From Legionella sp. (lineage in GTDB: Bacteria > Pseudomonadota > Gammaproteobacteria > Legionellales > Legionellaceae), in the NCBI GenBank assembly GCA_013911415.1, contig JACETI010000003.1, forward strand, positions 160,001 through 224,000: a DNA stretch of 64,000 nucleotides, given 5' to 3'. Each line of letters starts with the position of its first letter. Within the stretch, counting starts at the first letter, position 1. Positions 1-64,000 of this stretch are shown here, one piece after another. The notes beneath the pieces are model-generated. The model did not search any database. It saw only the letters and a program-made list of their open reading frames with translations, and was not told the DNA's origin. Made by a program: the position numbers and the translations under genes.

Positions 1-934
1 AACCTTGCTTTGCCCCATCTGCAGCTTGGGTATCATGAAAACGAGCAACAATCTCTTTAGCGAAATCCATTTTAATATCTCTTGGATTTAATCCTTCTAT
101 TACTTGCTCTTGTAAACGGGCGATCGAATCCTCTGATTTTTCGCTTAATAGATACATATACTTCCACATCAACTCATCTGAGACAGACATCAATTTTCCG
201 AACTGATTTTCAGGTGATTCATTAATACCGATGTAGTTATTAAGGGATTTTGACATTTTTTTATGGCCGTCTAATCCTTCTATTAACGGAGTCATCATGA
301 TCACTTGAGGTTCTTGATGATAGTGCTTTTGTAGTTCTCGTCCCATTAACAAATTAAATTTTTGGTCAGTCCCACCTAACTCAATGTCTGCTTGCAAAAC
401 GACCGAGTCGTAACCCTGAATTAATGGGTACAGAAACTCATGGATAGCGATGGCTTGACCTTGCGAGTAGCGTTTGCTGAAGTCGTCTCTTTCTAACATG
501 CGAGCAACTGTATGAGTTGATGCTAACTTAATCAGATCTGCCGCTGTCTTTTTAGCCATCCATGTGGAATTAAATTCCAAGCGGGTTTTTTCAGGATCAA
601 GAATTTTTGCGACTTGCTGTTGATAAGTTTTTGCATTTTCTAAAACCGATTCTTGACTTAACGGCGGGCGAGTTGCATTTTTCCCCGTTGGATCACCTAT
701 CATCGCGGTAAAGTCGCCTATAAGAAAAACCACTTGATGGCCCAGTTCTTGAAATTGGCGTAGCTTATTTAATAAAACCGTGTGTCCTAAATGTAAGTCA
801 GGCGCTGTCGGATCAAAGCCTGCCTTTATTATTAAGGGACGCTCTTTTGCTAATTTCTTTTCAAGTTCTTGTTCTGGTAGAATTTCTTCTATGCCTCTTT
901 TTAAGCGTAGGACTTGAGATTCTATTGGCAACAT
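1..934 (-). CDS. tyrS: Tyrosyl-tRNA synthetase (partial, C-terminus outside window)
   Basis: Charges tRNA-Tyr with tyrosine in the cytoplasm. Only the N-terminal 311 residues lie inside the window; the gene continues past the left edge. Both class I signatures are visible: HLGH at residues 48-51 and KMSKS at 226-230. The exact KMSKS form points to the TyrZ-like group of about 400 residues known from Pseudomonas and Haemophilus, not the E. coli TyrS group, which carries KFGKT. The ATG at 934 has GGAGG eight bases upstream. It is divergent from the M23 peptidase gene, a neighbour also found beside tyrZ in other gammaproteobacteria. Confidence 0.96.
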
Positions 935-1147
935 GGGAACAGCCTCCGACAATTAAGGTATTTGGTTTTGATCCTTTACTAACAGTGAATTTTTCAGACA
1001 AGGATCAAATCACCCTTGTTATAATGATTGACCTGACAACGTGCAGGGGGTATCTTAGCCCGGTTACATTACTTTCGCCAGATGCAAGTCATCTCTTACA
1101 AATCGCACTCTGGAGCAAAGACACTCATAGAGAGTACAAGGCACAGC

Positions 1148-2674
1148 ATGATTGAAAGACGTTACGTCTCCTTAAAAAATTCTGCTAAACCCTCCACCGT
1201 TCTGGCACTTATTGCGCTAGTCGTTGCTTTCACCTTACCTTTTTTACTGGTACGCTCTTTCCCAAATCATTCAAAACCAGTGACTCGCGTAACAACTGCT
1301 AAAATTTTATTACCAGAATCTCCTTTTAATCGAGCCTTCATAGATCGGTTCGAAGAAACAGTACCTGCTCTGCCTATCTATACTGATCTAGGCGATTGGT
1401 ATGAAACTTTGACCAGTAACTCCGGGTTAGACAAATCTGATCTTCTTTTTTGGAACAAACCACCGGAAAAAATGCCTGATATCTTATTAGCTGCAGCCCC
1501 TTCTGTTGCTGTTAACCTCTCTTCTACTACTCACACAGAAAAAAAGATTGAAGAAACAGCATGCGCGCCGATCTTTGGCCCGCGATGGCTAAACGTCACT
1601 ACCCAAAAAGGGGACACGTTAATTACATTGTTTAAACGGCTTGGGTTAAACACACAACTTGTTCATGGTTTCATGCGCACCTTGCCACAAGCCAACGCCT
1701 TAACTCACCTTGCCCCCGAAACAACGTTACGTTTTCTCATTCGAAACCATCAGCTTGAAAAAATGGTCGTTCCCTTAACTGCTACTCAAATGCTATTAAT
1801 CTATCGGGATAAACAACTCTATAAAAGCCAAGTCACTGTTTGTAAAACGACGAATTATCGTCGTAGAGTCACTGCTACAGTACAGGGTTCACTCTATAAC
1901 ACAGCAAGGCAACATCATATTCCTTATCCCGTCATCCAACAAATGGGACAAATCTTTAAAAGCGAGCTTAATTTTTCCAAGGATGTGCGTTCAGGCGATC
2001 AATTAGCATTGGTTTATTCGGAAATGTACCTTGGTGATCGACTCATCAAACGCGGTCCACTTCTAGCAGCGCAATACCGTACCAAAAATAAATTATACCA
2101 AGCCTTTCGATATACTAATGCCAGAGGTCAGTCTGATTATTATAATCCTCTAGGGATAAATCTAAAAAAAGCCTTTGATCGCTACCCTGTCAGGTTTAGC
2201 CATATTAGTTCAACCTTCAGTCTCAATCGCTACCATCCGATTTTGCACTATCGGCGTTCACACCAGGGCGTTGATTTGGCCGCACCCCTTGGAACGATTA
2301 TTCGCGCAACCGGTGACGGACGTATCATCATCATCGGCCGTCAAAATGCGTATGGCAATATGATTAAGATTAGACACGATGAGACCTACGCCACAATATA
2401 CGGACACTTGTTAAAGTTTCAAAAAGGCTTAGCAAAAGGAGATTACGTCAAACGAGGTCAAATCATTGGCTACGTTGGACAGTCTGGCTTAGCAACCGGA
2501 CCACATTGTCATTATGAATTCCGTGTTCACAATACACCGCGAAATCCCTCGACGATCGCCCTGCCTCAAGGTTTCTCTATCGCAACCAAAGAAATGTCTT
2601 CTTTTAAAGTACATCTGGCTCGGTTATTAGCCGAGTTAAAGCCTTTTGAAAAAACTCAACTGGCATTAAAATAA
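1148..2674 (+). CDS. M23 family murein endopeptidase, MepM-like
   Basis: Predicted periplasmic, inner-membrane-anchored metallopeptidase that cuts peptidoglycan cross-links during wall growth. A single hydrophobic segment lies near residues 17-35. An OapA/LysM-like middle region (TQKGDTLITLFKRLG) follows, then a C-terminal LytM domain. The zinc ligands are visible as HxxxD (H372, D376) and HxH (H453, H455), so the enzyme looks active. The 508-residue length fits the MepM/YebA class. The frame is open upstream to 1082, but the ATG at 1148 is preferred because it puts a basic stretch directly before the membrane anchor. It is followed 20 bases later by the TPR-methyltransferase gene, probably in the same transcript. 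Confidence 0.9.
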   Translation: MIERRYVSLKNSAKPSTVLALIALVVAFTLPFLLVRSFPNHSKPVTRVTTAKILLPESPFNRAFIDRFEETVPALPIYTDLGDWYETLTSNSGLDKSDLLFWNKPPEKMPDILLAAAPSVAVNLSSTTHTEKKIEETACAPIFGPRWLNVTTQKGDTLITLFKRLGLNTQLVHGFMRTLPQANALTHLAPETTLRFLIRNHQLEKMVVPLTATQMLLIYRDKQLYKSQVTVCKTTNYRRRVTATVQGSLYNTARQHHIPYPVIQQMGQIFKSELNFSKDVRSGDQLALVYSEMYLGDRLIKRGPLLAAQYRTKNKLYQAFRYTNARGQSDYYNPLGINLKKAFDRYPVRFSHISSTFSLNRYHPILHYRRSHQGVDLAAPLGTIIRATGDGRIIIIGRQNAYGNMIKIRHDETYATIYGHLLKFQKGLAKGDYVKRGQIIGYVGQSGLATGPHCHYEFRVHNTPRNPSTIALPQGFSIATKEMSSFKVHLARLLAELKPFEKTQLALK

Positions 2675-2694
2675 ATAGCTTTCGTTAGGGAACA

Positions 2695-4434
2695 ATGACT
2701 CAAGCGCCGAAAGACTTAGAGAAATTAGAAGCATTATTTAAGCAAGCACGTGCATTCCACCTGAATCATCAATGGCGCGAAGCGATACCCTTTTACGAGC
2801 AAATCCTAAAAATTAATCCCCTCAATAGCGAGACACTGCAAAGCTTAGGCATTGCCTATGGTCAGCTAAGACAACCAGAGCTAGCGCTTTCTTTTCTTAA
2901 ACAGGCGTTAATTTTAGAACCTGAAAATCCTGTCCTATTCAATAACCTTGGAAACGTTTATCAACAGCAAACCTGCTTCGAACAAGCAATCGATCATTAT
3001 CAAAAAGCGCTAGCGATTTCTCCTAATTATCCTCAAGCACATCATAACTTAGCTAATTTATTTGCAAAACAAGGTAATTATTTTGACGCTTTGCATCATT
3101 ATAAAGAAACGGTTCACGCAGCGCCCCTTTTTGTCGAAGCACATTTCAATCTTGGCTTATTGCTTCTCAATAGAAATGAATTAGAAGCAGCCAAAAAACA
3201 ATTTCAGAATGTTCTCGTCTTAAATCCAAATCATCCATCTGCCCTTTTTTACCTTGGTGTTTTACTTCTTGAAGAAAATAATCTTCCAAAGGCAAGTGCT
3301 ACTTTTCAAGAACTCCTAAAAGCTGATCCCACACATATCGATACATTGGTTAATTTAGGCGTCATTGCACTTAAACAAGATCAAGGACAAAAAGCCGTTG
3401 ACTATTTCACCCAAGCTTTAGCCTATGACAATACCCATGAATCTGCCCGAAACAATTTAGCCGCCACCTTTATCCACCACGATCGCTTTGAAAATGCTCT
3501 GATGCATTACACTGTTTTATTAGAAACAAATCCCTTTTCAATCGAGTATTTGTACAATGCTGGGGTTGCCGAAATGGCTCTAGGGCATTTAAATAAGGCG
3601 ATTGATTATTTTCAAAAAATACTTACACAAAATCCAGATTATTTCGATGCACTGAACAACCTAGCCGCCATCTATATTCGATTGGGCGAATACGATCAAG
3701 CCGTTCATTTATTACAAAAAGCGCTAGTTGTTCGTCCCGGTGATAAAATCACTCAGCATATGCTTTCAGCCTTTAACCGTTCTAAAGGTTCTTTCAATAC
3801 TTGTACAGAATACGCCCTACACCTTTTTAACAACTATGCACTTTATTATGATCAACATATGACACAGGATCTAGCCTATACTTTGCCACAACGGGTGGCA
3901 GAGATGCTTTTACACCAAGGTATTCACCGTGTTGAAACTTGTCTCGATCTAGGCTGTGGCACTGGGCTCAGCGGGGAGGTGTTGCGTGCGATAAGTGGCT
4001 CTCTTATTGGCATTGATATTTCTAAAAAAATGTTAGGGCGCGCGGCTTCAAAAAACCTTTATGACAGACTGATTGAGTCGGAACTTTTAGCGTTTTTAAC
4101 TGAAGATTTAACCCCTTATAATCTTGTCGTTGCTTTAGACGTACTTCCCTATTTCGGGAGCCTTGAGCCTTTATTTCAAGCTATTGCTAAGCATCTCTCA
4201 GACCAAGAGGGGCATTTTCTTTTTTCAGTTGAGATTAGTTCACAAGAGGCTTGGCACCTAGAAGCATCTGCACGTTTTAGTCATAGTCCCGATTACATCG
4301 CGGCACTATGTCACAAATGTGACTTAGAGATTCTAAGAAAAGAATCCGTTATTGCTCGCCAACAAAACCAGCGAGCACTGCATGAATTAATCTATTTAGT
4401 CCAACGCCAAGTTAAAAATATTAACCCCACCTAG
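2695..4434 (+). CDS. TPR-repeat protein with C-terminal SAM methyltransferase domain
   Basis: Residues 1 to about 360 are roughly ten tetratricopeptide repeats with the usual A/N-N-L-G and Y-P-x-A spacing, which normally form a protein-binding superhelix. The remainder is a class I methyltransferase fold: motif I DLGCGTG at 418-424, then an acidic strand end (GIDIS) and an ALDVLPY motif. The substrate cannot be deduced; TPR-methyltransferase fusions are widespread in proteobacteria and mostly uncharacterised. No signal peptide is seen, so it is presumably cytoplasmic. The TAG stop shares a CTAG tetramer with the stop of the convergent algC gene. Confidence 0.8.
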   Translation: MTQAPKDLEKLEALFKQARAFHLNHQWREAIPFYEQILKINPLNSETLQSLGIAYGQLRQPELALSFLKQALILEPENPVLFNNLGNVYQQQTCFEQAIDHYQKALAISPNYPQAHHNLANLFAKQGNYFDALHHYKETVHAAPLFVEAHFNLGLLLLNRNELEAAKKQFQNVLVLNPNHPSALFYLGVLLLEENNLPKASATFQELLKADPTHIDTLVNLGVIALKQDQGQKAVDYFTQALAYDNTHESARNNLAATFIHHDRFENALMHYTVLLETNPFSIEYLYNAGVAEMALGHLNKAIDYFQKILTQNPDYFDALNNLAAIYIRLGEYDQAVHLLQKALVVRPGDKITQHMLSAFNRSKGSFNTCTEYALHLFNNYALYYDQHMTQDLAYTLPQRVAEMLLHQGIHRVETCLDLGCGTGLSGEVLRAISGSLIGIDISKKMLGRAASKNLYDRLIESELLAFLTEDLTPYNLVVALDVLPYFGSLEPLFQAIAKHLSDQEGHFLFSVEISSQEAWHLEASARFSHSPDYIAALCHKCDLEILRKESVIARQQNQRALHELIYLVQRQVKNINPT

Positions 4435-5861
4435 AACGAACACTGTAAACCATGATTAAACCGTTGTATTTGGCTCTTAAACAACGCTTGAATTCTTTCA
4501 AGGCAGCTCTCATCTTTGGCTTCAAAACGAGCCACAAGGCAAGGAGTCGTGTTGGAAGCACGTAATAAACCCCATCCATCTTTAAATTCCACACGTAATC
4601 CATCTATGCGAATGAGAGAAGCTTCAGGAAATTCAGCCGAAGCGCAAAAAGACTCCATGAAGGAAAATTTTTCTGTATCTGAAATTGGAATTTTGATTTC
4701 GGGCGTATTAATGCTATTAGGGATCGTTTTAAATTGGTCACTCACAGAACTATTAGTGGCACTCAACATTTCCAGTAGTCGGCAAGCACTGTATAAGGCA
4801 TCATCGAATCCATACCATCTTTCTTTAAAGAAAAGATGACCACTCATTTCACCGGCTAAAACCGCTTGCTCCTCTTTCATCACCGCTTTTACAATGGAAT
4901 GGCCGGTTGGACACATTTTCGGAACACCACCTGCTTCCTCGATAATACGTGCCAGTTCGCTTGAGCATTTCACATCATAAACAATCGTACTTCCTTTTTG
5001 TGTTTTCAATAACTCTTTAGCATAAAACATTAGCAAACGATCCGGCCAAATTACTTCCGCTTCATTGGTTACGAGGCCCAATCTATCCGCATCGCCATCA
5101 AAGGCAAGGCCAATATCTGCGTTATTTTCGACTACTGCTTTTTTAAGATCACTGAGGTTGGCTTCAACCGTCGGATCAGGGTGATGGTTAGGAAATCGTC
5201 CATCCACCTCACAATAAAGAGGAATGACCTCACAACCTGTTGCACGAATTACTTCAGGAATCGTTAAGCCCCCGATGCCATTCCCACAATCGACAACTAC
5301 TTTCAAGGGACGTTTTACATGAATATCCCCCACGATTCGTTCTGCATAGCTTTTTAAGATATTAAAATCCTTGGCTTCACCGGCACCATGAACCCGCGCT
5401 TGGGTTTGCACCAGCTGGTACAGTTGGTCAATGTCAGTCTGTACTAATGTCTTGCCAGCAAGCACCATTTTAATGCCGTTGTATGCAGCAGGATTATGGC
5501 TACCAGTTACCATTAAACCACTATCAATGCCTTGCGTATGGGTTGCATAATACATGACTGGCGTAGCAACTTCGCCAAGATCAAAAACGGAAACGCCGCT
5601 ATCTAACAACCCTGCTTTTAAAGCTTTAGCCAATCGTTCACTGGTTAATCGGCCGTCACGTGCGAGAAAAATCTGAGAGCGTTGTAGCGTCCGTAATAAG
5701 CAACTAATGGCTAGACCGAGGGTGTAGAAGCTATCTTCATCCAGCTCCTCACCAATAATACCTCGAATATCGTAGGCTCTAAAAACGGCTCGAGTGATGG
5801 TTTTTTGCTGATAAACAAATGGCTTATTCGTGCTGTCATTTTCGGTTATCTCATTTTTCAT
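4431..5861 (-). CDS. algC: Phosphomannomutase/phosphoglucomutase
   Basis: Interconverts hexose 6-phosphate and 1-phosphate for LPS and polysaccharide precursors. The alpha-D-phosphohexomutase signatures are intact: phosphoserine loop TGSHNP with S121, metal loop DGDADR, sugar loop GEMSGH, and the C-terminal phosphate-binding RASNTTP. The 476-residue length is normal for the AlgC type. The order coaBC-dut-algC with divergent radC matches the Pseudomonas locus, supporting the symbol. AGAGGA lies 13 bases before the ATG, a long spacing. The gene ends tail to tail with the TPR-methyltransferase gene, overlapping by four bases. Confidence 0.93.
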   Translation of the reverse strand: MKNEITENDSTNKPFVYQQKTITRAVFRAYDIRGIIGEELDEDSFYTLGLAISCLLRTLQRSQIFLARDGRLTSERLAKALKAGLLDSGVSVFDLGEVATPVMYYATHTQGIDSGLMVTGSHNPAAYNGIKMVLAGKTLVQTDIDQLYQLVQTQARVHGAGEAKDFNILKSYAERIVGDIHVKRPLKVVVDCGNGIGGLTIPEVIRATGCEVIPLYCEVDGRFPNHHPDPTVEANLSDLKKAVVENNADIGLAFDGDADRLGLVTNEAEVIWPDRLLMFYAKELLKTQKGSTIVYDVKCSSELARIIEEAGGVPKMCPTGHSIVKAVMKEEQAVLAGEMSGHLFFKERWYGFDDALYSACRLLEMLSATNSSVSDQFKTIPNSINTPEIKIPISDTEKFSFMESFCASAEFPEASLIRIDGLRVEFKDGWGLLRASNTTPCLVARFEAKDESCLERIQALFKSQIQRFNHGLQCSF

Positions 5862-6000
5862 AGCCGCGCATCTGTCCTCTTAAAGGTTGTTAACCCGCTT
5901 GGGGATTGGAGCATTTTCACTTTTGCTTGCGAAAAATTATTAAAAAAGCAAAAAAATTACATGAAAAAATGACCAAGCTTTAGATTGTTTTGTTTAAAAA

Positions 6001-6558
6001 TTAATTTCTTCCTGAACTTCCAAATCCACCCTCACCACGATGGCTATCTGTGAAAGATGAGACGACATCAAATTGCACTTGCAGTACCGGTAAAAAAACA
6101 AGTTGTGCGATTCGATCACCTGGATGCGCTGTAAAAGAAGATTGACTTCGGTTCCAACAAGAAATTTTTAGCTCTCCTTGATAATCTGAGTCAATGAGAC
6201 CGACTAGATTCCCTAATACAATTCCATCACGATGCCCCAAACCAGAACGAGGTAAAATAACTGCTGCGATTTTAGGATCAGCAATATAAATAGCTAATCC
6301 AGTTGGCAGTAAGACAGTTGCCTGTGGTGCTATTTCTATGGGTTCATCAATACAAAGGCGCAAATCCAACCCGGCTGAACCTTGTGTTGCATATTCAGGT
6401 AAAGGAATTGCTTGATTCACACGGGGATCGAGAATTTTTACCTGAATTAATGGCCTCTCTTGTGACTTATGCATGCCTGATAATGCTTCTTCTTTGACAC
6501 TGGCTTCAGGTGTAAGCGTTTTTGCGATTTCATCCATGGTATCCGATAATAAAGTCAT
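6001..6558 (-). CDS. dut: Deoxyuridine 5'-triphosphate nucleotidohydrolase
   Basis: Hydrolyses dUTP to dUMP and pyrophosphate, which limits uracil in DNA and supplies dTMP synthesis. All five trimeric dUTPase motifs are present: [35 protein letters not shown] and the C-terminal [11 protein letters not shown]. The open frame gives 185 residues, about 30 more than E. coli Dut. The extra N-terminus has no family match, and the Met at 6474 ([16 protein letters not shown]) lines up with the usual start. The longer start is kept because it follows the coaBC stop by nine bases with GAG eight bases upstream, but the true start is uncertain. Confidence 0.93.
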
Positions 6559-6567
6559 CTTATTTTC

Positions 6568-7785
6568 TCAACAAAAAGTATGGGCTCTATTTTGAAGGGT
6601 CGTTGCAATAATTGCAATGATCTCACCCGCTAAACGAATTTTATGCATCTGAGGTAAAACATGTTGATTTTCGCTCGTCAGAATCGTTACTTCATTCACA
6701 TCTTGATCAAAGCCAAGCCCTAAACCGACATGATTTGCAACGATCATATCGAGTTTTTTCGATATCAATTTTGTTCGTGCATTTGCAATCAGTTGCTGTG
6801 TTTCTGCCGCAAAACCCACAACCAATGATGCTTTATTTGCCGCAACTACTGCTCGTAAGATATCAGGATTTTTTCGCAAAATTAACGTTAATTCTTCTTG
6901 ATTTTCTCGCTTGATTTTTTCTTGTGCAGGCTGAGCCAATCGATAATCTGCTACTGCAGCCGTTCCAATAAAAATCATTTTTTCTTGTAATTGCTCCATA
7001 ACATTTGCATACATTTCCTCAGCAGTTTCTACGTAATGAACGCAAGCGCCACTAGGAGCCATTAAAGCAGTAGGACCGCTAATTAATGTGACCTTTGCAC
7101 CAGCAATGCATGCTGCTTCTGCCAAAGCATAACCCATTTTCCCAGAGCTGCGGTTGCTCAAATAACGGACGGGATCAATGGGTTCGCGCGTGGGCCCAGC
7201 AGTTATTAACACATGGGCTCCTTTTAACAATCCCTTGCAGTGATGTACCCGCAACGCACTGACAATCGCATTCGCTTCGCTAAAGCGCCCCCAACCCTCT
7301 TCCCCACACGCCTGCATCCCTTTTTCAGGGCCAACAACCAGGACACCTCGTTCTTCAAGAAGCAACGTATTTGCCTTGGTTGCAGGATGTTGCCACATGG
7401 ACGGGTTCATCGCTGGACAAAGGATCACAGGTACTTCCGCAACTAAATATAAAGTGCTTAACAAATCATCTGCTAAACCTTGTGCCATTTTTGCAATACA
7501 ATTCGCCGAAGCAGGTGCAATTACCAGGTAATCAGCCCAACGTGCTAATTCGATATGCCCCATAGCACGCTCAGCTTCCGCATCAAATAAAGTTGTACGT
7601 ACAGCTTCTTGGCTTAAAGCTTGTAAAGTCGTCGGAGTCATAAATTGCTCACCGCCCTCCGTCAAAACAACTCGCACCTCGGCGCCTACCTCGATGAAAC
7701 GACGGATAAGGTAAGCGGATTTATAAGCGGCCACGCTCCCACAAATACCCAGGACAATTTTTTTCCCAAAAAAATCTTGCATCAC
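6568..7785 (-). CDS. coaBC: Bifunctional phosphopantothenoylcysteine decarboxylase / phosphopantothenate-cysteine ligase
   Basis: Catalyses two consecutive steps of coenzyme A synthesis, joining cysteine to 4'-phosphopantothenate and decarboxylating the product. The N-terminal flavoprotein (CoaC) domain carries GSVAAYKS, the catalytic H77, PAMN (124-127) and C160 in ACGEEGWGR. The C-terminal CoaB domain starts at TAGPTREPIDPVRYLSNRSSG and keeps the KKNPDIL motif as RKNPDIL. The 405-residue length is normal. It is first gene of the coaBC-dut-algC run and is divergent from radC. A later CoA step, coaD, lies at about 50.4 kb. Confidence 0.95.
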   Translation of the reverse strand: MMQDFFGKKIVLGICGSVAAYKSAYLIRRFIEVGAEVRVVLTEGGEQFMTPTTLQALSQEAVRTTLFDAEAERAMGHIELARWADYLVIAPASANCIAKMAQGLADDLLSTLYLVAEVPVILCPAMNPSMWQHPATKANTLLLEERGVLVVGPEKGMQACGEEGWGRFSEANAIVSALRVHHCKGLLKGAHVLITAGPTREPIDPVRYLSNRSSGKMGYALAEAACIAGAKVTLISGPTALMAPSGACVHYVETAEEMYANVMEQLQEKMIFIGTAAVADYRLAQPAQEKIKRENQEELTLILRKNPDILRAVVAANKASLVVGFAAETQQLIANARTKLISKKLDMIVANHVGLGLGFDQDVNEVTILTSENQHVLPQMHKIRLAGEIIAIIATTLQNRAHTFC

Positions 7786-7863
7786 GATGGTTTTTTAATA
7801 AAATGTTGTCGGTTGATCAAAGCACAATCTTCGCACTAAAGGAATACATTAAGGAACAGATCG

Positions 7864-8547
7864 ATGAACAGGGCAACGCCTGGGCACCCCCTCACATTGC
7901 GTGAAAAATTACTTTCACAAGGCAGTCATAGCCTCTCGGATACAGAGTTATTGGCTGTTTTTATTAGCTCAGGAACAAAAAAACGTTCTTGTGTTCAGTT
8001 AGCAACCGATTTGATACGCCATTTTGGTGATGTACGTGGCGTGTTAAATGCTGATTTAAAAATATTTAAACAAATCCCCGGACTTGGGTCAGTCCGTTAT
8101 TTACAGTTACAAGCGTTGCGAGAAATTTGCCGTCGTAGTGATTTTATTCAACTTCAAAAAGATATCCAATTAACGGATCCCTACAGCACCTACACCTATT
8201 TAAAGCGGCAATTGAGAGACAAAAAAAATGAAACCTTTGTGGCGCTATTTTTAGATAATCAACACCGGATTTTAGCTTACGACGAATTATTTAAAGGGAC
8301 TATCAATGCAGCAAGCGTTTACTGTCGGCCTCTCATCGAACGCAGCTTGCAACTTAATGCGGCGGCGTTAATCCTAGCGCATAATCATCCTTCGGGTGTA
8401 TCAGATGCAAGTGAAGAGGACAGAGCACTTACCGTTTATCTCGATAAAGCACTTGCTTTCATTGATGTCCGTTTATTGGATCATGTCGTCATAGGGGATA
8501 ATGAGGTATATTCTATTTTAAGTGAAACTAAATGGCATTGTAACTAG
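7864..8547 (+). CDS. radC: RadC family JAMM metalloprotein
   Basis: UPF0758 (RadC) protein. The biochemical role is still unsettled; the former DNA repair assignment has not held up well. The C-terminal JAB/MPN domain has the metal motif HNHPSG at 173-178 with the downstream Asp at 186. The N-terminal half holds a helix-hairpin-helix-like region (KQIPGLGSVRYLQLQA). The 227-residue length is normal. The ATG at 7864 has AAGGA upstream at good spacing. Placement opposite coaBC is the standard gammaproteobacterial arrangement. Confidence 0.92.
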   Translation: MNRATPGHPLTLREKLLSQGSHSLSDTELLAVFISSGTKKRSCVQLATDLIRHFGDVRGVLNADLKIFKQIPGLGSVRYLQLQALREICRRSDFIQLQKDIQLTDPYSTYTYLKRQLRDKKNETFVALFLDNQHRILAYDELFKGTINAASVYCRPLIERSLQLNAAALILAHNHPSGVSDASEEDRALTVYLDKALAFIDVRLLDHVVIGDNEVYSILSETKWHCN

Positions 8548-8724
8548 ACAGAACACTTGGCGATTTTTTAGTAATTGTTGACTTATCTGAGAGCTCTGGC
8601 AAGCGTAACGATTCAGAGCAGTATCACGGAAGATACGTCAAAGAAAGACTTCGCTCTTACAAATAACAGCAGGTGCTCATATGCACGAAGAGACTCAACG
8701 TTAACATAGCGGAAGGAACCCATT

Positions 8725-9192
8725 ATGCATCGTCTCACTTACTGCCATCCCCGTTTATATCAGAGATCCATGTATTGTATTCGTAAAACGTTTGTTGCTT
8801 TATGCTCTCTTTTTTTTATCACGGATGTCCCGGCCGATACTATCGATAACTACATGAATATCGCGAATAATATCCCGAAGATGGAGATGCAAGCAGATTC
8901 TCAATCACAAACATGGGCGCGGTCTGCACGCAATATCTTAATCATTGCTGATGAGACCATTGCTGAAACCTTAACACAAGCAAACGAAACAGCAAGAGCA
9001 CAGGGCAAGCCACTTTTTTGCCTACCTCCTGAAACACGCTTAGATGCCAAATTATTAGGTAGCATCATCTTAGAAAGCTACCAAAAAATTCCTAGCAATC
9101 AAGAGAAAGATAAAATGACTGTTTCTCAAGTTGCTTGGCTAGGTGTTACGCAACGGTTCCCTTGTGGTTCATCCAGAGAAGCACGCCCTTAA
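8725..9192 (+). CDS. Secreted Rap1a/Tai-like protein
   Basis: A 155-residue exported protein. Residues 1-38 form a signal peptide with a long basic n-region and probable cleavage after VPA. The mature part matches the Rap1a/Tai immunity fold: a conserved FCLP, a central helix region (SIILESYQKIP), then a VSQVAWLGVTQRFPC block ending in a second Cys. In other bacteria this family neutralises type VI amidase effectors in the periplasm. No such toxin is seen nearby, so an immunity role is unproven. GGAAGG precedes the ATG at 8725. Family recognition is by pattern only. Confidence 0.6.
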   Translation: MHRLTYCHPRLYQRSMYCIRKTFVALCSLFFITDVPADTIDNYMNIANNIPKMEMQADSQSQTWARSARNILIIADETIAETLTQANETARAQGKPLFCLPPETRLDAKLLGSIILESYQKIPSNQEKDKMTVSQVAWLGVTQRFPCGSSREARP

Positions 9193-9216
9193 AATCGGCA
9201 GATCCAACGACCGCCG

Positions 9217-9678
9217 TTAATCTAGCTCTTTCTTTTCTTCGATAATATGGTTTACCGAACGCAATAACTCTTTTTCTGGAAGGAACATAAAGTCTTTTTT
9301 AATATCATGCAGCACCAAATGCTCGACTTGTTTACTTATATGCTTATTTACAAGGCCCATCATGTGAGGCGGGGCAACTAAAATTAGTTTTTTTAAGCTG
9401 CCTGCTGTCCGAGCCGATTCAAGCAGGTTTGCAATTTCTCTGGCAAAATTATCAACTTGGATTTCTTTCGGATCAGATGCTTGTGCAAAAGTCCCAGATG
9501 TACCTACCACTGGTGATTTATAATTACCTGATTTATCAGCGGTTATGTCGGTATCGTGTTGCCTATTCTCTGGATGCTCAATGGTTTTAAACAAATCCAA
9601 TTCATTTTTGCTGTAGTGATAGACACGGCAGGTATTAGAGTTGAATGTAGTAAGCCAAGTTTCATGGGTGTTTTGCAT
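9217..9678 (-). CDS. Host attachment family protein
   Basis: A 153-residue soluble protein resembling the Host_attach family (PF10116), named after Agrobacterium genes needed for attachment to plant cells. Matching features are an early RVYHYSKNELDLFKTIEHPE segment, the central FAREIANLLESARTAG helix and the LILVAPPHMMGLV strand, with a kDf-like end (KKDFMFLP). The fold belongs to the eRF1-like superfamily, and its true biochemical role is unknown. The ATG at 9678 is chosen because AAGGAG lies seven bases upstream; a TTG 21 bases earlier would bury that site. The gene stands alone. Confidence 0.75.
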   Translation of the reverse strand: MQNTHETWLTTFNSNTCRVYHYSKNELDLFKTIEHPENRQHDTDITADKSGNYKSPVVGTSGTFAQASDPKEIQVDNFAREIANLLESARTAGSLKKLILVAPPHMMGLVNKHISKQVEHLVLHDIKKDFMFLPEKELLRSVNHIIEEKKELD

Positions 9679-9909
9679 CTTAAACTCCTTGTTAATCAAT
9701 GCCTAACCAGACAGTTTGCAGTTATTTATTGAGTACAGTGTCCTTAAGCCTTATTCTCTAATTTTAGTCGTTATCTTCTTAAAGTGTAGTTTCCCTCTAT
9801 CGATTGGCCTGCCTTCCATTGATTCATAACAAACCATTTATACGAATAAAGCTAAAATCAGATGACTTCTCAAGCGATTCTCATCTGTCTAAGTCATATC
9901 TACAGCGAT

Positions 9910-11028
9910 CTATTGAGATTTACCTCGGAGATCAATATCCCAGAAATCGATCACTTCGTTGTTCTGCATAATAACAAATTGATCATATAGGTTAATGGTA
10001 GGATCACAGTGTGGCACAACCATTTCAATCAATTCCTTATTGACAGGCAATGGGTGACCGTCGCCCTTAATTTTGCCATGTTCATCACCAAAACCACCCC
10101 AATCATAGGTTAATTGCGGGTGACTGATAATGCGAGGTTTATGGCTGGGATCGAAGTAAACTGCTTTAGTACCGGCATCCACTGTAACGTGTTCTGTTGA
10201 ATTAGCACTAATCACGGTGCTTAAAAGCGTTAAGGCATTTTCGAATCGCTTAAATTGCTTAGGATCATTTTTAGAACCGATACTCTCATACTGAACGTCC
10301 ATTACTGTATAGGATCCAGGTTGAATCTCGGTCACTTCAGATGCTTGCGGATCAATATCATAAGTTCCTGTACCTGAGCCGGTTAAAATATGAAATTCAG
10401 AAAACAGTGGCTTTAGATTTCTAAAAATCTCTGAGGCCATTTCCATGGTATTTAATGAGACTTTTTTACGTTCTTCATAATCGGCAACATGCTGGAGGTT
10501 TCCAGCATAACATTGCACACCTTGTACATTAAGCCACGATTTTTTTTGTAACAAATGGGCAAAGTCCAACGTATTCTTAGGATGCACACCAGTCCTACTA
10601 ATGCCTGGGTCAATATCAATGAGGACTTGAATCGGTTGGTTTAAAGTTCTACCAAGCTGATTTAAAGCCTCGGCATTTTCTGCACTATCAAGCACCAAAA
10701 GTAGTTCGGGTGCTTTTTTTAAGCAGCTGCCCAGTCGTCTTAACTTTGGATCAGACACAATCGGGGAAGTGATTAATATATTAGATATGCCTCGTTGAAT
10801 AAGGACTTCCGCTTCCGACAATTTTGCGGCGGAAATACCTATAGCTCCGGCTTCAATTTGTAATTGTGCTATACGAGAACATTTATGCGTTTTGCAATGG
10901 GGCCGTACCGCTACTTCTGCCTGAATAGCATAGCGCTGCATCACTGCAAGGTTATTTTTAAGTTTGTCCAAGTCAATTAACAAGAATGGAGTGTCTAATT
11001 CATTCAATTTTTTTAATTGTTTATTCAT
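9910..11028 (-). CDS. D-threonine aldolase / D-serine dehydratase family PLP enzyme
   Basis: Fold type III PLP enzyme (alanine racemase N-terminal domain, DSD1/COG3616), 372 residues. The PLP lysine is K46 in RPHCKTHK. The C-terminal metal site reads H-C-D (H340, D342). From memory of the family, D-serine dehydratases use HxC, while the Alcaligenes D-threonine aldolase uses HxD, so an aldolase acting on D-beta-hydroxy amino acids is the better guess. It is divergent from a PAS-LuxR regulator across a short region with two palindromes. The substrate remains inference. Confidence 0.82.
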   Translation of the reverse strand: MNKQLKKLNELDTPFLLIDLDKLKNNLAVMQRYAIQAEVAVRPHCKTHKCSRIAQLQIEAGAIGISAAKLSEAEVLIQRGISNILITSPIVSDPKLRRLGSCLKKAPELLLVLDSAENAEALNQLGRTLNQPIQVLIDIDPGISRTGVHPKNTLDFAHLLQKKSWLNVQGVQCYAGNLQHVADYEERKKVSLNTMEMASEIFRNLKPLFSEFHILTGSGTGTYDIDPQASEVTEIQPGSYTVMDVQYESIGSKNDPKQFKRFENALTLLSTVISANSTEHVTVDAGTKAVYFDPSHKPRIISHPQLTYDWGGFGDEHGKIKGDGHPLPVNKELIEMVVPHCDPTINLYDQFVIMQNNEVIDFWDIDLRGKSQ

Positions 11029-11051
11029 AATTGTAAAATTAATTCCGAACC

Positions 11052-11090
11052 CCGTAATTATTACGGATAGCGATAAAATAATTTGTCGCT
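11052..11090. promoter_or_regulatory. Two palindromes in the divergent promoter region (candidate operators)
   Basis: Between the divergent D-threonine-aldolase-like gene and the PAS-LuxR gene lie a near-perfect 15-base dyad at 11052-11066 (CCGTAAT-T-ATTACGG) and an imperfect 22-base dyad at 11069-11090, with arms AGCGA/TCGCT and 18 of 22 symmetric positions. Dyads of this size are typical binding sites for dimeric helix-turn-helix regulators. The adjacent LuxR-type protein is the obvious candidate, but binding is inferred. Confidence 0.5.
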
Positions 11091-11143
11091 AAAATGAACC
11101 AAGGATATTATTAAATCCACTCTATGTGAAGATGGAAGTGGAC

Positions 11144-11857
11144 ATGATCAGCAATCAAATGAAATCTTTTTTTGATCAAATGCCTGGTGCCTGTGGTTGT
11201 AAGGATCTCGATTCTGTTTTTATGCATGCTAATCAAGATTACGTGAATATCATTGGGTTAGGTCATAAAGAAGATATTGTTGGCCGAACCGACTTTGACA
11301 TGCCCTGCGACACTATCAATGCTGCTACCATGTTTAGAGAGCAGGATGCGAGGGTCATGCAGTCTTTACACAAAATGCGTATTTTAGATATACATCCTTT
11401 TGCAGGACGGGTTTGGAAAGCATATATATTTACTAAAACCCCACTTATGAATGGCGATGAGTGCGTCGGTACGATTTTTCACGGCACTGATATTACCAAT
11501 GCCGCTTCTTTAGAAATAGGTTCTTTACTTGCAAGAACAAAAATAGAAGGCATTGAAAACAATTTAGTTGGACAGCACAGTTATATGCTCAGCCATCACT
11601 TTAATGATATTAAATTAACGGATCGACAAGCAGAAGTGCTTTTTTACCTATTACGAGGAAAAACTGCTAAACAAATAGGCCAGTACCTCAATGTATCATC
11701 CAGAACCATTCATGAACATATGGATCAATTAAAGTTCAAACTTAACGCCCAAAACAAGCATGAGTTAATTGATATGGCAATTGCTTACGGGTTCTTAAAT
11801 ATAGTTCCTGACAGTATCTTTCGCACTCAATTATCCATTGAGCTCAAAGATACCTAA
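11144..11857 (+). CDS. PAS domain and LuxR-type HTH transcriptional regulator
   Basis: A 237-residue regulator. The N-terminal half is a PAS fold (KDLDSVFMHANQDYVNIIG ... GRTDFDMP ... GTIFHGTDIT), likely a small-molecule or redox sensor. The C-terminal part is a LuxR/GerE helix-turn-helix: LTDRQAEVLFYLLRGKTAKQ then SSRTIHEHMDQLKFKL. There is no receiver domain, so it is not a classical response regulator. PAS-LuxR proteins of this kind are common in Legionellales. The ATG at 11144 has GGAAG five bases upstream; GTG at 11126 and ATG at 11132 lack a good site. It probably controls the flanking enzyme genes. Confidence 0.85.
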   Translation: MISNQMKSFFDQMPGACGCKDLDSVFMHANQDYVNIIGLGHKEDIVGRTDFDMPCDTINAATMFREQDARVMQSLHKMRILDIHPFAGRVWKAYIFTKTPLMNGDECVGTIFHGTDITNAASLEIGSLLARTKIEGIENNLVGQHSYMLSHHFNDIKLTDRQAEVLFYLLRGKTAKQIGQYLNVSSRTIHEHMDQLKFKLNAQNKHELIDMAIAYGFLNIVPDSIFRTQLSIELKDT

Positions 11858-11897
11858 TATTCCGATTATTTTTAATGGATTACAAAAGGACCAACCA

Positions 11898-11963
11898 ATG
11901 ACATCAAGTGGCAAGTTAATTAATAGAAAACGCACTATTTTACTGTTTCTAGTGTTCCCATAA
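11898..11963 (+). CDS. 21-residue peptide ORF preceding the ATP-grasp gene
   Basis: A 21-codon ORF with an excellent ribosome site (AAAAGGA, seven bases before ATG). The peptide is basic in the middle (INRKR) and hydrophobic at the end (TILLFLVFP). Its TAA stop is two bases before the ATG of the ATP-grasp gene, which has no ribosome site of its own. This looks like a leader peptide that couples translation, or a tiny membrane peptide. It lacks the acidic Thr/Ser-rich core expected of graspetide precursors. Confidence 0.45.
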   Translation: MTSSGKLINRKRTILLFLVFP

Positions 11964-11965
11964 TC

Positions 11966-13210
11966 ATGACTAACAAATACGTATTATTCACAAATATCCG
12001 AGGAGTTATAGACGAGCAACTTGCTATTTATAATGCGACCAAAGCATGCGGATATAAAATCATTATGCTAGCACCGAGTATTCCTGAGCATCTTAAATCT
12101 TTAACTGACCTTTATTTAGTTAATGATAATAAAGATGAGGTTAATTCCCTCGCACGCTCCCTGGATTTAGCCGATAAATACAATATTGAAGCTGTTTTTT
12201 CTTGGACAGATACCGATGTTGTTTTATGCAGCAAAATTGCTCGTGCCCTAGGGATTTCATCGATAGATGTGGATGCGGCCTATTTAGCTCGCAACAAATA
12301 TGAAATGCGCAAAACAATTTTTAATCATCACCCTGCATTAGTCCCTCTCTTTGCTGAAATAAGTTCTATTGAAGATATCGAAAAGCATATTAGTAAGATT
12401 GGTTTCCCAGCCGTATTAAAACCCATATCCGCTTCTGGATCGAAAGGTATTTTTAAAATTCACACCCTAGATGAAGCATTTGCAGCATTTGAAAACTTAA
12501 CTGCGCTTTCAGATGATGCTCAAGAAGGATGGTTTTATAATCGATATGGTCAGAAATTTATATTAGAGAGCTTTCTATTAGGGCAAGAATTTAGTGTTGA
12601 AGGAGTAGTCTTAAATAATGAGATTTTTATTGCTGGCATCACCGACAAGATGACAACAAGTGATTGGCATTTAGAATATAGGCATATTTTTCCAGCTAAT
12701 TATCCGGAAGACATTTGTGTCGCTATCGAAGCTGCTACAAAGAAAATTATTCGTGCTCTAGGGATGAATCATTGCCCTTTTCACCTTGAAGGAAAATGGA
12801 CAGATGATGGATTTAAACTTATCGAAATTGCAGCACGCATTGGAGGCGATTTAATTCATACTCATTTAATTAAGAACAGCCTAAATTTTAATTGGCTGAC
12901 ATTTGTTATACGATCTCTTACAGAAAAAAAATTCCCTGCAATTCCTGAAACTAGTCCTCGTAGATACTCAGGTATTCAGTTCATTCTTGCTCAGGATGAG
13001 CTGCCCTTTGCTGGTCTCAATACGTTAAGCTCAGCAGATAACATTAATGGGGTAATTAAAATTGAAGAACTTGTTCCACGAGGTGCAGCCATTGTCGCCC
13101 CCCCGCAAGACTTTGCGATGCAAAGGGTTGGCTACGTTGTAGCTGAAAGCAACGACTTCGCTTCACTTGAACAATTACTAAACACAATTTCTGTAGAGTT
13201 AACAACATGA
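11966..13210 (+). CDS. ATP-grasp carboxylate-amine ligase
   Basis: A 414-residue ATP-grasp enzyme of the amino acid ligase / carbamoyl-phosphate-synthase-like type. An N-terminal pre-ATP-grasp Rossmann segment leads to the ATP-binding region (FPAVLKPISASGSKGIF), the catalytic FSVEGVVL strand and the metal-binding FKLIEIAARIGGD (residues Glu and Arg of the E-x-x-x-R pattern). Relatives such as BacD join amino acids into dipeptides. The substrate is unknown. The stop overlaps the start of the MFS transporter gene (ATGA), and it follows a short peptide ORF by two bases, so the three are probably one operon. Confidence 0.82.
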   Translation: MTNKYVLFTNIRGVIDEQLAIYNATKACGYKIIMLAPSIPEHLKSLTDLYLVNDNKDEVNSLARSLDLADKYNIEAVFSWTDTDVVLCSKIARALGISSIDVDAAYLARNKYEMRKTIFNHHPALVPLFAEISSIEDIEKHISKIGFPAVLKPISASGSKGIFKIHTLDEAFAAFENLTALSDDAQEGWFYNRYGQKFILESFLLGQEFSVEGVVLNNEIFIAGITDKMTTSDWHLEYRHIFPANYPEDICVAIEAATKKIIRALGMNHCPFHLEGKWTDDGFKLIEIAARIGGDLIHTHLIKNSLNFNWLTFVIRSLTEKKFPAIPETSPRRYSGIQFILAQDELPFAGLNTLSSADNINGVIKIEELVPRGAAIVAPPQDFAMQRVGYVVAESNDFASLEQLLNTISVELTT

Positions 13211-14389
13211 GAATGTTTTCGGGGGGCAACGTGCATCCAACTCGTCTTTTTTTTATGATGGAGGTAATCAATTGCCTTTGTTATTTTGCCCCTCTGTCAT
13301 TTATTGCGATTTTTTTACATGACGTTAAACATTTGGGTAACGTTGAAATCGGATTCGCTATGCTTGTTGGGATATGGGCATCTCGTGGCTCCAGGCTATT
13401 ACTTGCACCTTTTTTTGATAAAATCAAAATAAACCGGTTAGTTCCCACTTTACAATTATTAGGTGCTATTGGCTATCTAATTAATACTTGATAACCACAC
13501 TCCCGCATTCCTATCTATTTTTTTAATCAGTATTTGTTATGGCAATAACTCTCTATTAATTAGGGTACTAATCAACCAAGTAGATAGCCCGGATTCTTTA
13601 AACAAACGTTTTGCTTTTTTACATGTTGCAACCAACGTTGCAGCCATGCTAGGGCCCTTAATTTTCAATATACTCGCATTGTATTGGAACACTATTCTAG
13701 CGCTAGAGATAACTTCGTTCACCCTTGTATTGTCTGCAATTTATTCTTATCTATACTTATCTACTACCGTAATTTCTAAGCAAGAAAACTATTTTAAAAA
13801 TATGAGAAAGTTATTGACTAATAAGGTACTTTTAAAAGTATATTTTCTCATCATTATTGCTTATTTTTTCTACGCACAGATTTTTTCACTTGCGCCTATA
13901 TTGCTAGGGCACACATATGGATTAAAAGCTTATGTTTGGGTGGTAGGTTTCCTAAATAGCTTTATCTCAGTAATATTTTCTCTCAAAATAAATGAATTTT
14001 TTCGTCGAAGAACGTCCATCCATAGTCAAATCGTTTCAGGTTTTATCTTCTCTATATTGGGATTCTCCTCCTTGCTCACTATACAAAGCTGGGTCGGTGT
14101 AAGCATGGGAGTAATCTTTATTTCATTGGCTGAAATTGCATTTATTCCTGGATTCCAAGTAATCTTAAGCAATACAACAAGAGAGGATCAGAAAGTTGCT
14201 ATTTTCGCAATCAACGCGTTATGCATGGGCATTGGTGAAGGTTTTGGGCAGTATTATGGCGTGCTAACTAGCTTGGGAGCAATCAACGTTTACATGATAG
14301 TCATCATATATTGCATGCTAAGCGTTGGTATTTACTTATCCTTATCGCTTGAGCGAAATTGTTTTTTTCCTAGCATGGTCGCCAAATAA
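13207..14389 (+). pseudogene. MFS transporter, frameshifted
   Basis: Two open segments together encode one 12-helix major facilitator of about 393 residues. The first (13207-13491) gives about the first 93 residues and ends at TGA after GAIGYLINT. The second frame continues with LDNHTPAFLSIFLISICYG, in phase with the downstream ORF that has its first ATG at 13646 and runs to 14389. One extra base near 13480-13490 explains the break. It starts inside the stop of the ATP-grasp gene, suggesting it exported that product. The frameshift may be real decay, programmed slippage or a sequencing error; no long homopolymer sits at the site. Confidence 0.75.
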
Positions 14390-14422
14390 TATCTCTTCAA
14401 TTTCACCCGGACTATGTCCCCA

Positions 14423-14455
14423 GCCGATATCCTATCTTTCGTCAAGAATATCGGC
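14423..14455. other. Hairpin between convergent genes
   Basis: GCCGATAT at 14423-14430 pairs with ATATCGGC at 14448-14455, between the convergent MFS pseudogene and the next minus-strand gene. No clear T-run follows on either strand, so a terminator role is only possible. Confidence 0.4.
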
Positions 14456-14467
14456 CAAAAATCTAAC

Positions 14468-15976
14468 TCAGGGCACCTTGAACAGGTCTTGACGCATTTC
14501 GTCGTTACTCGTTTGATCCACTGCCATTTTTTTTGTAAAAAATCGATCTTTAGAACTCACATCTAGCTGCTCTTTTATATGGTCTATCTTTTGATTACTG
14601 TTATTTAAATTACGTTGAGAAGTAAGGTAAGGAATGACTTCTGATCTTAAGATCTTTTCAATACTCGCGAAGTATTGGCTTTGTTCAACCAAGCGTCTAT
14701 TAATCTTTTTAAGTGCATTCACTGTCTTTTTATCGCTCAACAAGCGTGCAACCTCTTCTGATTTATACTCCACATTGTCGCAACGATAGGTAGGCTTTAT
14801 AAGAAACCTGGCTAATAACTCAACATCTAAATTAGACGTCCCAGGATAATCGCCACTCGATATTTCTTGCTGTACCGCCTTCAGATACCCCTTCGCAAAA
14901 TCTTTCTTATGACTCACGCACTCATAAGATACCAGTTTGTTCGCAGACATGGCTTCTACTAGCGATTGATCACCGGTCACCCCCACGATATCGTTTGCGA
15001 TTAGCGGTAATTTTTGCATTGTCGAAAAAGGCATGGATTTTGAGTACAACACACGATATTCCTTATCAGCTGCACCTTCAGTACCATTTTCATAGATAAT
15101 TTGCTGGCTTCCACTTTCTATATCGATAAAGGAAATTTTTGTATAACCTTGGGCAATCAGCATTTCTTTTACAGAAATTAATGCATCGATCTTGCTTTTG
15201 GGGTTTTCTCCGATGCAAAGTACATCCTGCGATTTGCTCGTATTTCCCGTTAGCATTATGTGCTCTTGAAAGAAAAATTGGACGGGAGAATATTCCCTAC
15301 CTTGTGTAACCTCTTCTTCTAGATCCCATGGCAAGTACATCAGCGCATTTGCAAAGAACGTGGGATAACTATTTCGGTCATGACTGTACTGATAAGTGAA
15401 ATTATGTTGCTTGCGGTAAACCTGAAAATCCTCAAAATCTTTACCAAGGTATTTTTTTAAACGAGTATCTAATTTTTCGAAAGCATGATGTAAGCCTTCT
15501 TTCGAAATGGTTGGATCTGCAGTTGCAGAAAGTAGCGAAACGCTGGGAATAACCCCGACATCTCCAACGCTTTTATCGAATCCTCCTAAAATTTTTAAGG
15601 CTTCTGGCGAACGACGGCTAACGTCATTATCATATTCTGGCATGAAAACCAAAGGAGGCTTCTTACCCTTGAATGAGAGCTCTTTTTCCCAATTGAAACG
15701 AGTGTAACCTGCTTCAATGCAACAACTAATATTAAGCTTTTCTGCTGTAAGCTCGGAAAGTTTTTTAACCTGCACTTTGGGATTAAGCGCTGAGATAAAA
15801 TGAGTAGCTATTGCTTTGTTTTTATCATCTTCTACAACAATAATTGTTGATTCATCCTGCAGCAGCTTTGACTTTGACTTCTCAACAAAAGTTTGTATGA
15901 AATCCGCAATTTTCACACTCTGGACAACGTCACCGCTTCCATCGAAATGTTTTTTTGTAAACAAACAAATAGCCAT
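14468..15976 (-). CDS. Uncharacterised protein, possibly GT-B glycosyltransferase-like
   Basis: A 502-residue protein without signal peptide or membrane segment. I do not recognise it with certainty. The C-terminal half has a motif pattern seen in GT-B glycosyltransferases: a strand-loop QDVLCIGENPKS, then LPLIANDIVGVTGDQSLVEAMSAN, where a gly-Asp-Gln-Ser turn and a following helix would contact a nucleotide sugar. The start (KHFDGSGDVVQSVKIADF) also recalls a GT-B N-domain. The last 100 residues are charged and helical. It neighbours two repeat proteins on the same strand, which makes an effector role conceivable. Function is inference. Confidence 0.4.
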   Translation of the reverse strand: MAICLFTKKHFDGSGDVVQSVKIADFIQTFVEKSKSKLLQDESTIIVVEDDKNKAIATHFISALNPKVQVKKLSELTAEKLNISCCIEAGYTRFNWEKELSFKGKKPPLVFMPEYDNDVSRRSPEALKILGGFDKSVGDVGVIPSVSLLSATADPTISKEGLHHAFEKLDTRLKKYLGKDFEDFQVYRKQHNFTYQYSHDRNSYPTFFANALMYLPWDLEEEVTQGREYSPVQFFFQEHIMLTGNTSKSQDVLCIGENPKSKIDALISVKEMLIAQGYTKISFIDIESGSQQIIYENGTEGAADKEYRVLYSKSMPFSTMQKLPLIANDIVGVTGDQSLVEAMSANKLVSYECVSHKKDFAKGYLKAVQQEISSGDYPGTSNLDVELLARFLIKPTYRCDNVEYKSEEVARLLSDKKTVNALKKINRRLVEQSQYFASIEKILRSEVIPYLTSQRNLNNSNQKIDHIKEQLDVSSKDRFFTKKMAVDQTSNDEMRQDLFKVP

Positions 15977-16157
15977 ATGACTTATCTTTAATAAAGCAAG
16001 GTAGCGATAGTATAGCGTTTTGACTCAATCTATTACATACTGTAATCTTAAGCGCTTTGACACGTCCTATTTACACTCAAATTCTTTCAAAAAAAGTTAT
16101 TCTTATCCCTAATCCGCTAGAATTTTTTTTGGATACATGCCAACGATCGCTTTGAGT

Positions 16158-18455
16158 TTATCCCCCACCAAACTTACACTTATACTTAACATTTAATAAG
16201 TAATCTCCGAGGTATCCCCTCTCAGGCCCTGTTTTAGATCTCGAGAAAAGAGAATGATTGCACAACGATTTCCACACGGAATGTTCACGTCTATGAAGTT
16301 TATCAACATCTTCTTTTGCAAATAATTTTTTGGCAATATCTTTTAAATCATTCCATGCTGGTTTCGAAAAATAAGCCGCTTCTTCAATAGATGCCTTGTG
16401 TTCGTGTTGTTTTAATAAAGCATAGGCCACGATGCATTGAAGAATAGAAGGATTTTTCCTCGCATTTTCACCGTCATTCAATATTTGTTCGGGTATAGCT
16501 TCACCAATATATGCCTTTAAAGACTCTCTATCGGAGATCGTGAACCTCAAAATTGAGAGGAACCATTTCTCGTTTCTGAATGCTTCTAAAAAAGCTATTT
16601 TATTGGATGGGCTGAAAATCTTTTCACAAGACTTAATCGTCGCATAAAAATCAGACCCTCCGCGGATAATGTTAGGTAGTCTAGGCAGCAGCCAATTAAA
16701 TACTAGGAGACGATCTTCGGCCCAAAAGTAGTTAAAGAGTTTTTCAAATGCTGCGCCGTTTTTGAGAATATCTGAAAGATATGGCGTACTCATTTCAGTC
16801 ACAATGAGGGTTCGATCTCCATCAAAACATTGCAACATCTCTAGAAAAGTATCCATATCCTTAATCATTTTGAATAGTCTGGACTTACACTTACCATAAA
16901 GCGCCAATTTTTGTTCAGAATCTAAATACAGGATGATGTTTTGAAAATCCTTGAGAGTATGAATTAACTCCGGTAAAAAAGGTAAACAGGCATTATAGAT
17001 GACGGCCTTAAGCTGCGGATTTAAATTGCAAATAATAAGCCTAAAATCAAATGCATTGCGGAGAAAATAGGGGAGGTACCCTACCAGTGCTTCACAAATT
17101 GCTTTTTGAGGCTGTAGAACTAAGCCACCAAGAAGGCTGTTAATCCAAGTCATATCTTTAAAATACTGGGATGAAAGATGATTACATTTGACATATAGCC
17201 TATTACTATTCTCAGTGCTTAAATTCTTTATCATCGATTTGAATTCGGTTGAATTTTTAAAAATTAGAAAGAATTGCGATGTAAGCGTTAATTTCAGGGT
17301 TGAGCTTTGTTCTGAGGTTAGTCGATTGAATAACTCTTCAAAATCGCTACTTTTTTTAATAAGAGCGGGTAAGAATAATTTACCTAATAAGCCTATTTTG
17401 ACATCTTTATCTGTATCTAAAAATTGCAGCAATTCTTTAAAATCTGCAACAGTTTTTATAATTTCTTTTTCTTTAGCACTTAAATTCTCATATCCTTCCT
17501 CCATAGATGGATAAGATTGCAAATGGAAAGCGAGATCTGAGATCGTTTGAGGGCCAACGGGTTGATGGGAATACAATCCATAGTCTTTACATTGTTGTGA
17601 AATAAATTCTTTTATAAAATCCCAATTAATTGCAACGAATTGGGAAACAACGATCCCCTTTTCCTCTGTTTCTTCTGTAATAAAGATCTCATCTACTATT
17701 AAATTAAGAGGTATCGAATCAATGGCTAACAATCCATTTAAACGAGTAAGAATAGTGTTATAAGCACCGTAAGAATAGCCTTCTTCTTTATAGTCAAGGT
17801 AACAATCGGATAAAGCTGAGCGCAAATGGTCGCAGAGCATTTGAATAACATTACTGTGAGTGAGCGATGTTTCGAACGTCTGCTTTAGCGCATTAAGGAT
17901 CGTTTGCTCATTTAAACTCCCAAGATACACATCTTCTCTATTTCTTTGTCTAACACCAAAACCATAGAGATTGGCGATCGTAAAAAAACGATTAGTCGCG
18001 TGAACTTCATTCGTCACTTTAACTGCCGCTTTAACGACTAAGGATTCGCGTACCTGATGAAGCAATTGTGGTATATTTTTAGGCCGACTCCAGCTTAAAA
18101 TAATTTCTTGTACCCGATCATGAAAACCCGGTGAACAAGAATCTATTTCTTCCATTAATTTTTCTCGAATAATTTTCTCTTCACAGATTGTCATTTTGCC
18201 TAATTGATAGTCTAAACATCCGTCGAAACGCAGCTGAATAAGTTTTATCAACTCAATCAGTTCTATTTTTCGTAGATAATTTGATTCGCAACCAATGTGC
18301 TTTGATAATCTGATACCTTTCAAGGTGACTGGTGTTGCCAGGGCGTTAAGTCTCACTGACTCGAGCTTTGTTAATTTTAATTCGAGGGGTGGATCGTACC
18401 GAAAGACTTTGTCTTTGTTTAAATGAGGGTCTAATTTTAACTGGAATTCGTACAT
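16158..18455 (-). CDS. 33-residue helical repeat protein, paralogue A
   Basis: A 765-residue protein, paralogous along its full length to the next gene upstream on this strand. A conserved N-terminal domain (about 1-330) holds the shared block CSPGFHDRVQEIILSWS, followed by RNRFF- and GFGVRQRN-type motifs. From residue 338 there are about nine tandem repeats of exactly 33 residues with the pattern D-F-x-x-[LI]-[LI]-x-x-L ... L-P-x-L-I. A conserved C-terminal cap (YFSKPAWNDLK) follows. There is no signal peptide. The repeats should form an alpha-solenoid. The architecture suggests a host-interacting effector, but that is inference. The nearest ribosome site, AGGGAG, is 14 bases from the ATG. 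Confidence 0.75.
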   Translation of the reverse strand: MYEFQLKLDPHLNKDKVFRYDPPLELKLTKLESVRLNALATPVTLKGIRLSKHIGCESNYLRKIELIELIKLIQLRFDGCLDYQLGKMTICEEKIIREKLMEEIDSCSPGFHDRVQEIILSWSRPKNIPQLLHQVRESLVVKAAVKVTNEVHATNRFFTIANLYGFGVRQRNREDVYLGSLNEQTILNALKQTFETSLTHSNVIQMLCDHLRSALSDCYLDYKEEGYSYGAYNTILTRLNGLLAIDSIPLNLIVDEIFITEETEEKGIVVSQFVAINWDFIKEFISQQCKDYGLYSHQPVGPQTISDLAFHLQSYPSMEEGYENLSAKEKEIIKTVADFKELLQFLDTDKDVKIGLLGKLFLPALIKKSSDFEELFNRLTSEQSSTLKLTLTSQFFLIFKNSTEFKSMIKNLSTENSNRLYVKCNHLSSQYFKDMTWINSLLGGLVLQPQKAICEALVGYLPYFLRNAFDFRLIICNLNPQLKAVIYNACLPFLPELIHTLKDFQNIILYLDSEQKLALYGKCKSRLFKMIKDMDTFLEMLQCFDGDRTLIVTEMSTPYLSDILKNGAAFEKLFNYFWAEDRLLVFNWLLPRLPNIIRGGSDFYATIKSCEKIFSPSNKIAFLEAFRNEKWFLSILRFTISDRESLKAYIGEAIPEQILNDGENARKNPSILQCIVAYALLKQHEHKASIEEAAYFSKPAWNDLKDIAKKLFAKEDVDKLHRREHSVWKSLCNHSLFSRSKTGPERGYLGDYLLNVKYKCKFGGG
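16554..17444 (-). repeat. About nine in-frame 33-codon repeats, paralogue A
   Basis: Nine consecutive 99-base units encode 33-residue helical repeats starting at residue 338 of paralogue A. The units are strongly diverged in sequence but show no length change over at least the first eight, so the period is under selection. Confidence 0.75.
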
Positions 18456-18687
18456 AACTTTAAATCATACTCCCTTGACGTGTTCAAGTTCTTAGCAGAA
18501 ATTACCACCAGCAAAGCATAAAAAATGTCGACCCTGAGTCGAGACTTTACGTAACTTGTTGATTTAAGAGCATGATAGACTATTGTCTTGCTTAAGAAAA
18601 GAAATGCAGGATGGACGAGCTCCTTTCTTTTTTTATTAAACCTACAATGCAACGTCCCTGGTTCTTTTGGATTTACATTTTAGTGGA

Positions 18688-21165
18688 TCAGACATTATTT
18701 TTTGCTTGGAACAATACATCACCCGGATATAATTGTTCCGATTTGGGCTTCGAGAAAATAGATTGTAAAGGCATTAATGATTTCAAACTCAGCTGCTTGC
18801 GGTGAATTTTGTCGATATCTTCGTTAAGGAAAAAACCCTTTGCTCTTTTTTTTAAAGCATTCCACGCGGGCTTTGAATAATAAGCACTTGCGTTCTTCAG
18901 TACTTTTTTCTCATATTCTTTTAATAATGCGTAAGCGGCTAAACTTGCTTGAACAGACGTCTCTTTTTCTATATCTATGTCCTTCTCAATTAATTGCTCA
19001 GGTGATGCATTCCCAAAAAAAGATTTAAATGACACTCTACCCTCAATTTTTTGCTTCAGCAGAGGCCTGAACCATTGTTCTTTTTTAAGCGCTTCCAAAA
19101 AAAACATTTTTTGCTCAGCATCTAGCTCTGTTTTGAAGGTTTCAAGCGTCGTATTAAAATCAAGAGGACACTGAATAATCTCGGACAATTTAGGCAGGAT
19201 AGCATGGAACACTAGAGCAGGTTGTTCACCACTAAGGCATTGGAAAATTTTTCTAAAGTCCGCAGCGTTCCTTATTAAATCCTTGAAGAAAGGTGCGGTC
19301 TGATCGCAAATAATGGTCCGATCCTTATCGGCGAAAGGCTTAAGCATTTTATTAAAAGTTGAGATATCGTTACAAATCACTGCTAAACGAGGGCCGATCC
19401 TTTTACATAGGCTGGCTTTTTGATCTGTATTTAAACATAGAAAGATCTCCTGCAACTCCGAAAGAGTTTTCATCACTTGAGATAATGTCGTTAAACAAGC
19501 AATGAAAACGACCCCTCTTTGTTCATCATCTAAATGCCGGACTATCGTTAAAAAATCAAATGAATTGAAGATAATTTTTGGAAAGTGAGGCAAGAATGTC
19601 TGCAAGAAATTTGTTCTTTGCTCCGCGTCTAAGCATTCCAATATCATGTCGCAGTCAAAAGCGCTTTTGATAATATCAGCCAATACAGGAGAGAATGCCG
19701 TATACACTAGTGCTTTTTCATCCGTAGTCAGCATTGTCAGAAACGATCTCAAGGCGAATGCATTTTTAAAAACGATAGGTAAATAGGGGATGAGCGCTTT
19801 TGAAAGTACTTGCCTTTGCTCTAGAGTAAAAAATTTAAAAATTTCTTCAAAATCTTCAACTTTGATCGTTATGTAAGGTAAAACAGCAAGAAGCACATCG
19901 AGCATGAAGGATTGTTGCTCAGTGCCTAAACATCGTAAAATCCTTTTAAAATCTACCGAGCTTTGAATGATTTTTTCCCATTTAGCAGCTAATAGATTAC
20001 ATAAACTGTTTTTTTGTTTATTATCTAAATAATTAAACAATCTTTCGAGCTCAGAAATATTGCTAATCCATTTAGGGATGCGATAGCAGCAGACTTCCAA
20101 TACTATTGATTTCAGCTCATCATTTAAGCGCTTAAAAATTTCGGTAAAATCCCTATTGTTTTTAATAATTTTGTTGAATTGATTAATAAAATCGGTACCA
20201 CTTTTGTATGCCAATGGATTGCTTTTAAGATAACTTACTAAGCCTGTTATATTGTTTGGTTCAATGCATGTTTTAACTAATAATTGATGTTCCTGGAGTT
20301 GGGTCAGAATAATTTTGTTTACACTACCCCATTTGAGAGCAACAATACGTGGAATAAGTATATCTCCCTCGACTGTTTCTTTTATTATAAAGCATTCGTC
20401 CATAGTCAAATTGAGGAGATTACCATCGACCGTTAATAACCGATTGAGTCGGTTTAATATGCTGCTATACGCGCCGTAATCGTAACCTTTTTCTTTGTAC
20501 CCTGCGTAAACATCTGATAAGGTGGATCGTAAACTCTCACTAAGCATTTGAACAAGGGTATAGGGATTTAAAGATGCTTCAAATGTTTCCTTAAGTGCTT
20601 TGAGGATTTTTTCGTCCAGCAAAAGTCCCTGATGCAGATCATTTCCGTTCCGTTGCCTGACTCCAAAACCATGAAGACTGGCAAGTGTAAAAAAGCGATT
20701 CGTCTCATGCACACCATTGGTTAATTTAATTGCTGCTTTAATAACCAGTGATTCACGTACTAGATGAAGTAACTGCAGAATGTTTTTAGGTTGACTCCAA
20801 CTTAAAATTATTTCTTGTACCCGATCATGAAATCCAGGAGAACAAGCCTCCGCACCCTCCCCCAACTTTTCTAAAATAACTTGCTCTTCGCTAATCGTTA
20901 TTTTTCCTAAATGCTTAACCAAACCGCCGTTTAAACGCAGTTGGATAAGTTTTAATAAACCAGCTAGTTCTTCTTTCTCCCGGTAGGCGGAATGAGCACC
21001 AATGTGTTTTGTTAAATCCAAGTTTTTTATAAAAAGAGGAATAGGCTGTGCATTTAACTGAAGTTTTTCAAAATCGGTTAACTGTAATTCTTTCGGGGGG
21101 CTGAACTGAAGGATTGCGTCTTTATTTAAAAGAGGATCGATGATTAGGTTAAATTTATCCATCAT
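18688..21165 (-). CDS. 33-residue helical repeat protein, paralogue B
   Basis: An 825-residue paralogue of the adjacent gene, with the same order: N-terminal domain with SPGFHDRVQEIILSWSQPKN and FGVRQRNGND, a repeat array from residue 339, and a C-terminal cap (YYSKPAWNALK). It has about eleven 33-residue repeats, two more than paralogue A. The open frame continues upstream for another 63 codons, but that part reads through tRNA-Leu and tRNA-Cys genes and cannot be coding. The start is therefore placed at the ATG pair at 21165/21162, which aligns with the start of paralogue A. No strong ribosome site is visible. Function unknown; effector role inferred. Confidence 0.75.
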   Translation of the reverse strand: MMDKFNLIIDPLLNKDAILQFSPPKELQLTDFEKLQLNAQPIPLFIKNLDLTKHIGAHSAYREKEELAGLLKLIQLRLNGGLVKHLGKITISEEQVILEKLGEGAEACSPGFHDRVQEIILSWSQPKNILQLLHLVRESLVIKAAIKLTNGVHETNRFFTLASLHGFGVRQRNGNDLHQGLLLDEKILKALKETFEASLNPYTLVQMLSESLRSTLSDVYAGYKEKGYDYGAYSSILNRLNRLLTVDGNLLNLTMDECFIIKETVEGDILIPRIVALKWGSVNKIILTQLQEHQLLVKTCIEPNNITGLVSYLKSNPLAYKSGTDFINQFNKIIKNNRDFTEIFKRLNDELKSIVLEVCCYRIPKWISNISELERLFNYLDNKQKNSLCNLLAAKWEKIIQSSVDFKRILRCLGTEQQSFMLDVLLAVLPYITIKVEDFEEIFKFFTLEQRQVLSKALIPYLPIVFKNAFALRSFLTMLTTDEKALVYTAFSPVLADIIKSAFDCDMILECLDAEQRTNFLQTFLPHFPKIIFNSFDFLTIVRHLDDEQRGVVFIACLTTLSQVMKTLSELQEIFLCLNTDQKASLCKRIGPRLAVICNDISTFNKMLKPFADKDRTIICDQTAPFFKDLIRNAADFRKIFQCLSGEQPALVFHAILPKLSEIIQCPLDFNTTLETFKTELDAEQKMFFLEALKKEQWFRPLLKQKIEGRVSFKSFFGNASPEQLIEKDIDIEKETSVQASLAAYALLKEYEKKVLKNASAYYSKPAWNALKKRAKGFFLNEDIDKIHRKQLSLKSLMPLQSIFSKPKSEQLYPGDVLFQAKNNV
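19063..20151 (-). repeat. About eleven in-frame 33-codon repeats, paralogue B
   Basis: Eleven consecutive 99-base units starting at residue 339. Typical unit features are D-F at the start, E-Q near position 12 and an L-P-x-[IL] helix end near 25-28. Only the last unit carries a three-residue insertion. The units are too diverged to be recent DNA duplications. Confidence 0.78.
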
Positions 21166-21198
21166 TTTAAATAAATCATTAAATTGAAGAATATGAAT

Positions 21199-21285
21199 TG
21201 GTGCCCAGGGCCGGAATCGAACCGGCATGGTGTTACCACCGAGGGATTTTAAGTCCCTTGCGTCTACCTGTTTCGCCACCTGGGC
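21199..21285 (-). tRNA. tRNA-Leu (TAA)
   Basis: An 87-base type II tRNA with encoded CCA. The acceptor stem GCCCAGG/CCTGGGC is perfect, the T-loop is TTCGATT, a long variable arm is present, and the anticodon TAA lies in CTTAAAA. It is third in the Gly-Cys-Leu array after pgsA, the same order as E. coli glyW-cysT-leuZ. Confidence 0.95.
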
Positions 21286-21297
21286 AATTTTAAGGAA

Positions 21298-21368
21298 AGG
21301 CTGAGGCCGGAATCGAACCGGCGTACACGGCTTTGCAGGCCGCTGCATAACCACTCTGCCACACAGCC
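21298..21368 (-). tRNA. tRNA-Cys (GCA)
   Basis: A 71-base tRNA with anticodon GCA in CTGCAAA and a standard T-arm (GCCGG-TTCGATT-CCGGC). The acceptor stem GGCTGTG/CTCAGCC has a U-U mismatch at pair 6-67. The discriminator base is U, as usual for tRNA-Cys. CCA is not encoded; the genomic sequence continues TTCC, so CCA must be added after transcription. Confidence 0.93.
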
Positions 21369-21463
21369 AGTATCTGGATAAAACCAGTCTGAATTTAAGA
21401 CATTTAAGCAGTTTATATTACTTACGACAAAAGAAATGTATGAATATTTTCAAGATGTCGTAT

Positions 21464-21539
<76 letters not shown>

Positions 21540-21664
21540 AACGCTAAGCCGCTATTCTACCTTAAATCCTTATACTGTCAATCCCATCAGACTTAGTTTT
21601 TTATTCGAAATATCTACTAAACGAAAGTTGCACTCATTCACACCATCGAGCGCAAATATTTAAC

Positions 21665-22240
21665 CTAAATAACTAATGAATTTTTTTTAGTTAATTGAGG
21701 CCAAGCAATCGTTAGGTAAACAATCATCGACCATATCGTGATAATCGTAGAGAGATAAAGCAATCCAAAGCCTAACACCCCCCATCCCGACTGCGCTGGT
21801 GTAAAAGCAATTAAAAGAAAGATGGCTATCATTTGTATAACTGTTTTTACCTTTCCAATATAATTAACAGCAACGCTTGCTCGCTTTCCAATCTCTGCCA
21901 TCCATTCACGTAACGCGGAAACCACGATCTCCCGCCCGACAATAACAATCGCAGGAATAGTAATATAATCCATTTCTTTTGCACCCACTAAAAGCAGCAA
22001 ACAACAAGCGATCAATAGTTTATCTGCAACCGGGTCAAGAAATGCGCCAAAAGGGGATACTTGTTTCAAACGCCGAGCAAGGTAACCATCCAACCAGTCC
22101 GTAGCGCTCGCTAACGCAAAAATTGCCGCAGCGACTCCGTGCGCCCAGTGAAAAGGCAAGTAGAACACTAAGATGAATACAGGTATGAGAAGAATGCGCA
22201 TCAAGGTAAATAAGTTCGGCAAACTGGTAAAGATGTTCAT
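21665..22240 (-). CDS. pgsA: CDP-diacylglycerol-glycerol-3-phosphate 3-phosphatidyltransferase
   Basis: Makes phosphatidylglycerophosphate, the committed step to phosphatidylglycerol and cardiolipin, in the inner membrane. The CDP-alcohol phosphotransferase motif D-x2-DG-x2-AR-x8-G-x3-D-x3-D is intact (DWLDGYLARRLKQ ... GAFLDPVADK). Several hydrophobic helices are seen and the 191-residue length is normal. Its start overlaps the HAD gene by four bases (ATGA), and the tRNA-Gly-Cys-Leu array lies downstream as in E. coli. Confidence 0.95.
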   Translation of the reverse strand: MNIFTSLPNLFTLMRILLIPVFILVFYLPFHWAHGVAAAIFALASATDWLDGYLARRLKQVSPFGAFLDPVADKLLIACCLLLLVGAKEMDYITIPAIVIVGREIVVSALREWMAEIGKRASVAVNYIGKVKTVIQMIAIFLLIAFTPAQSGWGVLGFGLLYLSTIITIWSMIVYLTIAWPQLTKKNSLVI

Positions 22241-22908
22241 GAAAACTCTCTTCTAAGCGGCAAATCTAAGTAATGGGCAAGCGTAGAGTAACTATCAAAA
22301 ACAGCAAGCGCGCCCGCTTCTTTCAAATTTGCTGTTTGCAGGTGATAAAAATCCATCCCGATTGCATCCATATTAAGGTATCCCGCCATTTCAATATCAC
22401 TGACAGAATCACCTATCATTAAGGCCGCTTCTGCCGGAATATCGAGGGCTTCTAGAATTTCGCTCAGCATTTGAGGATCTGGTTTTGGAGGGGTTTGTCC
22501 TGCAGAACGTGTCAATTCAAATAAAGGAGCAATCCCAGAGGCATTTAACGCTCTAACCAAAGATTGTTGGCTTTTATTGGTTGCTATCGCAAGACGTTTG
22601 CCAGCTTGATGAGCTGCTTGCACGAAATCTTTAGCGCCAGGCATAAGAAAAACTTCCATATTTCTCGTCATTAATCCTTGATTGATTGCGGCTAATAAAT
22701 TTTCTTGTTGATCAACGGTTAGGTGAGGCAGTATTTTTTTAATGGTTACAATTAGCCCAAAAGGAATTGACTCGCGTACGTCGCTTTCGGCAACTGTACC
22801 TAAATGTAAGCGTTGTGTTTCTTTTGTAATAATTGAAACAATTTGACCGAAATTGTCACCTAAGGTGCCTTCCCAATCAAATACAATTAAACGGTAAATT
22901 TTATTCAT
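22237..22908 (-). CDS. HAD-IA hydrolase, phosphoglycolate-phosphatase-like
   Basis: A 223-residue haloacid-dehalogenase superfamily phosphatase. Motif I is FDWEGTL, keeping the nucleophile D11 but with Glu where the acid/base Asp normally stands; motif II is ATNKS; the lysine is in PPKPDP; motif IV is GDSVSDIE. A cap of about 70 residues between motifs I and II fits the Gph/PGP type. It overlaps rluC by eight bases and pgsA by four, so the three are cotranscribed. An rluC-HAD pairing is also known in Pseudomonas. The physiological substrate is unknown. Confidence 0.85.
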   Translation of the reverse strand: MNKIYRLIVFDWEGTLGDNFGQIVSIITKETQRLHLGTVAESDVRESIPFGLIVTIKKILPHLTVDQQENLLAAINQGLMTRNMEVFLMPGAKDFVQAAHQAGKRLAIATNKSQQSLVRALNASGIAPLFELTRSAGQTPPKPDPQMLSEILEALDIPAEAALMIGDSVSDIEMAGYLNMDAIGMDFYHLQTANLKEAGALAVFDSYSTLAHYLDLPLRREFS

Positions 22909-23851
22909 TTTTTTTAGCGGCTCCGGTACGTAACCTTTTTAATGCCGTTTGAAACCGCGGTTCCAAATCGGCTTCAAATAAATAAGATTTACCCTCCAGA
23001 GTAAATTGAATCGCTCTAGCATGCAAATAAAGACGTGAAGGCAAATCGTTTGTCGTTGGTTTCTCTTGTTTATTCCCGTATTTCTCATCTCCGACAATTG
23101 GATGTCCTAAATGAGCACTATGAACCCGTATCTGATGCGTTCTGCCCGTCTCTGGCTTCGCCTCTACCCAACAAAGATTTGTGTAATTCTCAAGTAAATT
23201 AAAACGCGTACAAGAAGGTTTACCCGATTCTTTAACAGCAACTATCCTTTCATTAGACTGCAAAATACTTTTTTCAAGCGCTGCATTGACAATACGGGGC
23301 GAAGAGCCAGTCCAACTATTAGACAATAGCGCCCAATACGTTTTCTGCACCGTTCTTGCCATCAACAACGCTTGCACTTTACGTAAAAAACTACGTTTTT
23401 TTGCCAGTAGTAAACAGCCAGATGTCTCTTTGTCTAAGCGATGAATTAATTCAAGGTACGGCAAATCTTCACGGATTTTGCGTAAAGCTTCGATAACACC
23501 CAAACTTAAGCCACTTCCCCCATGAACGGCTAGACCTGCTGGTTTATTTAATACCAACAAGCACTTGTCCTCGAACAAAATGCTGTTCTTAAGTAATTCG
23601 ACTAATCCTTTTCCTACGTTGATGGCTTCAGAATCGGGTGCCGAGACCTTCACGGGAGGAATCCTTACTTTGTCCTCACTCATCAGGCGAGAAGATACTT
23701 GTGCTCGTTTCGAATTAATACGCACTTCCCCGTTACGTATGATCCGGTAAATATGACTCTTAGGAACGCCCTTTAACACACGCAGAAGATAATTATCAAG
23801 GCGCTGGCCTGCCGTATTTTCATCAATTATGTCATATCTTACTGAAGGCAT
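22901..23851 (-). CDS. rluC: 23S rRNA pseudouridine synthase RluC
   Basis: Isomerises uridines of 23S rRNA (955, 2504 and 2580 in E. coli numbering). An N-terminal S4 RNA-binding domain (RLDNYLLRVLKGVPKSHIYRI) is followed by the RluA-type catalytic domain with HRLDKETSGCLLLAKK, in which the Asp is the nucleophile, and GRTHQIRVH. The 316-residue length is normal. It lies divergently from rne, the classic gammaproteobacterial arrangement, which supports RluC over RluD. Confidence 0.92.
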   Translation of the reverse strand: MPSVRYDIIDENTAGQRLDNYLLRVLKGVPKSHIYRIIRNGEVRINSKRAQVSSRLMSEDKVRIPPVKVSAPDSEAINVGKGLVELLKNSILFEDKCLLVLNKPAGLAVHGGSGLSLGVIEALRKIREDLPYLELIHRLDKETSGCLLLAKKRSFLRKVQALLMARTVQKTYWALLSNSWTGSSPRIVNAALEKSILQSNERIVAVKESGKPSCTRFNLLENYTNLCWVEAKPETGRTHQIRVHSAHLGHPIVGDEKYGNKQEKPTTNDLPSRLYLHARAIQFTLEGKSYLFEADLEPRFQTALKRLRTGAAKKNE

Positions 23852-23995
23852 GGCCCACTACACCTCTTACTCCAAGACTTCTAACAACTTGCCATTACTG
23901 CAGAATATAAGGCATAATGAAGTCATCAAAAGACCATCGTCAGGAAACCTTAATACTTTCCAATTGTTAGGGAACAATATCAATAAGGTATTATA

Positions 23996-24226
23996 TCACA
24001 CCATTATTGAACCTGGCACTGTGCTCTTTTTTAAGGTGAAACTCGTTACAAGATACAGCAATGCTTTTGTAAACGAGATACCCAATAAATAATTAAAGAT
24101 TTTTTTAATGATAAACCTAAGTGCACTCACCATTTTCATGCCATTTTGGTTGGGTGAAGCACCTAGGGAAAATAAAAACGCGCGTCCCTTAAGTAATATA
24201 TAAATTGAAAATAAATTTTCAGGCAT
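23996..24226 (-). CDS. Possible small membrane protein in the rluC-rne interval
   Basis: A 76-codon ORF in the 534-base gap between the divergent rluC and rne genes. The ATG at 24226 has AAGGA seven bases upstream. The product is hydrophobic and basic (FSIYILLKGRAFLFSLG; ISFTKALLYLVTSF), with perhaps two membrane segments. I do not recognise it. The region would also hold the rne 5' leader and the rluC promoter, so the ORF could be fortuitous. Nothing else was recognised in this gap. Confidence 0.3.
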   Translation of the reverse strand: MPENLFSIYILLKGRAFLFSLGASPNQNGMKMVSALRFIIKKIFNYLLGISFTKALLYLVTSFTLKKSTVPGSIMV

Positions 24227-24385
24227 GTATGCATCCTTATCATCACTATCATCACTCAACTCACGATCAGTGGGAGAATCATGTTTAATGCCGAATGAAT
24301 AACAGCAGCCTTGATGCAGGATTTGCAGGGCGATGGAAACCCAATGTATTCACTTAAGTGTTGCGCCCTTTACTGAGGGTGAACT

Positions 24386-26293
24386 ATGGAAAAAATGTTA
24401 ATAAATGCTACCCAAACCGAAGAAATTAGGGTGGCTCTTGTTAAAGATAAGCAATTATACGATCTTGATATCGAATGTCCGACAGAAGTTAAAAAGAAAG
24501 GTAATATCTATAAAGCAATTGTCACTCGTCGCGAACCCAGCCTCGATGCGGTTTTTGTTGAATATGGTGCAAAACGTCAAGGTTTCTTACCTTGCAAAGA
24601 AATTGCGCCTGAGTATTTCAGTAAACAACCTGAAAACACCGAAAATGAAAAAACGCTGATTACCTCCTTATTAAGAGATGGCCAAGAATTACTTGTTCAG
24701 GTTGACAAAGAAGAGCGCGGAAATAAGGGTGCTGCACTCACTACTTACATTACGCTAGCAGGTTGCTATCTCGTCCTCATGCCGAACAACCCAAAATCCG
24801 GTGGTATTTCGCGCCGCATTGAGGGAGACGAAAGGGACGAATTGAAAGAAACACTTAATGCCCTACAAATGCCTGATGACATGGGTGTTATTATCCGTAC
24901 CGCGGGCGTCGGCAAAAGTCATGCCGAACTTCAAAATGATCTCGACATGCTTTGTAATCAATGGCACGCCATTAAACAAGCCTATCAAGGACAATTAGCC
25001 CCGTGTTTAATTCATCAAGAGGGCGATGTTGTTATTCGTTCTATTCGCGATAATCTCCGTAAAGCCATCAGTGAAATCATCATCGACGACCAAATTTCTT
25101 ACGTCAAAGCGAAACAATATATCGAACAGGTTAAACCCGAATTTTTACCCAACCTTAAGCTGTATAACAGCACGATTCCTTTATTCAATTTTTACCAAAT
25201 TGAAAGTCAGATTGAACGTGCTTATCAGCGCACCGTTCCTCTTCCATCAGGTGGTGCATTAGTCATTGACCGCACTGAAGCGCTTGTTTCAATCGACATT
25301 AACTCTGCCAAAGCGACAAGCGGCACAGATATTGAAACAACAGCACTGAATACTAACCTTGAAGCCGCTGATGAAATTGCGCGACAGCTACGTCTGAGAG
25401 ATTTGGGTGGATTGATAGTCATTGATTTTATCGATATGAGCTCAAGTAAAAATCAACGAGAAGTTGAAAATCGACTCAAAGAAGCCTTTAAAGCAGATCG
25501 TGCAAGAATTCAAGTAGGACGTATTTCCCGGTTTGGCCTGCTTGAAATGTCTCGACAGCGCCTACGTCTGTCTTTAGGTGAAAGCGCACAAGAGATATGC
25601 CCCCACTGCGAGGGCAGAGGCACGGTAAGAAGTACACAATCTCATGGGCTTTCTATTATTCGGTTAATTGAAGAAGAAACCCTCAAAGAAGGCGTTGTCG
25701 AAGTCCAAGTTCAGTTATCCCCTGAAATGGCAACGTTCATCATGAATGAAAAACGAGACTTCATCACGATGATCGAAAAACGCCACAACGTCACTGTGGT
25801 TGTTGTTGCCAATCCACATTTGCAAATCTCTCAATATAAATTCACATTAATTCGTAAAGATGATCAGCGCGATAAACATAAAAAACCAAGCTATACACTC
25901 ATTGAGCCACCTGAATTAACGTTGGTTCGTTCGCACGAATCTACTCCTGCCGATGAGCCTGTTATTAAAACATTTGCGAACACTCGATCGACGACCCATC
26001 CGTCAAAAAGCTTTTTAAAGCATTTATGGGATAAAGTGGTCGGAACTTACCGCAAAGCGCCTGAAGGAGATGCACCTCCTGCTGCTCAACCCCAGCGAAA
26101 GGAAAACCATCCTCATCGACGCTCACAAGGTAATAAACGCCCACAGTCTTCGTCAAATCGCAGAGGTTCTGGTCAAGGCGGTCATTCACGCAATGCTCAT
26201 CCCAATAATGCTGCGCGTAAAAAACATACTTCGCCTTCCTCTGGACGCGGGCCAAGGACAGACAATACACGCAAAAAACAAACCAATGAATAA
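24386..26293 (+). CDS. rne: Ribonuclease E
   Basis: Endoribonuclease for rRNA and tRNA processing and mRNA decay. The N-terminal MEKMLINATQTEEIRVALV matches the E. coli start exactly in register. An S1 domain follows, then the DNase I-like catalytic core with SIDINSAKAT and VIDFIDMSS and the zinc-link CPHCEGRGTV. After residue about 515 only a short, basic, low-complexity tail remains (Arg/His/Ser/Pro-rich). The 635 residues are far fewer than the roughly 1060 of E. coli RNase E, so the degradosome scaffold is reduced. GAGGGTG precedes the ATG. It is divergent from rluC. Confidence 0.93.
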   Translation: MEKMLINATQTEEIRVALVKDKQLYDLDIECPTEVKKKGNIYKAIVTRREPSLDAVFVEYGAKRQGFLPCKEIAPEYFSKQPENTENEKTLITSLLRDGQELLVQVDKEERGNKGAALTTYITLAGCYLVLMPNNPKSGGISRRIEGDERDELKETLNALQMPDDMGVIIRTAGVGKSHAELQNDLDMLCNQWHAIKQAYQGQLAPCLIHQEGDVVIRSIRDNLRKAISEIIIDDQISYVKAKQYIEQVKPEFLPNLKLYNSTIPLFNFYQIESQIERAYQRTVPLPSGGALVIDRTEALVSIDINSAKATSGTDIETTALNTNLEAADEIARQLRLRDLGGLIVIDFIDMSSSKNQREVENRLKEAFKADRARIQVGRISRFGLLEMSRQRLRLSLGESAQEICPHCEGRGTVRSTQSHGLSIIRLIEEETLKEGVVEVQVQLSPEMATFIMNEKRDFITMIEKRHNVTVVVVANPHLQISQYKFTLIRKDDQRDKHKKPSYTLIEPPELTLVRSHESTPADEPVIKTFANTRSTTHPSKSFLKHLWDKVVGTYRKAPEGDAPPAAQPQRKENHPHRRSQGNKRPQSSSNRRGSGQGGHSRNAHPNNAARKKHTSPSSGRGPRTDNTRKKQTNE

Positions 26294-26367
26294 AAAATAC
26301 ACAGAAATGCTAATAAAAATCAAGGGTTAAATAGCATCTTTTTATGCCGTTCAATGGGAGCAATTGA

Positions 26368-26398
26368 TCAGGCTACAAGTTATCACTTCGTAGCCTGA
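26368..26398 (+). other. Hairpin in the rne-corC interval
   Basis: TCAGGCTAC (26368-26376) pairs with GTAGCCTGA (26390-26398). The stem can extend by AAGT/ACTT past one bulged C to a four-base loop. It is followed within seven bases by the GGAGGAG ribosome site of the next gene and not by a T-run, so a 5'-UTR structure is more likely than a terminator. Confidence 0.5.
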
Positions 26399-26420
26399 AG
26401 CATCGGAGGAGCTTCATTTC

Positions 26421-27686
26421 GTGAACCTATCACTTTTCACACTATCGAGTTCTTTAATCGGGCTGATTATACTTTCTGGCTTTTTCTCAACGTCAGAAAT
26501 TGGCATGCTATCGCTCAACCGTTATCGCTTAAGGTACCTTGTCAAACAAAATCACCGTCAAGCCATACGCGTGCATGAGATGCTTTTACGCCCTGATCGT
26601 TTACTTAGTTTAGTGTTGATAGGAACGACCTTTGCGAATATTCTGGCGTCTACCGTGGCAACACTTATTGGACAGCGTTTGTATGGTGATGCAGGTGTCG
26701 CAATTGCGACGTTGTTATTGACTTTTATTATCCTTGTTTTTGCTGAAATGGTACCGAAAACCATTGCGGCCCTACATCCTCAACAAACAGCCTTTAATAC
26801 GTCGTTTTTGCTACGAAACTTTCAAGTATTACTCGCTCCTATTATTTACGTTATCAGCTCTATCTCAACTTTCATTCTTCGATTGTTTGGCATCTCGGTC
26901 GAAAAAAACCAACGTGAGGCTCTGACCAAAGAGGAACTACAGCTAGTAGTACATGAAGCCGGGAGTTTGTTACCTGTTGAACATAAAAGTATGCTTATCA
27001 GCTTATTAGACCTCGAAAAAGCAACCGTTGAAGATATAATGATTCCAAAATCTTCCATTGTAGGGATAGATTTAGAAGAATCTTGGCACAATATCCTTGA
27101 AACCCTAGAAACAGCCCAACATACGCGCTTGCCCCTTTATCGAGAAACCATCGACAATTTAGTCGGGATCATTCACGTACGTGATGTGCTAAATTTAGCG
27201 CTTGAAGAAAAATTAGACATTCAACATCTTATTGACACCGCTGAAGCGCCCTATTTTATCCCTGAAGCAACCCCATTGAATGTACAAATTCTTCATTTTC
27301 AAAAAATGAAACGGCGTAGTTGTTTTGTCGTTGATGAATACGGTGATCTTTTAGGTTTGGCCACAATGGAAGACATTTTAGAAGAAATCGTCGGAGAGTT
27401 TACAACCGACATAGCCAGCCTAGGTAAAGATATTCTACCGCAAGAAGATGGTGCAATGATTATCGATGCAAGCATTACGCTTCGTCATTTGAAACGTTTA
27501 TTAGGATGGCAACTCCCTTCCTTGGGCCCTAAAACCTTAAGCGGTGCTATTATTGAATATCTCGGTTACATTCCTCCAGCGGACTGCTGTCTACAAATTA
27601 CTTCGTTTCAAATAGAAATTTTAAGTGTGCAAGACAACCGAATTAAAACCGTACGTGTTAAAAAGACCAATGCAAAAAAATGGTAA
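26421..27686 (+). CDS. DUF21/CBS/CorC domain membrane protein (CorB/YfjD-like)
   Basis: A 421-residue inner membrane protein with the CNNM/CorB order: DUF21 membrane domain with four hydrophobic segments (about 1-190, including the conserved AEMVPKTIA), a CBS pair (about 205-340, with DIMIP and VDEYGDLLGLATMEDILEE) and a C-terminal CorC/HlyC domain. Relatives act in magnesium export or homeostasis; the older name hemolysin C is misleading. The start is GTG at 26421, chosen because GGAGGAG lies nine bases upstream. A hairpin precedes it. The stop is three bases from the convergent 120-residue gene. Confidence 0.88.
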   Translation: MNLSLFTLSSSLIGLIILSGFFSTSEIGMLSLNRYRLRYLVKQNHRQAIRVHEMLLRPDRLLSLVLIGTTFANILASTVATLIGQRLYGDAGVAIATLLLTFIILVFAEMVPKTIAALHPQQTAFNTSFLLRNFQVLLAPIIYVISSISTFILRLFGISVEKNQREALTKEELQLVVHEAGSLLPVEHKSMLISLLDLEKATVEDIMIPKSSIVGIDLEESWHNILETLETAQHTRLPLYRETIDNLVGIIHVRDVLNLALEEKLDIQHLIDTAEAPYFIPEATPLNVQILHFQKMKRRSCFVVDEYGDLLGLATMEDILEEIVGEFTTDIASLGKDILPQEDGAMIIDASITLRHLKRLLGWQLPSLGPKTLSGAIIEYLGYIPPADCCLQITSFQIEILSVQDNRIKTVRVKKTNAKKW

Positions 27687-27689
27687 CTT

Positions 27690-28052
27690 TTAAAAAGTCG
27701 GCACTGGCCTGCAGTTTTCAGTGCCTTGTACTTTGTCAAGCAGCATCTCGGTAATTTCTTTATTAACCTTTCCCGTGGTCGTTCGGCAGATATGATTAAT
27801 TTCTTTTAATCCACTGCGTAATCTAGCCAAAGCTTCATCACCTTTATCGCTAGGAACAATTTTATCAAATTCGACAGCAAAATCGTTCTCTGATTTGTAT
27901 ATAGCTAATGCCAGCAAAGTATTAAACGCTCCATAGCAATGTTCTCTATCATTGAGATCAGGGATTTTATCGAACGCCTGGCAAACCGCATCAATAAATC
28001 GCTCCATTTTCAATTGATATACCATTTTTTGTGTATTTATTGTAGAAATCAT
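27690..28052 (-). CDS. Small protein coupled to the zeta-kinase-like gene
   Basis: A 120-residue soluble, mostly helical protein without a family I recognise. Features are a helix start FIDAVCQAFDKIPDLNDREH, then YGAFNTLLALAIY, and a C-terminal CRTTTGKVNKEITEMLLDK. Its ATG overlaps the stop of the 1054-residue gene (ATGA) and has AGGA about eight bases upstream, so the two are translationally coupled and made together. A chaperone, immunity or accessory subunit role is plausible but not shown. The YGAFNTLL segment loosely resembles YGAYNTIL in the 33-residue-repeat proteins, which may be chance. Confidence 0.6.
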   Translation of the reverse strand: MISTINTQKMVYQLKMERFIDAVCQAFDKIPDLNDREHCYGAFNTLLALAIYKSENDFAVEFDKIVPSDKGDEALARLRSGLKEINHICRTTTGKVNKEITEMLLDKVQGTENCRPVPTF

Positions 28053-31000
28053 AATGTCATCCTATCTGAAACGTCATTTACTTGATTAGCCATACCTTCA
28101 AACTTTGGAAGGTGAAGCAGTTTCTGAATCTCTGAGCCCATGTCATGATTATGAATCAAGCATTGTTTATTGAACTCTTTTAAATCGCCATAATGGCCGT
28201 ACAAGATCAGGGTTTCAATGGCTGTACGTTCTAAATCCGTGGCTTGCGTTAATCTTTCTTGCAACTGCTCTGGATCTTGAATATCTAATAGTAATCTTCC
28301 TTGCTCGCTCTTTTCAAGAGATAAACAAGGAAGCTGATTCTTACCCTCTAAAACAACTTTACAACCAAGTTTTACTATTGATAATAATGCATCAACTTGA
28401 TACTGTATTTTCTTAATCTTCTTAAAAAACAAGCTCTGCGGGCATTGTGCATCTAAATTCACGCGGCCTTTATTAAAGAAAGCCGCAAGCTTTGCTACAG
28501 CATTTGTTTCGTAACAAATAGACAGCGTTTTAATACCATCAATATGTCGGACAATACCGATCAGGGGCGCTGGTGCATTACGAGGGCCACTTGTGTCATA
28601 AAGCTTGATGGGCAAATCAGATGGAGCATATAAAAGAAGATTTAAACCAGCGTTCTTATGGGTTTTTAGCAAATCCGTGGTGTTAATGTATCGCCCCTTA
28701 TCACCCAGAGATGCTTCTTCTTGGCCTGCCCTTTCATACGCTCGTTTAACCACTTCATTAATATCATCATAACAAGCAAACACAAGGTCCGTATGTTCTT
28801 TATTTTTAAAAAGCGCTTTATATGAAGGTTTACATGTCATAGCATCAATAATAACATTCGCTCTTTGCTGCATTGTCCGCAAACGACTATCAACCAATTC
28901 GCCAATTAAATAAGCAGAGTCTTGCGTACGAATAAACATCTGCTCGGTTTCGATCGCTTCGAATTCTTCCGTGTTCTTTCTGTGAAAACCACGATAGTGA
29001 TCCGGATTACACGAAATATAGGCACTGGTATCTTCTGTTGGGCAATATTTACTTGATAGCGTACTCTTGCCACTGGCAGGTGGACCTAAGAATACAAAAT
29101 CATGGTTTCCTGAAACGGGATACACGGGTTTCTTTTCAAAATGCAATATTGCGTAATTGTCGAAGCATTTATCCATAAATTGATCGAGCCACTGATTTCT
29201 AATCGCTTTTCTTGCCTTGTTGTTTTCCATTTCCACATAGGGCAATAATTTTAACGCGTACTCATTATCAGCTTTATCTAAGGATGGTTCCCTCATTCTA
29301 AGTTTTTCTTCCGCTTTAGGGGTGCTCATCTCAGCCAAACAACTACGCGCTTTATCACTTTGTTCAAAGTCATTTTGCATCTTCTGCAGCGTCGGATAAT
29401 GGTCTTGCAAAAAAGCCTGCGTCAATGCTTTTGCAGCGTCATTAATGCTCTCCACAGGCGCTTTATAGGAGGTCACAAGGCGTGCGACCACGTGCAACCA
29501 TACGCTTGTTTCAAGGGTAGGAACCAAAACATCGGTTAACCAGGCTTCACCTGTCAATCGAGCTGCATCAATCTGCGCATCTAGATCTCCTTCCATAAAG
29601 CCTGGTTGAAGGATACGGTTATATTTCCTTTGTAGCATATCATCAGTTGCTGGATCCCAAGTTTGTAACGCTTTAAGGCCGATTACGTGTCGCATATTAT
29701 AATATTTGCTTGCTTCCTGACTGACTGCTTTTAACTGCTTAGGATCAAAGTGGAAAGAATCAGGAGAGAAGGTTAAAGGAGAAAGATTTATTTCATCATG
29801 CTCAGCTGTTTGTAAAGGATCATGTATTATTGATTTAGAGAAAATATTTCCTTTCGCTAAATCAAGGGTGACTGGCACTTCCCCGCCACTCAATAAAAGA
29901 CTATCCAAATTTGATAAAAAATGAGGCGCTAATTCTTCAGTTAATAACGGACGTTTAATGACTGCATCAATTAGATTATCGCCTTGCAAGTTTCCAAGAA
30001 CGGATGCAGATACAACGCTATCTTTAGATAAAGCCACGTATTCTTCGTAAATCGAGAGCTTTAATTGCTCGGTCACACTTTTTTTCAATCGCTCCCGTAA
30101 ATCTGCAATCACGGTTTCATCCATAGGGGATTCGGAATTGACAAGCGGATGCTTGTCATTTAAAGCCATAATTGCTGCATCAAGCGCATGATCATTTTTT
30201 GAAAGATCATCCTCTAAACTAACAATAAGTTGTATTATTTCATTGAAGAGGTTTAAAATCTCAGCTACGTTTTTTTGCGTTTCATGGTCATCTTTTAGAT
30301 AATCACAAACAAACACTTCAATTTCTTTGACCAATCGCTCACTCGCTTCTTTGATTAAAAACGATTCAACGAGAGAATGATGACCCTCAGCAAGCCAGTA
30401 ATAGAGATCAAATTGAGCAGCCGTTTGCTGTACCAAATTAGAGGGTGGTAGATAGACCTGCGATAAAGTATCCTGCATTTCTGCGGTAAGGTAAGACAAA
30501 GCCACTTTTTTTAAGGCTGGCGTTGTGCCAAATTTGACTGCCTCAAAGAAGTTTTGCAAGTTATCTGCCGTAATTTCTTTCGGGACTCTAACTTCTTCAC
30601 CAAGATTTTTACGGTTAAAATCAACGGCAAGACTTTTTAAAAAATTCTTTAGAAATTTATCGAATAACGGATTGCTAGCCAAATATTCAATTAATTGTCG
30701 ATATTCATCAATTGCTTTTACTTTGTTAAAATTAGGAAAGCTTTTTTTCAGTTTTTTTTGGCCTTGCAAAAAAAGCTTGTAGCGTTCTTCAAACGTTTCA
30801 AGGGCATCGATTCCGATGGTTTCCAATTGTGAAATTGTCAATTTCTGTTCATTTTTACCTGTAAGTTCTTTTGCAAATCTTTCGGTAAAAAAATCATAAT
30901 CAGGATGTTCTTGAAGACTATCTAAAACGTTTTGGAAGATTGAGTGTTGATACTTGTCAAATCCCAACTGATCAATCACCTCTTTTTTTATAAGTCGCTC

Positions 31001-31213
31001 TGCTTGTTGAGACAATTTTGTTTGCAGCTGTTTAGCAACTTTAGGAGAAATGTTATCCCAGGTCTCTGTATTTCCTTGTTCATCTTTATAGGAAGAGTAA
31101 GTAGTCAGCGACAATCGGATTGCATTACGTAATGAAGAATCTGGCGCAAGCCCCAGTACACTTTCATTCGCTTCGTCGATCACTATACTTGGCTTAGAAG
31201 ATAGGACTTTCAT
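28049..31213 (-). CDS. Large protein with zeta-toxin-like P-loop kinase domain
   Basis: A 1054-residue protein with no signal peptide. About 680 residues of charged, helical sequence of unknown type come first. A P-loop kinase domain follows: Walker A GPPASGKST at 710-718, then AYISCNPDHYRG, DSAYLIGELVDSR and NVIIDAMTCKP, in the order seen in zeta toxin/PezT kinases, which phosphorylate UDP-amino sugars. About 200 more residues close the protein. Its size is unlike a toxin-antitoxin toxin and closer to the zeta-domain effectors reported in Legionella. The ATG at 31213 has GAGAGG five bases upstream; a GTG at 31219 would overlap that site. Confidence 0.7.
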   Translation of the reverse strand: MKVLSSKPSIVIDEANESVLGLAPDSSLRNAIRLSLTTYSSYKDEQGNTETWDNISPKVAKQLQTKLSQQAERLIKKEVIDQLGFDKYQHSIFQNVLDSLQEHPDYDFFTERFAKELTGKNEQKLTISQLETIGIDALETFEERYKLFLQGQKKLKKSFPNFNKVKAIDEYRQLIEYLASNPLFDKFLKNFLKSLAVDFNRKNLGEEVRVPKEITADNLQNFFEAVKFGTTPALKKVALSYLTAEMQDTLSQVYLPPSNLVQQTAAQFDLYYWLAEGHHSLVESFLIKEASERLVKEIEVFVCDYLKDDHETQKNVAEILNLFNEIIQLIVSLEDDLSKNDHALDAAIMALNDKHPLVNSESPMDETVIADLRERLKKSVTEQLKLSIYEEYVALSKDSVVSASVLGNLQGDNLIDAVIKRPLLTEELAPHFLSNLDSLLLSGGEVPVTLDLAKGNIFSKSIIHDPLQTAEHDEINLSPLTFSPDSFHFDPKQLKAVSQEASKYYNMRHVIGLKALQTWDPATDDMLQRKYNRILQPGFMEGDLDAQIDAARLTGEAWLTDVLVPTLETSVWLHVVARLVTSYKAPVESINDAAKALTQAFLQDHYPTLQKMQNDFEQSDKARSCLAEMSTPKAEEKLRMREPSLDKADNEYALKLLPYVEMENNKARKAIRNQWLDQFMDKCFDNYAILHFEKKPVYPVSGNHDFVFLGPPASGKSTLSSKYCPTEDTSAYISCNPDHYRGFHRKNTEEFEAIETEQMFIRTQDSAYLIGELVDSRLRTMQQRANVIIDAMTCKPSYKALFKNKEHTDLVFACYDDINEVVKRAYERAGQEEASLGDKGRYINTTDLLKTHKNAGLNLLLYAPSDLPIKLYDTSGPRNAPAPLIGIVRHIDGIKTLSICYETNAVAKLAAFFNKGRVNLDAQCPQSLFFKKIKKIQYQVDALLSIVKLGCKVVLEGKNQLPCLSLEKSEQGRLLLDIQDPEQLQERLTQATDLERTAIETLILYGHYGDLKEFNKQCLIHNHDMGSEIQKLLHLPKFEGMANQVNDVSDRMTL

Positions 31214-31491
31214 TTTCACCTCTCGAACAAATGACTACAAACTGCAATTTCATACAATTGAAGCTGCAGGAACTTTTATTGCGAGAATTTTGCTTTACCT
31301 TCCGTGAAGCGACAGTTTATCTGTCAAACCTTAAGGAAAAATTAAAAACACATGACAATTTCAGCTTAAATGAGTGCTAAACAAATTTTTTTTTTGAAAC
31401 GCCATTTCCACCTCAAGTAGGCATGGCATCCATCCTCGATAACAACGATAATTACTTAGAAATTGTACAGTGATAATCAATTAACGAAGCG

Positions 31492-32418
31492 TTAGGCTGA
31501 ACTGACAGAAGGGATAAAAGCAAAATCTAGCTCTGCAGAGTTTTTGATAGAAGCTGTTTCAAAATACGCATACTCCCACGCATCTTGATGCACCATTAAT
31601 TCCCTTAAAAGTCGATTATTAAGGCCGTGGCCTGAACGATAACCTTCAAAAGCACCAATTAAACCACAACCTAATAGATACAAATCTCCAATCGCATCTA
31701 ATACCTTGTGTGTTACAAATTCCGAATGAAATCTCAAGCCACCTTCATTTAATACGCGATAATCATCTACAACAATAGCGTTATCTAAACTTCCACCTTT
31801 AACGAGATCATTCTCCCGCAACTTTTCATAATCGGAAAGAAATCCAAACGTTCTTGCGCGACAAATTTCTTTTGCGTAAGACATATTAGCCAGATCGAAG
31901 GTTGCTGTTTGAGGTTTGTCCTGAAATACCGGGTGATCAAAATCAATCGTAAATGAAACCTTACAACCTTCATAGGGAAGAAATTGAACGTATTTATCTT
32001 CTTCAGTTACTCGAATGGGTTTCAAAATACGGATAAAGCGTTTTGCTGCATTTTGTTCACGAATACCGGCTGACTGAATTAAAAATACAAAAGGAGCAGC
32101 ACTGCCATCCATAATAGGAATTTCTGGGGCATTAATATCAACGAAAGCGTTATCAATACCTAATCCAGCAAATGCAGATAGCAAATGTTCCACGGTAGCG
32201 ATTTTTACATTGCCCGATTGCAAAGACGTACATAATCGAGTATCACCAACGTGATCATATAATGCTGGAATTTCAACAACAGGATCGAGATCCACTCGCC
32301 TAAATACGATACCTGTATTTACTGGCGCTGGCCTTACTGTAAGCAGTACAGGATCGCCTGAATGCAAACCGACACCCGTTGCTTGAATTATTTTCTTAGG
32401 CGTTCTTTGCTTGATCAT
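31492..32418 (-). CDS. lpxC: UDP-3-O-acyl-N-acetylglucosamine deacetylase
   Basis: Zinc amidase for the committed step of lipid A synthesis. The ligands are visible in TVEHLLSA, in the [15 protein letters not shown] block and in YRSGHGLNN. The 308-residue length is normal. It is last gene of the division and wall cluster after ftsZ, its standard position in gammaproteobacteria, linking outer membrane synthesis with division. About 270 bases downstream before the zeta-kinase gene hold nothing recognised. Confidence 0.96.
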
Positions 32419-32568
32419 TCAGTAGCCACCTTTGTCTCCTCAGCCGTCGAGCCTTCTCTCATAATAAACTGCGAAATTTTACCAGTACTTTTTAAATAAA
32501 TCCAATCGCTTCGACTATGAGTGATTTTTTGCTATATGTGTTATCAACGCAAGATTCAAGAATCGTGC

Positions 32569-33756
32569 CTATTCCACCGTTTCTTGTCGTCTTAAAAAAG
32601 CAGGAATATCCAAATAATCAATGTCCGGCAGAGAATTTTCCTCTGACGTATTCATTGGTACTGCTGTGGTTTGCTTACGAGATACCGTCGGCCGTTCAAA
32701 TTGCTGGTAATCCATTTGTCCGTCCCCACGAGTAGGCAGTTCCATGGGACGCGTTTTGACCGAGTGACTATGATGATGGCGATTACGCCCATCACGAGGA
32801 TGATCGCCTAAACCGGTAACAATCACTGTCACACGCATTTCGTCAGTCATGTCTGGGTCGATCACTGTACCAACAACCACAGTTGCATCATCGAAAATAA
32901 ATTCTTTAACTACGTCACCCACTTCCTCAAATTCGCCAATAGACATATTCAGCCCAGCTGTAATATTGACTAAAATACCTTTTGCTCCGCAGACGTTCAC
33001 ATCTTCGAGCAGTGGAGAAGCGATAGCTGCTTCGGCTGCTTGCCGTGCCCGTTGCTCACCCGAGGCGGTACCGGTGCCCATCATTGCCATTCCCATCGCA
33101 GACATTACAGTCCTTACGTCAGCAAAATCGACATTGATAAGGCCTGGGCGCGTAATTAAATCGGAAATCCCTTTTACAGCACCTAAAAGGACATTATTAG
33201 CCGCTTTGAACGCATTTAATAAGCTAATATTTTTTCCAAGCACGCTTAGAAGCTTATTATTGGGTATCGTAATCAATGAATCGACGTGGTCGCTTAATTG
33301 ACGAATGCCTTCTTCCGCAGCCAGTGCTCGTTGCTTTCCTTCAAACGAGAAAGGTTTTGTTACTACCGCAACAGTAAGGATACCTAGTTCTTTTGCAATC
33401 TCAGCCACCACAGGAGCAGCTCCAGTTCCAGTACCGCCTCCCATGCCCGCTGTAATAAAGACCATATCTGCACCTTGCAACACTTCTTTGATGCGTTCAC
33501 GATCTTCTTCTGCCGCCTCACGTCCAATCTGCGGGTTTGCACCTGCTCCTAAACCTTTTGTTAGTTCTTCACCTAATTGCAAGTGCACCTTTGCAGTAGA
33601 ATTTTTCAATGCCTGCGCATCGGTATTTGCACAAATAAATTCAACGCCTTCAATATTTTCGGCAACCATATGCTGAACGGCATTGCCACCGCCGCCGCCA
33701 ACGCCAACTACTTTAATAATTGCATTATCGGGCTGCCCTTCTGTGAATTCAAACAT
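32569..33756 (-). CDS. ftsZ: Cell division protein FtsZ
   Basis: Tubulin-like GTPase forming the cytokinetic ring. The GTP-binding motif GGGTGTG is at 106-112 and the T7 synergy loop NVDFADVRT is present. A variable linker (about 320-375) leads to the conserved C-terminal tail [13 protein letters not shown], the docking site for FtsA and ZipA, both of which are encoded in this window. The 395-residue length is normal. Confidence 0.97.
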
Positions 33757-33832
33757 GCATGTTCTCCATAGCGGAACAAATCAAACGATTTTGGAATTTC
33801 AAATTATCACACTTCAAAATTCCGCGTTGATG

Positions 33833-35071
33833 CTAAAAATTATTATTAAACCATTCTTTCATGCGTTTCCATAGACGTCTGCTTTGTGAGCCCAAGGGTG
33901 AAATGGAATACCCACCTTCGTATTGTTGTTGGAAGCCATGTAATAGTAGTCCAACGCCTGTAGCTAACGCAGGATTGGTGGCTGCCTCTGCTAAGCCAGT
34001 AATAGGCGATGCACACCCATGCCGCACAGGCATTTCAAAACAACGTTCTGCCAAGCCAATCACGCCTTGAATGTTCGATCCACCACCGGTAAGAACTAGC
34101 CCTCCTGCCACACGAGGATCGCAACCGCTGCGTTGCAGTTCATGCTTGACCAACAAAAAAAGCTCTTCATAACGCGCAGAAACAATCTCAGACAAAACAC
34201 GTGTTGAGATCTGACGTCCTGGTTTTTCAGTAACGCTTAAGACCTCAATCATTTCTTCGGGATCAGCAGCATCAATCATAGCACAACCGTGCTGCACTTT
34301 AATGGCCTCCGCCGCTTTTGTTGGCGTACGTAATGCCATCGCAATATCATTGGTGACTTGGTCACCCGCAATAGGTATGACCGCTGTATATTGAATAGCG
34401 CCATTTGAAAAAACAGCAATATCAGTGGTTCCACCACCGATATCGATCAAACACACGCCTAATGTTTTTTCATCTTCGGTAAGCACCGCATGGCTTGATG
34501 CCAGTTGCTCCAAGATCAAATCCTGCACCTCAAGTCCACATCGTCGCACACATTTTGCAATGTTTTGCATAGCGCTGACAGCGCCCGTCACCATATGGAC
34601 TCGGGCCTCCAGCCGGACCCCTGCCATTCCTACCGGCTCTCGAATACTTCCTTGATTATCAATAATAAATTCTTGAGGTAAAACATGGAGAACTTTTTGA
34701 TGCGCGGGTACTGCCACTGCCTTTGCCGCGTCGATCACTCTTTCCACATCAAAACGGGATACCTCTGAATCTTTGATCGCAACGATGCCGTGCGAATTTA
34801 AGCTACGAATATGGCTTCCCGCAATACCGGCATAAACGGTGTGCACTTCACAACCCGCCATCAATTCGGCTTCTTGGACAGCCCGCTGAATTGAATTTAC
34901 GGTCGCTTCAATATCGACAATAACACCACGTTTTAATCCACGCGAAGGATGCCGTCCAACGCCGATAATTTCAAGCGTTCCATCGGGCATAACTTCACCA
35001 ATTAAAGCAACAACTTTAGAAGTGCCGATATCTAAGCCCGTAATAATATTTTTTTCGAGTTTTTTCGCCAT
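33833..35071 (-). CDS. ftsA: Cell division protein FtsA
   Basis: Actin-family ATPase that tethers FtsZ to the membrane and recruits later division proteins. Nucleotide-binding motifs are GLDIGTSKVVALIGE near the N-terminus, LIDIGGGTTDIAVF in the middle and LTGGGSNIQG near the end. A C-terminal amphipathic helix (RRLWKRMKEWFNN) is the membrane-targeting sequence. The 412-residue length is normal. It lies between ftsQ and ftsZ as usual. Confidence 0.96.
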   Translation of the reverse strand: MAKKLEKNIITGLDIGTSKVVALIGEVMPDGTLEIIGVGRHPSRGLKRGVIVDIEATVNSIQRAVQEAELMAGCEVHTVYAGIAGSHIRSLNSHGIVAIKDSEVSRFDVERVIDAAKAVAVPAHQKVLHVLPQEFIIDNQGSIREPVGMAGVRLEARVHMVTGAVSAMQNIAKCVRRCGLEVQDLILEQLASSHAVLTEDEKTLGVCLIDIGGGTTDIAVFSNGAIQYTAVIPIAGDQVTNDIAMALRTPTKAAEAIKVQHGCAMIDAADPEEMIEVLSVTEKPGRQISTRVLSEIVSARYEELFLLVKHELQRSGCDPRVAGGLVLTGGGSNIQGVIGLAERCFEMPVRHGCASPITGLAEAATNPALATGVGLLLHGFQQQYEGGYSISPLGSQSRRLWKRMKEWFNNNF

Positions 35072-35082
35072 GATTTTCCCGC

Positions 35083-35766
35083 TTATTTACTCCACTGCAC
35101 GGCCATGCCTCGCGGATAACGTAAGTCAACACGCGCCAACTGTGCTTTTTTCTCGGCAAAAACAGTTGAATACGCTCGACAAAAGCGGGTTATCCGTGTT
35201 TCAATTGCTTGCTTCCCTAAGTTTAACTGGATGCCATTTGTAAGAACAAGGTCCAGCGCTTGATTATTTCGCAAAATCAAAGAATCAATCGATAAACCAT
35301 ATTCTGATAATATCTTACTCACGTTTTGATAGATTTGTAAAACTTCTCCTTTTTGATTATTCGGACCTGTCAAATGAGGCAAAGAATATTTTTCTGCCGA
35401 AAGCGGTTGGATAAGCTCAGCTTGAGCTGTAATAAGCTTTTCATTCCACCAGGCGATTGGGAGTTTTTCAATAATCATGATCTTTAAACTGTCGGGCCAG
35501 ACGCGCAATACAGTTGCTTGTTCCACCCACCTATGTTGTCTTAAAACCCTTTCCATTTGCTTCGGTCGACAAAAAAAATAGTTTGCGTTGATCTGATTTT
35601 CTAGAAGATTTTGAATTTCTTCGGCGGGTAGGTTGTTCAAACTTGCTGTAATTCTGATCGTCTTCACAGGAAACCGTTCGGGATCGGCGCAATAAAAATA
35701 GACGGCAACAGCTGATACTGCTAAGCAAAGTAATAAACATATACCAAAGGGTGATAATCGCTGCAT
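35083..35766 (-). CDS. ftsQ: Cell division protein FtsQ
   Basis: Bitopic divisome scaffold linking FtsB/FtsL to the early ring. A membrane segment lies near residues 7-28 with almost no cytoplasmic tail. The POTRA domain follows (FPVKTIRITASLNNLPAEEIQNLL ...), then the beta domain (HRWVEQATVLRVWPDSLKIMI, ARVDLRYPRGMAVQW). At 227 residues it is shorter than E. coli FtsQ (276) mainly at the N-terminus. The start overlaps the ddl stop by one base. Confidence 0.93.
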   Translation of the reverse strand: MQRLSPFGICLLLCLAVSAVAVYFYCADPERFPVKTIRITASLNNLPAEEIQNLLENQINANYFFCRPKQMERVLRQHRWVEQATVLRVWPDSLKIMIIEKLPIAWWNEKLITAQAELIQPLSAEKYSLPHLTGPNNQKGEVLQIYQNVSKILSEYGLSIDSLILRNNQALDLVLTNGIQLNLGKQAIETRITRFCRAYSTVFAEKKAQLARVDLRYPRGMAVQWSK

Positions 35767-36881
35767 TAGAAATGGGAAGATGTTTGTTTAAAAGCCCTTG
35801 TGAGTTGTTGGCGATGCATATGTTGCTGCTTTGCTAACTGGACTAATTCAGCCAATAAAGCATCATATTTCAATCCACTAACTGCCCATAATTTAGGGTA
35901 CATGCTAATTGCAGTAAACCCGGGGATGGTGTTGATTTCGTTAAAATAAATTTTTTCAGTCCTTGGCTCAACAAAAAAATCTACTCGTGCCATCCCTTTA
36001 CATTTTAAGCGTATAAAGATTTCAGCCGCCATTTGCTGCAAACGGCCCACGGTTTCCGGCGACAAGTCTTTTGCCGGTGCATCGAGCCCACAATCATTAG
36101 GATCGAGATATTTGGCCGCGTAAGAGTAAAACCCATCGGCATGATTGACTTTGATTTCCCCTGGTAAACTCACTCTGGGAGCATCATAAGGTGTGGTCGA
36201 TTCAAGCACTGCCAATTCAATTTCCCTGCCCGAAATATATTCCTCAATTAATACTTCTTCGTCATAACGAAAAGCGTCATCAACGGCTTTTTGTAGCTCA
36301 ACAAGATTATTGACCCTATGCACCCCAATGCTTGAGCCTAAGGAACAAGGTTTCACAAATAAAGGCCAGCCAAATTGCGCTACTGCTTTTTGACAGACTG
36401 CTGGTCGCTGTTCTGCGCGTTGGTTACAGGTCAATAAGAGATAGCGTGCAGAAACAATCGCTTCATCGCAGACCAAGCGTCGGCTTACCTCTTTATGCAT
36501 TCCAACAGCGGAGGACAAGACGCCACTCCCTACATAGGCAACACCGGCTAATTCTAAAAGCCCTTGTAGACAGCCGTCTTCATAAAGCGAGCCGTGAGCC
36601 ACAGGAAAGACTACGTCTGCATCCACGATAAAATTTTCTTGTTTTAGTAAACTGGGTAATAAAATAGAGCGATCGGTTTTCACCGGTAACGCTTGCAAAT
36701 GATCACGCAATTCGTCGCGATCATTTAAGTAAAACCGGCCTTGTTTATCCATGCCAATTGGTGTAACTGCATAAGTATTCTCGTCAAATGCTCGCAAGAC
36801 AGAAGCTGCTGACATGCACGAAACTTCATGTTCACTTGACTGACCGCCATATAATAAGACCAGTTTCGTTAATTCTGTCAT
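35766..36881 (-). CDS. ddl: D-alanine-D-alanine ligase
   Basis: ATP-grasp ligase making the D-Ala-D-Ala dipeptide of peptidoglycan. Signatures are YGGQSSEHEVS at the N-terminus, PLFVKPCSLGSSIGV for ATP binding, EEYISGREIE and the C-terminal FNEINTIPGFT. The 371 residues correspond to the longer DdlA type, although the dcw position is that of the shorter ddlB in E. coli. It overlaps murB by four bases. Confidence 0.95.
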   Translation of the reverse strand: MTELTKLVLLYGGQSSEHEVSCMSAASVLRAFDENTYAVTPIGMDKQGRFYLNDRDELRDHLQALPVKTDRSILLPSLLKQENFIVDADVVFPVAHGSLYEDGCLQGLLELAGVAYVGSGVLSSAVGMHKEVSRRLVCDEAIVSARYLLLTCNQRAEQRPAVCQKAVAQFGWPLFVKPCSLGSSIGVHRVNNLVELQKAVDDAFRYDEEVLIEEYISGREIELAVLESTTPYDAPRVSLPGEIKVNHADGFYSYAAKYLDPNDCGLDAPAKDLSPETVGRLQQMAAEIFIRLKCKGMARVDFFVEPRTEKIYFNEINTIPGFTAISMYPKLWAVSGLKYDALLAELVQLAKQQHMHRQQLTRAFKQTSSHF

Positions 36882-37759
36882 CGGCGTTCTCCGACGATAT
36901 GGACCTCTGGCATCAACGCAATCCGGGTCTTCTCTAGCACGGCGTCATGCACATACTGAATTAAAGACTCAATATCTGAGGAAGAGGCTTTTTCTTGATG
37001 ATTAATAATAAAGTTTGCGTGTTTTTTTGAAACCATTGCCCCACCTAACTGTTGTCCCTTTAAACCACAGGCTTCGATGAGTCGAGCTGCGAAATCACCC
37101 GGAGGATTACGAAAAACCGATCCGCAATTGGCCTCGTTTGTCGGTTGCGTTTCTGTCCGATGCTGCAGCAGCGTTTTGATACGTTGTAGAGAAGTTGCTT
37201 TTTCGCCGCGAGGCATCCGACAAGCCGCTGATATAAATGCTTCGTCTTCCAAACCGATAACCTGTCGATAAGCTATTTGGAATTCGTCAGGCCTTCGGAT
37301 ACGTCGCTCGCCTTGACGTGTCATGGTTTCGACATATTCAACGTAGCGCCACGTTTCGTCCCCGGCACAGCCAGCGTTCATTTTAAGTGCACCACCCATT
37401 GTTCCTGGGATACCCGCCCAGAATTCACCACCCGATAAATGCATGCGTGCGCAAAACCTTGCCATCGTTGCACAAGAAACGCCGGCCTCTACATGCACTA
37501 AATTTTCTTCTAATAAATGAATTTTTTTTAAGCAGCCTTGCATCAAAATCACCGTGCCCAAAAATCCGGCGTCCCTGATCAATAAGTTGCTTCCCAATCC
37601 CAACCAAAGCAAGGGCTCAGTAGTTGGCAGTTCTTTTATAAACAAAGCAAGATCATCGACATCGGTCGGTTTATAAAGTTGTTTTGCAATACCACCCACG
37701 CGCCAGGTGGTGTAGTGCATTAACCGTTCATTTTGGCTTAATTCGCCTTGATAGTTCAT
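36878..37759 (-). CDS. murB: UDP-N-acetylenolpyruvoylglucosamine reductase
   Basis: FAD enzyme that reduces UDP-GlcNAc-enolpyruvate to UDP-MurNAc. Motifs are HYTTWRVGGIAKQLY, GLGSNLLIRD, GIPGTMGGALKMNAG, and the catalytic Ser in CGSVFRNP typical of type II MurB. The start is uncertain. The ATG at 37759 gives 293 residues and the usual distance to HYTTWRVGG. Earlier in-frame codons (ATG 37771, ATG 37777, TTG 37786) exist, but none has its own ribosome site. A strong site upstream belongs to a ten-codon ORF whose stop is one base from this ATG. Confidence 0.93.
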   Translation of the reverse strand: MNYQGELSQNERLMHYTTWRVGGIAKQLYKPTDVDDLALFIKELPTTEPLLWLGLGSNLLIRDAGFLGTVILMQGCLKKIHLLEENLVHVEAGVSCATMARFCARMHLSGGEFWAGIPGTMGGALKMNAGCAGDETWRYVEYVETMTRQGERRIRRPDEFQIAYRQVIGLEDEAFISAACRMPRGEKATSLQRIKTLLQHRTETQPTNEANCGSVFRNPPGDFAARLIEACGLKGQQLGGAMVSKKHANFIINHQEKASSSDIESLIQYVHDAVLEKTRIALMPEVHIVGERR

Positions 37760-37760
37760 T

Positions 37761-37793
37761 CTATTTTTCATAATCATTGTTTGCAAAAAGCAT
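37761..37793 (-). CDS. Ten-codon mini-ORF ahead of murB
   Basis: AAGGAG (37800-37805) lies six bases before an ATG that opens a ten-codon reading frame, MLFANNDYEK, ending in TAG. One base later comes a murB ATG. The only good ribosome site in this junction therefore serves the mini-ORF, suggesting coupled reinitiation on murB or a recent frameshift that removed the original murB start. Confidence 0.4.
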   Translation of the reverse strand: MLFANNDYEK

Positions 37794-37830
37794 AATACAC
37801 TCCTTGCTACCTGAGCTATAGCCGGTTTCT

Positions 37831-39252
37831 TTAGACGAATTCCTGCGTACTGTTCATTAAATTCGTCGCCAATTGACTGATGTTACCCGCTCCTTGCATT
37901 AGAATAACGTTATCTTCTGTCACATGCGTATTTAAGCGTTCAAGTAGCGTTGCTTCCGTTACCAGGCAAGCCTCTGTCGCTTGTTTTTGCAAAGACGCGA
38001 GTAATACCTCACTGGTTGCTCCAGGGATGAGATCTTCGCCAGCCGAATAAACATCCATTAACAAAAGTTGGTCCGATAAATTTAATACTTGTGTAAATTG
38101 TTGGAAGAGTGCTTGGGTTCGACTATATCGATGAGGCTGAAAAACGTGGATTAAACGCTTGTCGGGCCAGACTTGCCTTAATGCATCAATGGTCGATCGA
38201 ATTTCTTTCGGATGATGCCCGTAGTCATCAATAACGATAGCTGACCCTCGTTCAAAGCGTCGCTCCCCCAAAATTTGAAAGCGTCTTCCAACACCTTGAA
38301 ACTGTGCCAGACCTTTGATAATCGCTTGATCATTCACACCCAACTCAGTGGCAATGGCAATTGCAGCAAGTGCATTTAAAACATTATGCCGCCCCGGCCA
38401 AGGAAATTGAATGTTTAAAGGTTGATGAGACGCTGGTCTTACAACGGTAAATTCACTTAATAATCCCTTTTGAGTCCAGTTAAGTGCACGATAATGTGCC
38501 GTTTCATTGAATCCATAAGTGCACGTTGGGCGTTGCACCGATGGCAAAATACGTTGCACTTCTTCATCTTCTATACAGAGTACGGCCAGCCCGTAAAAAG
38601 GTAAATGATGCAGAAATTCAATAAAAGTATTACGCAAGGTGTCTAGGTTATGATTATAAGTGCCCATATGATCGGCATCGATATTTGTTACAACGGCCAT
38701 CATTGGCTTTAAGAAAAGAAAGGAAGCATCACTTTCATCCGCTTCAGCGATAAAATAAGCAGAACTTCCTAATTGCGCATTTGTACCGCAACTGTTTAAT
38801 TTACCACCTATCACAAAACTTGGATCCAGTCCCCCTTCAGCTAATAAAGCACTTACTAAGCTTGTTGTGGTTGTCTTTCCATGCGTACCTGCGATCGCGA
38901 TACCATGACGAAAACGCATCAGTTCCGCTAGCATAGCTGCACGAGGAATAACAGGAATCAATTGTGCTTGTGCAGCTAGGATCTCTGGATTATTGCCATC
39001 AATTGCGGTTGAGCGAACGACAACTTCAGCCCCGATGATATTTTTTGCATCGTGTCCTATGTAAACCGGGATCCCCAGTGAACGCAGGCGCTTAACAACC
39101 TTAGTTTCGGAAAGGTCTGACCCTGTAATGCGATACCCTTGGTTATGTAAGACCTCGGCAATTCCGCACATGCCTACGCCCCCAATCCCTACAAAATGAA
39201 TTTGTTCCACGCGCCCCATTCTGGGCAGTAGGCATTGTCCGATAGTGTTCAC
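37831..39252 (-). CDS. murC: UDP-N-acetylmuramate-L-alanine ligase
   Basis: Adds the first amino acid to UDP-MurNAc. The Rossmann-like start is HFVGIGGVGMCGIAEVL; the Mur ligase P-loop is GTHGKTTTT; later motifs are EADESDASF and the IDDYGHHPKEI block. The chosen start is GTG at 39252, because AAGGGG lies upstream and the GTG overlaps the ftsW stop (GTGA); this gives 473 residues. An in-frame ATG further upstream would extend into ftsW. In most relatives murG lies between ftsW and murC, but there is no room for it here. Confidence 0.95.
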   Translation of the reverse strand: MNTIGQCLLPRMGRVEQIHFVGIGGVGMCGIAEVLHNQGYRITGSDLSETKVVKRLRSLGIPVYIGHDAKNIIGAEVVVRSTAIDGNNPEILAAQAQLIPVIPRAAMLAELMRFRHGIAIAGTHGKTTTTSLVSALLAEGGLDPSFVIGGKLNSCGTNAQLGSSAYFIAEADESDASFLFLKPMMAVVTNIDADHMGTYNHNLDTLRNTFIEFLHHLPFYGLAVLCIEDEEVQRILPSVQRPTCTYGFNETAHYRALNWTQKGLLSEFTVVRPASHQPLNIQFPWPGRHNVLNALAAIAIATELGVNDQAIIKGLAQFQGVGRRFQILGERRFERGSAIVIDDYGHHPKEIRSTIDALRQVWPDKRLIHVFQPHRYSRTQALFQQFTQVLNLSDQLLLMDVYSAGEDLIPGATSEVLLASLQKQATEACLVTEATLLERLNTHVTEDNVILMQGAGNISQLATNLMNSTQEFV

Positions 39253-40421
39253 ATCATCCCCTTTAGTCCAAGCGCCTGCCAACGATTTTCGTGATCAACA
39301 CGCAGTAGCAGCGCTATTGCGATACAATTTACGATGATGCTCGCCCCTCCATAACTTAGCAGGGGGAGTGTCAACCCCTTTGTAGGAAACAAGCCTGCAT
39401 TAACGCCCATATTAATAATTGCTTGCAACCCAAGCCAACACGTCAAACCATAAGCCATATAAGCTGCAAATAATTTTGATTGCCGATACGCAACCATACC
39501 AATCATCATTCCTCTTAGCATCAGTATACTATACAAAAATAATACCAACAGGACGCCTATCAAGCCTAATTCTTCCGCTAATACTGCAAAAAGAAAGTCT
39601 GTGTGTGCTTCTGGCAAGTAAAATAATTTTTGAATACTTGCTCCTAACCCAACGCCCATACCTCCCCCTCGACCGAAAGCAATAAGCGATTGTGTTAACT
39701 GGTATCCACTATTGAACTGATCCGCCCAAGGATTCATGAATGCTGTGAGACGTGCCATTCGATAAGAAGAAGAAACGGCCAGCACACCCAACCCCAACAC
39801 TACCATTGAAAGCAAGCTTAGGTAGTAACGGAATTTCACGCCGGCTAAAAAAAGCATCGCCATAACGGTCCCCAAACTAACAACTGTGGCACCAAAATCA
39901 GGTTCCAATAGAAGTAGCCCGCTGACAATCATCAGGATAAAAATGGGTTTCAAAAAACTAAAGAGCGTTTGTCCCAAATTATGCTGTTGACGTACCAAAT
40001 ATCCCGCCACGTAAAAAATCAAGGTAAGCTTCACCAGCTCAGAAACTTGTAAGTGAATTGGCCCCAAGGCGAGCCATCGACGAGCGCCATTAACCGTTCG
40101 ACCAATGCCTGGAATGAGCACTAAGAACAATAAAAGCAGGGAAATTAATAATAAGCGCATACTCATTTTTTCCCATTGTTGAATCTCAACGCGCAAAATA
40201 AAGAGCGCAACACCAAATCCAGCTAAGAGATAAATGCTTTGTCGGATTAAAAAATAAAAAGGCTGATGATAATGCTTTACTGAAATCATCACGGAGCTTG
40301 ACGAAACCATCATCAATCCAATGAATAACAATCCAAGTACTGCACCCATGAGCCACATATCATACAATGCCAAAGGCTTATGAGTGGGTTTGCCGAGTAA
40401 ATTAAGGTGTCGAGGAGACAT
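39249..40421 (-). CDS. ftsW: Peptidoglycan glycosyltransferase FtsW
   Basis: SEDS-family polymerase of septal peptidoglycan, 390 residues, with about ten membrane helices. Family motifs include GARRWLALGPIHLQVSELVK, LEPDFGATVV and the loop YLPEAHTDFLFAVLAEELGL, whose Asp region is near the active site. The end LPLLSYGGAS(II) is typical. It lies between murD and murC and overlaps the GTG start of murC. Confidence 0.95.
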   Translation of the reverse strand: MSPRHLNLLGKPTHKPLALYDMWLMGAVLGLLFIGLMMVSSSSVMISVKHYHQPFYFLIRQSIYLLAGFGVALFILRVEIQQWEKMSMRLLLISLLLLFLVLIPGIGRTVNGARRWLALGPIHLQVSELVKLTLIFYVAGYLVRQQHNLGQTLFSFLKPIFILMIVSGLLLLEPDFGATVVSLGTVMAMLFLAGVKFRYYLSLLSMVVLGLGVLAVSSSYRMARLTAFMNPWADQFNSGYQLTQSLIAFGRGGGMGVGLGASIQKLFYLPEAHTDFLFAVLAEELGLIGVLLVLFLYSILMLRGMMIGMVAYRQSKLFAAYMAYGLTCWLGLQAIINMGVNAGLFPTKGLTLPLLSYGGASIIVNCIAIALLLRVDHENRWQALGLKGMM

Positions 40422-40446
40422 TTTTAGTGAGCGAAATAAGGAATGG

Positions 40447-41793
40447 TCACCGTGCTGCGACTAATTGCGCAAATACGTCGCCTCGGTGCACATAGTCCTG
40501 AAACATATCAAAGCTAGCACAAGCAGGTGATAATAACACAACATCCCCTGAAGATGCTTGCTGTTCTGCCAATAGAATGGCTTCTTCTAATGAAGATGCC
40601 CGGCACATTGGAGCTACCCCTGTTAAATCAGCCGCAATCTTAGGTGCATCCTCACCAATTAAAATTAAAGCACGAACATAATTTTCAACCGGTTTCGTAA
40701 GCTCTTTGAAATCGGCCCCTTTCCCTTGCCCTCCAGCAATTAAAACAATCTTTCCATCAATGGCGTCACCGATCCCACAAATGGCAGATGCCGTTGCACC
40801 GACATTGGTGCCCTTCGAATCATTTATCCAATGAATTCCTCGTAAAGTCCGCACCCATTGACAACGATGAGGTAACCCCTGGAAGGTAGTTAATGTTTTG
40901 ACGATCGCCTCCCAAGGCACGCCTGCTTTTAATGCGAGTGCACTGGCAGCTAAGGCATTCTCCCAATTATGTTTTCCTTTCAAACCCAATTCCTCAACCG
41001 ATAGGAAAGCTTTATCACCATAGGCTAAGTAAGTACCGGCTTCGTTCGTAATAACCCCCCAGTCTTTTGCACGCAAGGGTGATTGCAAACTGAAATCTTC
41101 AATAGTGATCGTTGCCGGCATGGCAACTTGAGGTGCTGTATGTGGGTCAGCTCGGTTATAAACTGCATATGCTGCATGTTGATAGATACGTTGCTTTGCT
41201 TGCAAATAAGCATCAAATGTATGGTGCCTGTCTAAATGATCGGTAGAAATATTCAAAATAGTTGCTGCTATCGGTTTCAAAGAAGATGTTAAATCCAACT
41301 GAAAGCTAGAAAGTTCCAATACCCATAAATCATAATTTGAGCCGTCTTCCAGCAAATCTAACACTGGCGCCCCAATATTGCCGGCTACGGCCACAGAAAA
41401 TCCTGCCGCCTTGGCCATTTCACCTACCAAGGTCGTCACTGTCGATTTACCATTGGTGCCGGTAATTGCCACAACAGGCGCTTTTACTTCTCGAGCAAAG
41501 CATTCAATGTCCCCATACACAGGAATATTTAAAGCTCTAGCTTGTTGTACCGAAGGGTCTTCCAAAGAAACGCCTGGACTTGCAATTACCGCCTTCAGTT
41601 TTGGATAAAGCGCTACAGGTACAGTACCTAAAATTACCTCGGATTCTGGAAAAAGCTGTTGAAATCGTTCAAGTTCGGGTGGCTGCTTGCGTGTATCAAA
41701 GACTATAAAGGGTTTATTTTGGCGTTGTAGATGCCGAGCAATGGAAAAGCCTGTTTTTCCTAATCCAGCGATTAAATAATGTGACTGAGTCAT
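40447..41793 (-). CDS. murD: UDP-N-acetylmuramoylalanine-D-glutamate ligase
   Basis: Adds D-glutamate to UDP-MurNAc-L-Ala. N-terminal GLGKTGFSIARHL, P-loop GTNGKSTVT, central ELSSFQLD and NISTDHLDRH, and the C-terminal LLSPACASFDMF are all typical of MurD. The 448-residue length is normal. It is placed mraY-murD-ftsW as usual. Confidence 0.96.
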   Translation of the reverse strand: MTQSHYLIAGLGKTGFSIARHLQRQNKPFIVFDTRKQPPELERFQQLFPESEVILGTVPVALYPKLKAVIASPGVSLEDPSVQQARALNIPVYGDIECFAREVKAPVVAITGTNGKSTVTTLVGEMAKAAGFSVAVAGNIGAPVLDLLEDGSNYDLWVLELSSFQLDLTSSLKPIAATILNISTDHLDRHHTFDAYLQAKQRIYQHAAYAVYNRADPHTAPQVAMPATITIEDFSLQSPLRAKDWGVITNEAGTYLAYGDKAFLSVEELGLKGKHNWENALAASALALKAGVPWEAIVKTLTTFQGLPHRCQWVRTLRGIHWINDSKGTNVGATASAICGIGDAIDGKIVLIAGGQGKGADFKELTKPVENYVRALILIGEDAPKIAADLTGVAPMCRASSLEEAILLAEQQASSGDVVLLSPACASFDMFQDYVHRGDVFAQLVAAR

Positions 41794-41878
41794 AATGGCG
41801 ATCCGTAATAAAGTGGGTTGCTAAAGAAGTATTCACTATCCTTTTAATTACAATTAAGCATCAACCTTGCCATGTGTG

Positions 41879-42964
41879 TTAGCGTAATTTCAAAGTCGCC
41901 AAACCGCACAGCACAAAAATGACCGTCAAAATCCAAAAACGAACAATCACTTTCGGCTCCGCCCAACCTTTTAATTCGAAATGATGATGGAGAGGCGCCA
42001 TGCGAAACAAACGCTTTCCTCCTGTCCATTTAAAATAACCCACTTGCAAAATGACGGAGAGCGTTTCAATCACAAACAACCCTCCCATCACCAGGAGAAT
42101 CAACTCTTCACGAATAAGTACTGCACCCATCCCCAGTGCGGCACCTAATGCGAGGGAACCCACATCCCCCATAAATACTTGCGCAGGGTAAGCATTGTAC
42201 CAAAGGAAACCAAGGCCGGCGCCCACCATCGAGGCATAAAAAATAGTTAGCTCTCCTGTATTTGGAACAAATGGAATCGCCAGATAATGTGCGTAAATTA
42301 TATTCGAACTTACGTAAGCAAAAATTCCTAAAGCGCCCGCGACCATAACAACGGGCATCACTGCTAAACCGTCTAAACCATCCGTTAAGTTAACAGCATT
42401 ACTACTTCCTACAACGACAAAATACGCTAACACCGGAAAAAAAGGCCCAAGATTAATCAACCATTCTTTGAAAAACGGCATTGTCAACTGTGTCTGTACG
42501 GCGTGGCTGGGATATTGATAGAGATAGAAAATGGCTAGCAAAGCAATTGCGGACTGCCAGAAATATTTCCAACGACCAGGTAATCCTCGGCTATTTTTTT
42601 GAACAATTTTTCGGTAATCATCGACCCAACCTACTACAGCAAATCCTGTTAATACAAAGATCATCAGCCATAGAGCCGGTTGTTTTAAATCACCCCATAA
42701 TAAGCAGCTAATAACAATTGCAATAACGATCAAAACACCGCCCATCGTCGGCGTACCCGCTTTTGACAGGTGCGATTTAGGCCCATCATCTCGGATCATT
42801 TGCCCTACCTGTAAGCCTCTAAGCCAACGAATCATCCACGGGCCACATAATAAGCCAACCAGCAAAGCTGTTAGCGCAGCCAAAATCGAACGAAACGTTA
42901 GATACTGGAAAACTCTAAACGCATGATACTGCTCTTGTAGTAATTGCGTTAGCCAATAGAGCAT
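41879..42964 (-). CDS. mraY: Phospho-N-acetylmuramoyl-pentapeptide-transferase
   Basis: Transfers phospho-MurNAc-pentapeptide to undecaprenyl phosphate, forming lipid I. Ten membrane helices are expected over 361 residues. Motifs are [22 protein letters not shown] with the Asp pair, [28 protein letters not shown] and [13 protein letters not shown]. All catalytic residues are present. Confidence 0.97.
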
Positions 42965-42987
42965 AGATACCTCAGTTATGGAAGAAG

Positions 42988-44322
42988 TTAAATCAATTGC
43001 GCTACGATTTTTTCCATCGCAGCTGAACGCGAACCTTTGACGAGAACCACCGTCTCTTGGTTTAATTGAGAGAGCAAATTTTGGGCCAATTCGCTTTGAC
43101 TTGTGTAATGAGTAGCGTTATTGCCAAACGCGTGGCTTGCATGCTCACTCATTTTTCCATATGTCAACAAACAATCGATGCCCTCTTTTCGCGCCATAAG
43201 ACCCACTTCTCGATGATGCGATTGCGCCCAATTTCCTAATTCGGCCATATCACCTAAAACCAGAATACGACGACCTGGAAATTGCGCCAATACGGCTAAC
43301 GCGCTGAGGACTGAATTTAAATTAGCATTGTAGCTGTCGTCAATAATAATCGACTTTTGTTTTCCATCAATAACACGCATTCGACCAGAAACTGCTTGAA
43401 AACTGGTTAATCCTTGCTTGATTTCTTCTAATGGCAGTCCGAGTGCGAAACAACAAGAAGCAGCGGCTAATGCATTCAATACCATATGCTTACCCGGTAC
43501 CTTGAGTCGAATACCCAGTTCGCCATCAGGCAAGACAGCTTTGAAGGATGCACAGCCTTTGCCATCAAAATTTACTTCACGCGCATAAACATCCGCAGGA
43601 TTATGACAAGAAAAACGCAACACTTTTTTGCCTTGCAACTGATTGTCCCAAGCATTTGCGAAGCGATCATCTGCATTGATAACGGCTGTTCCTTGTGCAT
43701 CAAGGGTTTGAAAAATCTCACCTTTCGCACGCACGATAGCTTCTATCGAACCAAATTCACCAATGTGCGCAGGTGCGATGTTATTAATTAAAGCGACCTT
43801 TGGCTGCACTATCGACACTGTCCTCGCAATTTCCCCTTCATGGTTCGCACCCAATTCAAAAACAGCATAGCGATGCAGAGCTTTCAGTTGTAACACACTC
43901 AAAGGAACACCAATATGATTATTTAAATTGCCGGGAGTAGCATGCGCCGGTTTTGGTAAAATACTGGCAATCATTTCTTTAACCGTCGTTTTGCCATTAC
44001 TTCCAGTCAATGCAATGATTGGGCAATCGATGGTTGTACGGTAATAACTCGCCAGTTGGGTAAGTGCATCTAGAGTATCTTGGACGACGAGTTGAGGTAC
44101 ACTCAATGCCTCTATGCTGCTTTTACATAAAATAGCAGCCGCACCTTTTGCAACAGCTTCGGTGAGAAAGTCATGGCCATCAAAATTCGGCCCCTGCATC
44201 GCTACAAATAAATCACCTGCTTGAACTTGACGAGTATCGATAGTAACACTGGAAATTTCCCTGTCTTCACCCTCTTTTAGGTCAATATTGAGTACAGAAG
44301 CAATGGTTTGTAAATTTAGCAT
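42988..44322 (-). CDS. murF: UDP-MurNAc-tripeptide-D-alanyl-D-alanine ligase
   Basis: Adds D-Ala-D-Ala to complete the UDP-MurNAc pentapeptide. P-loop [32 protein letters not shown] and the C-terminal [11 protein letters not shown] and GDMAELG are diagnostic. The 444-residue length is normal. murE, which usually precedes it, is absent; zipA takes its place 32 bases upstream. Confidence 0.96.
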
Positions 44323-44354
44323 GGAGGGTTATCTCTCATTCTGGCGACTATTCA

Positions 44355-45212
44355 TTAGGTGACAGTAGCTGCTAACGATGCATAGAGTTGGCAAGGAGCT
44401 TGATTATTCAGTAAAAAAGCATAGTGTTTAAAACTTTCTTCGGTGAGTGGCCGGCGCTGATCGTCTAATACGTGAACATCCAAGCCATCCTTCAATTGCA
44501 ACGCCGTTTGGTATAATGCATGAAAACGCAGCGCATCAACCGTTGCGTTGCCGGTGATTGACATAAATAAACACAGCCCTTTCGCTTGAAAGGCACCCAT
44601 ATTATTGAGGTCGAATGAGCCTGTTTGCGTTGCTGCCGCTAAGCTGCATAAAGCAGTAGCAGCCTCCGGAGCAATCCCTGATTTTTTGGTTTCATCGTAC
44701 AGATGAAAGAGGTCGCCTTCACCAAATCGTAATCCTATAGCTAAAATGGTTTGTAACACTTCGTAACCCATTAATCGACGATTTTCTTTGGCCAATAAAA
44801 ACATCATCAAAGGTTGGCCTATTCTTCCTGGCTTTTGGTTATTATCTTCCTGCCGCGTTTTAACCTCAGTTTTTAATGATGGCCTCACGTCTTCTGGCAC
44901 TCTAGAAGATAGCGTTGCTTTCTTTTGGTTCAAATTCATTCGCGTTGAATCGTTTAAGTTTTCCACTTTCCGAATGGCAATAATGTCATCACCGAAAGAA
45001 CTCTTATCGTTGCTTTTATCCGAAGAAATACCATTTAAGGCTTCTACAGAAGATAAGTTGCACGCCCTATTTCGACGAGATTGACGAGTAGGCTTTGATT
45101 CTATCCCTTTTTCACGGGAGCGCATAAATGACCTAAGACAATATCCTATCCCTACGCATATGGCACTGATGCATAACAACAGATTAACAATTAGGCTCCA
45201 ATTTGCCTGCAT
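44355..45212 (-). CDS. zipA: Cell division protein ZipA
   Basis: Membrane anchor that binds the FtsZ C-terminal tail. A single N-terminal membrane helix (SLIVNLLLCISAICVGIGYC) leads to a charged linker (about 30-130). The C-terminal ZipA domain is recognised by MGYEVLQTILAIGLRFGEGDLFHLY, LCSLAAATQTGSFDL and KGLCLFMSIT. The ATG at 45212 has AAGGAG seven bases upstream, giving 285 residues; a GTG 18 bases earlier would bury that site. In most gammaproteobacteria zipA is beside ligA, so its place at the head of the dcw cluster is unusual. Confidence 0.85.
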   Translation of the reverse strand: MQANWSLIVNLLLCISAICVGIGYCLRSFMRSREKGIESKPTRQSRRNRACNLSSVEALNGISSDKSNDKSSFGDDIIAIRKVENLNDSTRMNLNQKKATLSSRVPEDVRPSLKTEVKTRQEDNNQKPGRIGQPLMMFLLAKENRRLMGYEVLQTILAIGLRFGEGDLFHLYDETKKSGIAPEAATALCSLAAATQTGSFDLNNMGAFQAKGLCLFMSITGNATVDALRFHALYQTALQLKDGLDVHVLDDQRRPLTEESFKHYAFLLNNQAPCQLYASLAATVT

Positions 45213-45280
45213 TATTGTCTCCTTAGTCACAAATCACCATAGAGCTACCATCTTCATTAGAATAACATTTTTCTATTATC

Positions 45281-45470
45281 CTAGAGATAAAGTGTCGCTC
45301 TGAAAATTACAGCAGTAGGCCCAACGGGATAACAACCACCGCAATCAGGATAATAACTGCCCTCGTCAAAATAGCCTCTGCGATGAAAACCCCACCATGG
45401 TAGTATCCACTCCCGTTGTGATAATGTCCACCACCTCTATAGCCTCTGTGCCTCTGGTGTTATGTGCATA
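45281..45470 (-). pseudogene. Degenerate Gly/Tyr-rich small gene
   Basis: In the 315-base gap before zipA one frame reads RHRGYRGGGHYHNGSGYYHGG, and about half-way the same kind of composition moves to another frame (FHRRGYFDEGSYYPDCGGCYPVG) ending at TAG 45281. A single indel near 45400 would join them into a small Gly/Tyr/His-rich protein. No start codon with a ribosome site is intact. Weak evidence; low-complexity DNA could mimic this. Confidence 0.3.
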
Positions 45471-45527
45471 TGCCCCCGCCCACTCATCAATAATAGCCCA
45501 AAAGCATGGCTATCTTTTAAAATGCAT

Positions 45528-47123
45528 TTAATTTCTTAGAACATTCGTTTGTAATGACAACTGATTTTCAATGCGGGGCTTTTGACAAAAAAATGACTGG
45601 CACTCGTCGCTAAATTGCATTAGATAGCTTTCCTTTTTTTGAAAAAAACTACACGCCCAATCCCATATACGCTCCAAAAGGTTTTGCTTGAGCAGCCAGT
45701 TCTTTTTTAATCTTATAAATTCCACACACTGTGATTCACATTGACTGCTGCTTTTGTGAGGATCGCTTAATAAATATTTTAATTCTTGTAAGAAGCGGTA
45801 TTGGTTAACGGTATTTTTAATTTCTGCTTGCTGGTCTTTTTGTAGGGTTAGCAACCACGCTTTGTTATCCGAAGCATTTAAATACTCTAGGGGCACTTTC
45901 AATTGGCAGAGCTTTGCAATCACCATAGGTTCACAATCATTAATAATAGTATTCAAGTCTTCTAAAATTTTGGAGGTTGGATTGTTTAAACATTGCTGCG
46001 CCAGATAACGAAACCCCTCTACAATCCCTTTATTATCTTTAACCGAGATCGCCAGCACCGCAATATCTGCACGATCCGCCATTTTTAAGATCTCAAAAAT
46101 ATCTGCTTGTGTAGTATTAAGTGCAGCATCAGCTTGTTCATAAAAAACGACAATTTTCCTATCACCTACAAACCGCAAATACTTATCAATGAGCACCTGA
46201 CTGCTTTGTTTGGTTTGATTGCTATTGATCACAATGCCTATTGCAGCAGCATCACCTATGTGCTTCTCAATACATAAAAACCGGGGATCTTGTAGAAGCC
46301 AAATTTTTGACTGGATAGTTTTACCATCCAACTTTTCTTCTTTAACTGCATAATCAAGTGTAGGCGTGTTAGTTTCAAAAAAAGCGTTATGCGCATATCG
46401 CATCAAGAGATTTTCTTTGGTTTGGGATGCATCTCCGATCAACACCATTCGTACATATTTCTGCGGGAGCTGTGCAACTTTCTCTTCAATATGTATATTC
46501 TCTTGATTCAATGCATTTAATGTCCGTGCTTTCAGGAAATTTTTGTCCATAATTAAAGAATTGAAGGCTTCAGTAACACCTAAGTCTTCTTTCGCCGAAG
46601 TGATCCGTATACTAATATCGGGACGATTTTCCGCATTTAAAACTGCCTGCACATCCTCCTTAGTCGTAATGCAACTTTTCGTGGAGGTTTCCAAAAGAAT
46701 AATCAATTTCTTATCAGATGGTATAGAATCAAGGTATTTCTTTATAAGCCGCTGATTCTCATGTCGAGATTGATGACTATCCACAACAATCCCAACGGCG
46801 TCTGTTTGGTCAAAATAACTGACAAGGTTTTTCATTGGATAATCATGGGTAATTGAAAAAACCGCTTGAATCATTTTTTGATTCATTTGCATTGTCTTGC
46901 TTTTGAAATCGAACGTGAAATTACATGCATCTTCTTCGAAATATGTTCCATCTATATACCTAGTCAGCAATCTTTCACATGTTTTTGAAGTATCTCCAAC
47001 GAGTGCGATTCGTCTACCTTCTTTTTGAGCTTTATAAGGTATCGACAATTTTTCAGCCATTTGCTTGAGTTGTAAGTTTTTTACGCATGCAGCGTAATAT
47101 TCAGGGTCGAATAATTCGGTCAT
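45528..47123 (-). CDS. Tandem Rab-like GTPase-fold protein (degenerate G motifs)
   Basis: A 531-residue protein with two eukaryotic-type Ras/Rab-like domains. Domain 1 (about 37-195) has RIALVGDTSKTCERLLTRY, FTFDFKSKTM and SAK at 176-178 in a G5-like context (SAKEDLGVTEAF). Domain 2 (about 224-385) has MVLIGDASQTKENLLMRY, LDGKTIQSKIW and ISVKDNKGIVEGF. P-loop Lys is Cys49 in domain 1 but kept as K236 in domain 2; DTAGQ is lost in both, and NKxD is not recognisable. The last 140 residues are helical and unrecognised. It is likely a Rab-mimicking pseudo-GTPase. Rab-like proteins are reported among Legionella effectors. Secretion is inferred. Confidence 0.78.
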   Translation of the reverse strand: MTELFDPEYYAACVKNLQLKQMAEKLSIPYKAQKEGRRIALVGDTSKTCERLLTRYIDGTYFEEDACNFTFDFKSKTMQMNQKMIQAVFSITHDYPMKNLVSYFDQTDAVGIVVDSHQSRHENQRLIKKYLDSIPSDKKLIILLETSTKSCITTKEDVQAVLNAENRPDISIRITSAKEDLGVTEAFNSLIMDKNFLKARTLNALNQENIHIEEKVAQLPQKYVRMVLIGDASQTKENLLMRYAHNAFFETNTPTLDYAVKEEKLDGKTIQSKIWLLQDPRFLCIEKHIGDAAAIGIVINSNQTKQSSQVLIDKYLRFVGDRKIVVFYEQADAALNTTQADIFEILKMADRADIAVLAISVKDNKGIVEGFRYLAQQCLNNPTSKILEDLNTIINDCEPMVIAKLCQLKVPLEYLNASDNKAWLLTLQKDQQAEIKNTVNQYRFLQELKYLLSDPHKSSSQCESQCVEFIRLKKNWLLKQNLLERIWDWACSFFQKKESYLMQFSDECQSFFCQKPRIENQLSLQTNVLRN

Positions 47124-47277
47124 TATTATAAGTTTAAAAGCAGAATGGTGCCCACGTTATAAGGTATTGTGAGATTTTTCAATATTCAACCACAGAAAAC
47201 ATTTAACAAAGCACTATAAGCTTAAAGTGATGACAGAAAATCGTCACAAGCGTTTTGGTTTGCTTAGCACCGTACAA

Positions 47278-47847
47278 CTAGCGGGAATGTTGACTCTGCA
47301 ACAATAATTTATTTGTATAAGCAATCATTAAAGCCGATACAAGTAAAGTTAAGTGGATAATTACTTGCCACATGACGCTTTCGTTCGATTGTTTAGCTGT
47401 TTCAATAAAAGTGCGTAAGAGGTGGATAGAAGAAATACCAATTAATGAAAGCGCTAATTTCACTTTCATCGCGCCGGCATCGAGATGACCAAGCCACTCC
47501 GGATGATCGGGATGATCCTTTAAATTCAAACGAGCAACGAAAGTTTCATAGCCACCCATAATTACCATGATTAATAAGTTAGCTATCATAACCACGTCAA
47601 TGAGGTCGAGGACACCTAGCATTAGTTCTGTGTTATTCGCACCATTGATATGTTGAACAAGTTGAAATAATTCAATCAAAAACTTATAAACGTATACAGC
47701 TAATATTAAAATCAACCCCATGTATAAGGGTGCTTGTAACCAGCGTCCTGTAAAAATGAGCCGACTAATAACCCTTTTGTATTTCATGGGTCTCAAAATG
47801 GTTTTTTGTTGAGGTGCGGAATTTAAATTGAGTATGGTTTCTTTCAT
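47278..47847 (-). CDS. YqhA/UPF0114 family membrane protein
   Basis: A 189-residue inner membrane protein with four hydrophobic segments. The family blocks are LIFTGRWLQAPLYMGLIL, VMIANLLIMVIMGGYETFVARLNL, HPEWLGHLDAGAMKVKLALSLIGISSIHLL. Function of UPF0114 is not established. The first 20 residues are longer than in E. coli YqhA, and Met21 (47787) is a possible start; neither has a strong ribosome site. Confidence 0.88.
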   Translation of the reverse strand: MKETILNLNSAPQQKTILRPMKYKRVISRLIFTGRWLQAPLYMGLILILAVYVYKFLIELFQLVQHINGANNTELMLGVLDLIDVVMIANLLIMVIMGGYETFVARLNLKDHPDHPEWLGHLDAGAMKVKLALSLIGISSIHLLRTFIETAKQSNESVMWQVIIHLTLLVSALMIAYTNKLLLQSQHSR

Positions 47848-48128
47848 AGTATGACAACATCATTGTTTTTTAGCCCTTCCTCGAACGCGCTTAGCATTCA
47901 TTCAGTCCCTTGAAACACCTTTATTTTGCCTGATCTTAATTCTGGAAAGCAAGTATTTTTAAGGGGCACTCTGTGTTTCAATAAAAAATGAGGGTTTTGT
48001 TTAAACAATATCTAAGGCTTTGGTTGTTCTGAAGTTACAGACTACAAGAAAGACAACTTTAAATGCTGTTAGAAATTGTTGGTCACGATTAGGAACCGAC
48101 GCTAGAAATTAACTCGACGTATAAGCTC

Positions 48129-48163
48129 TTTCCTTACTCTGCTCTCTCGGCAGAGTAAGGAAA
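48129..48163. other. Perfect 14-bp inverted repeat with 7-base loop
   Basis: TTTCCTTACTCTGC pairs perfectly with GCAGAGTAAGGAAA, between yqhA and the convergent-side end of the desaturase gene. Neither strand has a T-run after the stem, so it is not a classical intrinsic terminator. The rest of the 366-base gap 47848-48213 holds nothing recognised. Confidence 0.6.
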
Positions 48164-48213
48164 AACACTGGAAAAAAGAAGTGACAATATCACTAAGAAT
48201 AGACGATTAGTTT

Positions 48214-49401
48214 TTAGGGCATCGCTGCCGGTTTAGATACATATCCTTTTATTTGCAAAGCAAACTGACGTAGGGTTTCTAAACCCGACTCTTCAGCTTG
48301 CTTACACCATTGCTGTAAAGCCTCTACTAACTCTTTTTGAGACGTCGCTGTACGCTGCCAGACATTTTGTAAAGATTGACGGAAGCGATAAACTGTTTGT
48401 AACTGTTCATAGCTCGATAATAACGACTGTAATCGTGCGTTCGCTTTTTGTGAAAGTAACTCTTCCTGCAAACGCAACAAACGCCCTGCGCGAAGCGGCA
48501 AACGTTTGGTCTTAGTGATTGCCGACTGTTTCTTTTCTTGTTTTAAAATAGGACGGATAACTTGATTATAATAATGTGACATCACTTGGAAACGATTACC
48601 AATAACCGCTCTGACCGTCTCTAAATCAACATGTAGTTTATTTTTATCTCGAATTAACTGCGGCGGCAATTTCCGAACTTTAGCTAAACCTAACCAACAG
48701 AGACAGCGGATATATAACCAACCTATGTCGAATTCCCACCACTTGACTGAAAATTTGGCTGAAGAAGCGAACGTATGATGGTTATTGTGTAACTCTTCCC
48801 CTCCTATCCAAAAGCCCCAGGGAATAATATTTGTCGAGGCGTCGGCACATTCAAAATTACGATAACCACTATGGTGGCCTACCCCATTGATGACGCCAGC
48901 TGCATGCAACGGGATCCACATCATTTGAATCGCCCAAAGGGTAATACCAGGCAAGCCAAATAAAATGAGGTATAGCACAAACAATAAACTAATCCCTAAA
49001 GCAGAATATCGAGAATAAAGATTCCTCTCAATCCAATCATTGGGGGTACCATGAGCATATTTAGCAACCATTGCTTTGTCCTTAGCAGCCGAGCGGTATA
49101 GTTCCGCACCTTCTGCCAAGATTTTCTTTAAACCTTCAACTCGTGGGCTATGTGGATCTCCTTCCACATCAGTCATAGCATGATGCTTGCGGTGAATAGC
49201 TACCCATTCGGCAGTAACCATGCCCGTCGTCATCCATAACCAAAAACGAAAAAAATGGCTTACTATGGGGTGTAAATCTAAGGCCCGATGCGATTGACAT
49301 CGATGCAAATACAAGGTGACACCAGCAATTGTAATTTGCGTTAAGATAAGGGTAGCAACAACGTACCCCCACAATGAGAGGTTGAGAAGGCCAAATACCA
49401 T
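48214..49401 (-). CDS. Fatty acid delta-9 desaturase
   Basis: Integral membrane di-iron desaturase that introduces a cis double bond in acyl-CoA or acyl-lipid chains. The three histidine boxes are HRCQSH at 33-38, HRKHH at 70-74 and HNNHH near 207, with an extra conserved GVGHHSGY. Four hydrophobic segments are expected. The last 130 residues, after KWWEFDIGWLYIRCL, are a charged helical extension. GGAG lies eight bases before the ATG. It is divergent from the plsC-like gene, and both act on membrane lipid composition. Confidence 0.92.
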   Translation of the reverse strand: MVFGLLNLSLWGYVVATLILTQITIAGVTLYLHRCQSHRALDLHPIVSHFFRFWLWMTTGMVTAEWVAIHRKHHAMTDVEGDPHSPRVEGLKKILAEGAELYRSAAKDKAMVAKYAHGTPNDWIERNLYSRYSALGISLLFVLYLILFGLPGITLWAIQMMWIPLHAAGVINGVGHHSGYRNFECADASTNIIPWGFWIGGEELHNNHHTFASSAKFSVKWWEFDIGWLYIRCLCWLGLAKVRKLPPQLIRDKNKLHVDLETVRAVIGNRFQVMSHYYNQVIRPILKQEKKQSAITKTKRLPLRAGRLLRLQEELLSQKANARLQSLLSSYEQLQTVYRFRQSLQNVWQRTATSQKELVEALQQWCKQAEESGLETLRQFALQIKGYVSKPAAMP

Positions 49402-49536
49402 AAGTTACTCCGGGGGTAAGTGTTCAACGTACTCAGCAACGCTGATGGAACACAAACAAACAACCATGATTGATTATATACCATATTTGGCATATCATCA
49501 TTAAATAAAAAAAGATATAAACTTTTTAGAAGCAAA

Positions 49537-50265
49537 ATGCGCATTAAATATCATCTTCGTCTATTTTGGGTAGCTTTTTGGTCGATTTTTTTGACTTTAG
49601 GCATTTGTTTGCGCGCTATTTTTCGGCAATATCGTGGCAAAGTTACGCGTGCATGGGTCGACAAAACCATGCAAGAATGGACGGATCAAATTTTAAACCT
49701 TATTAAAGTTAACTATGTAGTGATCAATCCCCATCACGTCGCGCCTGAACCAAACAAACCTACCCTGCTGATGTGCAATCATACCAGCCTTTACGATATT
49801 CCATTGAGTTTTAAAGCATTTCCGAATGCTTCCATCCGGATGATTGCTAAACAAGAGCTTTCTAAAATTCCGTTCTTTGGTAAAGCAATGGTCGCTGCAG
49901 AATTTCCATTTGTGAACCGTAAAGACCGCAAAGAGGCCATTAAAAATTTAGCTGCTGCCAGAGCACTTATGGAAAGCGGGCTTGTGATGTGGATAGCTCC
50001 TGAGGGAACACGTTCACGAGATGGTAAATTAGCACCTTTTAAAAAAGGTGGTTTTATCACCGCGATTGAAGCACAAGCAACGATTATCCCTATTGGAATC
50101 CGCGGTGCTTATGAAATTTTACCTGCAAAAACAACGCAATTACAGACCAATCAGTCGGTTCAAATTTGTATTGGTGAGCCCATTGATGCTTCCGCTTACA
50201 GTTTAGCCAATAAAGAAGTTCTGATTGAGCGTGTTCACCAAGCTATGCAAGCGCTTGTCGAATAA
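49537..50265 (+). CDS. 1-acyl-sn-glycerol-3-phosphate acyltransferase (PlsC-like)
   Basis: Acylates lysophosphatidic acid to phosphatidic acid at the inner membrane. Motif I NHTSLYD (N81-D87) is the catalytic NHx4D; motif III PEGTRSRDGK and the FVNRKDRK block are also present. One N-terminal membrane segment (about 8-28) is seen. The 242-residue length is normal. It is a PlsC family member; the exact paralogue cannot be decided. Confidence 0.9.
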   Translation: MRIKYHLRLFWVAFWSIFLTLGICLRAIFRQYRGKVTRAWVDKTMQEWTDQILNLIKVNYVVINPHHVAPEPNKPTLLMCNHTSLYDIPLSFKAFPNASIRMIAKQELSKIPFFGKAMVAAEFPFVNRKDRKEAIKNLAAARALMESGLVMWIAPEGTRSRDGKLAPFKKGGFITAIEAQATIIPIGIRGAYEILPAKTTQLQTNQSVQICIGEPIDASAYSLANKEVLIERVHQAMQALVE

Positions 50266-50442
50266 CGGTTTCTAAAACTTATCCACGGTGATTCATTAAG
50301 TACTGCGTGCTGCCTTAGCAGGCAATTTTAAAACGTATTAGCCAGTACCTTGTCGCGCTCCACCTAAATTTTTGATAGGAAATGTTAATTTTATTTCGGA
50401 AGTTCCTTGCATCTTGCTATTTTAAAAAGCGCCGATTGAGCC

Positions 50443-50922
50443 TTATGTTTCCTGCTGTTTCTTTGACTTAAACGCTTCTAAAACAACAGAGGGAACAAAA
50501 GCAGCAATATCGCCGCCCAGAGTGGCAATTTCGCGCACAAGTGTCGAAGAAATCAATGCAACTTCATCCGTTGGCGTAAGAAATACGGTCTCAATTTGCG
50601 GGTTTAACCTTCGGTTTATACCAGCGAGTTGAAATTCGTATTCAAAGTCATTAAACCTTATCCCACGAATAATGACACGAGCTTGATGTTCAGTGGCACA
50701 ATGCACCAACAAACCTTGGAAATGGATAACTGAGACATTCGAGCAATCTTTTAAGCTCTCTTGAATCAAATTAACCCGTTCGTCAAGCGAAAAATAGGGT
50801 TTCTTCGATGAATTAGTAGTAACAGCTATTATCAGTTCAGGGAATAAATTGGAAGCTCTATGGATGATTTCTAAATGACCATTCGTAATGGGATCAAAGG
50901 TCCCAGGATAAATCGCCCTCAC
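50443..50922 (-). CDS. coaD: Phosphopantetheine adenylyltransferase
   Basis: Adenylates 4'-phosphopantetheine in coenzyme A synthesis. YPGTFDPITNGHLEII holds the TxGH-type nucleotidyltransferase motif, and RGIRFNDFEYEFQLAGINR and SSTLVREIATLGGD match the family closely. The 159-residue length is normal. The start is GTG at 50922 with AGGACGG upstream. Confidence 0.95.
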   Translation of the reverse strand: MRAIYPGTFDPITNGHLEIIHRASNLFPELIIAVTTNSSKKPYFSLDERVNLIQESLKDCSNVSVIHFQGLLVHCATEHQARVIIRGIRFNDFEYEFQLAGINRRLNPQIETVFLTPTDEVALISSTLVREIATLGGDIAAFVPSVVLEAFKSKKQQET

Positions 50923-51076
50923 TTGCCGTCCTACCCGATTACTTGCACCAAGCCTGAAAGCAGTCTAATCGATTCGTTCTCCAAAAACCATGCTAAACTT
51001 GGCCTTATAACCTTAAAATTTTATATGCCCGCAGCATTTCTCTACAGACCTTTACATGCACGATAAGGAATCGATT

Positions 51077-51724
51077 ATGCAAAGCATACCCAATCAAAAT
51101 ATGGACAAGGTTACGAATCATTATTACCTCTCGTTAGTATCACGCCCCCTAACAACCATAATAAGTTTTTGCTGCCTTATGATTGCTTTTTTTAGCATGC
51201 TGAGCGTTGTTCCTGCCGCCTACGCTGCCCGAGCTCTAAGCATTAGCACGTCAAGCGTGGGTTCTTGGCAAATGAGTGGTGCCATTGCGGCACGCAAGCA
51301 AAACCAAGGGTGGAATGCCAGTTTCAATTGGCAACAGCAAGGACCCAATCATTATCAAATTCGTCTAAACGGCCCTTTAGGAAATGGAGCCGTGCTGATT
51401 ACCAGGCAGGGTAATACGGTCACCTATCGAGACGGACCTAAACGATTAACAGGCACGAATGCAAGTACGATGCTTGAAAGACAAACCGGTGTACGGTTAC
51501 CGGTTAATTACCTTTATTATTGGGTAAGGGGTTTACCTGCACCTGGCCCCGTGCAATCTATTAAACGTGATAGCAACAACCACCTTTTATTTCTACGTCA
51601 AGCAGGCTATACCATTGAGTACTCTCAATATAAAACAATTAAGCAATTTCACCTGCCGACAAGAATGCGCGTACATAACAATCAAGTATTCCTTAAACTT
51701 GTCATTCGCCAATGGGGAATTTAG
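51077..51724 (+). CDS. lolB: LolB-like outer membrane lipoprotein receptor, apparently without lipobox
   Basis: Matches LolB, which receives lipoproteins from LolA and inserts them in the outer membrane. Conserved blocks: GSWQMSGAIAARKQNQGW, HYQIRLNGPLGNGAVLI, LPVNYLYYWVRGLPAPG and LKLVIRQW. The ATG at 51077 has AAGGA eight bases upstream. The signal sequence ends PAAYA-AR, a signal peptidase I site, and no L-x-[GA]-C lipobox is visible, so the protein may be periplasmic instead of lipidated. tRNA-Gln and prs follow, as in related genomes, but ispE, often in between, is missing. Confidence 0.87.
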   Translation: MQSIPNQNMDKVTNHYYLSLVSRPLTTIISFCCLMIAFFSMLSVVPAAYAARALSISTSSVGSWQMSGAIAARKQNQGWNASFNWQQQGPNHYQIRLNGPLGNGAVLITRQGNTVTYRDGPKRLTGTNASTMLERQTGVRLPVNYLYYWVRGLPAPGPVQSIKRDSNNHLLFLRQAGYTIEYSQYKTIKQFHLPTRMRVHNNQVFLKLVIRQWGI

Positions 51725-51831
51725 TGCAAAAATTATTTGACATAAGGAAAATTAATTTGCAAAATAGTGGCCTATGAAGTTTTCCAAAGTTGCTCAGTTA
51801 AAATTGACAACAGTCGATGCAATCTAATTAA

Positions 51832-51906
51832 TGGGGTGTCGCCAAGCGGTAAGGCACAGGGTTTTGATCCCTGCATACCTAGGTTCGAATCCTAGCACCC
51901 CAGCCA
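51832..51906 (+). tRNA. tRNA-Gln (TTG)
   Basis: A 75-base tRNA with encoded CCA. The acceptor TGGGGTG/CACCCCA, D-arm GCCAAGCGGTAAGGC and T-arm CTAGG-TTCGAAT-CCTAG are all regular, and the anticodon TTG lies in TTTTGAT. It lies just upstream of prs, a conserved position. Confidence 0.97.
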
Positions 51907-51947
51907 AATACTCACTAATCATTAATTAAAGAACGAGCTATATACTT

Positions 51948-52898
51948 ATGTCAGCAATGATGATCTTTACAGGCAACGCTAACCCTGAATTAGGCCTTAA
52001 GATCGCAGCCCACCTCAACATTCCGGTAGGTAAAGCCACGGTAGGTACCTTTAGTGATGGTGAAACGCTAGTAGAAATACTAGAAAATGTTCGTGGTCGC
52101 GATGTATTTATTATCCAACCCACTTGCGCTCCAGCAAACAATAATTTAATGGAGTTGCTAACCATGGCGGACGCTTTACGTCGATCCTCTGCTGGACGAA
52201 TTACCGCCGTTGTACCCTACTATGGTTATGCGCGGCAAGATCGCCGGGTCCGTTCTGCACGTGTGCCTATCACAGCAAAAGTTGTTGCAGATATGATGGC
52301 GAGTGTTGGTATTTGTCGGGTTCTCACGGTTGATCTTCATGCTGATCAAATCCAAGGCTTTTTCTACATGCCTGTGGACAACGTTTATTCGACTTCTGTT
52401 TTACTGCAAGATATTAAGCAGCAGAATATGCCGAATCTAATGGTCATTTCTCCTGACGTTGGTGGTGTTGTGCGCGCGCGCGCTATCGCCAAATTGTTAA
52501 ACGATGCAGAACTATCCATTATCGACAAACGTCGTAGTGGGCCGAATAAATCAGAAGTGATGCATATTATTGGCGAGCCAAGCGGTCATAACTGTATCAT
52601 CATTGACGACATCGTTGATACTGCAGGAACCCTTTGCACTGCGGCACAACAGCTGAAAGAAAATGGTGCAACAAGTGTACGTGCCTATATTACACATCCA
52701 GTTTTATCCGGTAAAGCCGTTGAGAATATCATGCACTCTGCAATGGATGAAATTGTAGTAACAGACACTATCCCCTTGCAACCAGCTGCACAAGCTTGCC
52801 CTAAAATTCGAGTTGTTAGCTTAGCAAGCATGCTTGCACAAGCCATCAAGCGCATTAATGGAGAAGAATCCATTAGCTCTATGTATTCTGAACACTAA
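51948..52898 (+). CDS. prs: Ribose-phosphate pyrophosphokinase
   Basis: Makes PRPP from ribose 5-phosphate and ATP for nucleotide, His and Trp synthesis. Motifs are [10 protein letters not shown], the flexible loop [34 protein letters not shown], and the PRPP loop [13 protein letters not shown]. The 316-residue length is normal. A good intrinsic terminator follows immediately, and neither rplY nor pth follows as in many relatives. Confidence 0.97.
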
Positions 52899-52905
52899 GA
52901 CAATT

Positions 52906-52933
52906 AAAAAGCCACCTATATAGTTGGCTTTTT
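52906..52933 (+). terminator. Intrinsic terminator of prs
   Basis: AAAAAGCCA pairs with TGGCTTTTT around a ten-base loop, starting seven bases after the prs stop, and ends in TTTTT. Confidence 0.85.
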
Positions 52934-52984
52934 AATAACCTCATTCATCGTATCAATGATGGATTAACCCACGTTCCATTAATT

Positions 52985-53162
52985 GATAGGAGCAGCGACT
53001 TGATCGTTTCTTGCTTCTTGGGTTACTTCTTCTTCCTTTCGCTGACGCTGACCACCAAATAAACCTAAACCTTGGCTTATTAACAATCCAGCTGCCACTA
53101 ACGCTGTCTTGCCAGTTCATCAGAAACAGCAACAACATTGCAAAAGTTTTTATTTCGGCCAT
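52985..53162 (-). pseudogene. Possible degenerate small membrane protein gene
   Basis: In the 375-base gap between prs and fis the minus strand codes, in one frame, for ALVAAGLLISQGLGLFGG, then a charged tail with KEEEVTQEARNDQ and a stop near 52983. Upstream the frame is closed at once, while neighbouring frames stay open (MAEIKTFAMLLLFLMN). An indel near 53110 would join them. No ribosome site is visible. Weak evidence. Confidence 0.25.
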
Positions 53163-53174
53163 CGATGGTATTTA

Positions 53175-53226
53175 TAAACAAAAAAACCTCTAGAAAACAA
53201 ACCAAATGGTATTTTGTCTAGAGGCT
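53175..53226 (-). terminator. Intrinsic terminator of fis
   Basis: Read on the minus strand, CCTCTAGA (53217-53224) and TCTAGAGG (53187-53194) form the base of a longer imperfect stem, followed by TTTTTTTGTTT. It lies about 50 bases after the fis stop. Confidence 0.85.
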
Positions 53227-53273
53227 TTCATAGTCTGCAGTCGTTAATAGACTGACGTGTGGTAGTATATCTT

Positions 53274-53558
53274 TTAGTCGCGGGAACCCACATATTTATC
53301 ATCAAAATAATGGCGGAGCTTTGTTCTTAACGTGCCTCTGCTGATACCAAGCATCAACGCAGCGCGAGACTGATTGTACTTACAATGTTCCATGACGGCA
53401 CGAAAGAGAGGGATTTCAATCTCTTCTAGCACTAGCTTGTAAAGCTCAACTGGCTCACCGCCTTTCAATTCTGAAAAATATTGCTGCACGGATTGCATGA
53501 CGCTTTCTGCTAATGAGATCGATGTAGATACAGTCTCCACATCATGAGTTGTTGTCAT
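53274..53558 (-). CDS. fis: Fis-type nucleoid-associated DNA-binding protein
   Basis: A 94-residue protein matching Fis: beta-hairpin arm region, then the core VMQSVQQYFSELKGG...LYKLVLEEIEIPL and the C-terminal helix-turn-helix NQSRAALMLGISRGTLRTKLRHY. Fis bends DNA, activates rRNA promoters and shapes the nucleoid. AAGGAG is nine bases before the ATG. It is not linked to dusB, its partner in enteric bacteria. Confidence 0.93.
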   Translation of the reverse strand: MTTTHDVETVSTSISLAESVMQSVQQYFSELKGGEPVELYKLVLEEIEIPLFRAVMEHCKYNQSRAALMLGISRGTLRTKLRHYFDDKYVGSRD

Positions 53559-53655
53559 GGATATTGTCTCCTTTTAAATTCAGCATCGTAGCAAATTACA
53601 TTAAATTGCACAAGTATCGATTATTCGAGAAAGTATTTAGGAATGAGGGCGGGAA

Positions 53656-53691
53656 AACCTTTGATGCCTGAGTGGGCAAGCATCAAAGGTT
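53656..53691 (-). terminator. Hairpin, possible terminator of the DUF945 gene
   Basis: A perfect 12-bp stem, AACCTTTGATGC with GCATCAAAGGTT, and a 12-base loop lie about 65 bases after the DUF945 stop. On the minus strand only TTTT follows, so termination would be weak. Confidence 0.5.
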
Positions 53692-53754
53692 ACGCGGCTA
53701 CAAAAAGATTAACCGATGTTATTACTCGTTACCAGTATAATTCCCTTAACCTTT

Positions 53755-55224
53755 TTAAAATTTCATCATCTCTGGATCAAAGGGCTTGCCATTTATCGTG
53801 AAATTGCCTTGGGTTAAAGTTGCTTCAAGCACGTAGTTTGATCCGACTGGTTTTAACATACCATTTTGCACCAGTGTCGCCAATTGAGCATCAGCAAGGC
53901 TGTTGACTTGTTGAGTTAGATCGGTAGATTTAGCAGCCACTCGTGCATTTTCATCAGGATCAACGCTTGGCTCCATCGCAGGCATCATAGTCTTAGTATC
54001 AGAACCTTGAGGCGCCATCATTTTTTCTTGAATGGAACTAACTACCCACTGACGCATCACTGCAGCAGGTATGGTTAATTTACCATTTCCTTGAATTTTT
54101 TTAGTAAATTCAACCAGGTTATTCATTGCATCTTTAGGTAAGGCGATATGCAAATTACCTTGAACAGGACCCTCTGGCATCGTAAACATAAATTCCTTCA
54201 CGTTTAATTCAGCACCTTGACCAAATAATTGTGAAAGCGGTGCAATCATAGAAAGCATTGCTGTTTTTCGTTGAACTTCTGAACCTTGTTGCGCTAAATT
54301 CATCTTTTCATTGAGTTGAGTTAAGGCTTCCGCATTCAAATTACTCACCGTAAGATCAAGCTTACCTTCGCCATAGTGTTTATTTTCCAGCCCTAAACCT
54401 TTGAGTGTCAATTTCAGCTTAGTATTAAATAATCCTGCTTGGATATCCGCATCAGAATCCATATAAAAATCGTCAAGCGATAATAGGTGTTTGTTTCCTT
54501 CAGTAATTTTTAAGCTAGGCACAAAGGCATTGACATTCCCTAAAAATAAACCTTGAGGCGTGCGATGCAGGTCGTACCGTATTTTAGCTTTTTCGCCTTG
54601 TAATTTCGCTTGATCCACGCTCGCACTCGTTCCTTGTAAATTGAGCACGCCTTTCACATGATTTAAGTTTGAGGAAATCTTGGTGGTCGCTTTACCACCC
54701 ATCCACTCAAAATGTTTGTTACCTTCTTTTGTCGTCAGGTTAAAGGCTGGCAAATTTGCTCGTAACCGGGCAGTACCGAAATAATTCAAAAAGAAATCGA
54801 CAAATAACTGAGGTTCTACCGATGCATCTGAAAAAACTTGCTTGAAGGATGCAATGTATTCTTGAGGTAGAGTGACAACTGTTTGCAAAGCGCCTAAACC
54901 AAATTGCAGTTTACCTTTTGAAAACATCATCGGGCCATGATGAATTCTAGCTGCCAAAGGAAAATTTAAATCCTTAGCGGGGATAATTTGAATTTGATCA
55001 TTGGTTTTAATAGTTTGAGCAGGAATATGCAGTTGCCAATTAAATAAGGCATCCGAACTGAACCAACCACGTTGATAACGATTTACCTGAATATTTACAC
55101 CATTTGCCTGACGCAATACATTAATTTCTTCTCTTAATTTGCGTTCAGTAAGATATCCCATCCCATCATAAGCACCAAGGACTATGATTAAAACAAGTGC
55201 CACTAATCCTATCACTTTTTTCAT
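53755..55224 (-). CDS. DUF945 (YdgA-like) family protein
   Basis: A 489-residue protein anchored or exported by an N-terminal hydrophobic segment (GLVALVLIIVLGAYDGMGYL). The following VNIQVNRYQRGWFSSDA block is the DUF945/YdgA hallmark. The remainder is beta-rich, with AsmA-like low-similarity segments, and ends in a QGNFTINGKPF motif typical of the family. It probably acts in the periplasm; function unknown. AAGGA lies five bases before the ATG. Confidence 0.88.
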   Translation of the reverse strand: MKKVIGLVALVLIIVLGAYDGMGYLTERKLREEINVLRQANGVNIQVNRYQRGWFSSDALFNWQLHIPAQTIKTNDQIQIIPAKDLNFPLAARIHHGPMMFSKGKLQFGLGALQTVVTLPQEYIASFKQVFSDASVEPQLFVDFFLNYFGTARLRANLPAFNLTTKEGNKHFEWMGGKATTKISSNLNHVKGVLNLQGTSASVDQAKLQGEKAKIRYDLHRTPQGLFLGNVNAFVPSLKITEGNKHLLSLDDFYMDSDADIQAGLFNTKLKLTLKGLGLENKHYGEGKLDLTVSNLNAEALTQLNEKMNLAQQGSEVQRKTAMLSMIAPLSQLFGQGAELNVKEFMFTMPEGPVQGNLHIALPKDAMNNLVEFTKKIQGNGKLTIPAAVMRQWVVSSIQEKMMAPQGSDTKTMMPAMEPSVDPDENARVAAKSTDLTQQVNSLADAQLATLVQNGMLKPVGSNYVLEATLTQGNFTINGKPFDPEMMKF

Positions 55225-55287
55225 ATTTATCCTTCAAGAAATCTGAAACCTTTTGTGCGCTTAGCTTAGCATGACTGCCAGATGTCG

Positions 55288-55551
55288 TCACTGCTTTCGT
55301 AAAGCGTGCTGCTTTAATATAACACGCAGGTAAGCTGGCGGTTCAAACCAAGGATCCTCACCATAGAACCCTGACCACCAACCATCAAGCCAAAAATCGA
55401 AGGATTTTGTTCCTTGTGAAAAAGGATTTGTCAGTTCATTTAATCCCGTTAAAGCGGCTTCATATCCACTTAAGTAACATTCCTCAAGATCGGGATACTG
55501 CAGATGGAAATGGAATTTAATTTCTGGCAGTAATTCATTTAGCTTGTTCAT
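55288..55551 (-). CDS. Ribosome modulation factor-like small protein
   Basis: An 87-residue protein with the spacing of ribosome modulation factor: SGYEAALTGLNELTNPF followed by FWLDGWWSGFYG, compared with GYxAG-x6-8-NPY ... W-x2-GW-x2-G in RMF, which dimerises ribosomes in stationary phase. It is longer than E. coli RMF (55) at both ends and more acidic, so it could be a divergent relative with another role. GAGGGG lies five bases before the ATG. It sits between the DUF945 gene and pdxH. Confidence 0.5.
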   Translation of the reverse strand: MNKLNELLPEIKFHFHLQYPDLEECYLSGYEAALTGLNELTNPFSQGTKSFDFWLDGWWSGFYGEDPWFEPPAYLRVILKQHALRKQ

Positions 55552-55633
55552 AACTACCCCTCAACTGAACGCTTTAGCCATCTCATTGTGATGTCTAACG
55601 AGTACAGAATTTAAGATAGCTTTAAGAATGCAT

Positions 55634-56293
55634 TTATGGTGCCAAACGACAGTATTGCCATCGTTCTGCAATGTATTGATAGAGGATGCGATCATGTAGA
55701 CGATTGTCTCGGCCTTGCCAGAATTCGATCGCTTTAGGATGTACGCGATACCCTCCCCAGTATTCGGGACAACTAAGCGGTTGATTGGGGTGCGTTACCT
55801 TAAACTGAGCAACCGCATTCTCCAAGGTGTTTCTACTGTCAATGCGATGACTTTGCGGGGAAATAATCGCTGCAATCTGGCTTTCTTTTGGGCGAGAGAT
55901 AAAATAGGTTTCAGATTCTGTTTGACTTGTACGCGACACTTCTCCGCGTATGCGTACTTGTCGAGCCATGGTTGGCCAATAAAAATTTAAAGCGATATTC
56001 GGTGATTGTGTTAATTGCGCAGCTTTACTGCTTTCGTAATTGGTGTAAAAAAGAAATGTATCGTTTTCAATTCCTTTCAAGAGCACCACTCGTGAATCCG
56101 GACATCCTTCTGCATCAACGGTTGAAACAACCATTGCTGTTGGATCGCTGATTTCTGAGGCTAAGACATCTTCAAACCAACGTTTAAACTGCACAAAAGG
56201 AGACACTGGAAGTGCTTCTTCGGTCAGGGCCTTCGTTCCGTATTCTCGACGAAGCCCTGATAAAGTTTGCCATTTTTCCATAAGCGATGCCAC
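55634..56293 (-). CDS. pdxH: Pyridoxamine 5'-phosphate oxidase
   Basis: FMN oxidase that makes pyridoxal 5'-phosphate. Motifs: SRVVLLKGIENDTFLFYTNYESSKAAQL, VRIRGEVSR, and the C-terminal PEYWGGYRVHPKAIEFWQGRDNRLHDR with the PdxH signature. The 219-residue length is normal. Start is GTG at 56293 or ATG at 56281; neither has a clear ribosome site. It begins 29 bases after sucD and may be cotranscribed. Confidence 0.95.
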   Translation of the reverse strand: MASLMEKWQTLSGLRREYGTKALTEEALPVSPFVQFKRWFEDVLASEISDPTAMVVSTVDAEGCPDSRVVLLKGIENDTFLFYTNYESSKAAQLTQSPNIALNFYWPTMARQVRIRGEVSRTSQTESETYFISRPKESQIAAIISPQSHRIDSRNTLENAVAQFKVTHPNQPLSCPEYWGGYRVHPKAIEFWQGRDNRLHDRILYQYIAERWQYCRLAP

Positions 56294-56322
56294 AGAAAAT
56301 AGAGAATAATAAACAGGTTATA

Positions 56323-57198
56323 CTACCAGCCGGTTACTTCAGCCATAGCCTGACCTAAGTCAGCCGGTGAATGCACCACTCTCACGCCTGCAGATTCTAA
56401 GGCTGCAAATTTTTCACTTGCCGTACCTTTGCCGCCTGCAATAATTGCCCCTGCATGCCCCATGCGCTTGCCAGGAGGAGCAGTTACTCCGGCAATGTAA
56501 GAGACAACAGGTTTTGTCACATGCGATTTAATAAAATCTGCCGCTTCTTCTTCGGCTGATCCACCGATTTCACCGACTAAAATAATTGCTTCAGTACTTG
56601 GGTCAGCTTGGAATAAAGCTAATACGTCGATAAAACTCATTCCTGGAATTGGATCACCGCCAATTCCTACACAAGTACTTTGACCAAAACCTCTATCAGT
56701 CATTTGTTTAACAGCTTCGTAGGTCAGTGTTCCTGATCGAGAAACAATACCTACTTTTCCAGGCTGATGGATAAATCCCGGCATAATACCGATTTTACAA
56801 GCACCGGGTGTAATAATGCCTGGGCAGTTTGGGCCGATCAGCTTACTTTGGGTATTATTTTTTAAATAAACATTCACTTCCAGCATATCTAAAACCGGCA
56901 CGCCTTCGGTGATGCACACAATCAGTGGAATACCTGCTTCGGCTGCTTCGAGAATTGAATCTTTACAGAAAGGAGCTGGTACGTAAATAACCGTTGCATC
57001 TGCTCCTGTTTCTTCACGTGCTTCGCGCACCGTGTTGAAGACGGGTAGACCTAAATGTGTTTGACCGCCCTTTCCTGGTGTAACCCCACCAACCATTTGT
57101 GTTCCATATTTAATGGCTTCTTCTGAATGAAAGGTACCTTGTTTGCCAGTAAAGCCCTGACAAATAACTTTTGTTGATTCATTAACTAAAATACTCAT
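56323..57198 (-). CDS. sucD: Succinyl-CoA ligase, alpha subunit
   Basis: With SucC converts succinyl-CoA to succinate with substrate-level phosphorylation. CoA-binding [15 protein letters not shown] at the N-terminus, the SRSGTLTYE motif, and the phosphohistidine loop [14 protein letters not shown] are present. The 291-residue length is normal. It starts eight bases after sucC with AAGGCGAG upstream. Confidence 0.97.
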
Positions 57199-57206
57199 GA
57201 CTCGCC

Positions 57207-58367
57207 TTATGCCACTGCTTGAACGACTTTTCTTGCTGCATCGGTTAAACTGTCTGCGGCAATCACGTTTAACCCACTCTCATTTAAAAGCTGTGCGCCT
57301 AATTGGGCATTATTCCCTTCAAGACGTACAACAACCGGTACTTTGACAGAAACCTCTTTAACAGCATTAATAATACCTGTAGCAATGAGATCACAACGTA
57401 CAATGCCACCAAAAATATTGACTAAAATACCTTTTACCTTGCTGTCAGAAAGAATAATTTTCAGTGCTTCACTAACCCGTTCTTGCGTTGCACCACCACC
57501 CACATCTAAGAAATTTGCGGGCTCGCCTCCTTCTAATTTAATCACATCCATGGTAGCCATAGCCAATCCTGCGCCATTCACCATGCACCCGATTGTTCCA
57601 TCAAGCGGGATATAATTGAGTTCCCAATCGGTCGCACGGTTTTCTCGCTCATCTTCTTGACTGGGATCACGCATGCTTTTTAGCTGGGGCTGACGATACA
57701 ATGCATTGGCATCAACATTGATCTTTCCATCTAAGCACAAGAGACTACCTGACTTTGTTACAACCAGTGGGTTAATTTCTAGTAAGCTAAGATCACGCTC
57801 GACGAATAATTTACCAACGCCCAATAGCAGCTTTGTAAACTCTTTCACTTGATCATTGTTAAGCCCAAGCTTAAAGCCGATATCACGTGCTTGAAAAGGC
57901 ATAACACCCACCAATGGATCAACAATGACTTTAAAAATCTTTTCCGGTGTTTCTTCAGCAACTTTCTCGATGTCTACCCCACCTTCAGTGGAAGCCATCA
58001 ACACTAAACGTTGGGAAGCACGATCAATTAGAGCACTTAAATAAAGTTCACGGTCGATATCACAAGTTTCTTCAACGAGCACAGCATTCACGGGTTGACC
58101 TGTCGCGTCAGTTTGATAGGTAACAAGACGTGTCCCCAACAATGCTTTGACTGTTGTTGCTAATTCTTCTTTAGTAGAAACGATTTTGACGCCACCGGCT
58201 TTACCACGTCCACCGGCATGTACCTGCGCTTTCACAACCCAGCGTGAGGTTCTTAACTGTGAAGCAACCTGCAAGGCATCTTCCACATTGTAAGCAACTT
58301 GACCGTTAGGAACGGGTAATTGATAATTGGAAAACAATTGTTTTGCTTGATATTCATGTAAATTCAT
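57207..58367 (-). CDS. sucC: Succinyl-CoA ligase, beta subunit
   Basis: ATP-grasp subunit of succinyl-CoA ligase. [15 protein letters not shown] at the start, [19 protein letters not shown] for nucleotide binding, and [16 protein letters not shown] near the end are diagnostic. The 386-residue length is normal. Part of sdhAB-sucABCD. Confidence 0.97.
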
Positions 58368-58403
58368 TCTTCAACCTTCTTCAACAAAGTATTAGGCAAA
58401 TCG

Positions 58404-59690
58404 TTAGACGTTTAATATTAAACGTGTTGGATCTTCTAATATCTCTTTTACAGTCACTAAAAATTGTACGGATTCTTTACCATCAATCAAACGATGATCA
58501 TACGATAAAGCCACATACATCATTGGACGAATCACGACTTGGCCATTTTCTGCAATGGGTCTATCCATAATTTTATGCATGCCGAGAATCGCTGTTTGTG
58601 GTGGATTAATAATAGGCGTCGCTAATAAAGAGCCGAAGATACCACCATTAGTAATAGTGAAAGTACCGCCTTGCATTTCTTCCAACGCCAATTTCCCTTG
58701 CCGTGCTCGTGTTGCTAATTCAGCAATGTTTTTTTCAACTTCAGCCATGCTCATTTGATCAGCATTTTTTAACACAGGCACAACCAAACCACGTTCTGTC
58801 GATACCGCAATACCTACATCGTAATACCCGTGATAAATAATATCTTGACCATCAATAGATGCATTCACAGCCGGAAAACGTTTCAAGGCTTCAACAACGG
58901 CTTTAGTAAAGAAAGACATGAAACCTAGTTTAGCGCCGTGTTGCTTTTCAAAACGATCTTTGTATTGTGATCGCAATTGCATTACTGCATGCAAGTTAAT
59001 CTCATTAAAAGTCGTCAACATAGCCGCATTATGTTGCGCCTCAACCAAACGCTCAGCGATACGTGCGCGTAGGCGTGTCATTGGTACTCGACGCTCTTCT
59101 CTCTCACTACCTGCACTTGACTGTGCCGCAGGTTTGGATGCTGATTTCTCAGAAGATGATTGTTTTTTAATGTAAGCTTGTACATCTTCCTGTGTAATTT
59201 TTCCACCTTCCCCTGTTCCAGAAATTTGCGAAGGGCTTATATCATGAGATGCTAATAACCGTCGCACAGCAGGGCTAGTACTGGAACTAGAGGCAGCACC
59301 ATCTGAAGAAGATTCCTCTTGCTTGGAAGCTGCTTTCTCTGGGCCTTTATCAGTACCTTTTGATGTTTCTTTCTGAGCGGTCGCTTTCTCGCTTTTCTTC
59401 TCTTCCTCTGCAGAAGACGCTTCAGATGAATCGGATTTTTGTTCTGACGCAGCTTCTGTATTAATACGTGCTAATAATTGGCTTGCTGTAACCGTTTCCC
59501 CTTCAGGACAACAGATTTCTTCAAGTATTCCATCCGCTGGTGCAGGCACTTCAAGGACAACCTTGTCCGTCTCCAAATCCACGAGATTTTCGTCGCGCTG
59601 GACTTTATCTCCTACTTTTTTATGCCAAGCTGCTACTGTCGCATCTGCAACGGATTCAGGCAGCGCAGGGACTTTCAGTTCAATCGACAT
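58404..59690 (-). CDS. sucB: Dihydrolipoyl succinyltransferase (E2 of 2-oxoglutarate dehydrogenase)
   Basis: Core of the 2-oxoglutarate dehydrogenase complex. A lipoyl domain with K43 in ETDKV, a long low-complexity Ser/Glu/Lys/Ala linker (about 80-135), the peripheral-subunit-binding domain ([27 protein letters not shown]) and the catalytic domain with [11 protein letters not shown] carrying the active His. Length 428, slightly above E. coli (405) because of the linker. AAGGGGAAG precedes the ATG. Confidence 0.96.
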
Positions 59691-59763
59691 AACAGTTCTT
59701 CCCCTTATGAATCAGCTTTATGAGCGTTTATCTTCTGTGGTACCGGACTTTTAACGGATGAGA

Positions 59764-62574
59764 TTATTCATCCGATAATGCTTGTTTTACTAATGCTTCT
59801 TGCTGTTGCACATGTAAGGAGAAACTTCCTACTGAAGGTGCAGCGGCAAATCCCCGCCCTGCGTAGCGGAGCGATTGTCCTTGTGTTAAGCATTCATTCA
59901 TATGATGCTGTGAAGCAAACCAAACGCCTTGATTTTGTGGCTCTTCTTGGCACCAAACAATCGTCTTTGCATTTGGAAATTTTTGCAATTCTTTTTGTAA
60001 GGCTTTTTTCGGAAAGGGATACAATTGCTCAATACGAATAATGGCTGCCGTTGTTTGCTTGTTTTCCCGACGCGCTTGCAGCAAATCGTAATACACTTTG
60101 CCGCAGCACAATATGACTTTATTTACTTTGGAAGCATCTAAATCATCAACTTCAGGAATGACATTATAAAACTTACCGTCTGTTAAATCTTTCAAAGAAG
60201 AAATAGCCAATTTGTGACGTAACAAACTTTTTGGTGTCATAACAATGAGCGGCCGTCGAAAAGATCGCAGCATCTGGCGTCGTAATAGGTGAAAAATTTG
60301 CGCAGGCGTGGTTGGCGTGCATACTTGCATATTACGTTGCGCACAAAGCTGCATATAACGTTCTAAACGCGCTGAAGAATGTTCCGGCCCTTGACCTTCA
60401 TAACCATGGGGAAGCAGCATCACTAGGCCACAGAGGCGGCCCCATTTTTGTTCGCCTGAACTAATAAATTGATCAATAACAACCTGAGCACCATTCGCAA
60501 AGTCACCAAATTGCGCTTCCCACAAAACCAAAGAAGTTGGTTCAGCAGCAGCATACCCGTATTCAAAAGCTAAAACGGCTTCTTCTGATAAAACAGAATC
60601 AATCACATCAAAAGGTTTTTTAGGGTCAACCACTGTTTTTTCAAGGGGTATATACGACTCGCCCGTTTTCGCGTCATATAAAACCGCATGCCGATGCGCA
60701 AATGTTCCACGTCCACTGTCTTGGCCTGACAAACGTACACCGTAACGTTCATCTAATAGACTGGCGTAGGCCATGGCTTCTGCGTATCCCCAGTTTAAGG
60801 GTAATTCGCCTGCAGTCATTTTCACACGTTCATTTAAAAGACGCTTGACCACCGGATGCACTTCGAAGCCTTCGGGTAACCATTCAAGTTTTTTAGCAAG
60901 TTCGTTTAATTTTTCACAGGAGATTGACGTCTCAACGCTTTCTGTCCATTTACCATCTGTGTAGGGTGCCCAGCCATTGGATTTTTTACTTTCATCGTGA
61001 TTTTGCACCACTTCAACAACCATTTCACCCGTATCTAATTTATTGCGATAGTCTTCGGCCCACTGCTCAACTTCTTTTTCAGTGACCAATGCTTCTTTCG
61101 TCAATTGCTGGGCATAAAGCTCCCGCAATGGCTTTGTTGCTTTAATTTTTTGATACATGACGGGTTGTGTAATCGCAGGCTCATCTGCCTCGTTATGCCC
61201 ATGGCGACGATAACAAACCAGATCAATGACGACATCCCGTTTAAATTTCATACGAAATTCAAAGGCAATTTGTGCGGCAAATAAAACAGCTTCCGGATCA
61301 TCTCCATTGACATGGATAACCGGCGCTTGAACCATCTTTGCAACGTCAGTGCAGTATAGGGTTGACCGGGAATCCAGTGGATTACTCGTCGTAAATCCAA
61401 TTTGGTTATTAATGACAATGTGAACGGTACCACCTGTGCAATAACCGCGTGCTTGAGAAAAATTAAACGTTTCCATGACAACACCCTGTCCTGCAAAGGC
61501 AGCATCACCATGGATTACAATCGGTACGACGGTATCTTTATGCTCTAGGTCATCATATCTTCTCAAACGCGAGCGCGCAGAGCCTTCGATGACAGGGCCA
61601 ATAATTTCTAGATGAGACGGATTAAAAGCAAGTGCTACATGTAACGAAGCACCCGTCCGCGTACATATATCGGCAGAAAATCCTAAGTGATACTTGACGT
61701 CACCTGATCGTACTTGTTCAATTTTCCCTTCAAATTCTTGAAATAATGCGTCGGGTTCTTTGCCCAAAACATTGACGAGGACGTTCAGACGCCCTCTATG
61801 TGCCATACCGATGACAAATTCCTTGACGTTTTTTTGGCCCCCTTGATCGAGTAATTCTCGCATCAACGGAATTAACGCATCACCGCCTTCTAAAGAAAAC
61901 CGCTTCTGCCCCACAAAGCGCGTCCCTAAGTAACGTTCTAAGCCTTCTGCTGCAATTAAGTCTTTCAACAGTTCGCGTTTTTTATCCGCATCGTAACGAG
62001 GTCTACCGCGCACTGTCTCCATTTTTTGTTGGATCCACGCTGTCTCTTCATTATTTGAGATGTGCATGTACTCTATGCCAATGCTACCGCAATAGGTTTC
62101 TCGTAAAGCTTGATGAATGTCTTTTAAAGGCATTCGGGCACCATCAAAATACCGTCCTGCAAAAAAGGGACGAGACAAATCACCTTGGCCTAAATGATGG
62201 TAGCTCAAATCAAGGCTCGGTACATGATGACGGTGTGCCATCTCTAGGGGATCGAGTTTAGCTTCCTGATGGCCATAGGAACGATATGCATTCACTAAAT
62301 CAGCGACTTGATATTGAAGATTCTCCAGCGTGATCGTATCGCTTGATGCGGCAATCGGCTTTGAGGCTTTATTTAAAAAATAGGCTTGCAAATCACGATG
62401 AGGTTGCTCTTTTCCGTTATCCGTGTTTTTAGGTAAAGCATCGAAGGCAGCTCGCCAATCATCGGGAACCGAGCTAGGATCTTGCAAATAATCTTCGTAT
62501 AAATTATCAACATAAGTCATACTGCCAGCGGACAAGTAAGACCATGCCTTTTGAACATCTAGATAACGGCTCAT
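59764..62574 (-). CDS. sucA: 2-oxoglutarate dehydrogenase E1 component
   Basis: Thiamine diphosphate decarboxylase of the 2-oxoglutarate dehydrogenase complex, 936 residues as usual. The N-terminal binding segment SYLSAGSMTYVDNLYEDYL, FVIGMAHRGRLNVL, HGDAAFAGQGVV with the ThDP pyrophosphate region, and GQDSGRGTFAHRHAV are recognised. The end GYAGRGFAAAPSVGS-like motif is YAGRGFAAAPSVGSF. It begins five bases after sdhB. Confidence 0.97.
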   Translation of the reverse strand: MSRYLDVQKAWSYLSAGSMTYVDNLYEDYLQDPSSVPDDWRAAFDALPKNTDNGKEQPHRDLQAYFLNKASKPIAASSDTITLENLQYQVADLVNAYRSYGHQEAKLDPLEMAHRHHVPSLDLSYHHLGQGDLSRPFFAGRYFDGARMPLKDIHQALRETYCGSIGIEYMHISNNEETAWIQQKMETVRGRPRYDADKKRELLKDLIAAEGLERYLGTRFVGQKRFSLEGGDALIPLMRELLDQGGQKNVKEFVIGMAHRGRLNVLVNVLGKEPDALFQEFEGKIEQVRSGDVKYHLGFSADICTRTGASLHVALAFNPSHLEIIGPVIEGSARSRLRRYDDLEHKDTVVPIVIHGDAAFAGQGVVMETFNFSQARGYCTGGTVHIVINNQIGFTTSNPLDSRSTLYCTDVAKMVQAPVIHVNGDDPEAVLFAAQIAFEFRMKFKRDVVIDLVCYRRHGHNEADEPAITQPVMYQKIKATKPLRELYAQQLTKEALVTEKEVEQWAEDYRNKLDTGEMVVEVVQNHDESKKSNGWAPYTDGKWTESVETSISCEKLNELAKKLEWLPEGFEVHPVVKRLLNERVKMTAGELPLNWGYAEAMAYASLLDERYGVRLSGQDSGRGTFAHRHAVLYDAKTGESYIPLEKTVVDPKKPFDVIDSVLSEEAVLAFEYGYAAAEPTSLVLWEAQFGDFANGAQVVIDQFISSGEQKWGRLCGLVMLLPHGYEGQGPEHSSARLERYMQLCAQRNMQVCTPTTPAQIFHLLRRQMLRSFRRPLIVMTPKSLLRHKLAISSLKDLTDGKFYNVIPEVDDLDASKVNKVILCCGKVYYDLLQARRENKQTTAAIIRIEQLYPFPKKALQKELQKFPNAKTIVWCQEEPQNQGVWFASQHHMNECLTQGQSLRYAGRGFAAAPSVGSFSLHVQQQEALVKQALSDE

Positions 62575-62579
62575 CTTAA

Positions 62580-63302
62580 TTAGGTTTCCTCATTCATCAT
62601 CTGCACACGAATTTCTGAAATCGCTTTGGTTGGGTTAAGGCCCTTTGGACAAACTTGCGTACAATTCATAATTGAACGACATCGAAAAACACTGAAAGGA
62701 TCTTGCAAGTCATCCAAGCGCTCTTTCGTCGCAGTATCACGACTATCTGCTAGAAATCGTCGAGCCTGTAATAAACCAGCAGGCCCTACAAATTTGTCGG
62801 GATTCCACCAAAATGAGGGGCAAGAACTGGAGCAGCAAGCACATAAAATACATTCATACAGGCCATCCAGCTGCGCCCTTTCTTCCGGGGATTGTAACCG
62901 TTCGGTCGTGGGAACAGGTTCGTTGTTTTGTAAATAAGGTTTTATGCGTTCATATTGTTCGTAAAAAGTCGTCATATCAACAACGAGGTCCCTGACAACA
63001 GGAAAAGCCGGCAAAGGGCGAATGACTAATTTATCTGTCCCCAATTGTGACAGAGAAGTCACACAGGCTAATCGATTCATGCCATTAATGTTCATACCAT
63101 CAGAACCACACACCCCTTCCCGACATGAACGTCTAAAAGAAAGCGTCGAATCTTGTTCTTCCTTTAAGCGTTCCAGCAAGCTTAACAGCATCGGATCATT
63201 TTCTGTTGACACTGCCAATGTATAGTCTTGCATATACGGTTCTTTATCGTCGGTAGGGTTATAACGATAAATAGAAAAATTTACATTTTTCATGTTAGCC
63301 AC
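62580..63302 (-). CDS. sdhB: Succinate dehydrogenase iron-sulfur subunit
   Basis: Carries electrons from SdhA to the membrane subunits. The [2Fe-2S] cysteines are in SCREGVCGSDGMN...LACVT; the [4Fe-4S] and [3Fe-4S] cysteines are in CILCACCSSSCP and CRSIMNCTQVCPKGLNP. The 240-residue length is normal. Start GTG at 63302 is preferred because AGAGGAA lies just upstream; the in-frame ATG at 63293 would be 15 bases away. Confidence 0.97.
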   Translation of the reverse strand: MANMKNVNFSIYRYNPTDDKEPYMQDYTLAVSTENDPMLLSLLERLKEEQDSTLSFRRSCREGVCGSDGMNINGMNRLACVTSLSQLGTDKLVIRPLPAFPVVRDLVVDMTTFYEQYERIKPYLQNNEPVPTTERLQSPEERAQLDGLYECILCACCSSSCPSFWWNPDKFVGPAGLLQARRFLADSRDTATKERLDDLQDPFSVFRCRSIMNCTQVCPKGLNPTKAISEIRVQMMNEET

Positions 63303-63335
63303 GGTATTCCTCTCTTAATAAGGTTGACGTCTCAC

Positions 63336-64000
63336 CTAATACACTCGCTCTTTTGGAGCAAATGGAGGCACGTATTTCGGCGAAGCATTTACCGGTCTAT
63401 AGGCAATCGTATCGCCCTCAGGCAAATATACCGTATGCTTAATCCAATTGGCATCGTCGCGCTTAGGATAGTCTTCGCGGCTATGTGCACCACGACTTTC
63501 TGTGCGGGCTAATGCTGACTTAGCGGTTGCATAAGCCGTTGCCATCAAGTTATCCAACTCAAGCGCAGTAATCCTTTCTGTATTAAAAACTTTGGACTTA
63601 TCTGTTAATACGGCATGTTGTAATCGTGCTTGTAATGCTTGTAAACGCATCAAGCCTGCTTCCATGATGTCTCCTTTACGGAACACACCAAAGTCTTCCT
63701 GCATGACGCGTTGCATATCCTTGCGTATTTGGGTCAGATCTTCCCCTGTTTTCGAATGCTCCCAACGATTGTAACGTGCTAGGGAAGCATCGATTTGTTC
63801 GTCTGGTACGTAGTTTAATGCCGGTAACTGATGGGTCTGCCATAAATCTTCGACGTGTAGACCAGCGGCTCGACCAAAAACCACTAAATCTAAAAGCGAG
63901 TTTCCACCTAGCCGGTTAGCGCCATGCACTGAGACACAAGCACACTCGCCCACTGCATAAAGCCCCTCTACAATCTGGTCCACGCCATTGATTTGCGTGA
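63336..64000 (-). CDS. sdhA: Succinate dehydrogenase flavoprotein subunit (partial)
   Basis: Only the C-terminal part is in the window; the frame stays open through the right edge, so the start lies outside. The segment EGLYAVGECACVSVHGANRLGGNSLLDLVVFGRAAG is the conserved FAD-binding region of SdhA, followed by the helical domain and the ESRGAHSREDYPKRDD motif that holds substrate-side Arg and His residues. It ends with a typical tail 33 bases before sdhB. Confidence 0.96.
   Translation of the reverse strand, partial: TQINGVDQIVEGLYAVGECACVSVHGANRLGGNSLLDLVVFGRAAGLHVEDLWQTHQLPALNYVPDEQIDASLARYNRWEHSKTGEDLTQIRKDMQRVMQEDFGVFRKGDIMEAGLMRLQALQARLQHAVLTDKSKVFNTERITALELDNLMATAYATAKSALARTESRGAHSREDYPKRDDANWIKHTVYLPEGDTIAYRPVNASPKYVPPFAPKERVY

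What the first reader, a model, noticed from the sequence alone, without database searches (positions are those of the whole stretch)
45528..47123. Bacterial protein with two tandem Rab-like GTPase folds and decayed G motifs
Seen: two copies of a Rab-like pattern, GD-x-S-x-T-[CK]-E-x-LL-x-RY, then LDGKTIQSKIW and SAK/SVK-type G5 segments at correct spacing. Domain 1 has lost the P-loop Lys (C49); domain 2 keeps it (K236). DTAGQ is lost in both. This points to a duplicated eukaryotic-type small GTPase that has become a pseudo-GTPase scaffold or nucleotide-independent Rab mimic. Known: Rab-like proteins occur among Legionella effectors. Inference: host membrane-traffic effector.
Basis: partly seen in the sequence, partly recalled or inferred. 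Interest (0 to 1): 0.85.

Follow-up and report, generated by a model that had tools for sequence, protein, structure and literature searches.

The report
Bacterial protein: two dead Rab-like domains
A bacterium that appears to belong to the Legionella family carries one protein made of two copies of a eukaryotic traffic-control switch (a Rab-type GTPase) whose nucleotide-binding parts look lost in both copies, which suggests that a borrowed switch became a fixed building block.

Summary
A 531-aa ORF on the MINUS strand (45528-47123) has two tandem Ras-superfamily domains, residues ~35-205 and ~220-392, 31% identical (E 3e-26). A two-domain profile finds Rab1 first (E 1.3e-13); the 60 PDB matches shown of 206 are Rabs. 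The domain-2 model has Ras topology; Foldseek's best hits are Rab8/Rab1a (E ~1e-9, TM ~0.70). G1, G3 and G4 are lost in both domains. Domain 2's lysine survives in a ruined P-loop (GDASQTKE for GDSGVGKS). Three P-loop replacements are shared by both domains, which are sisters (100/99) on a long stem, so decay most likely preceded duplication. The profile found no second tandem copy in 143 genomes of the order, though it also misses the unlike tandem protein L056. The gene and yqhA sit in a desA-zipA interval that is empty in three relatives. The genome has DotH of a type IVB secretion system. Most likely a pseudo-GTPase scaffold with two heads, probably a Dot/Icm effector; nucleotide binding, translocation and targets are untested. 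Rab switch-surface motifs are eroded, so "Rab mimic" is weaker than "scaffold". A new variant of known Legionella Rab-like proteins.

The parts
45528..47123 (-). Gene for the 531-aa tandem pseudo-Rab protein (P0001)
   Evidence: Open frame, Pfam Ras 2e-10, codon usage
46509..47021 (-). Pseudo-Rab domain 1, residues 35-205; P-loop GDTSKTCE, no DxxG, no NKxD, G5 TSAK kept
   Evidence: phmmer to Rab1B E 1.2e-6; Pfam Ras 21.6 bits, equal to cut-off; motifs
45942..46466 (-). Pseudo-Rab domain 2, residues 220-394; P-loop GDASQTKE, no DxxG, no NKxD, G5 ISVK
   Evidence: Pfam Ras 31.8 bits; model pTM 0.66, Foldseek Rab8/Rab1 E about 1e-9
47022..47123 (-). N-terminal extension, residues 1-34, helix 7-25 in a very low-confidence model
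   Evidence: pLDDT about 30
45528..45941 (-). C-terminal extension, residues 395-531 and stop, helices in a low-confidence model; no Pfam match over a cut-off; no relative at E 0.001 in the 56 other family genomes searched; no prenylation cysteine at the end (ends NVLRN)
   Evidence: the piece searched began at residue 392
47278..47847 (-). yqhA/UPF0114 membrane protein gene, which shares the zipA-desA interval with the gene
   Evidence: Pfam UPF0114 8e-35; matched in 6 family relatives, in the 5 of them that also have a zipA match on another contig or over 200 kb away from it
45231..48213 (.). Interval between zipA and desA, 2983 bp; desA and zipA are direct neighbours in three relatives, smc lies beside zipA in four others

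Best explanation
A Rab-type small GTPase of eukaryotic origin entered a lineage that looks like Legionellaceae. It first lost its nucleotide pocket (G1, G3 and G4 destroyed) and was then duplicated in tandem, giving two Ras-fold modules plus a helical tail in one 531-residue protein. It most likely binds no nucleotide and works as a permanent two-headed protein-binding scaffold, delivered into an amoebal host cell by the Dot/Icm (type IVB) system, where the two pseudo-Rab modules and the tail hold partners together without a GTP/GDP cycle. Shown by computation: tandem duplication, predicted Ras fold of domain 2, Rab as nearest sequence family among solved structures, loss of G motifs, position in a desA-zipA interval that is empty in relatives, a DotH gene in the genome. 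Most likely reading of the data: decay before duplication. Inferred only: no nucleotide binding, scaffold action, translocation, host partners.
Against: No nucleotide-binding or translocation data. No E-block at the C-terminus, and the hydrophobic residue at -3/-4 used as a Dot/Icm mark is met by 26 of the 40 window proteins tested, so it says nothing. No relative of the same architecture was found, so nothing shows purifying selection beyond the open frame and the two recognisable folds. The domain-2 model is of moderate confidence (mean pLDDT 62.3), the full-length one failed (40.7), domain 1 was not modelled alone. The 41 rows used for comparison were picked by Ras-profile score, which favours intact motifs. 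LegA15 shows that an effector GTPase can work by a non-canonical mechanism (PMC9757750, abstract and passages). The shared P-loop changes could also come from gene conversion between the copies or from convergence.
Confidence: 0.58

Rival explanations
1. A nucleotide-independent Rab mimic: one or both domains present a Rab-like switch surface to host Rab regulators or effectors and sequester them.
For: Rab1 is the nearest family among solved structures; domain 2 keeps LDGKTI and IW of the interswitch region.
Against: RabF motifs kept at only 4 of 26 and 5 of 26 positions (19 of 26 in Rab11; by the HMMER alignment domain 2 keeps RF of F3 too); switch I is shortened in domain 2, and DTAGQE is gone.
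Confidence: 0.2
2. Domain 2 still binds a nucleotide in an unusual way (as LegA15 does, or as EhRabX3, which a paper calls active although it lacks G2), and domain 1 regulates it.
For: K236 remains; published precedents for unusual GTPases (PMC9757750, PMC8514894; passages).
Against: The Gly before and the Ser/Thr after the lysine are lost, with E at the Mg-binding place; no DxxG, no NKxD.
Confidence: 0.1
3. A bacterial house function: a degenerate member of the prokaryotic MglA/Rup small GTPases acting inside the bacterium.
For: Rup proteins are close to Rab/Ras (PMC4316618, passages); the gene sits among cell-division genes.
Against: In one genome of 143 of the order at comparable score; the profile scores Rab1 at 54 bits and the one hit looked at outside the family (L009) at 23-24 bits; the site lacks it in the seven relatives in which smc or desA was found beside zipA.
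Confidence: 0.07
4. A decaying gene with no function.
For: A gene of one lineage with eroded motifs.
Against: 531 codons open, codon usage as in its neighbours; both domains still recognisable as Ras though the copies have parted to 31% identity, which suggests long selection after the pocket was lost.
Confidence: 0.05

Closest known systems
Rab-like proteins of Legionella (Llo3288, Llo2329, Llo1716 of L. longbeachae; about 180 small-GTPase-like proteins in Legionella)
   Same: Rab-type G domain in a bacterium of this kind, thought to be secreted effectors (PMC2824747, PMC7542358, PMC9757750; passages read, PMC9757750 abstract too)
   Different: Of the relatives' rows examined 33 of 41 keep GK[ST], and 39 of 40 loci gave one Ras-like row; here two domains, G1/G3/G4 lost in both. 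The published proteins themselves were not aligned here
L056, a tandem Rab-like protein in relative G027 (found here)
   Same: Two Rab-like domains in one frame, sister domains 99/84 in the tree
   Different: Both P-loops read GK[ST]; a separate duplication; cut by a contig end; not found by the two-domain profile of P0001
p190RhoGAP pseudoGTPase domains pG1 and pG2
   Same: Two pseudoGTPase domains with degraded G motifs in one protein, class (i) no nucleotide binding (PMC5593906, passages read)
   Different: Eukaryotic, inside a RhoGAP; whether pG1 and pG2 are copies of each other was not looked at
EhRabX3 of Entamoeba histolytica
   Same: Tandem G domains of Rab kind with non-canonical motifs (PMC8514894 and PMC5593906, passages read; original papers not read)
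   Different: Called a functionally active hydrolase; eukaryotic; not seen among the 60 rows shown in each
LegA15 of L. pneumophila
   Same: Effector with an atypical G domain (PMC9757750, abstract and passages)
   Different: Ankyrin protein that binds and hydrolyses GTP

Membership tests
Ras superfamily G-domain fold | Ras topology (six-strand sheet, five helices) | tested here: met
   Domain 2 by model and Foldseek/VIA matches; domain 1 by sequence only
Rab family | Rab as nearest relatives by sequence | tested here: met
   The 60 shown of 206 PDB matches are Rab/Ypt; solved structures only
Rab family | RabF1-F5 motifs (idea from PMC4915359 passages; exact positions recalled) | tested here: not met
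   4 of 26 and 5 of 26 positions kept; Rab11 19 of 26; F3 depends on the alignment
Rab family | G1 GxxxxGK[ST], G3 DxxG, G4 NKxD | tested here: not met
   Absent in both domains
Rab family | C-terminal prenylation cysteines | tested here: not met
   Protein ends NVLRN
[quoted passage not shown]
PseudoGTPase class (i) | No nucleotide binding | not testable with these tools
   Predicted only
Dot/Icm effector | Type IVB secretion system in the genome | tested here: met
   DotH/IcmK E 1.5e-100, 0 of 14 control genomes; other components not searched
Dot/Icm effector | C-terminal secretion signal | tested here: inconclusive
   -3/-4 hydrophobic, but so are 26 of 40 window proteins, itself included; no E-block
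Dot/Icm effector | Translocation into a host cell | not testable with these tools
   None
MglA/Rup prokaryotic small GTPases | Nearest relatives are MglA or Rup | tested here: inconclusive
   None among the rows shown; no dedicated tree made

The most novel reading that the evidence does not exclude
The first bacterial tandem pseudo-Rab: a captured Rab lost its nucleotide pocket, was then doubled and kept for a long time as a constitutive two-headed adaptor, so that these bacteria use the Rab fold as a structural module and not as a switch. The second tandem Rab-like protein found in a relative (L056, separate duplication) would make doubling a recurrent route.
Probability: 0.42. Interest if true: 0.65.

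Novelty: new variant of a known kind. Interest (0 to 1): 0.5.

Why it matters
[quoted passage not shown] A member whose two G domains both lost the pocket, apparently before they were duplicated, is a natural test: whatever it does cannot depend on the canonical switch. It would also add a bacterial, Rab-derived case to the short list of class (i) pseudoGTPases given in PMC5593906 (passages).

Tried and rejected
Close relatives: none in genome contigs with the whole protein or with the two-domain alignment, none in plasmids or phages by tblastn. These empty answers are weak, since the genome scans need short near-exact peptide patterns. Protein queries in 54 and 369 genomes gave, outside the own genome, nothing at E 0.001 and six weak hits, best 8.7e-6 in L009. 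PADLOC: no match. NCBIfam: nothing over a cut-off. The two-domain profile did not report L056, a tandem protein that the Pfam Ras model did find in the same family, so divergent tandem proteins can be missed.

Intact domain 2: rejected, because the lysine stands in TKE, not GK[ST]. Full-length AlphaFold model without an alignment: mean pLDDT 40.7, not used beyond the order of elements; its Foldseek rows are mixed and none has E 0.001 or less. VIA-align rows are mostly Ras and tie within 1 Z, so structure alone does not tell Rab from Ras. Promoter scan: 6 sites against 6.9 expected, no information. Membrane helix: none clear (maximum Kyte-Doolittle 1.2); best hydrophobic moment at residues 379-402, not pursued. 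Uniqueness of the decay: not claimed, because L028 (G409), not scorable at G1, by reading also lacks G1, G3 and G4. L067 (G444) matched, but G444 is not among the five genomes listed; cause not known. MglA, Era and EhRabX3 were not among the rows shown, which does not exclude them. Rows dropped: loci L035-L043 were not used, as they look like general GTPases by frame length (inferred); four short or odd rows (L018, L026, L028, L062) were left out of the tree.

No earlier report of a tandem pseudo-Rab in bacteria was seen in paper searches (one search found no paper at all). For most listed papers only the title and the start of the abstract were seen, and the main genus-wide paper (doi 10.1073/pnas.1808016116) is not held, so it may list this protein or its relatives.

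Full report
What is there. The stated interval is one open reading frame of 531 codons on the minus strand. Its codon usage matches the other window genes only in this frame (+0.225 per codon against -0.25 to -0.51 in the five others), so it is a gene. It has two tandem domains, about residues 35-205 and 220-392, that align at 31% identity (E 3e-26; score 212 against a maximum of 68 in 1000 shuffles). Residues 1-34 and 395-531 match no family over its cut-off, and the C-terminal piece has no relative at E 0.001 in the 56 other family genomes searched.

The G motifs. P-loop GDSGVGKS has become GDTSKTCE in domain 1 and GDASQTKE in domain 2; DTAGQE and NKxD are absent in both; G5 remains as TSAK and ISVK. 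Of these 33 keep GK[ST], 4 do not and 4 were unreadable; the G3 aspartate is kept in 33, lost in 7, unreadable in 1; [NT]KxD is kept in 25, lost in 14, unreadable in 2; only the two domains of this protein scored as lost in all three. The choice by Ras-profile score favours intact motifs. L028 of genome G409 could not be scored at G1 but by reading also looks decayed, so the state is uncommon here, not unique. RabF motifs are mostly gone (4 and 5 of 26 positions; Rab11 19 of 26).

Order of events. Of 85 positions at which Rab1 and Rab11 agree, domain 1 keeps 20, domain 2 keeps 22, both keep 13; at 17 both domains carry one and the same new residue, including G>S, G>T and S>E in the P-loop. In a tree of 41 rows (four short or odd rows left out before it) the domains are sisters with support 100/99 on a stem of 1.62 changes per column (the bootstrap had not settled, and long branches make its place among other Rabs unsure). 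The simplest reading is that the pocket decayed first and the gene doubled later. Convergence or gene conversion between the copies is not excluded. A second tandem protein, L056 in G027, is an independent doubling (99/84) with both P-loops intact.

Where it sits. The window lies in a 2.5-Mb genome, 98.3% complete. Its family includes one-contig genomes of about 530 kb, which fits Legionella polyplacis from memory, and the genome has DotH/IcmK at 1.5e-100; I infer Legionellaceae, no tool named it. In that family 20 of 57 genomes have a Ras-family match at E 1e-9 or better (weaker matches include general bacterial GTPases, since 12 of 14 control genomes ring at E 1e-4). In relatives G017, G011 and G002, three of four looked at, desA and zipA are direct neighbours (gaps of 35, 230 and 255 bp); in the fourth (G007) other genes stand beside zipA and desA was not found in the stretch. 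In four further relatives smc stands beside zipA, with a desA match on its far side in G008 only (the other three stretches end within 1 kb of smc). In the window the interval is 2983 bp and holds this gene and yqhA, both at GC 0.370 against 0.42-0.44 for zipA, murF and desA. The gene thus most likely came into a conserved site. The two-domain profile run over 93 genomes of the family and 143 of the order finds, outside the own genome, five proteins with one match each at 26-43 bits (single Rab-like domains on reading), below its score for Rab1 (54 bits). That may mean a separate capture, or only that Rab1 evolves slowly. The profile misses the unlike tandem protein L056, so it does not exclude further divergent tandem proteins.

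How it most likely works. By the published definition a GTPase fold lacking G motifs is a pseudoGTPase, and class (i) members such as p190RhoGAP pG1/pG2 bind no nucleotide (PMC5593906, passages read; for pG2 this rests there on sequence). I take this protein as such a scaffold with two heads and a helical tail. That it is a Dot/Icm effector is inference from kind and setting: Rab-like proteins of Legionella are regarded as likely effectors, and their function and nucleotide cycle are open (PMC2824747, PMC7542358, passages read). The C-terminal marks tested do not discriminate. Mimicry of a Rab surface stays possible but is disfavoured by the eroded RabF motifs.

Verdict. No earlier report was seen in paper searches, but the genus-wide effector paper is not held.

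Noticed in passing
window 45231-48213; L072-L075: An smc-like gene (~1160 aa) stands next to zipA in four relatives; here it is missing from that site and no match was found in the whole own genome. The same query finds it in 32 of 57 family genomes, so loss or strong divergence recurs.
   Followed up: partly
L056 (G027), frame of 319 aa at the contig end: A second, independent tandem Rab-like protein with both P-loops intact.
   Followed up: partly
L028 (G409): A 218-aa Ras/Rho-like frame with decayed G motifs that ends in CAIM, a possible prenylation box.
   Followed up: no
window 16158-18455 and 18688-21354, minus strand: Two neighbouring low-GC paralogues (765 and 888 aa, 38% identical) without a Pfam match at E 0.01. 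The listed start of the second runs through tRNA-Cys and tRNA-Leu genes, so its true start is likely near 21162. Effector-like by look only.
   Followed up: partly
window 28049-31219, minus strand: 1056-aa protein with a Zeta-toxin/AAA_33-like kinase domain at residues 701-857 (Pfam 1.5e-6).
   Followed up: no
window 48214-49401, minus strand: Fatty acid desaturase whose C-terminal part matches the DDE_Tnp_ISL3 transposase model (7e-12); alignments to relatives run through that tail, so it is probably a feature of the family.
   Followed up: no
L009 (G263, outside the family): A Rab-like GTPase frame beside a frame that reads like a sensor kinase, in another family of the class; a possible Rup-type system.
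   Followed up: no
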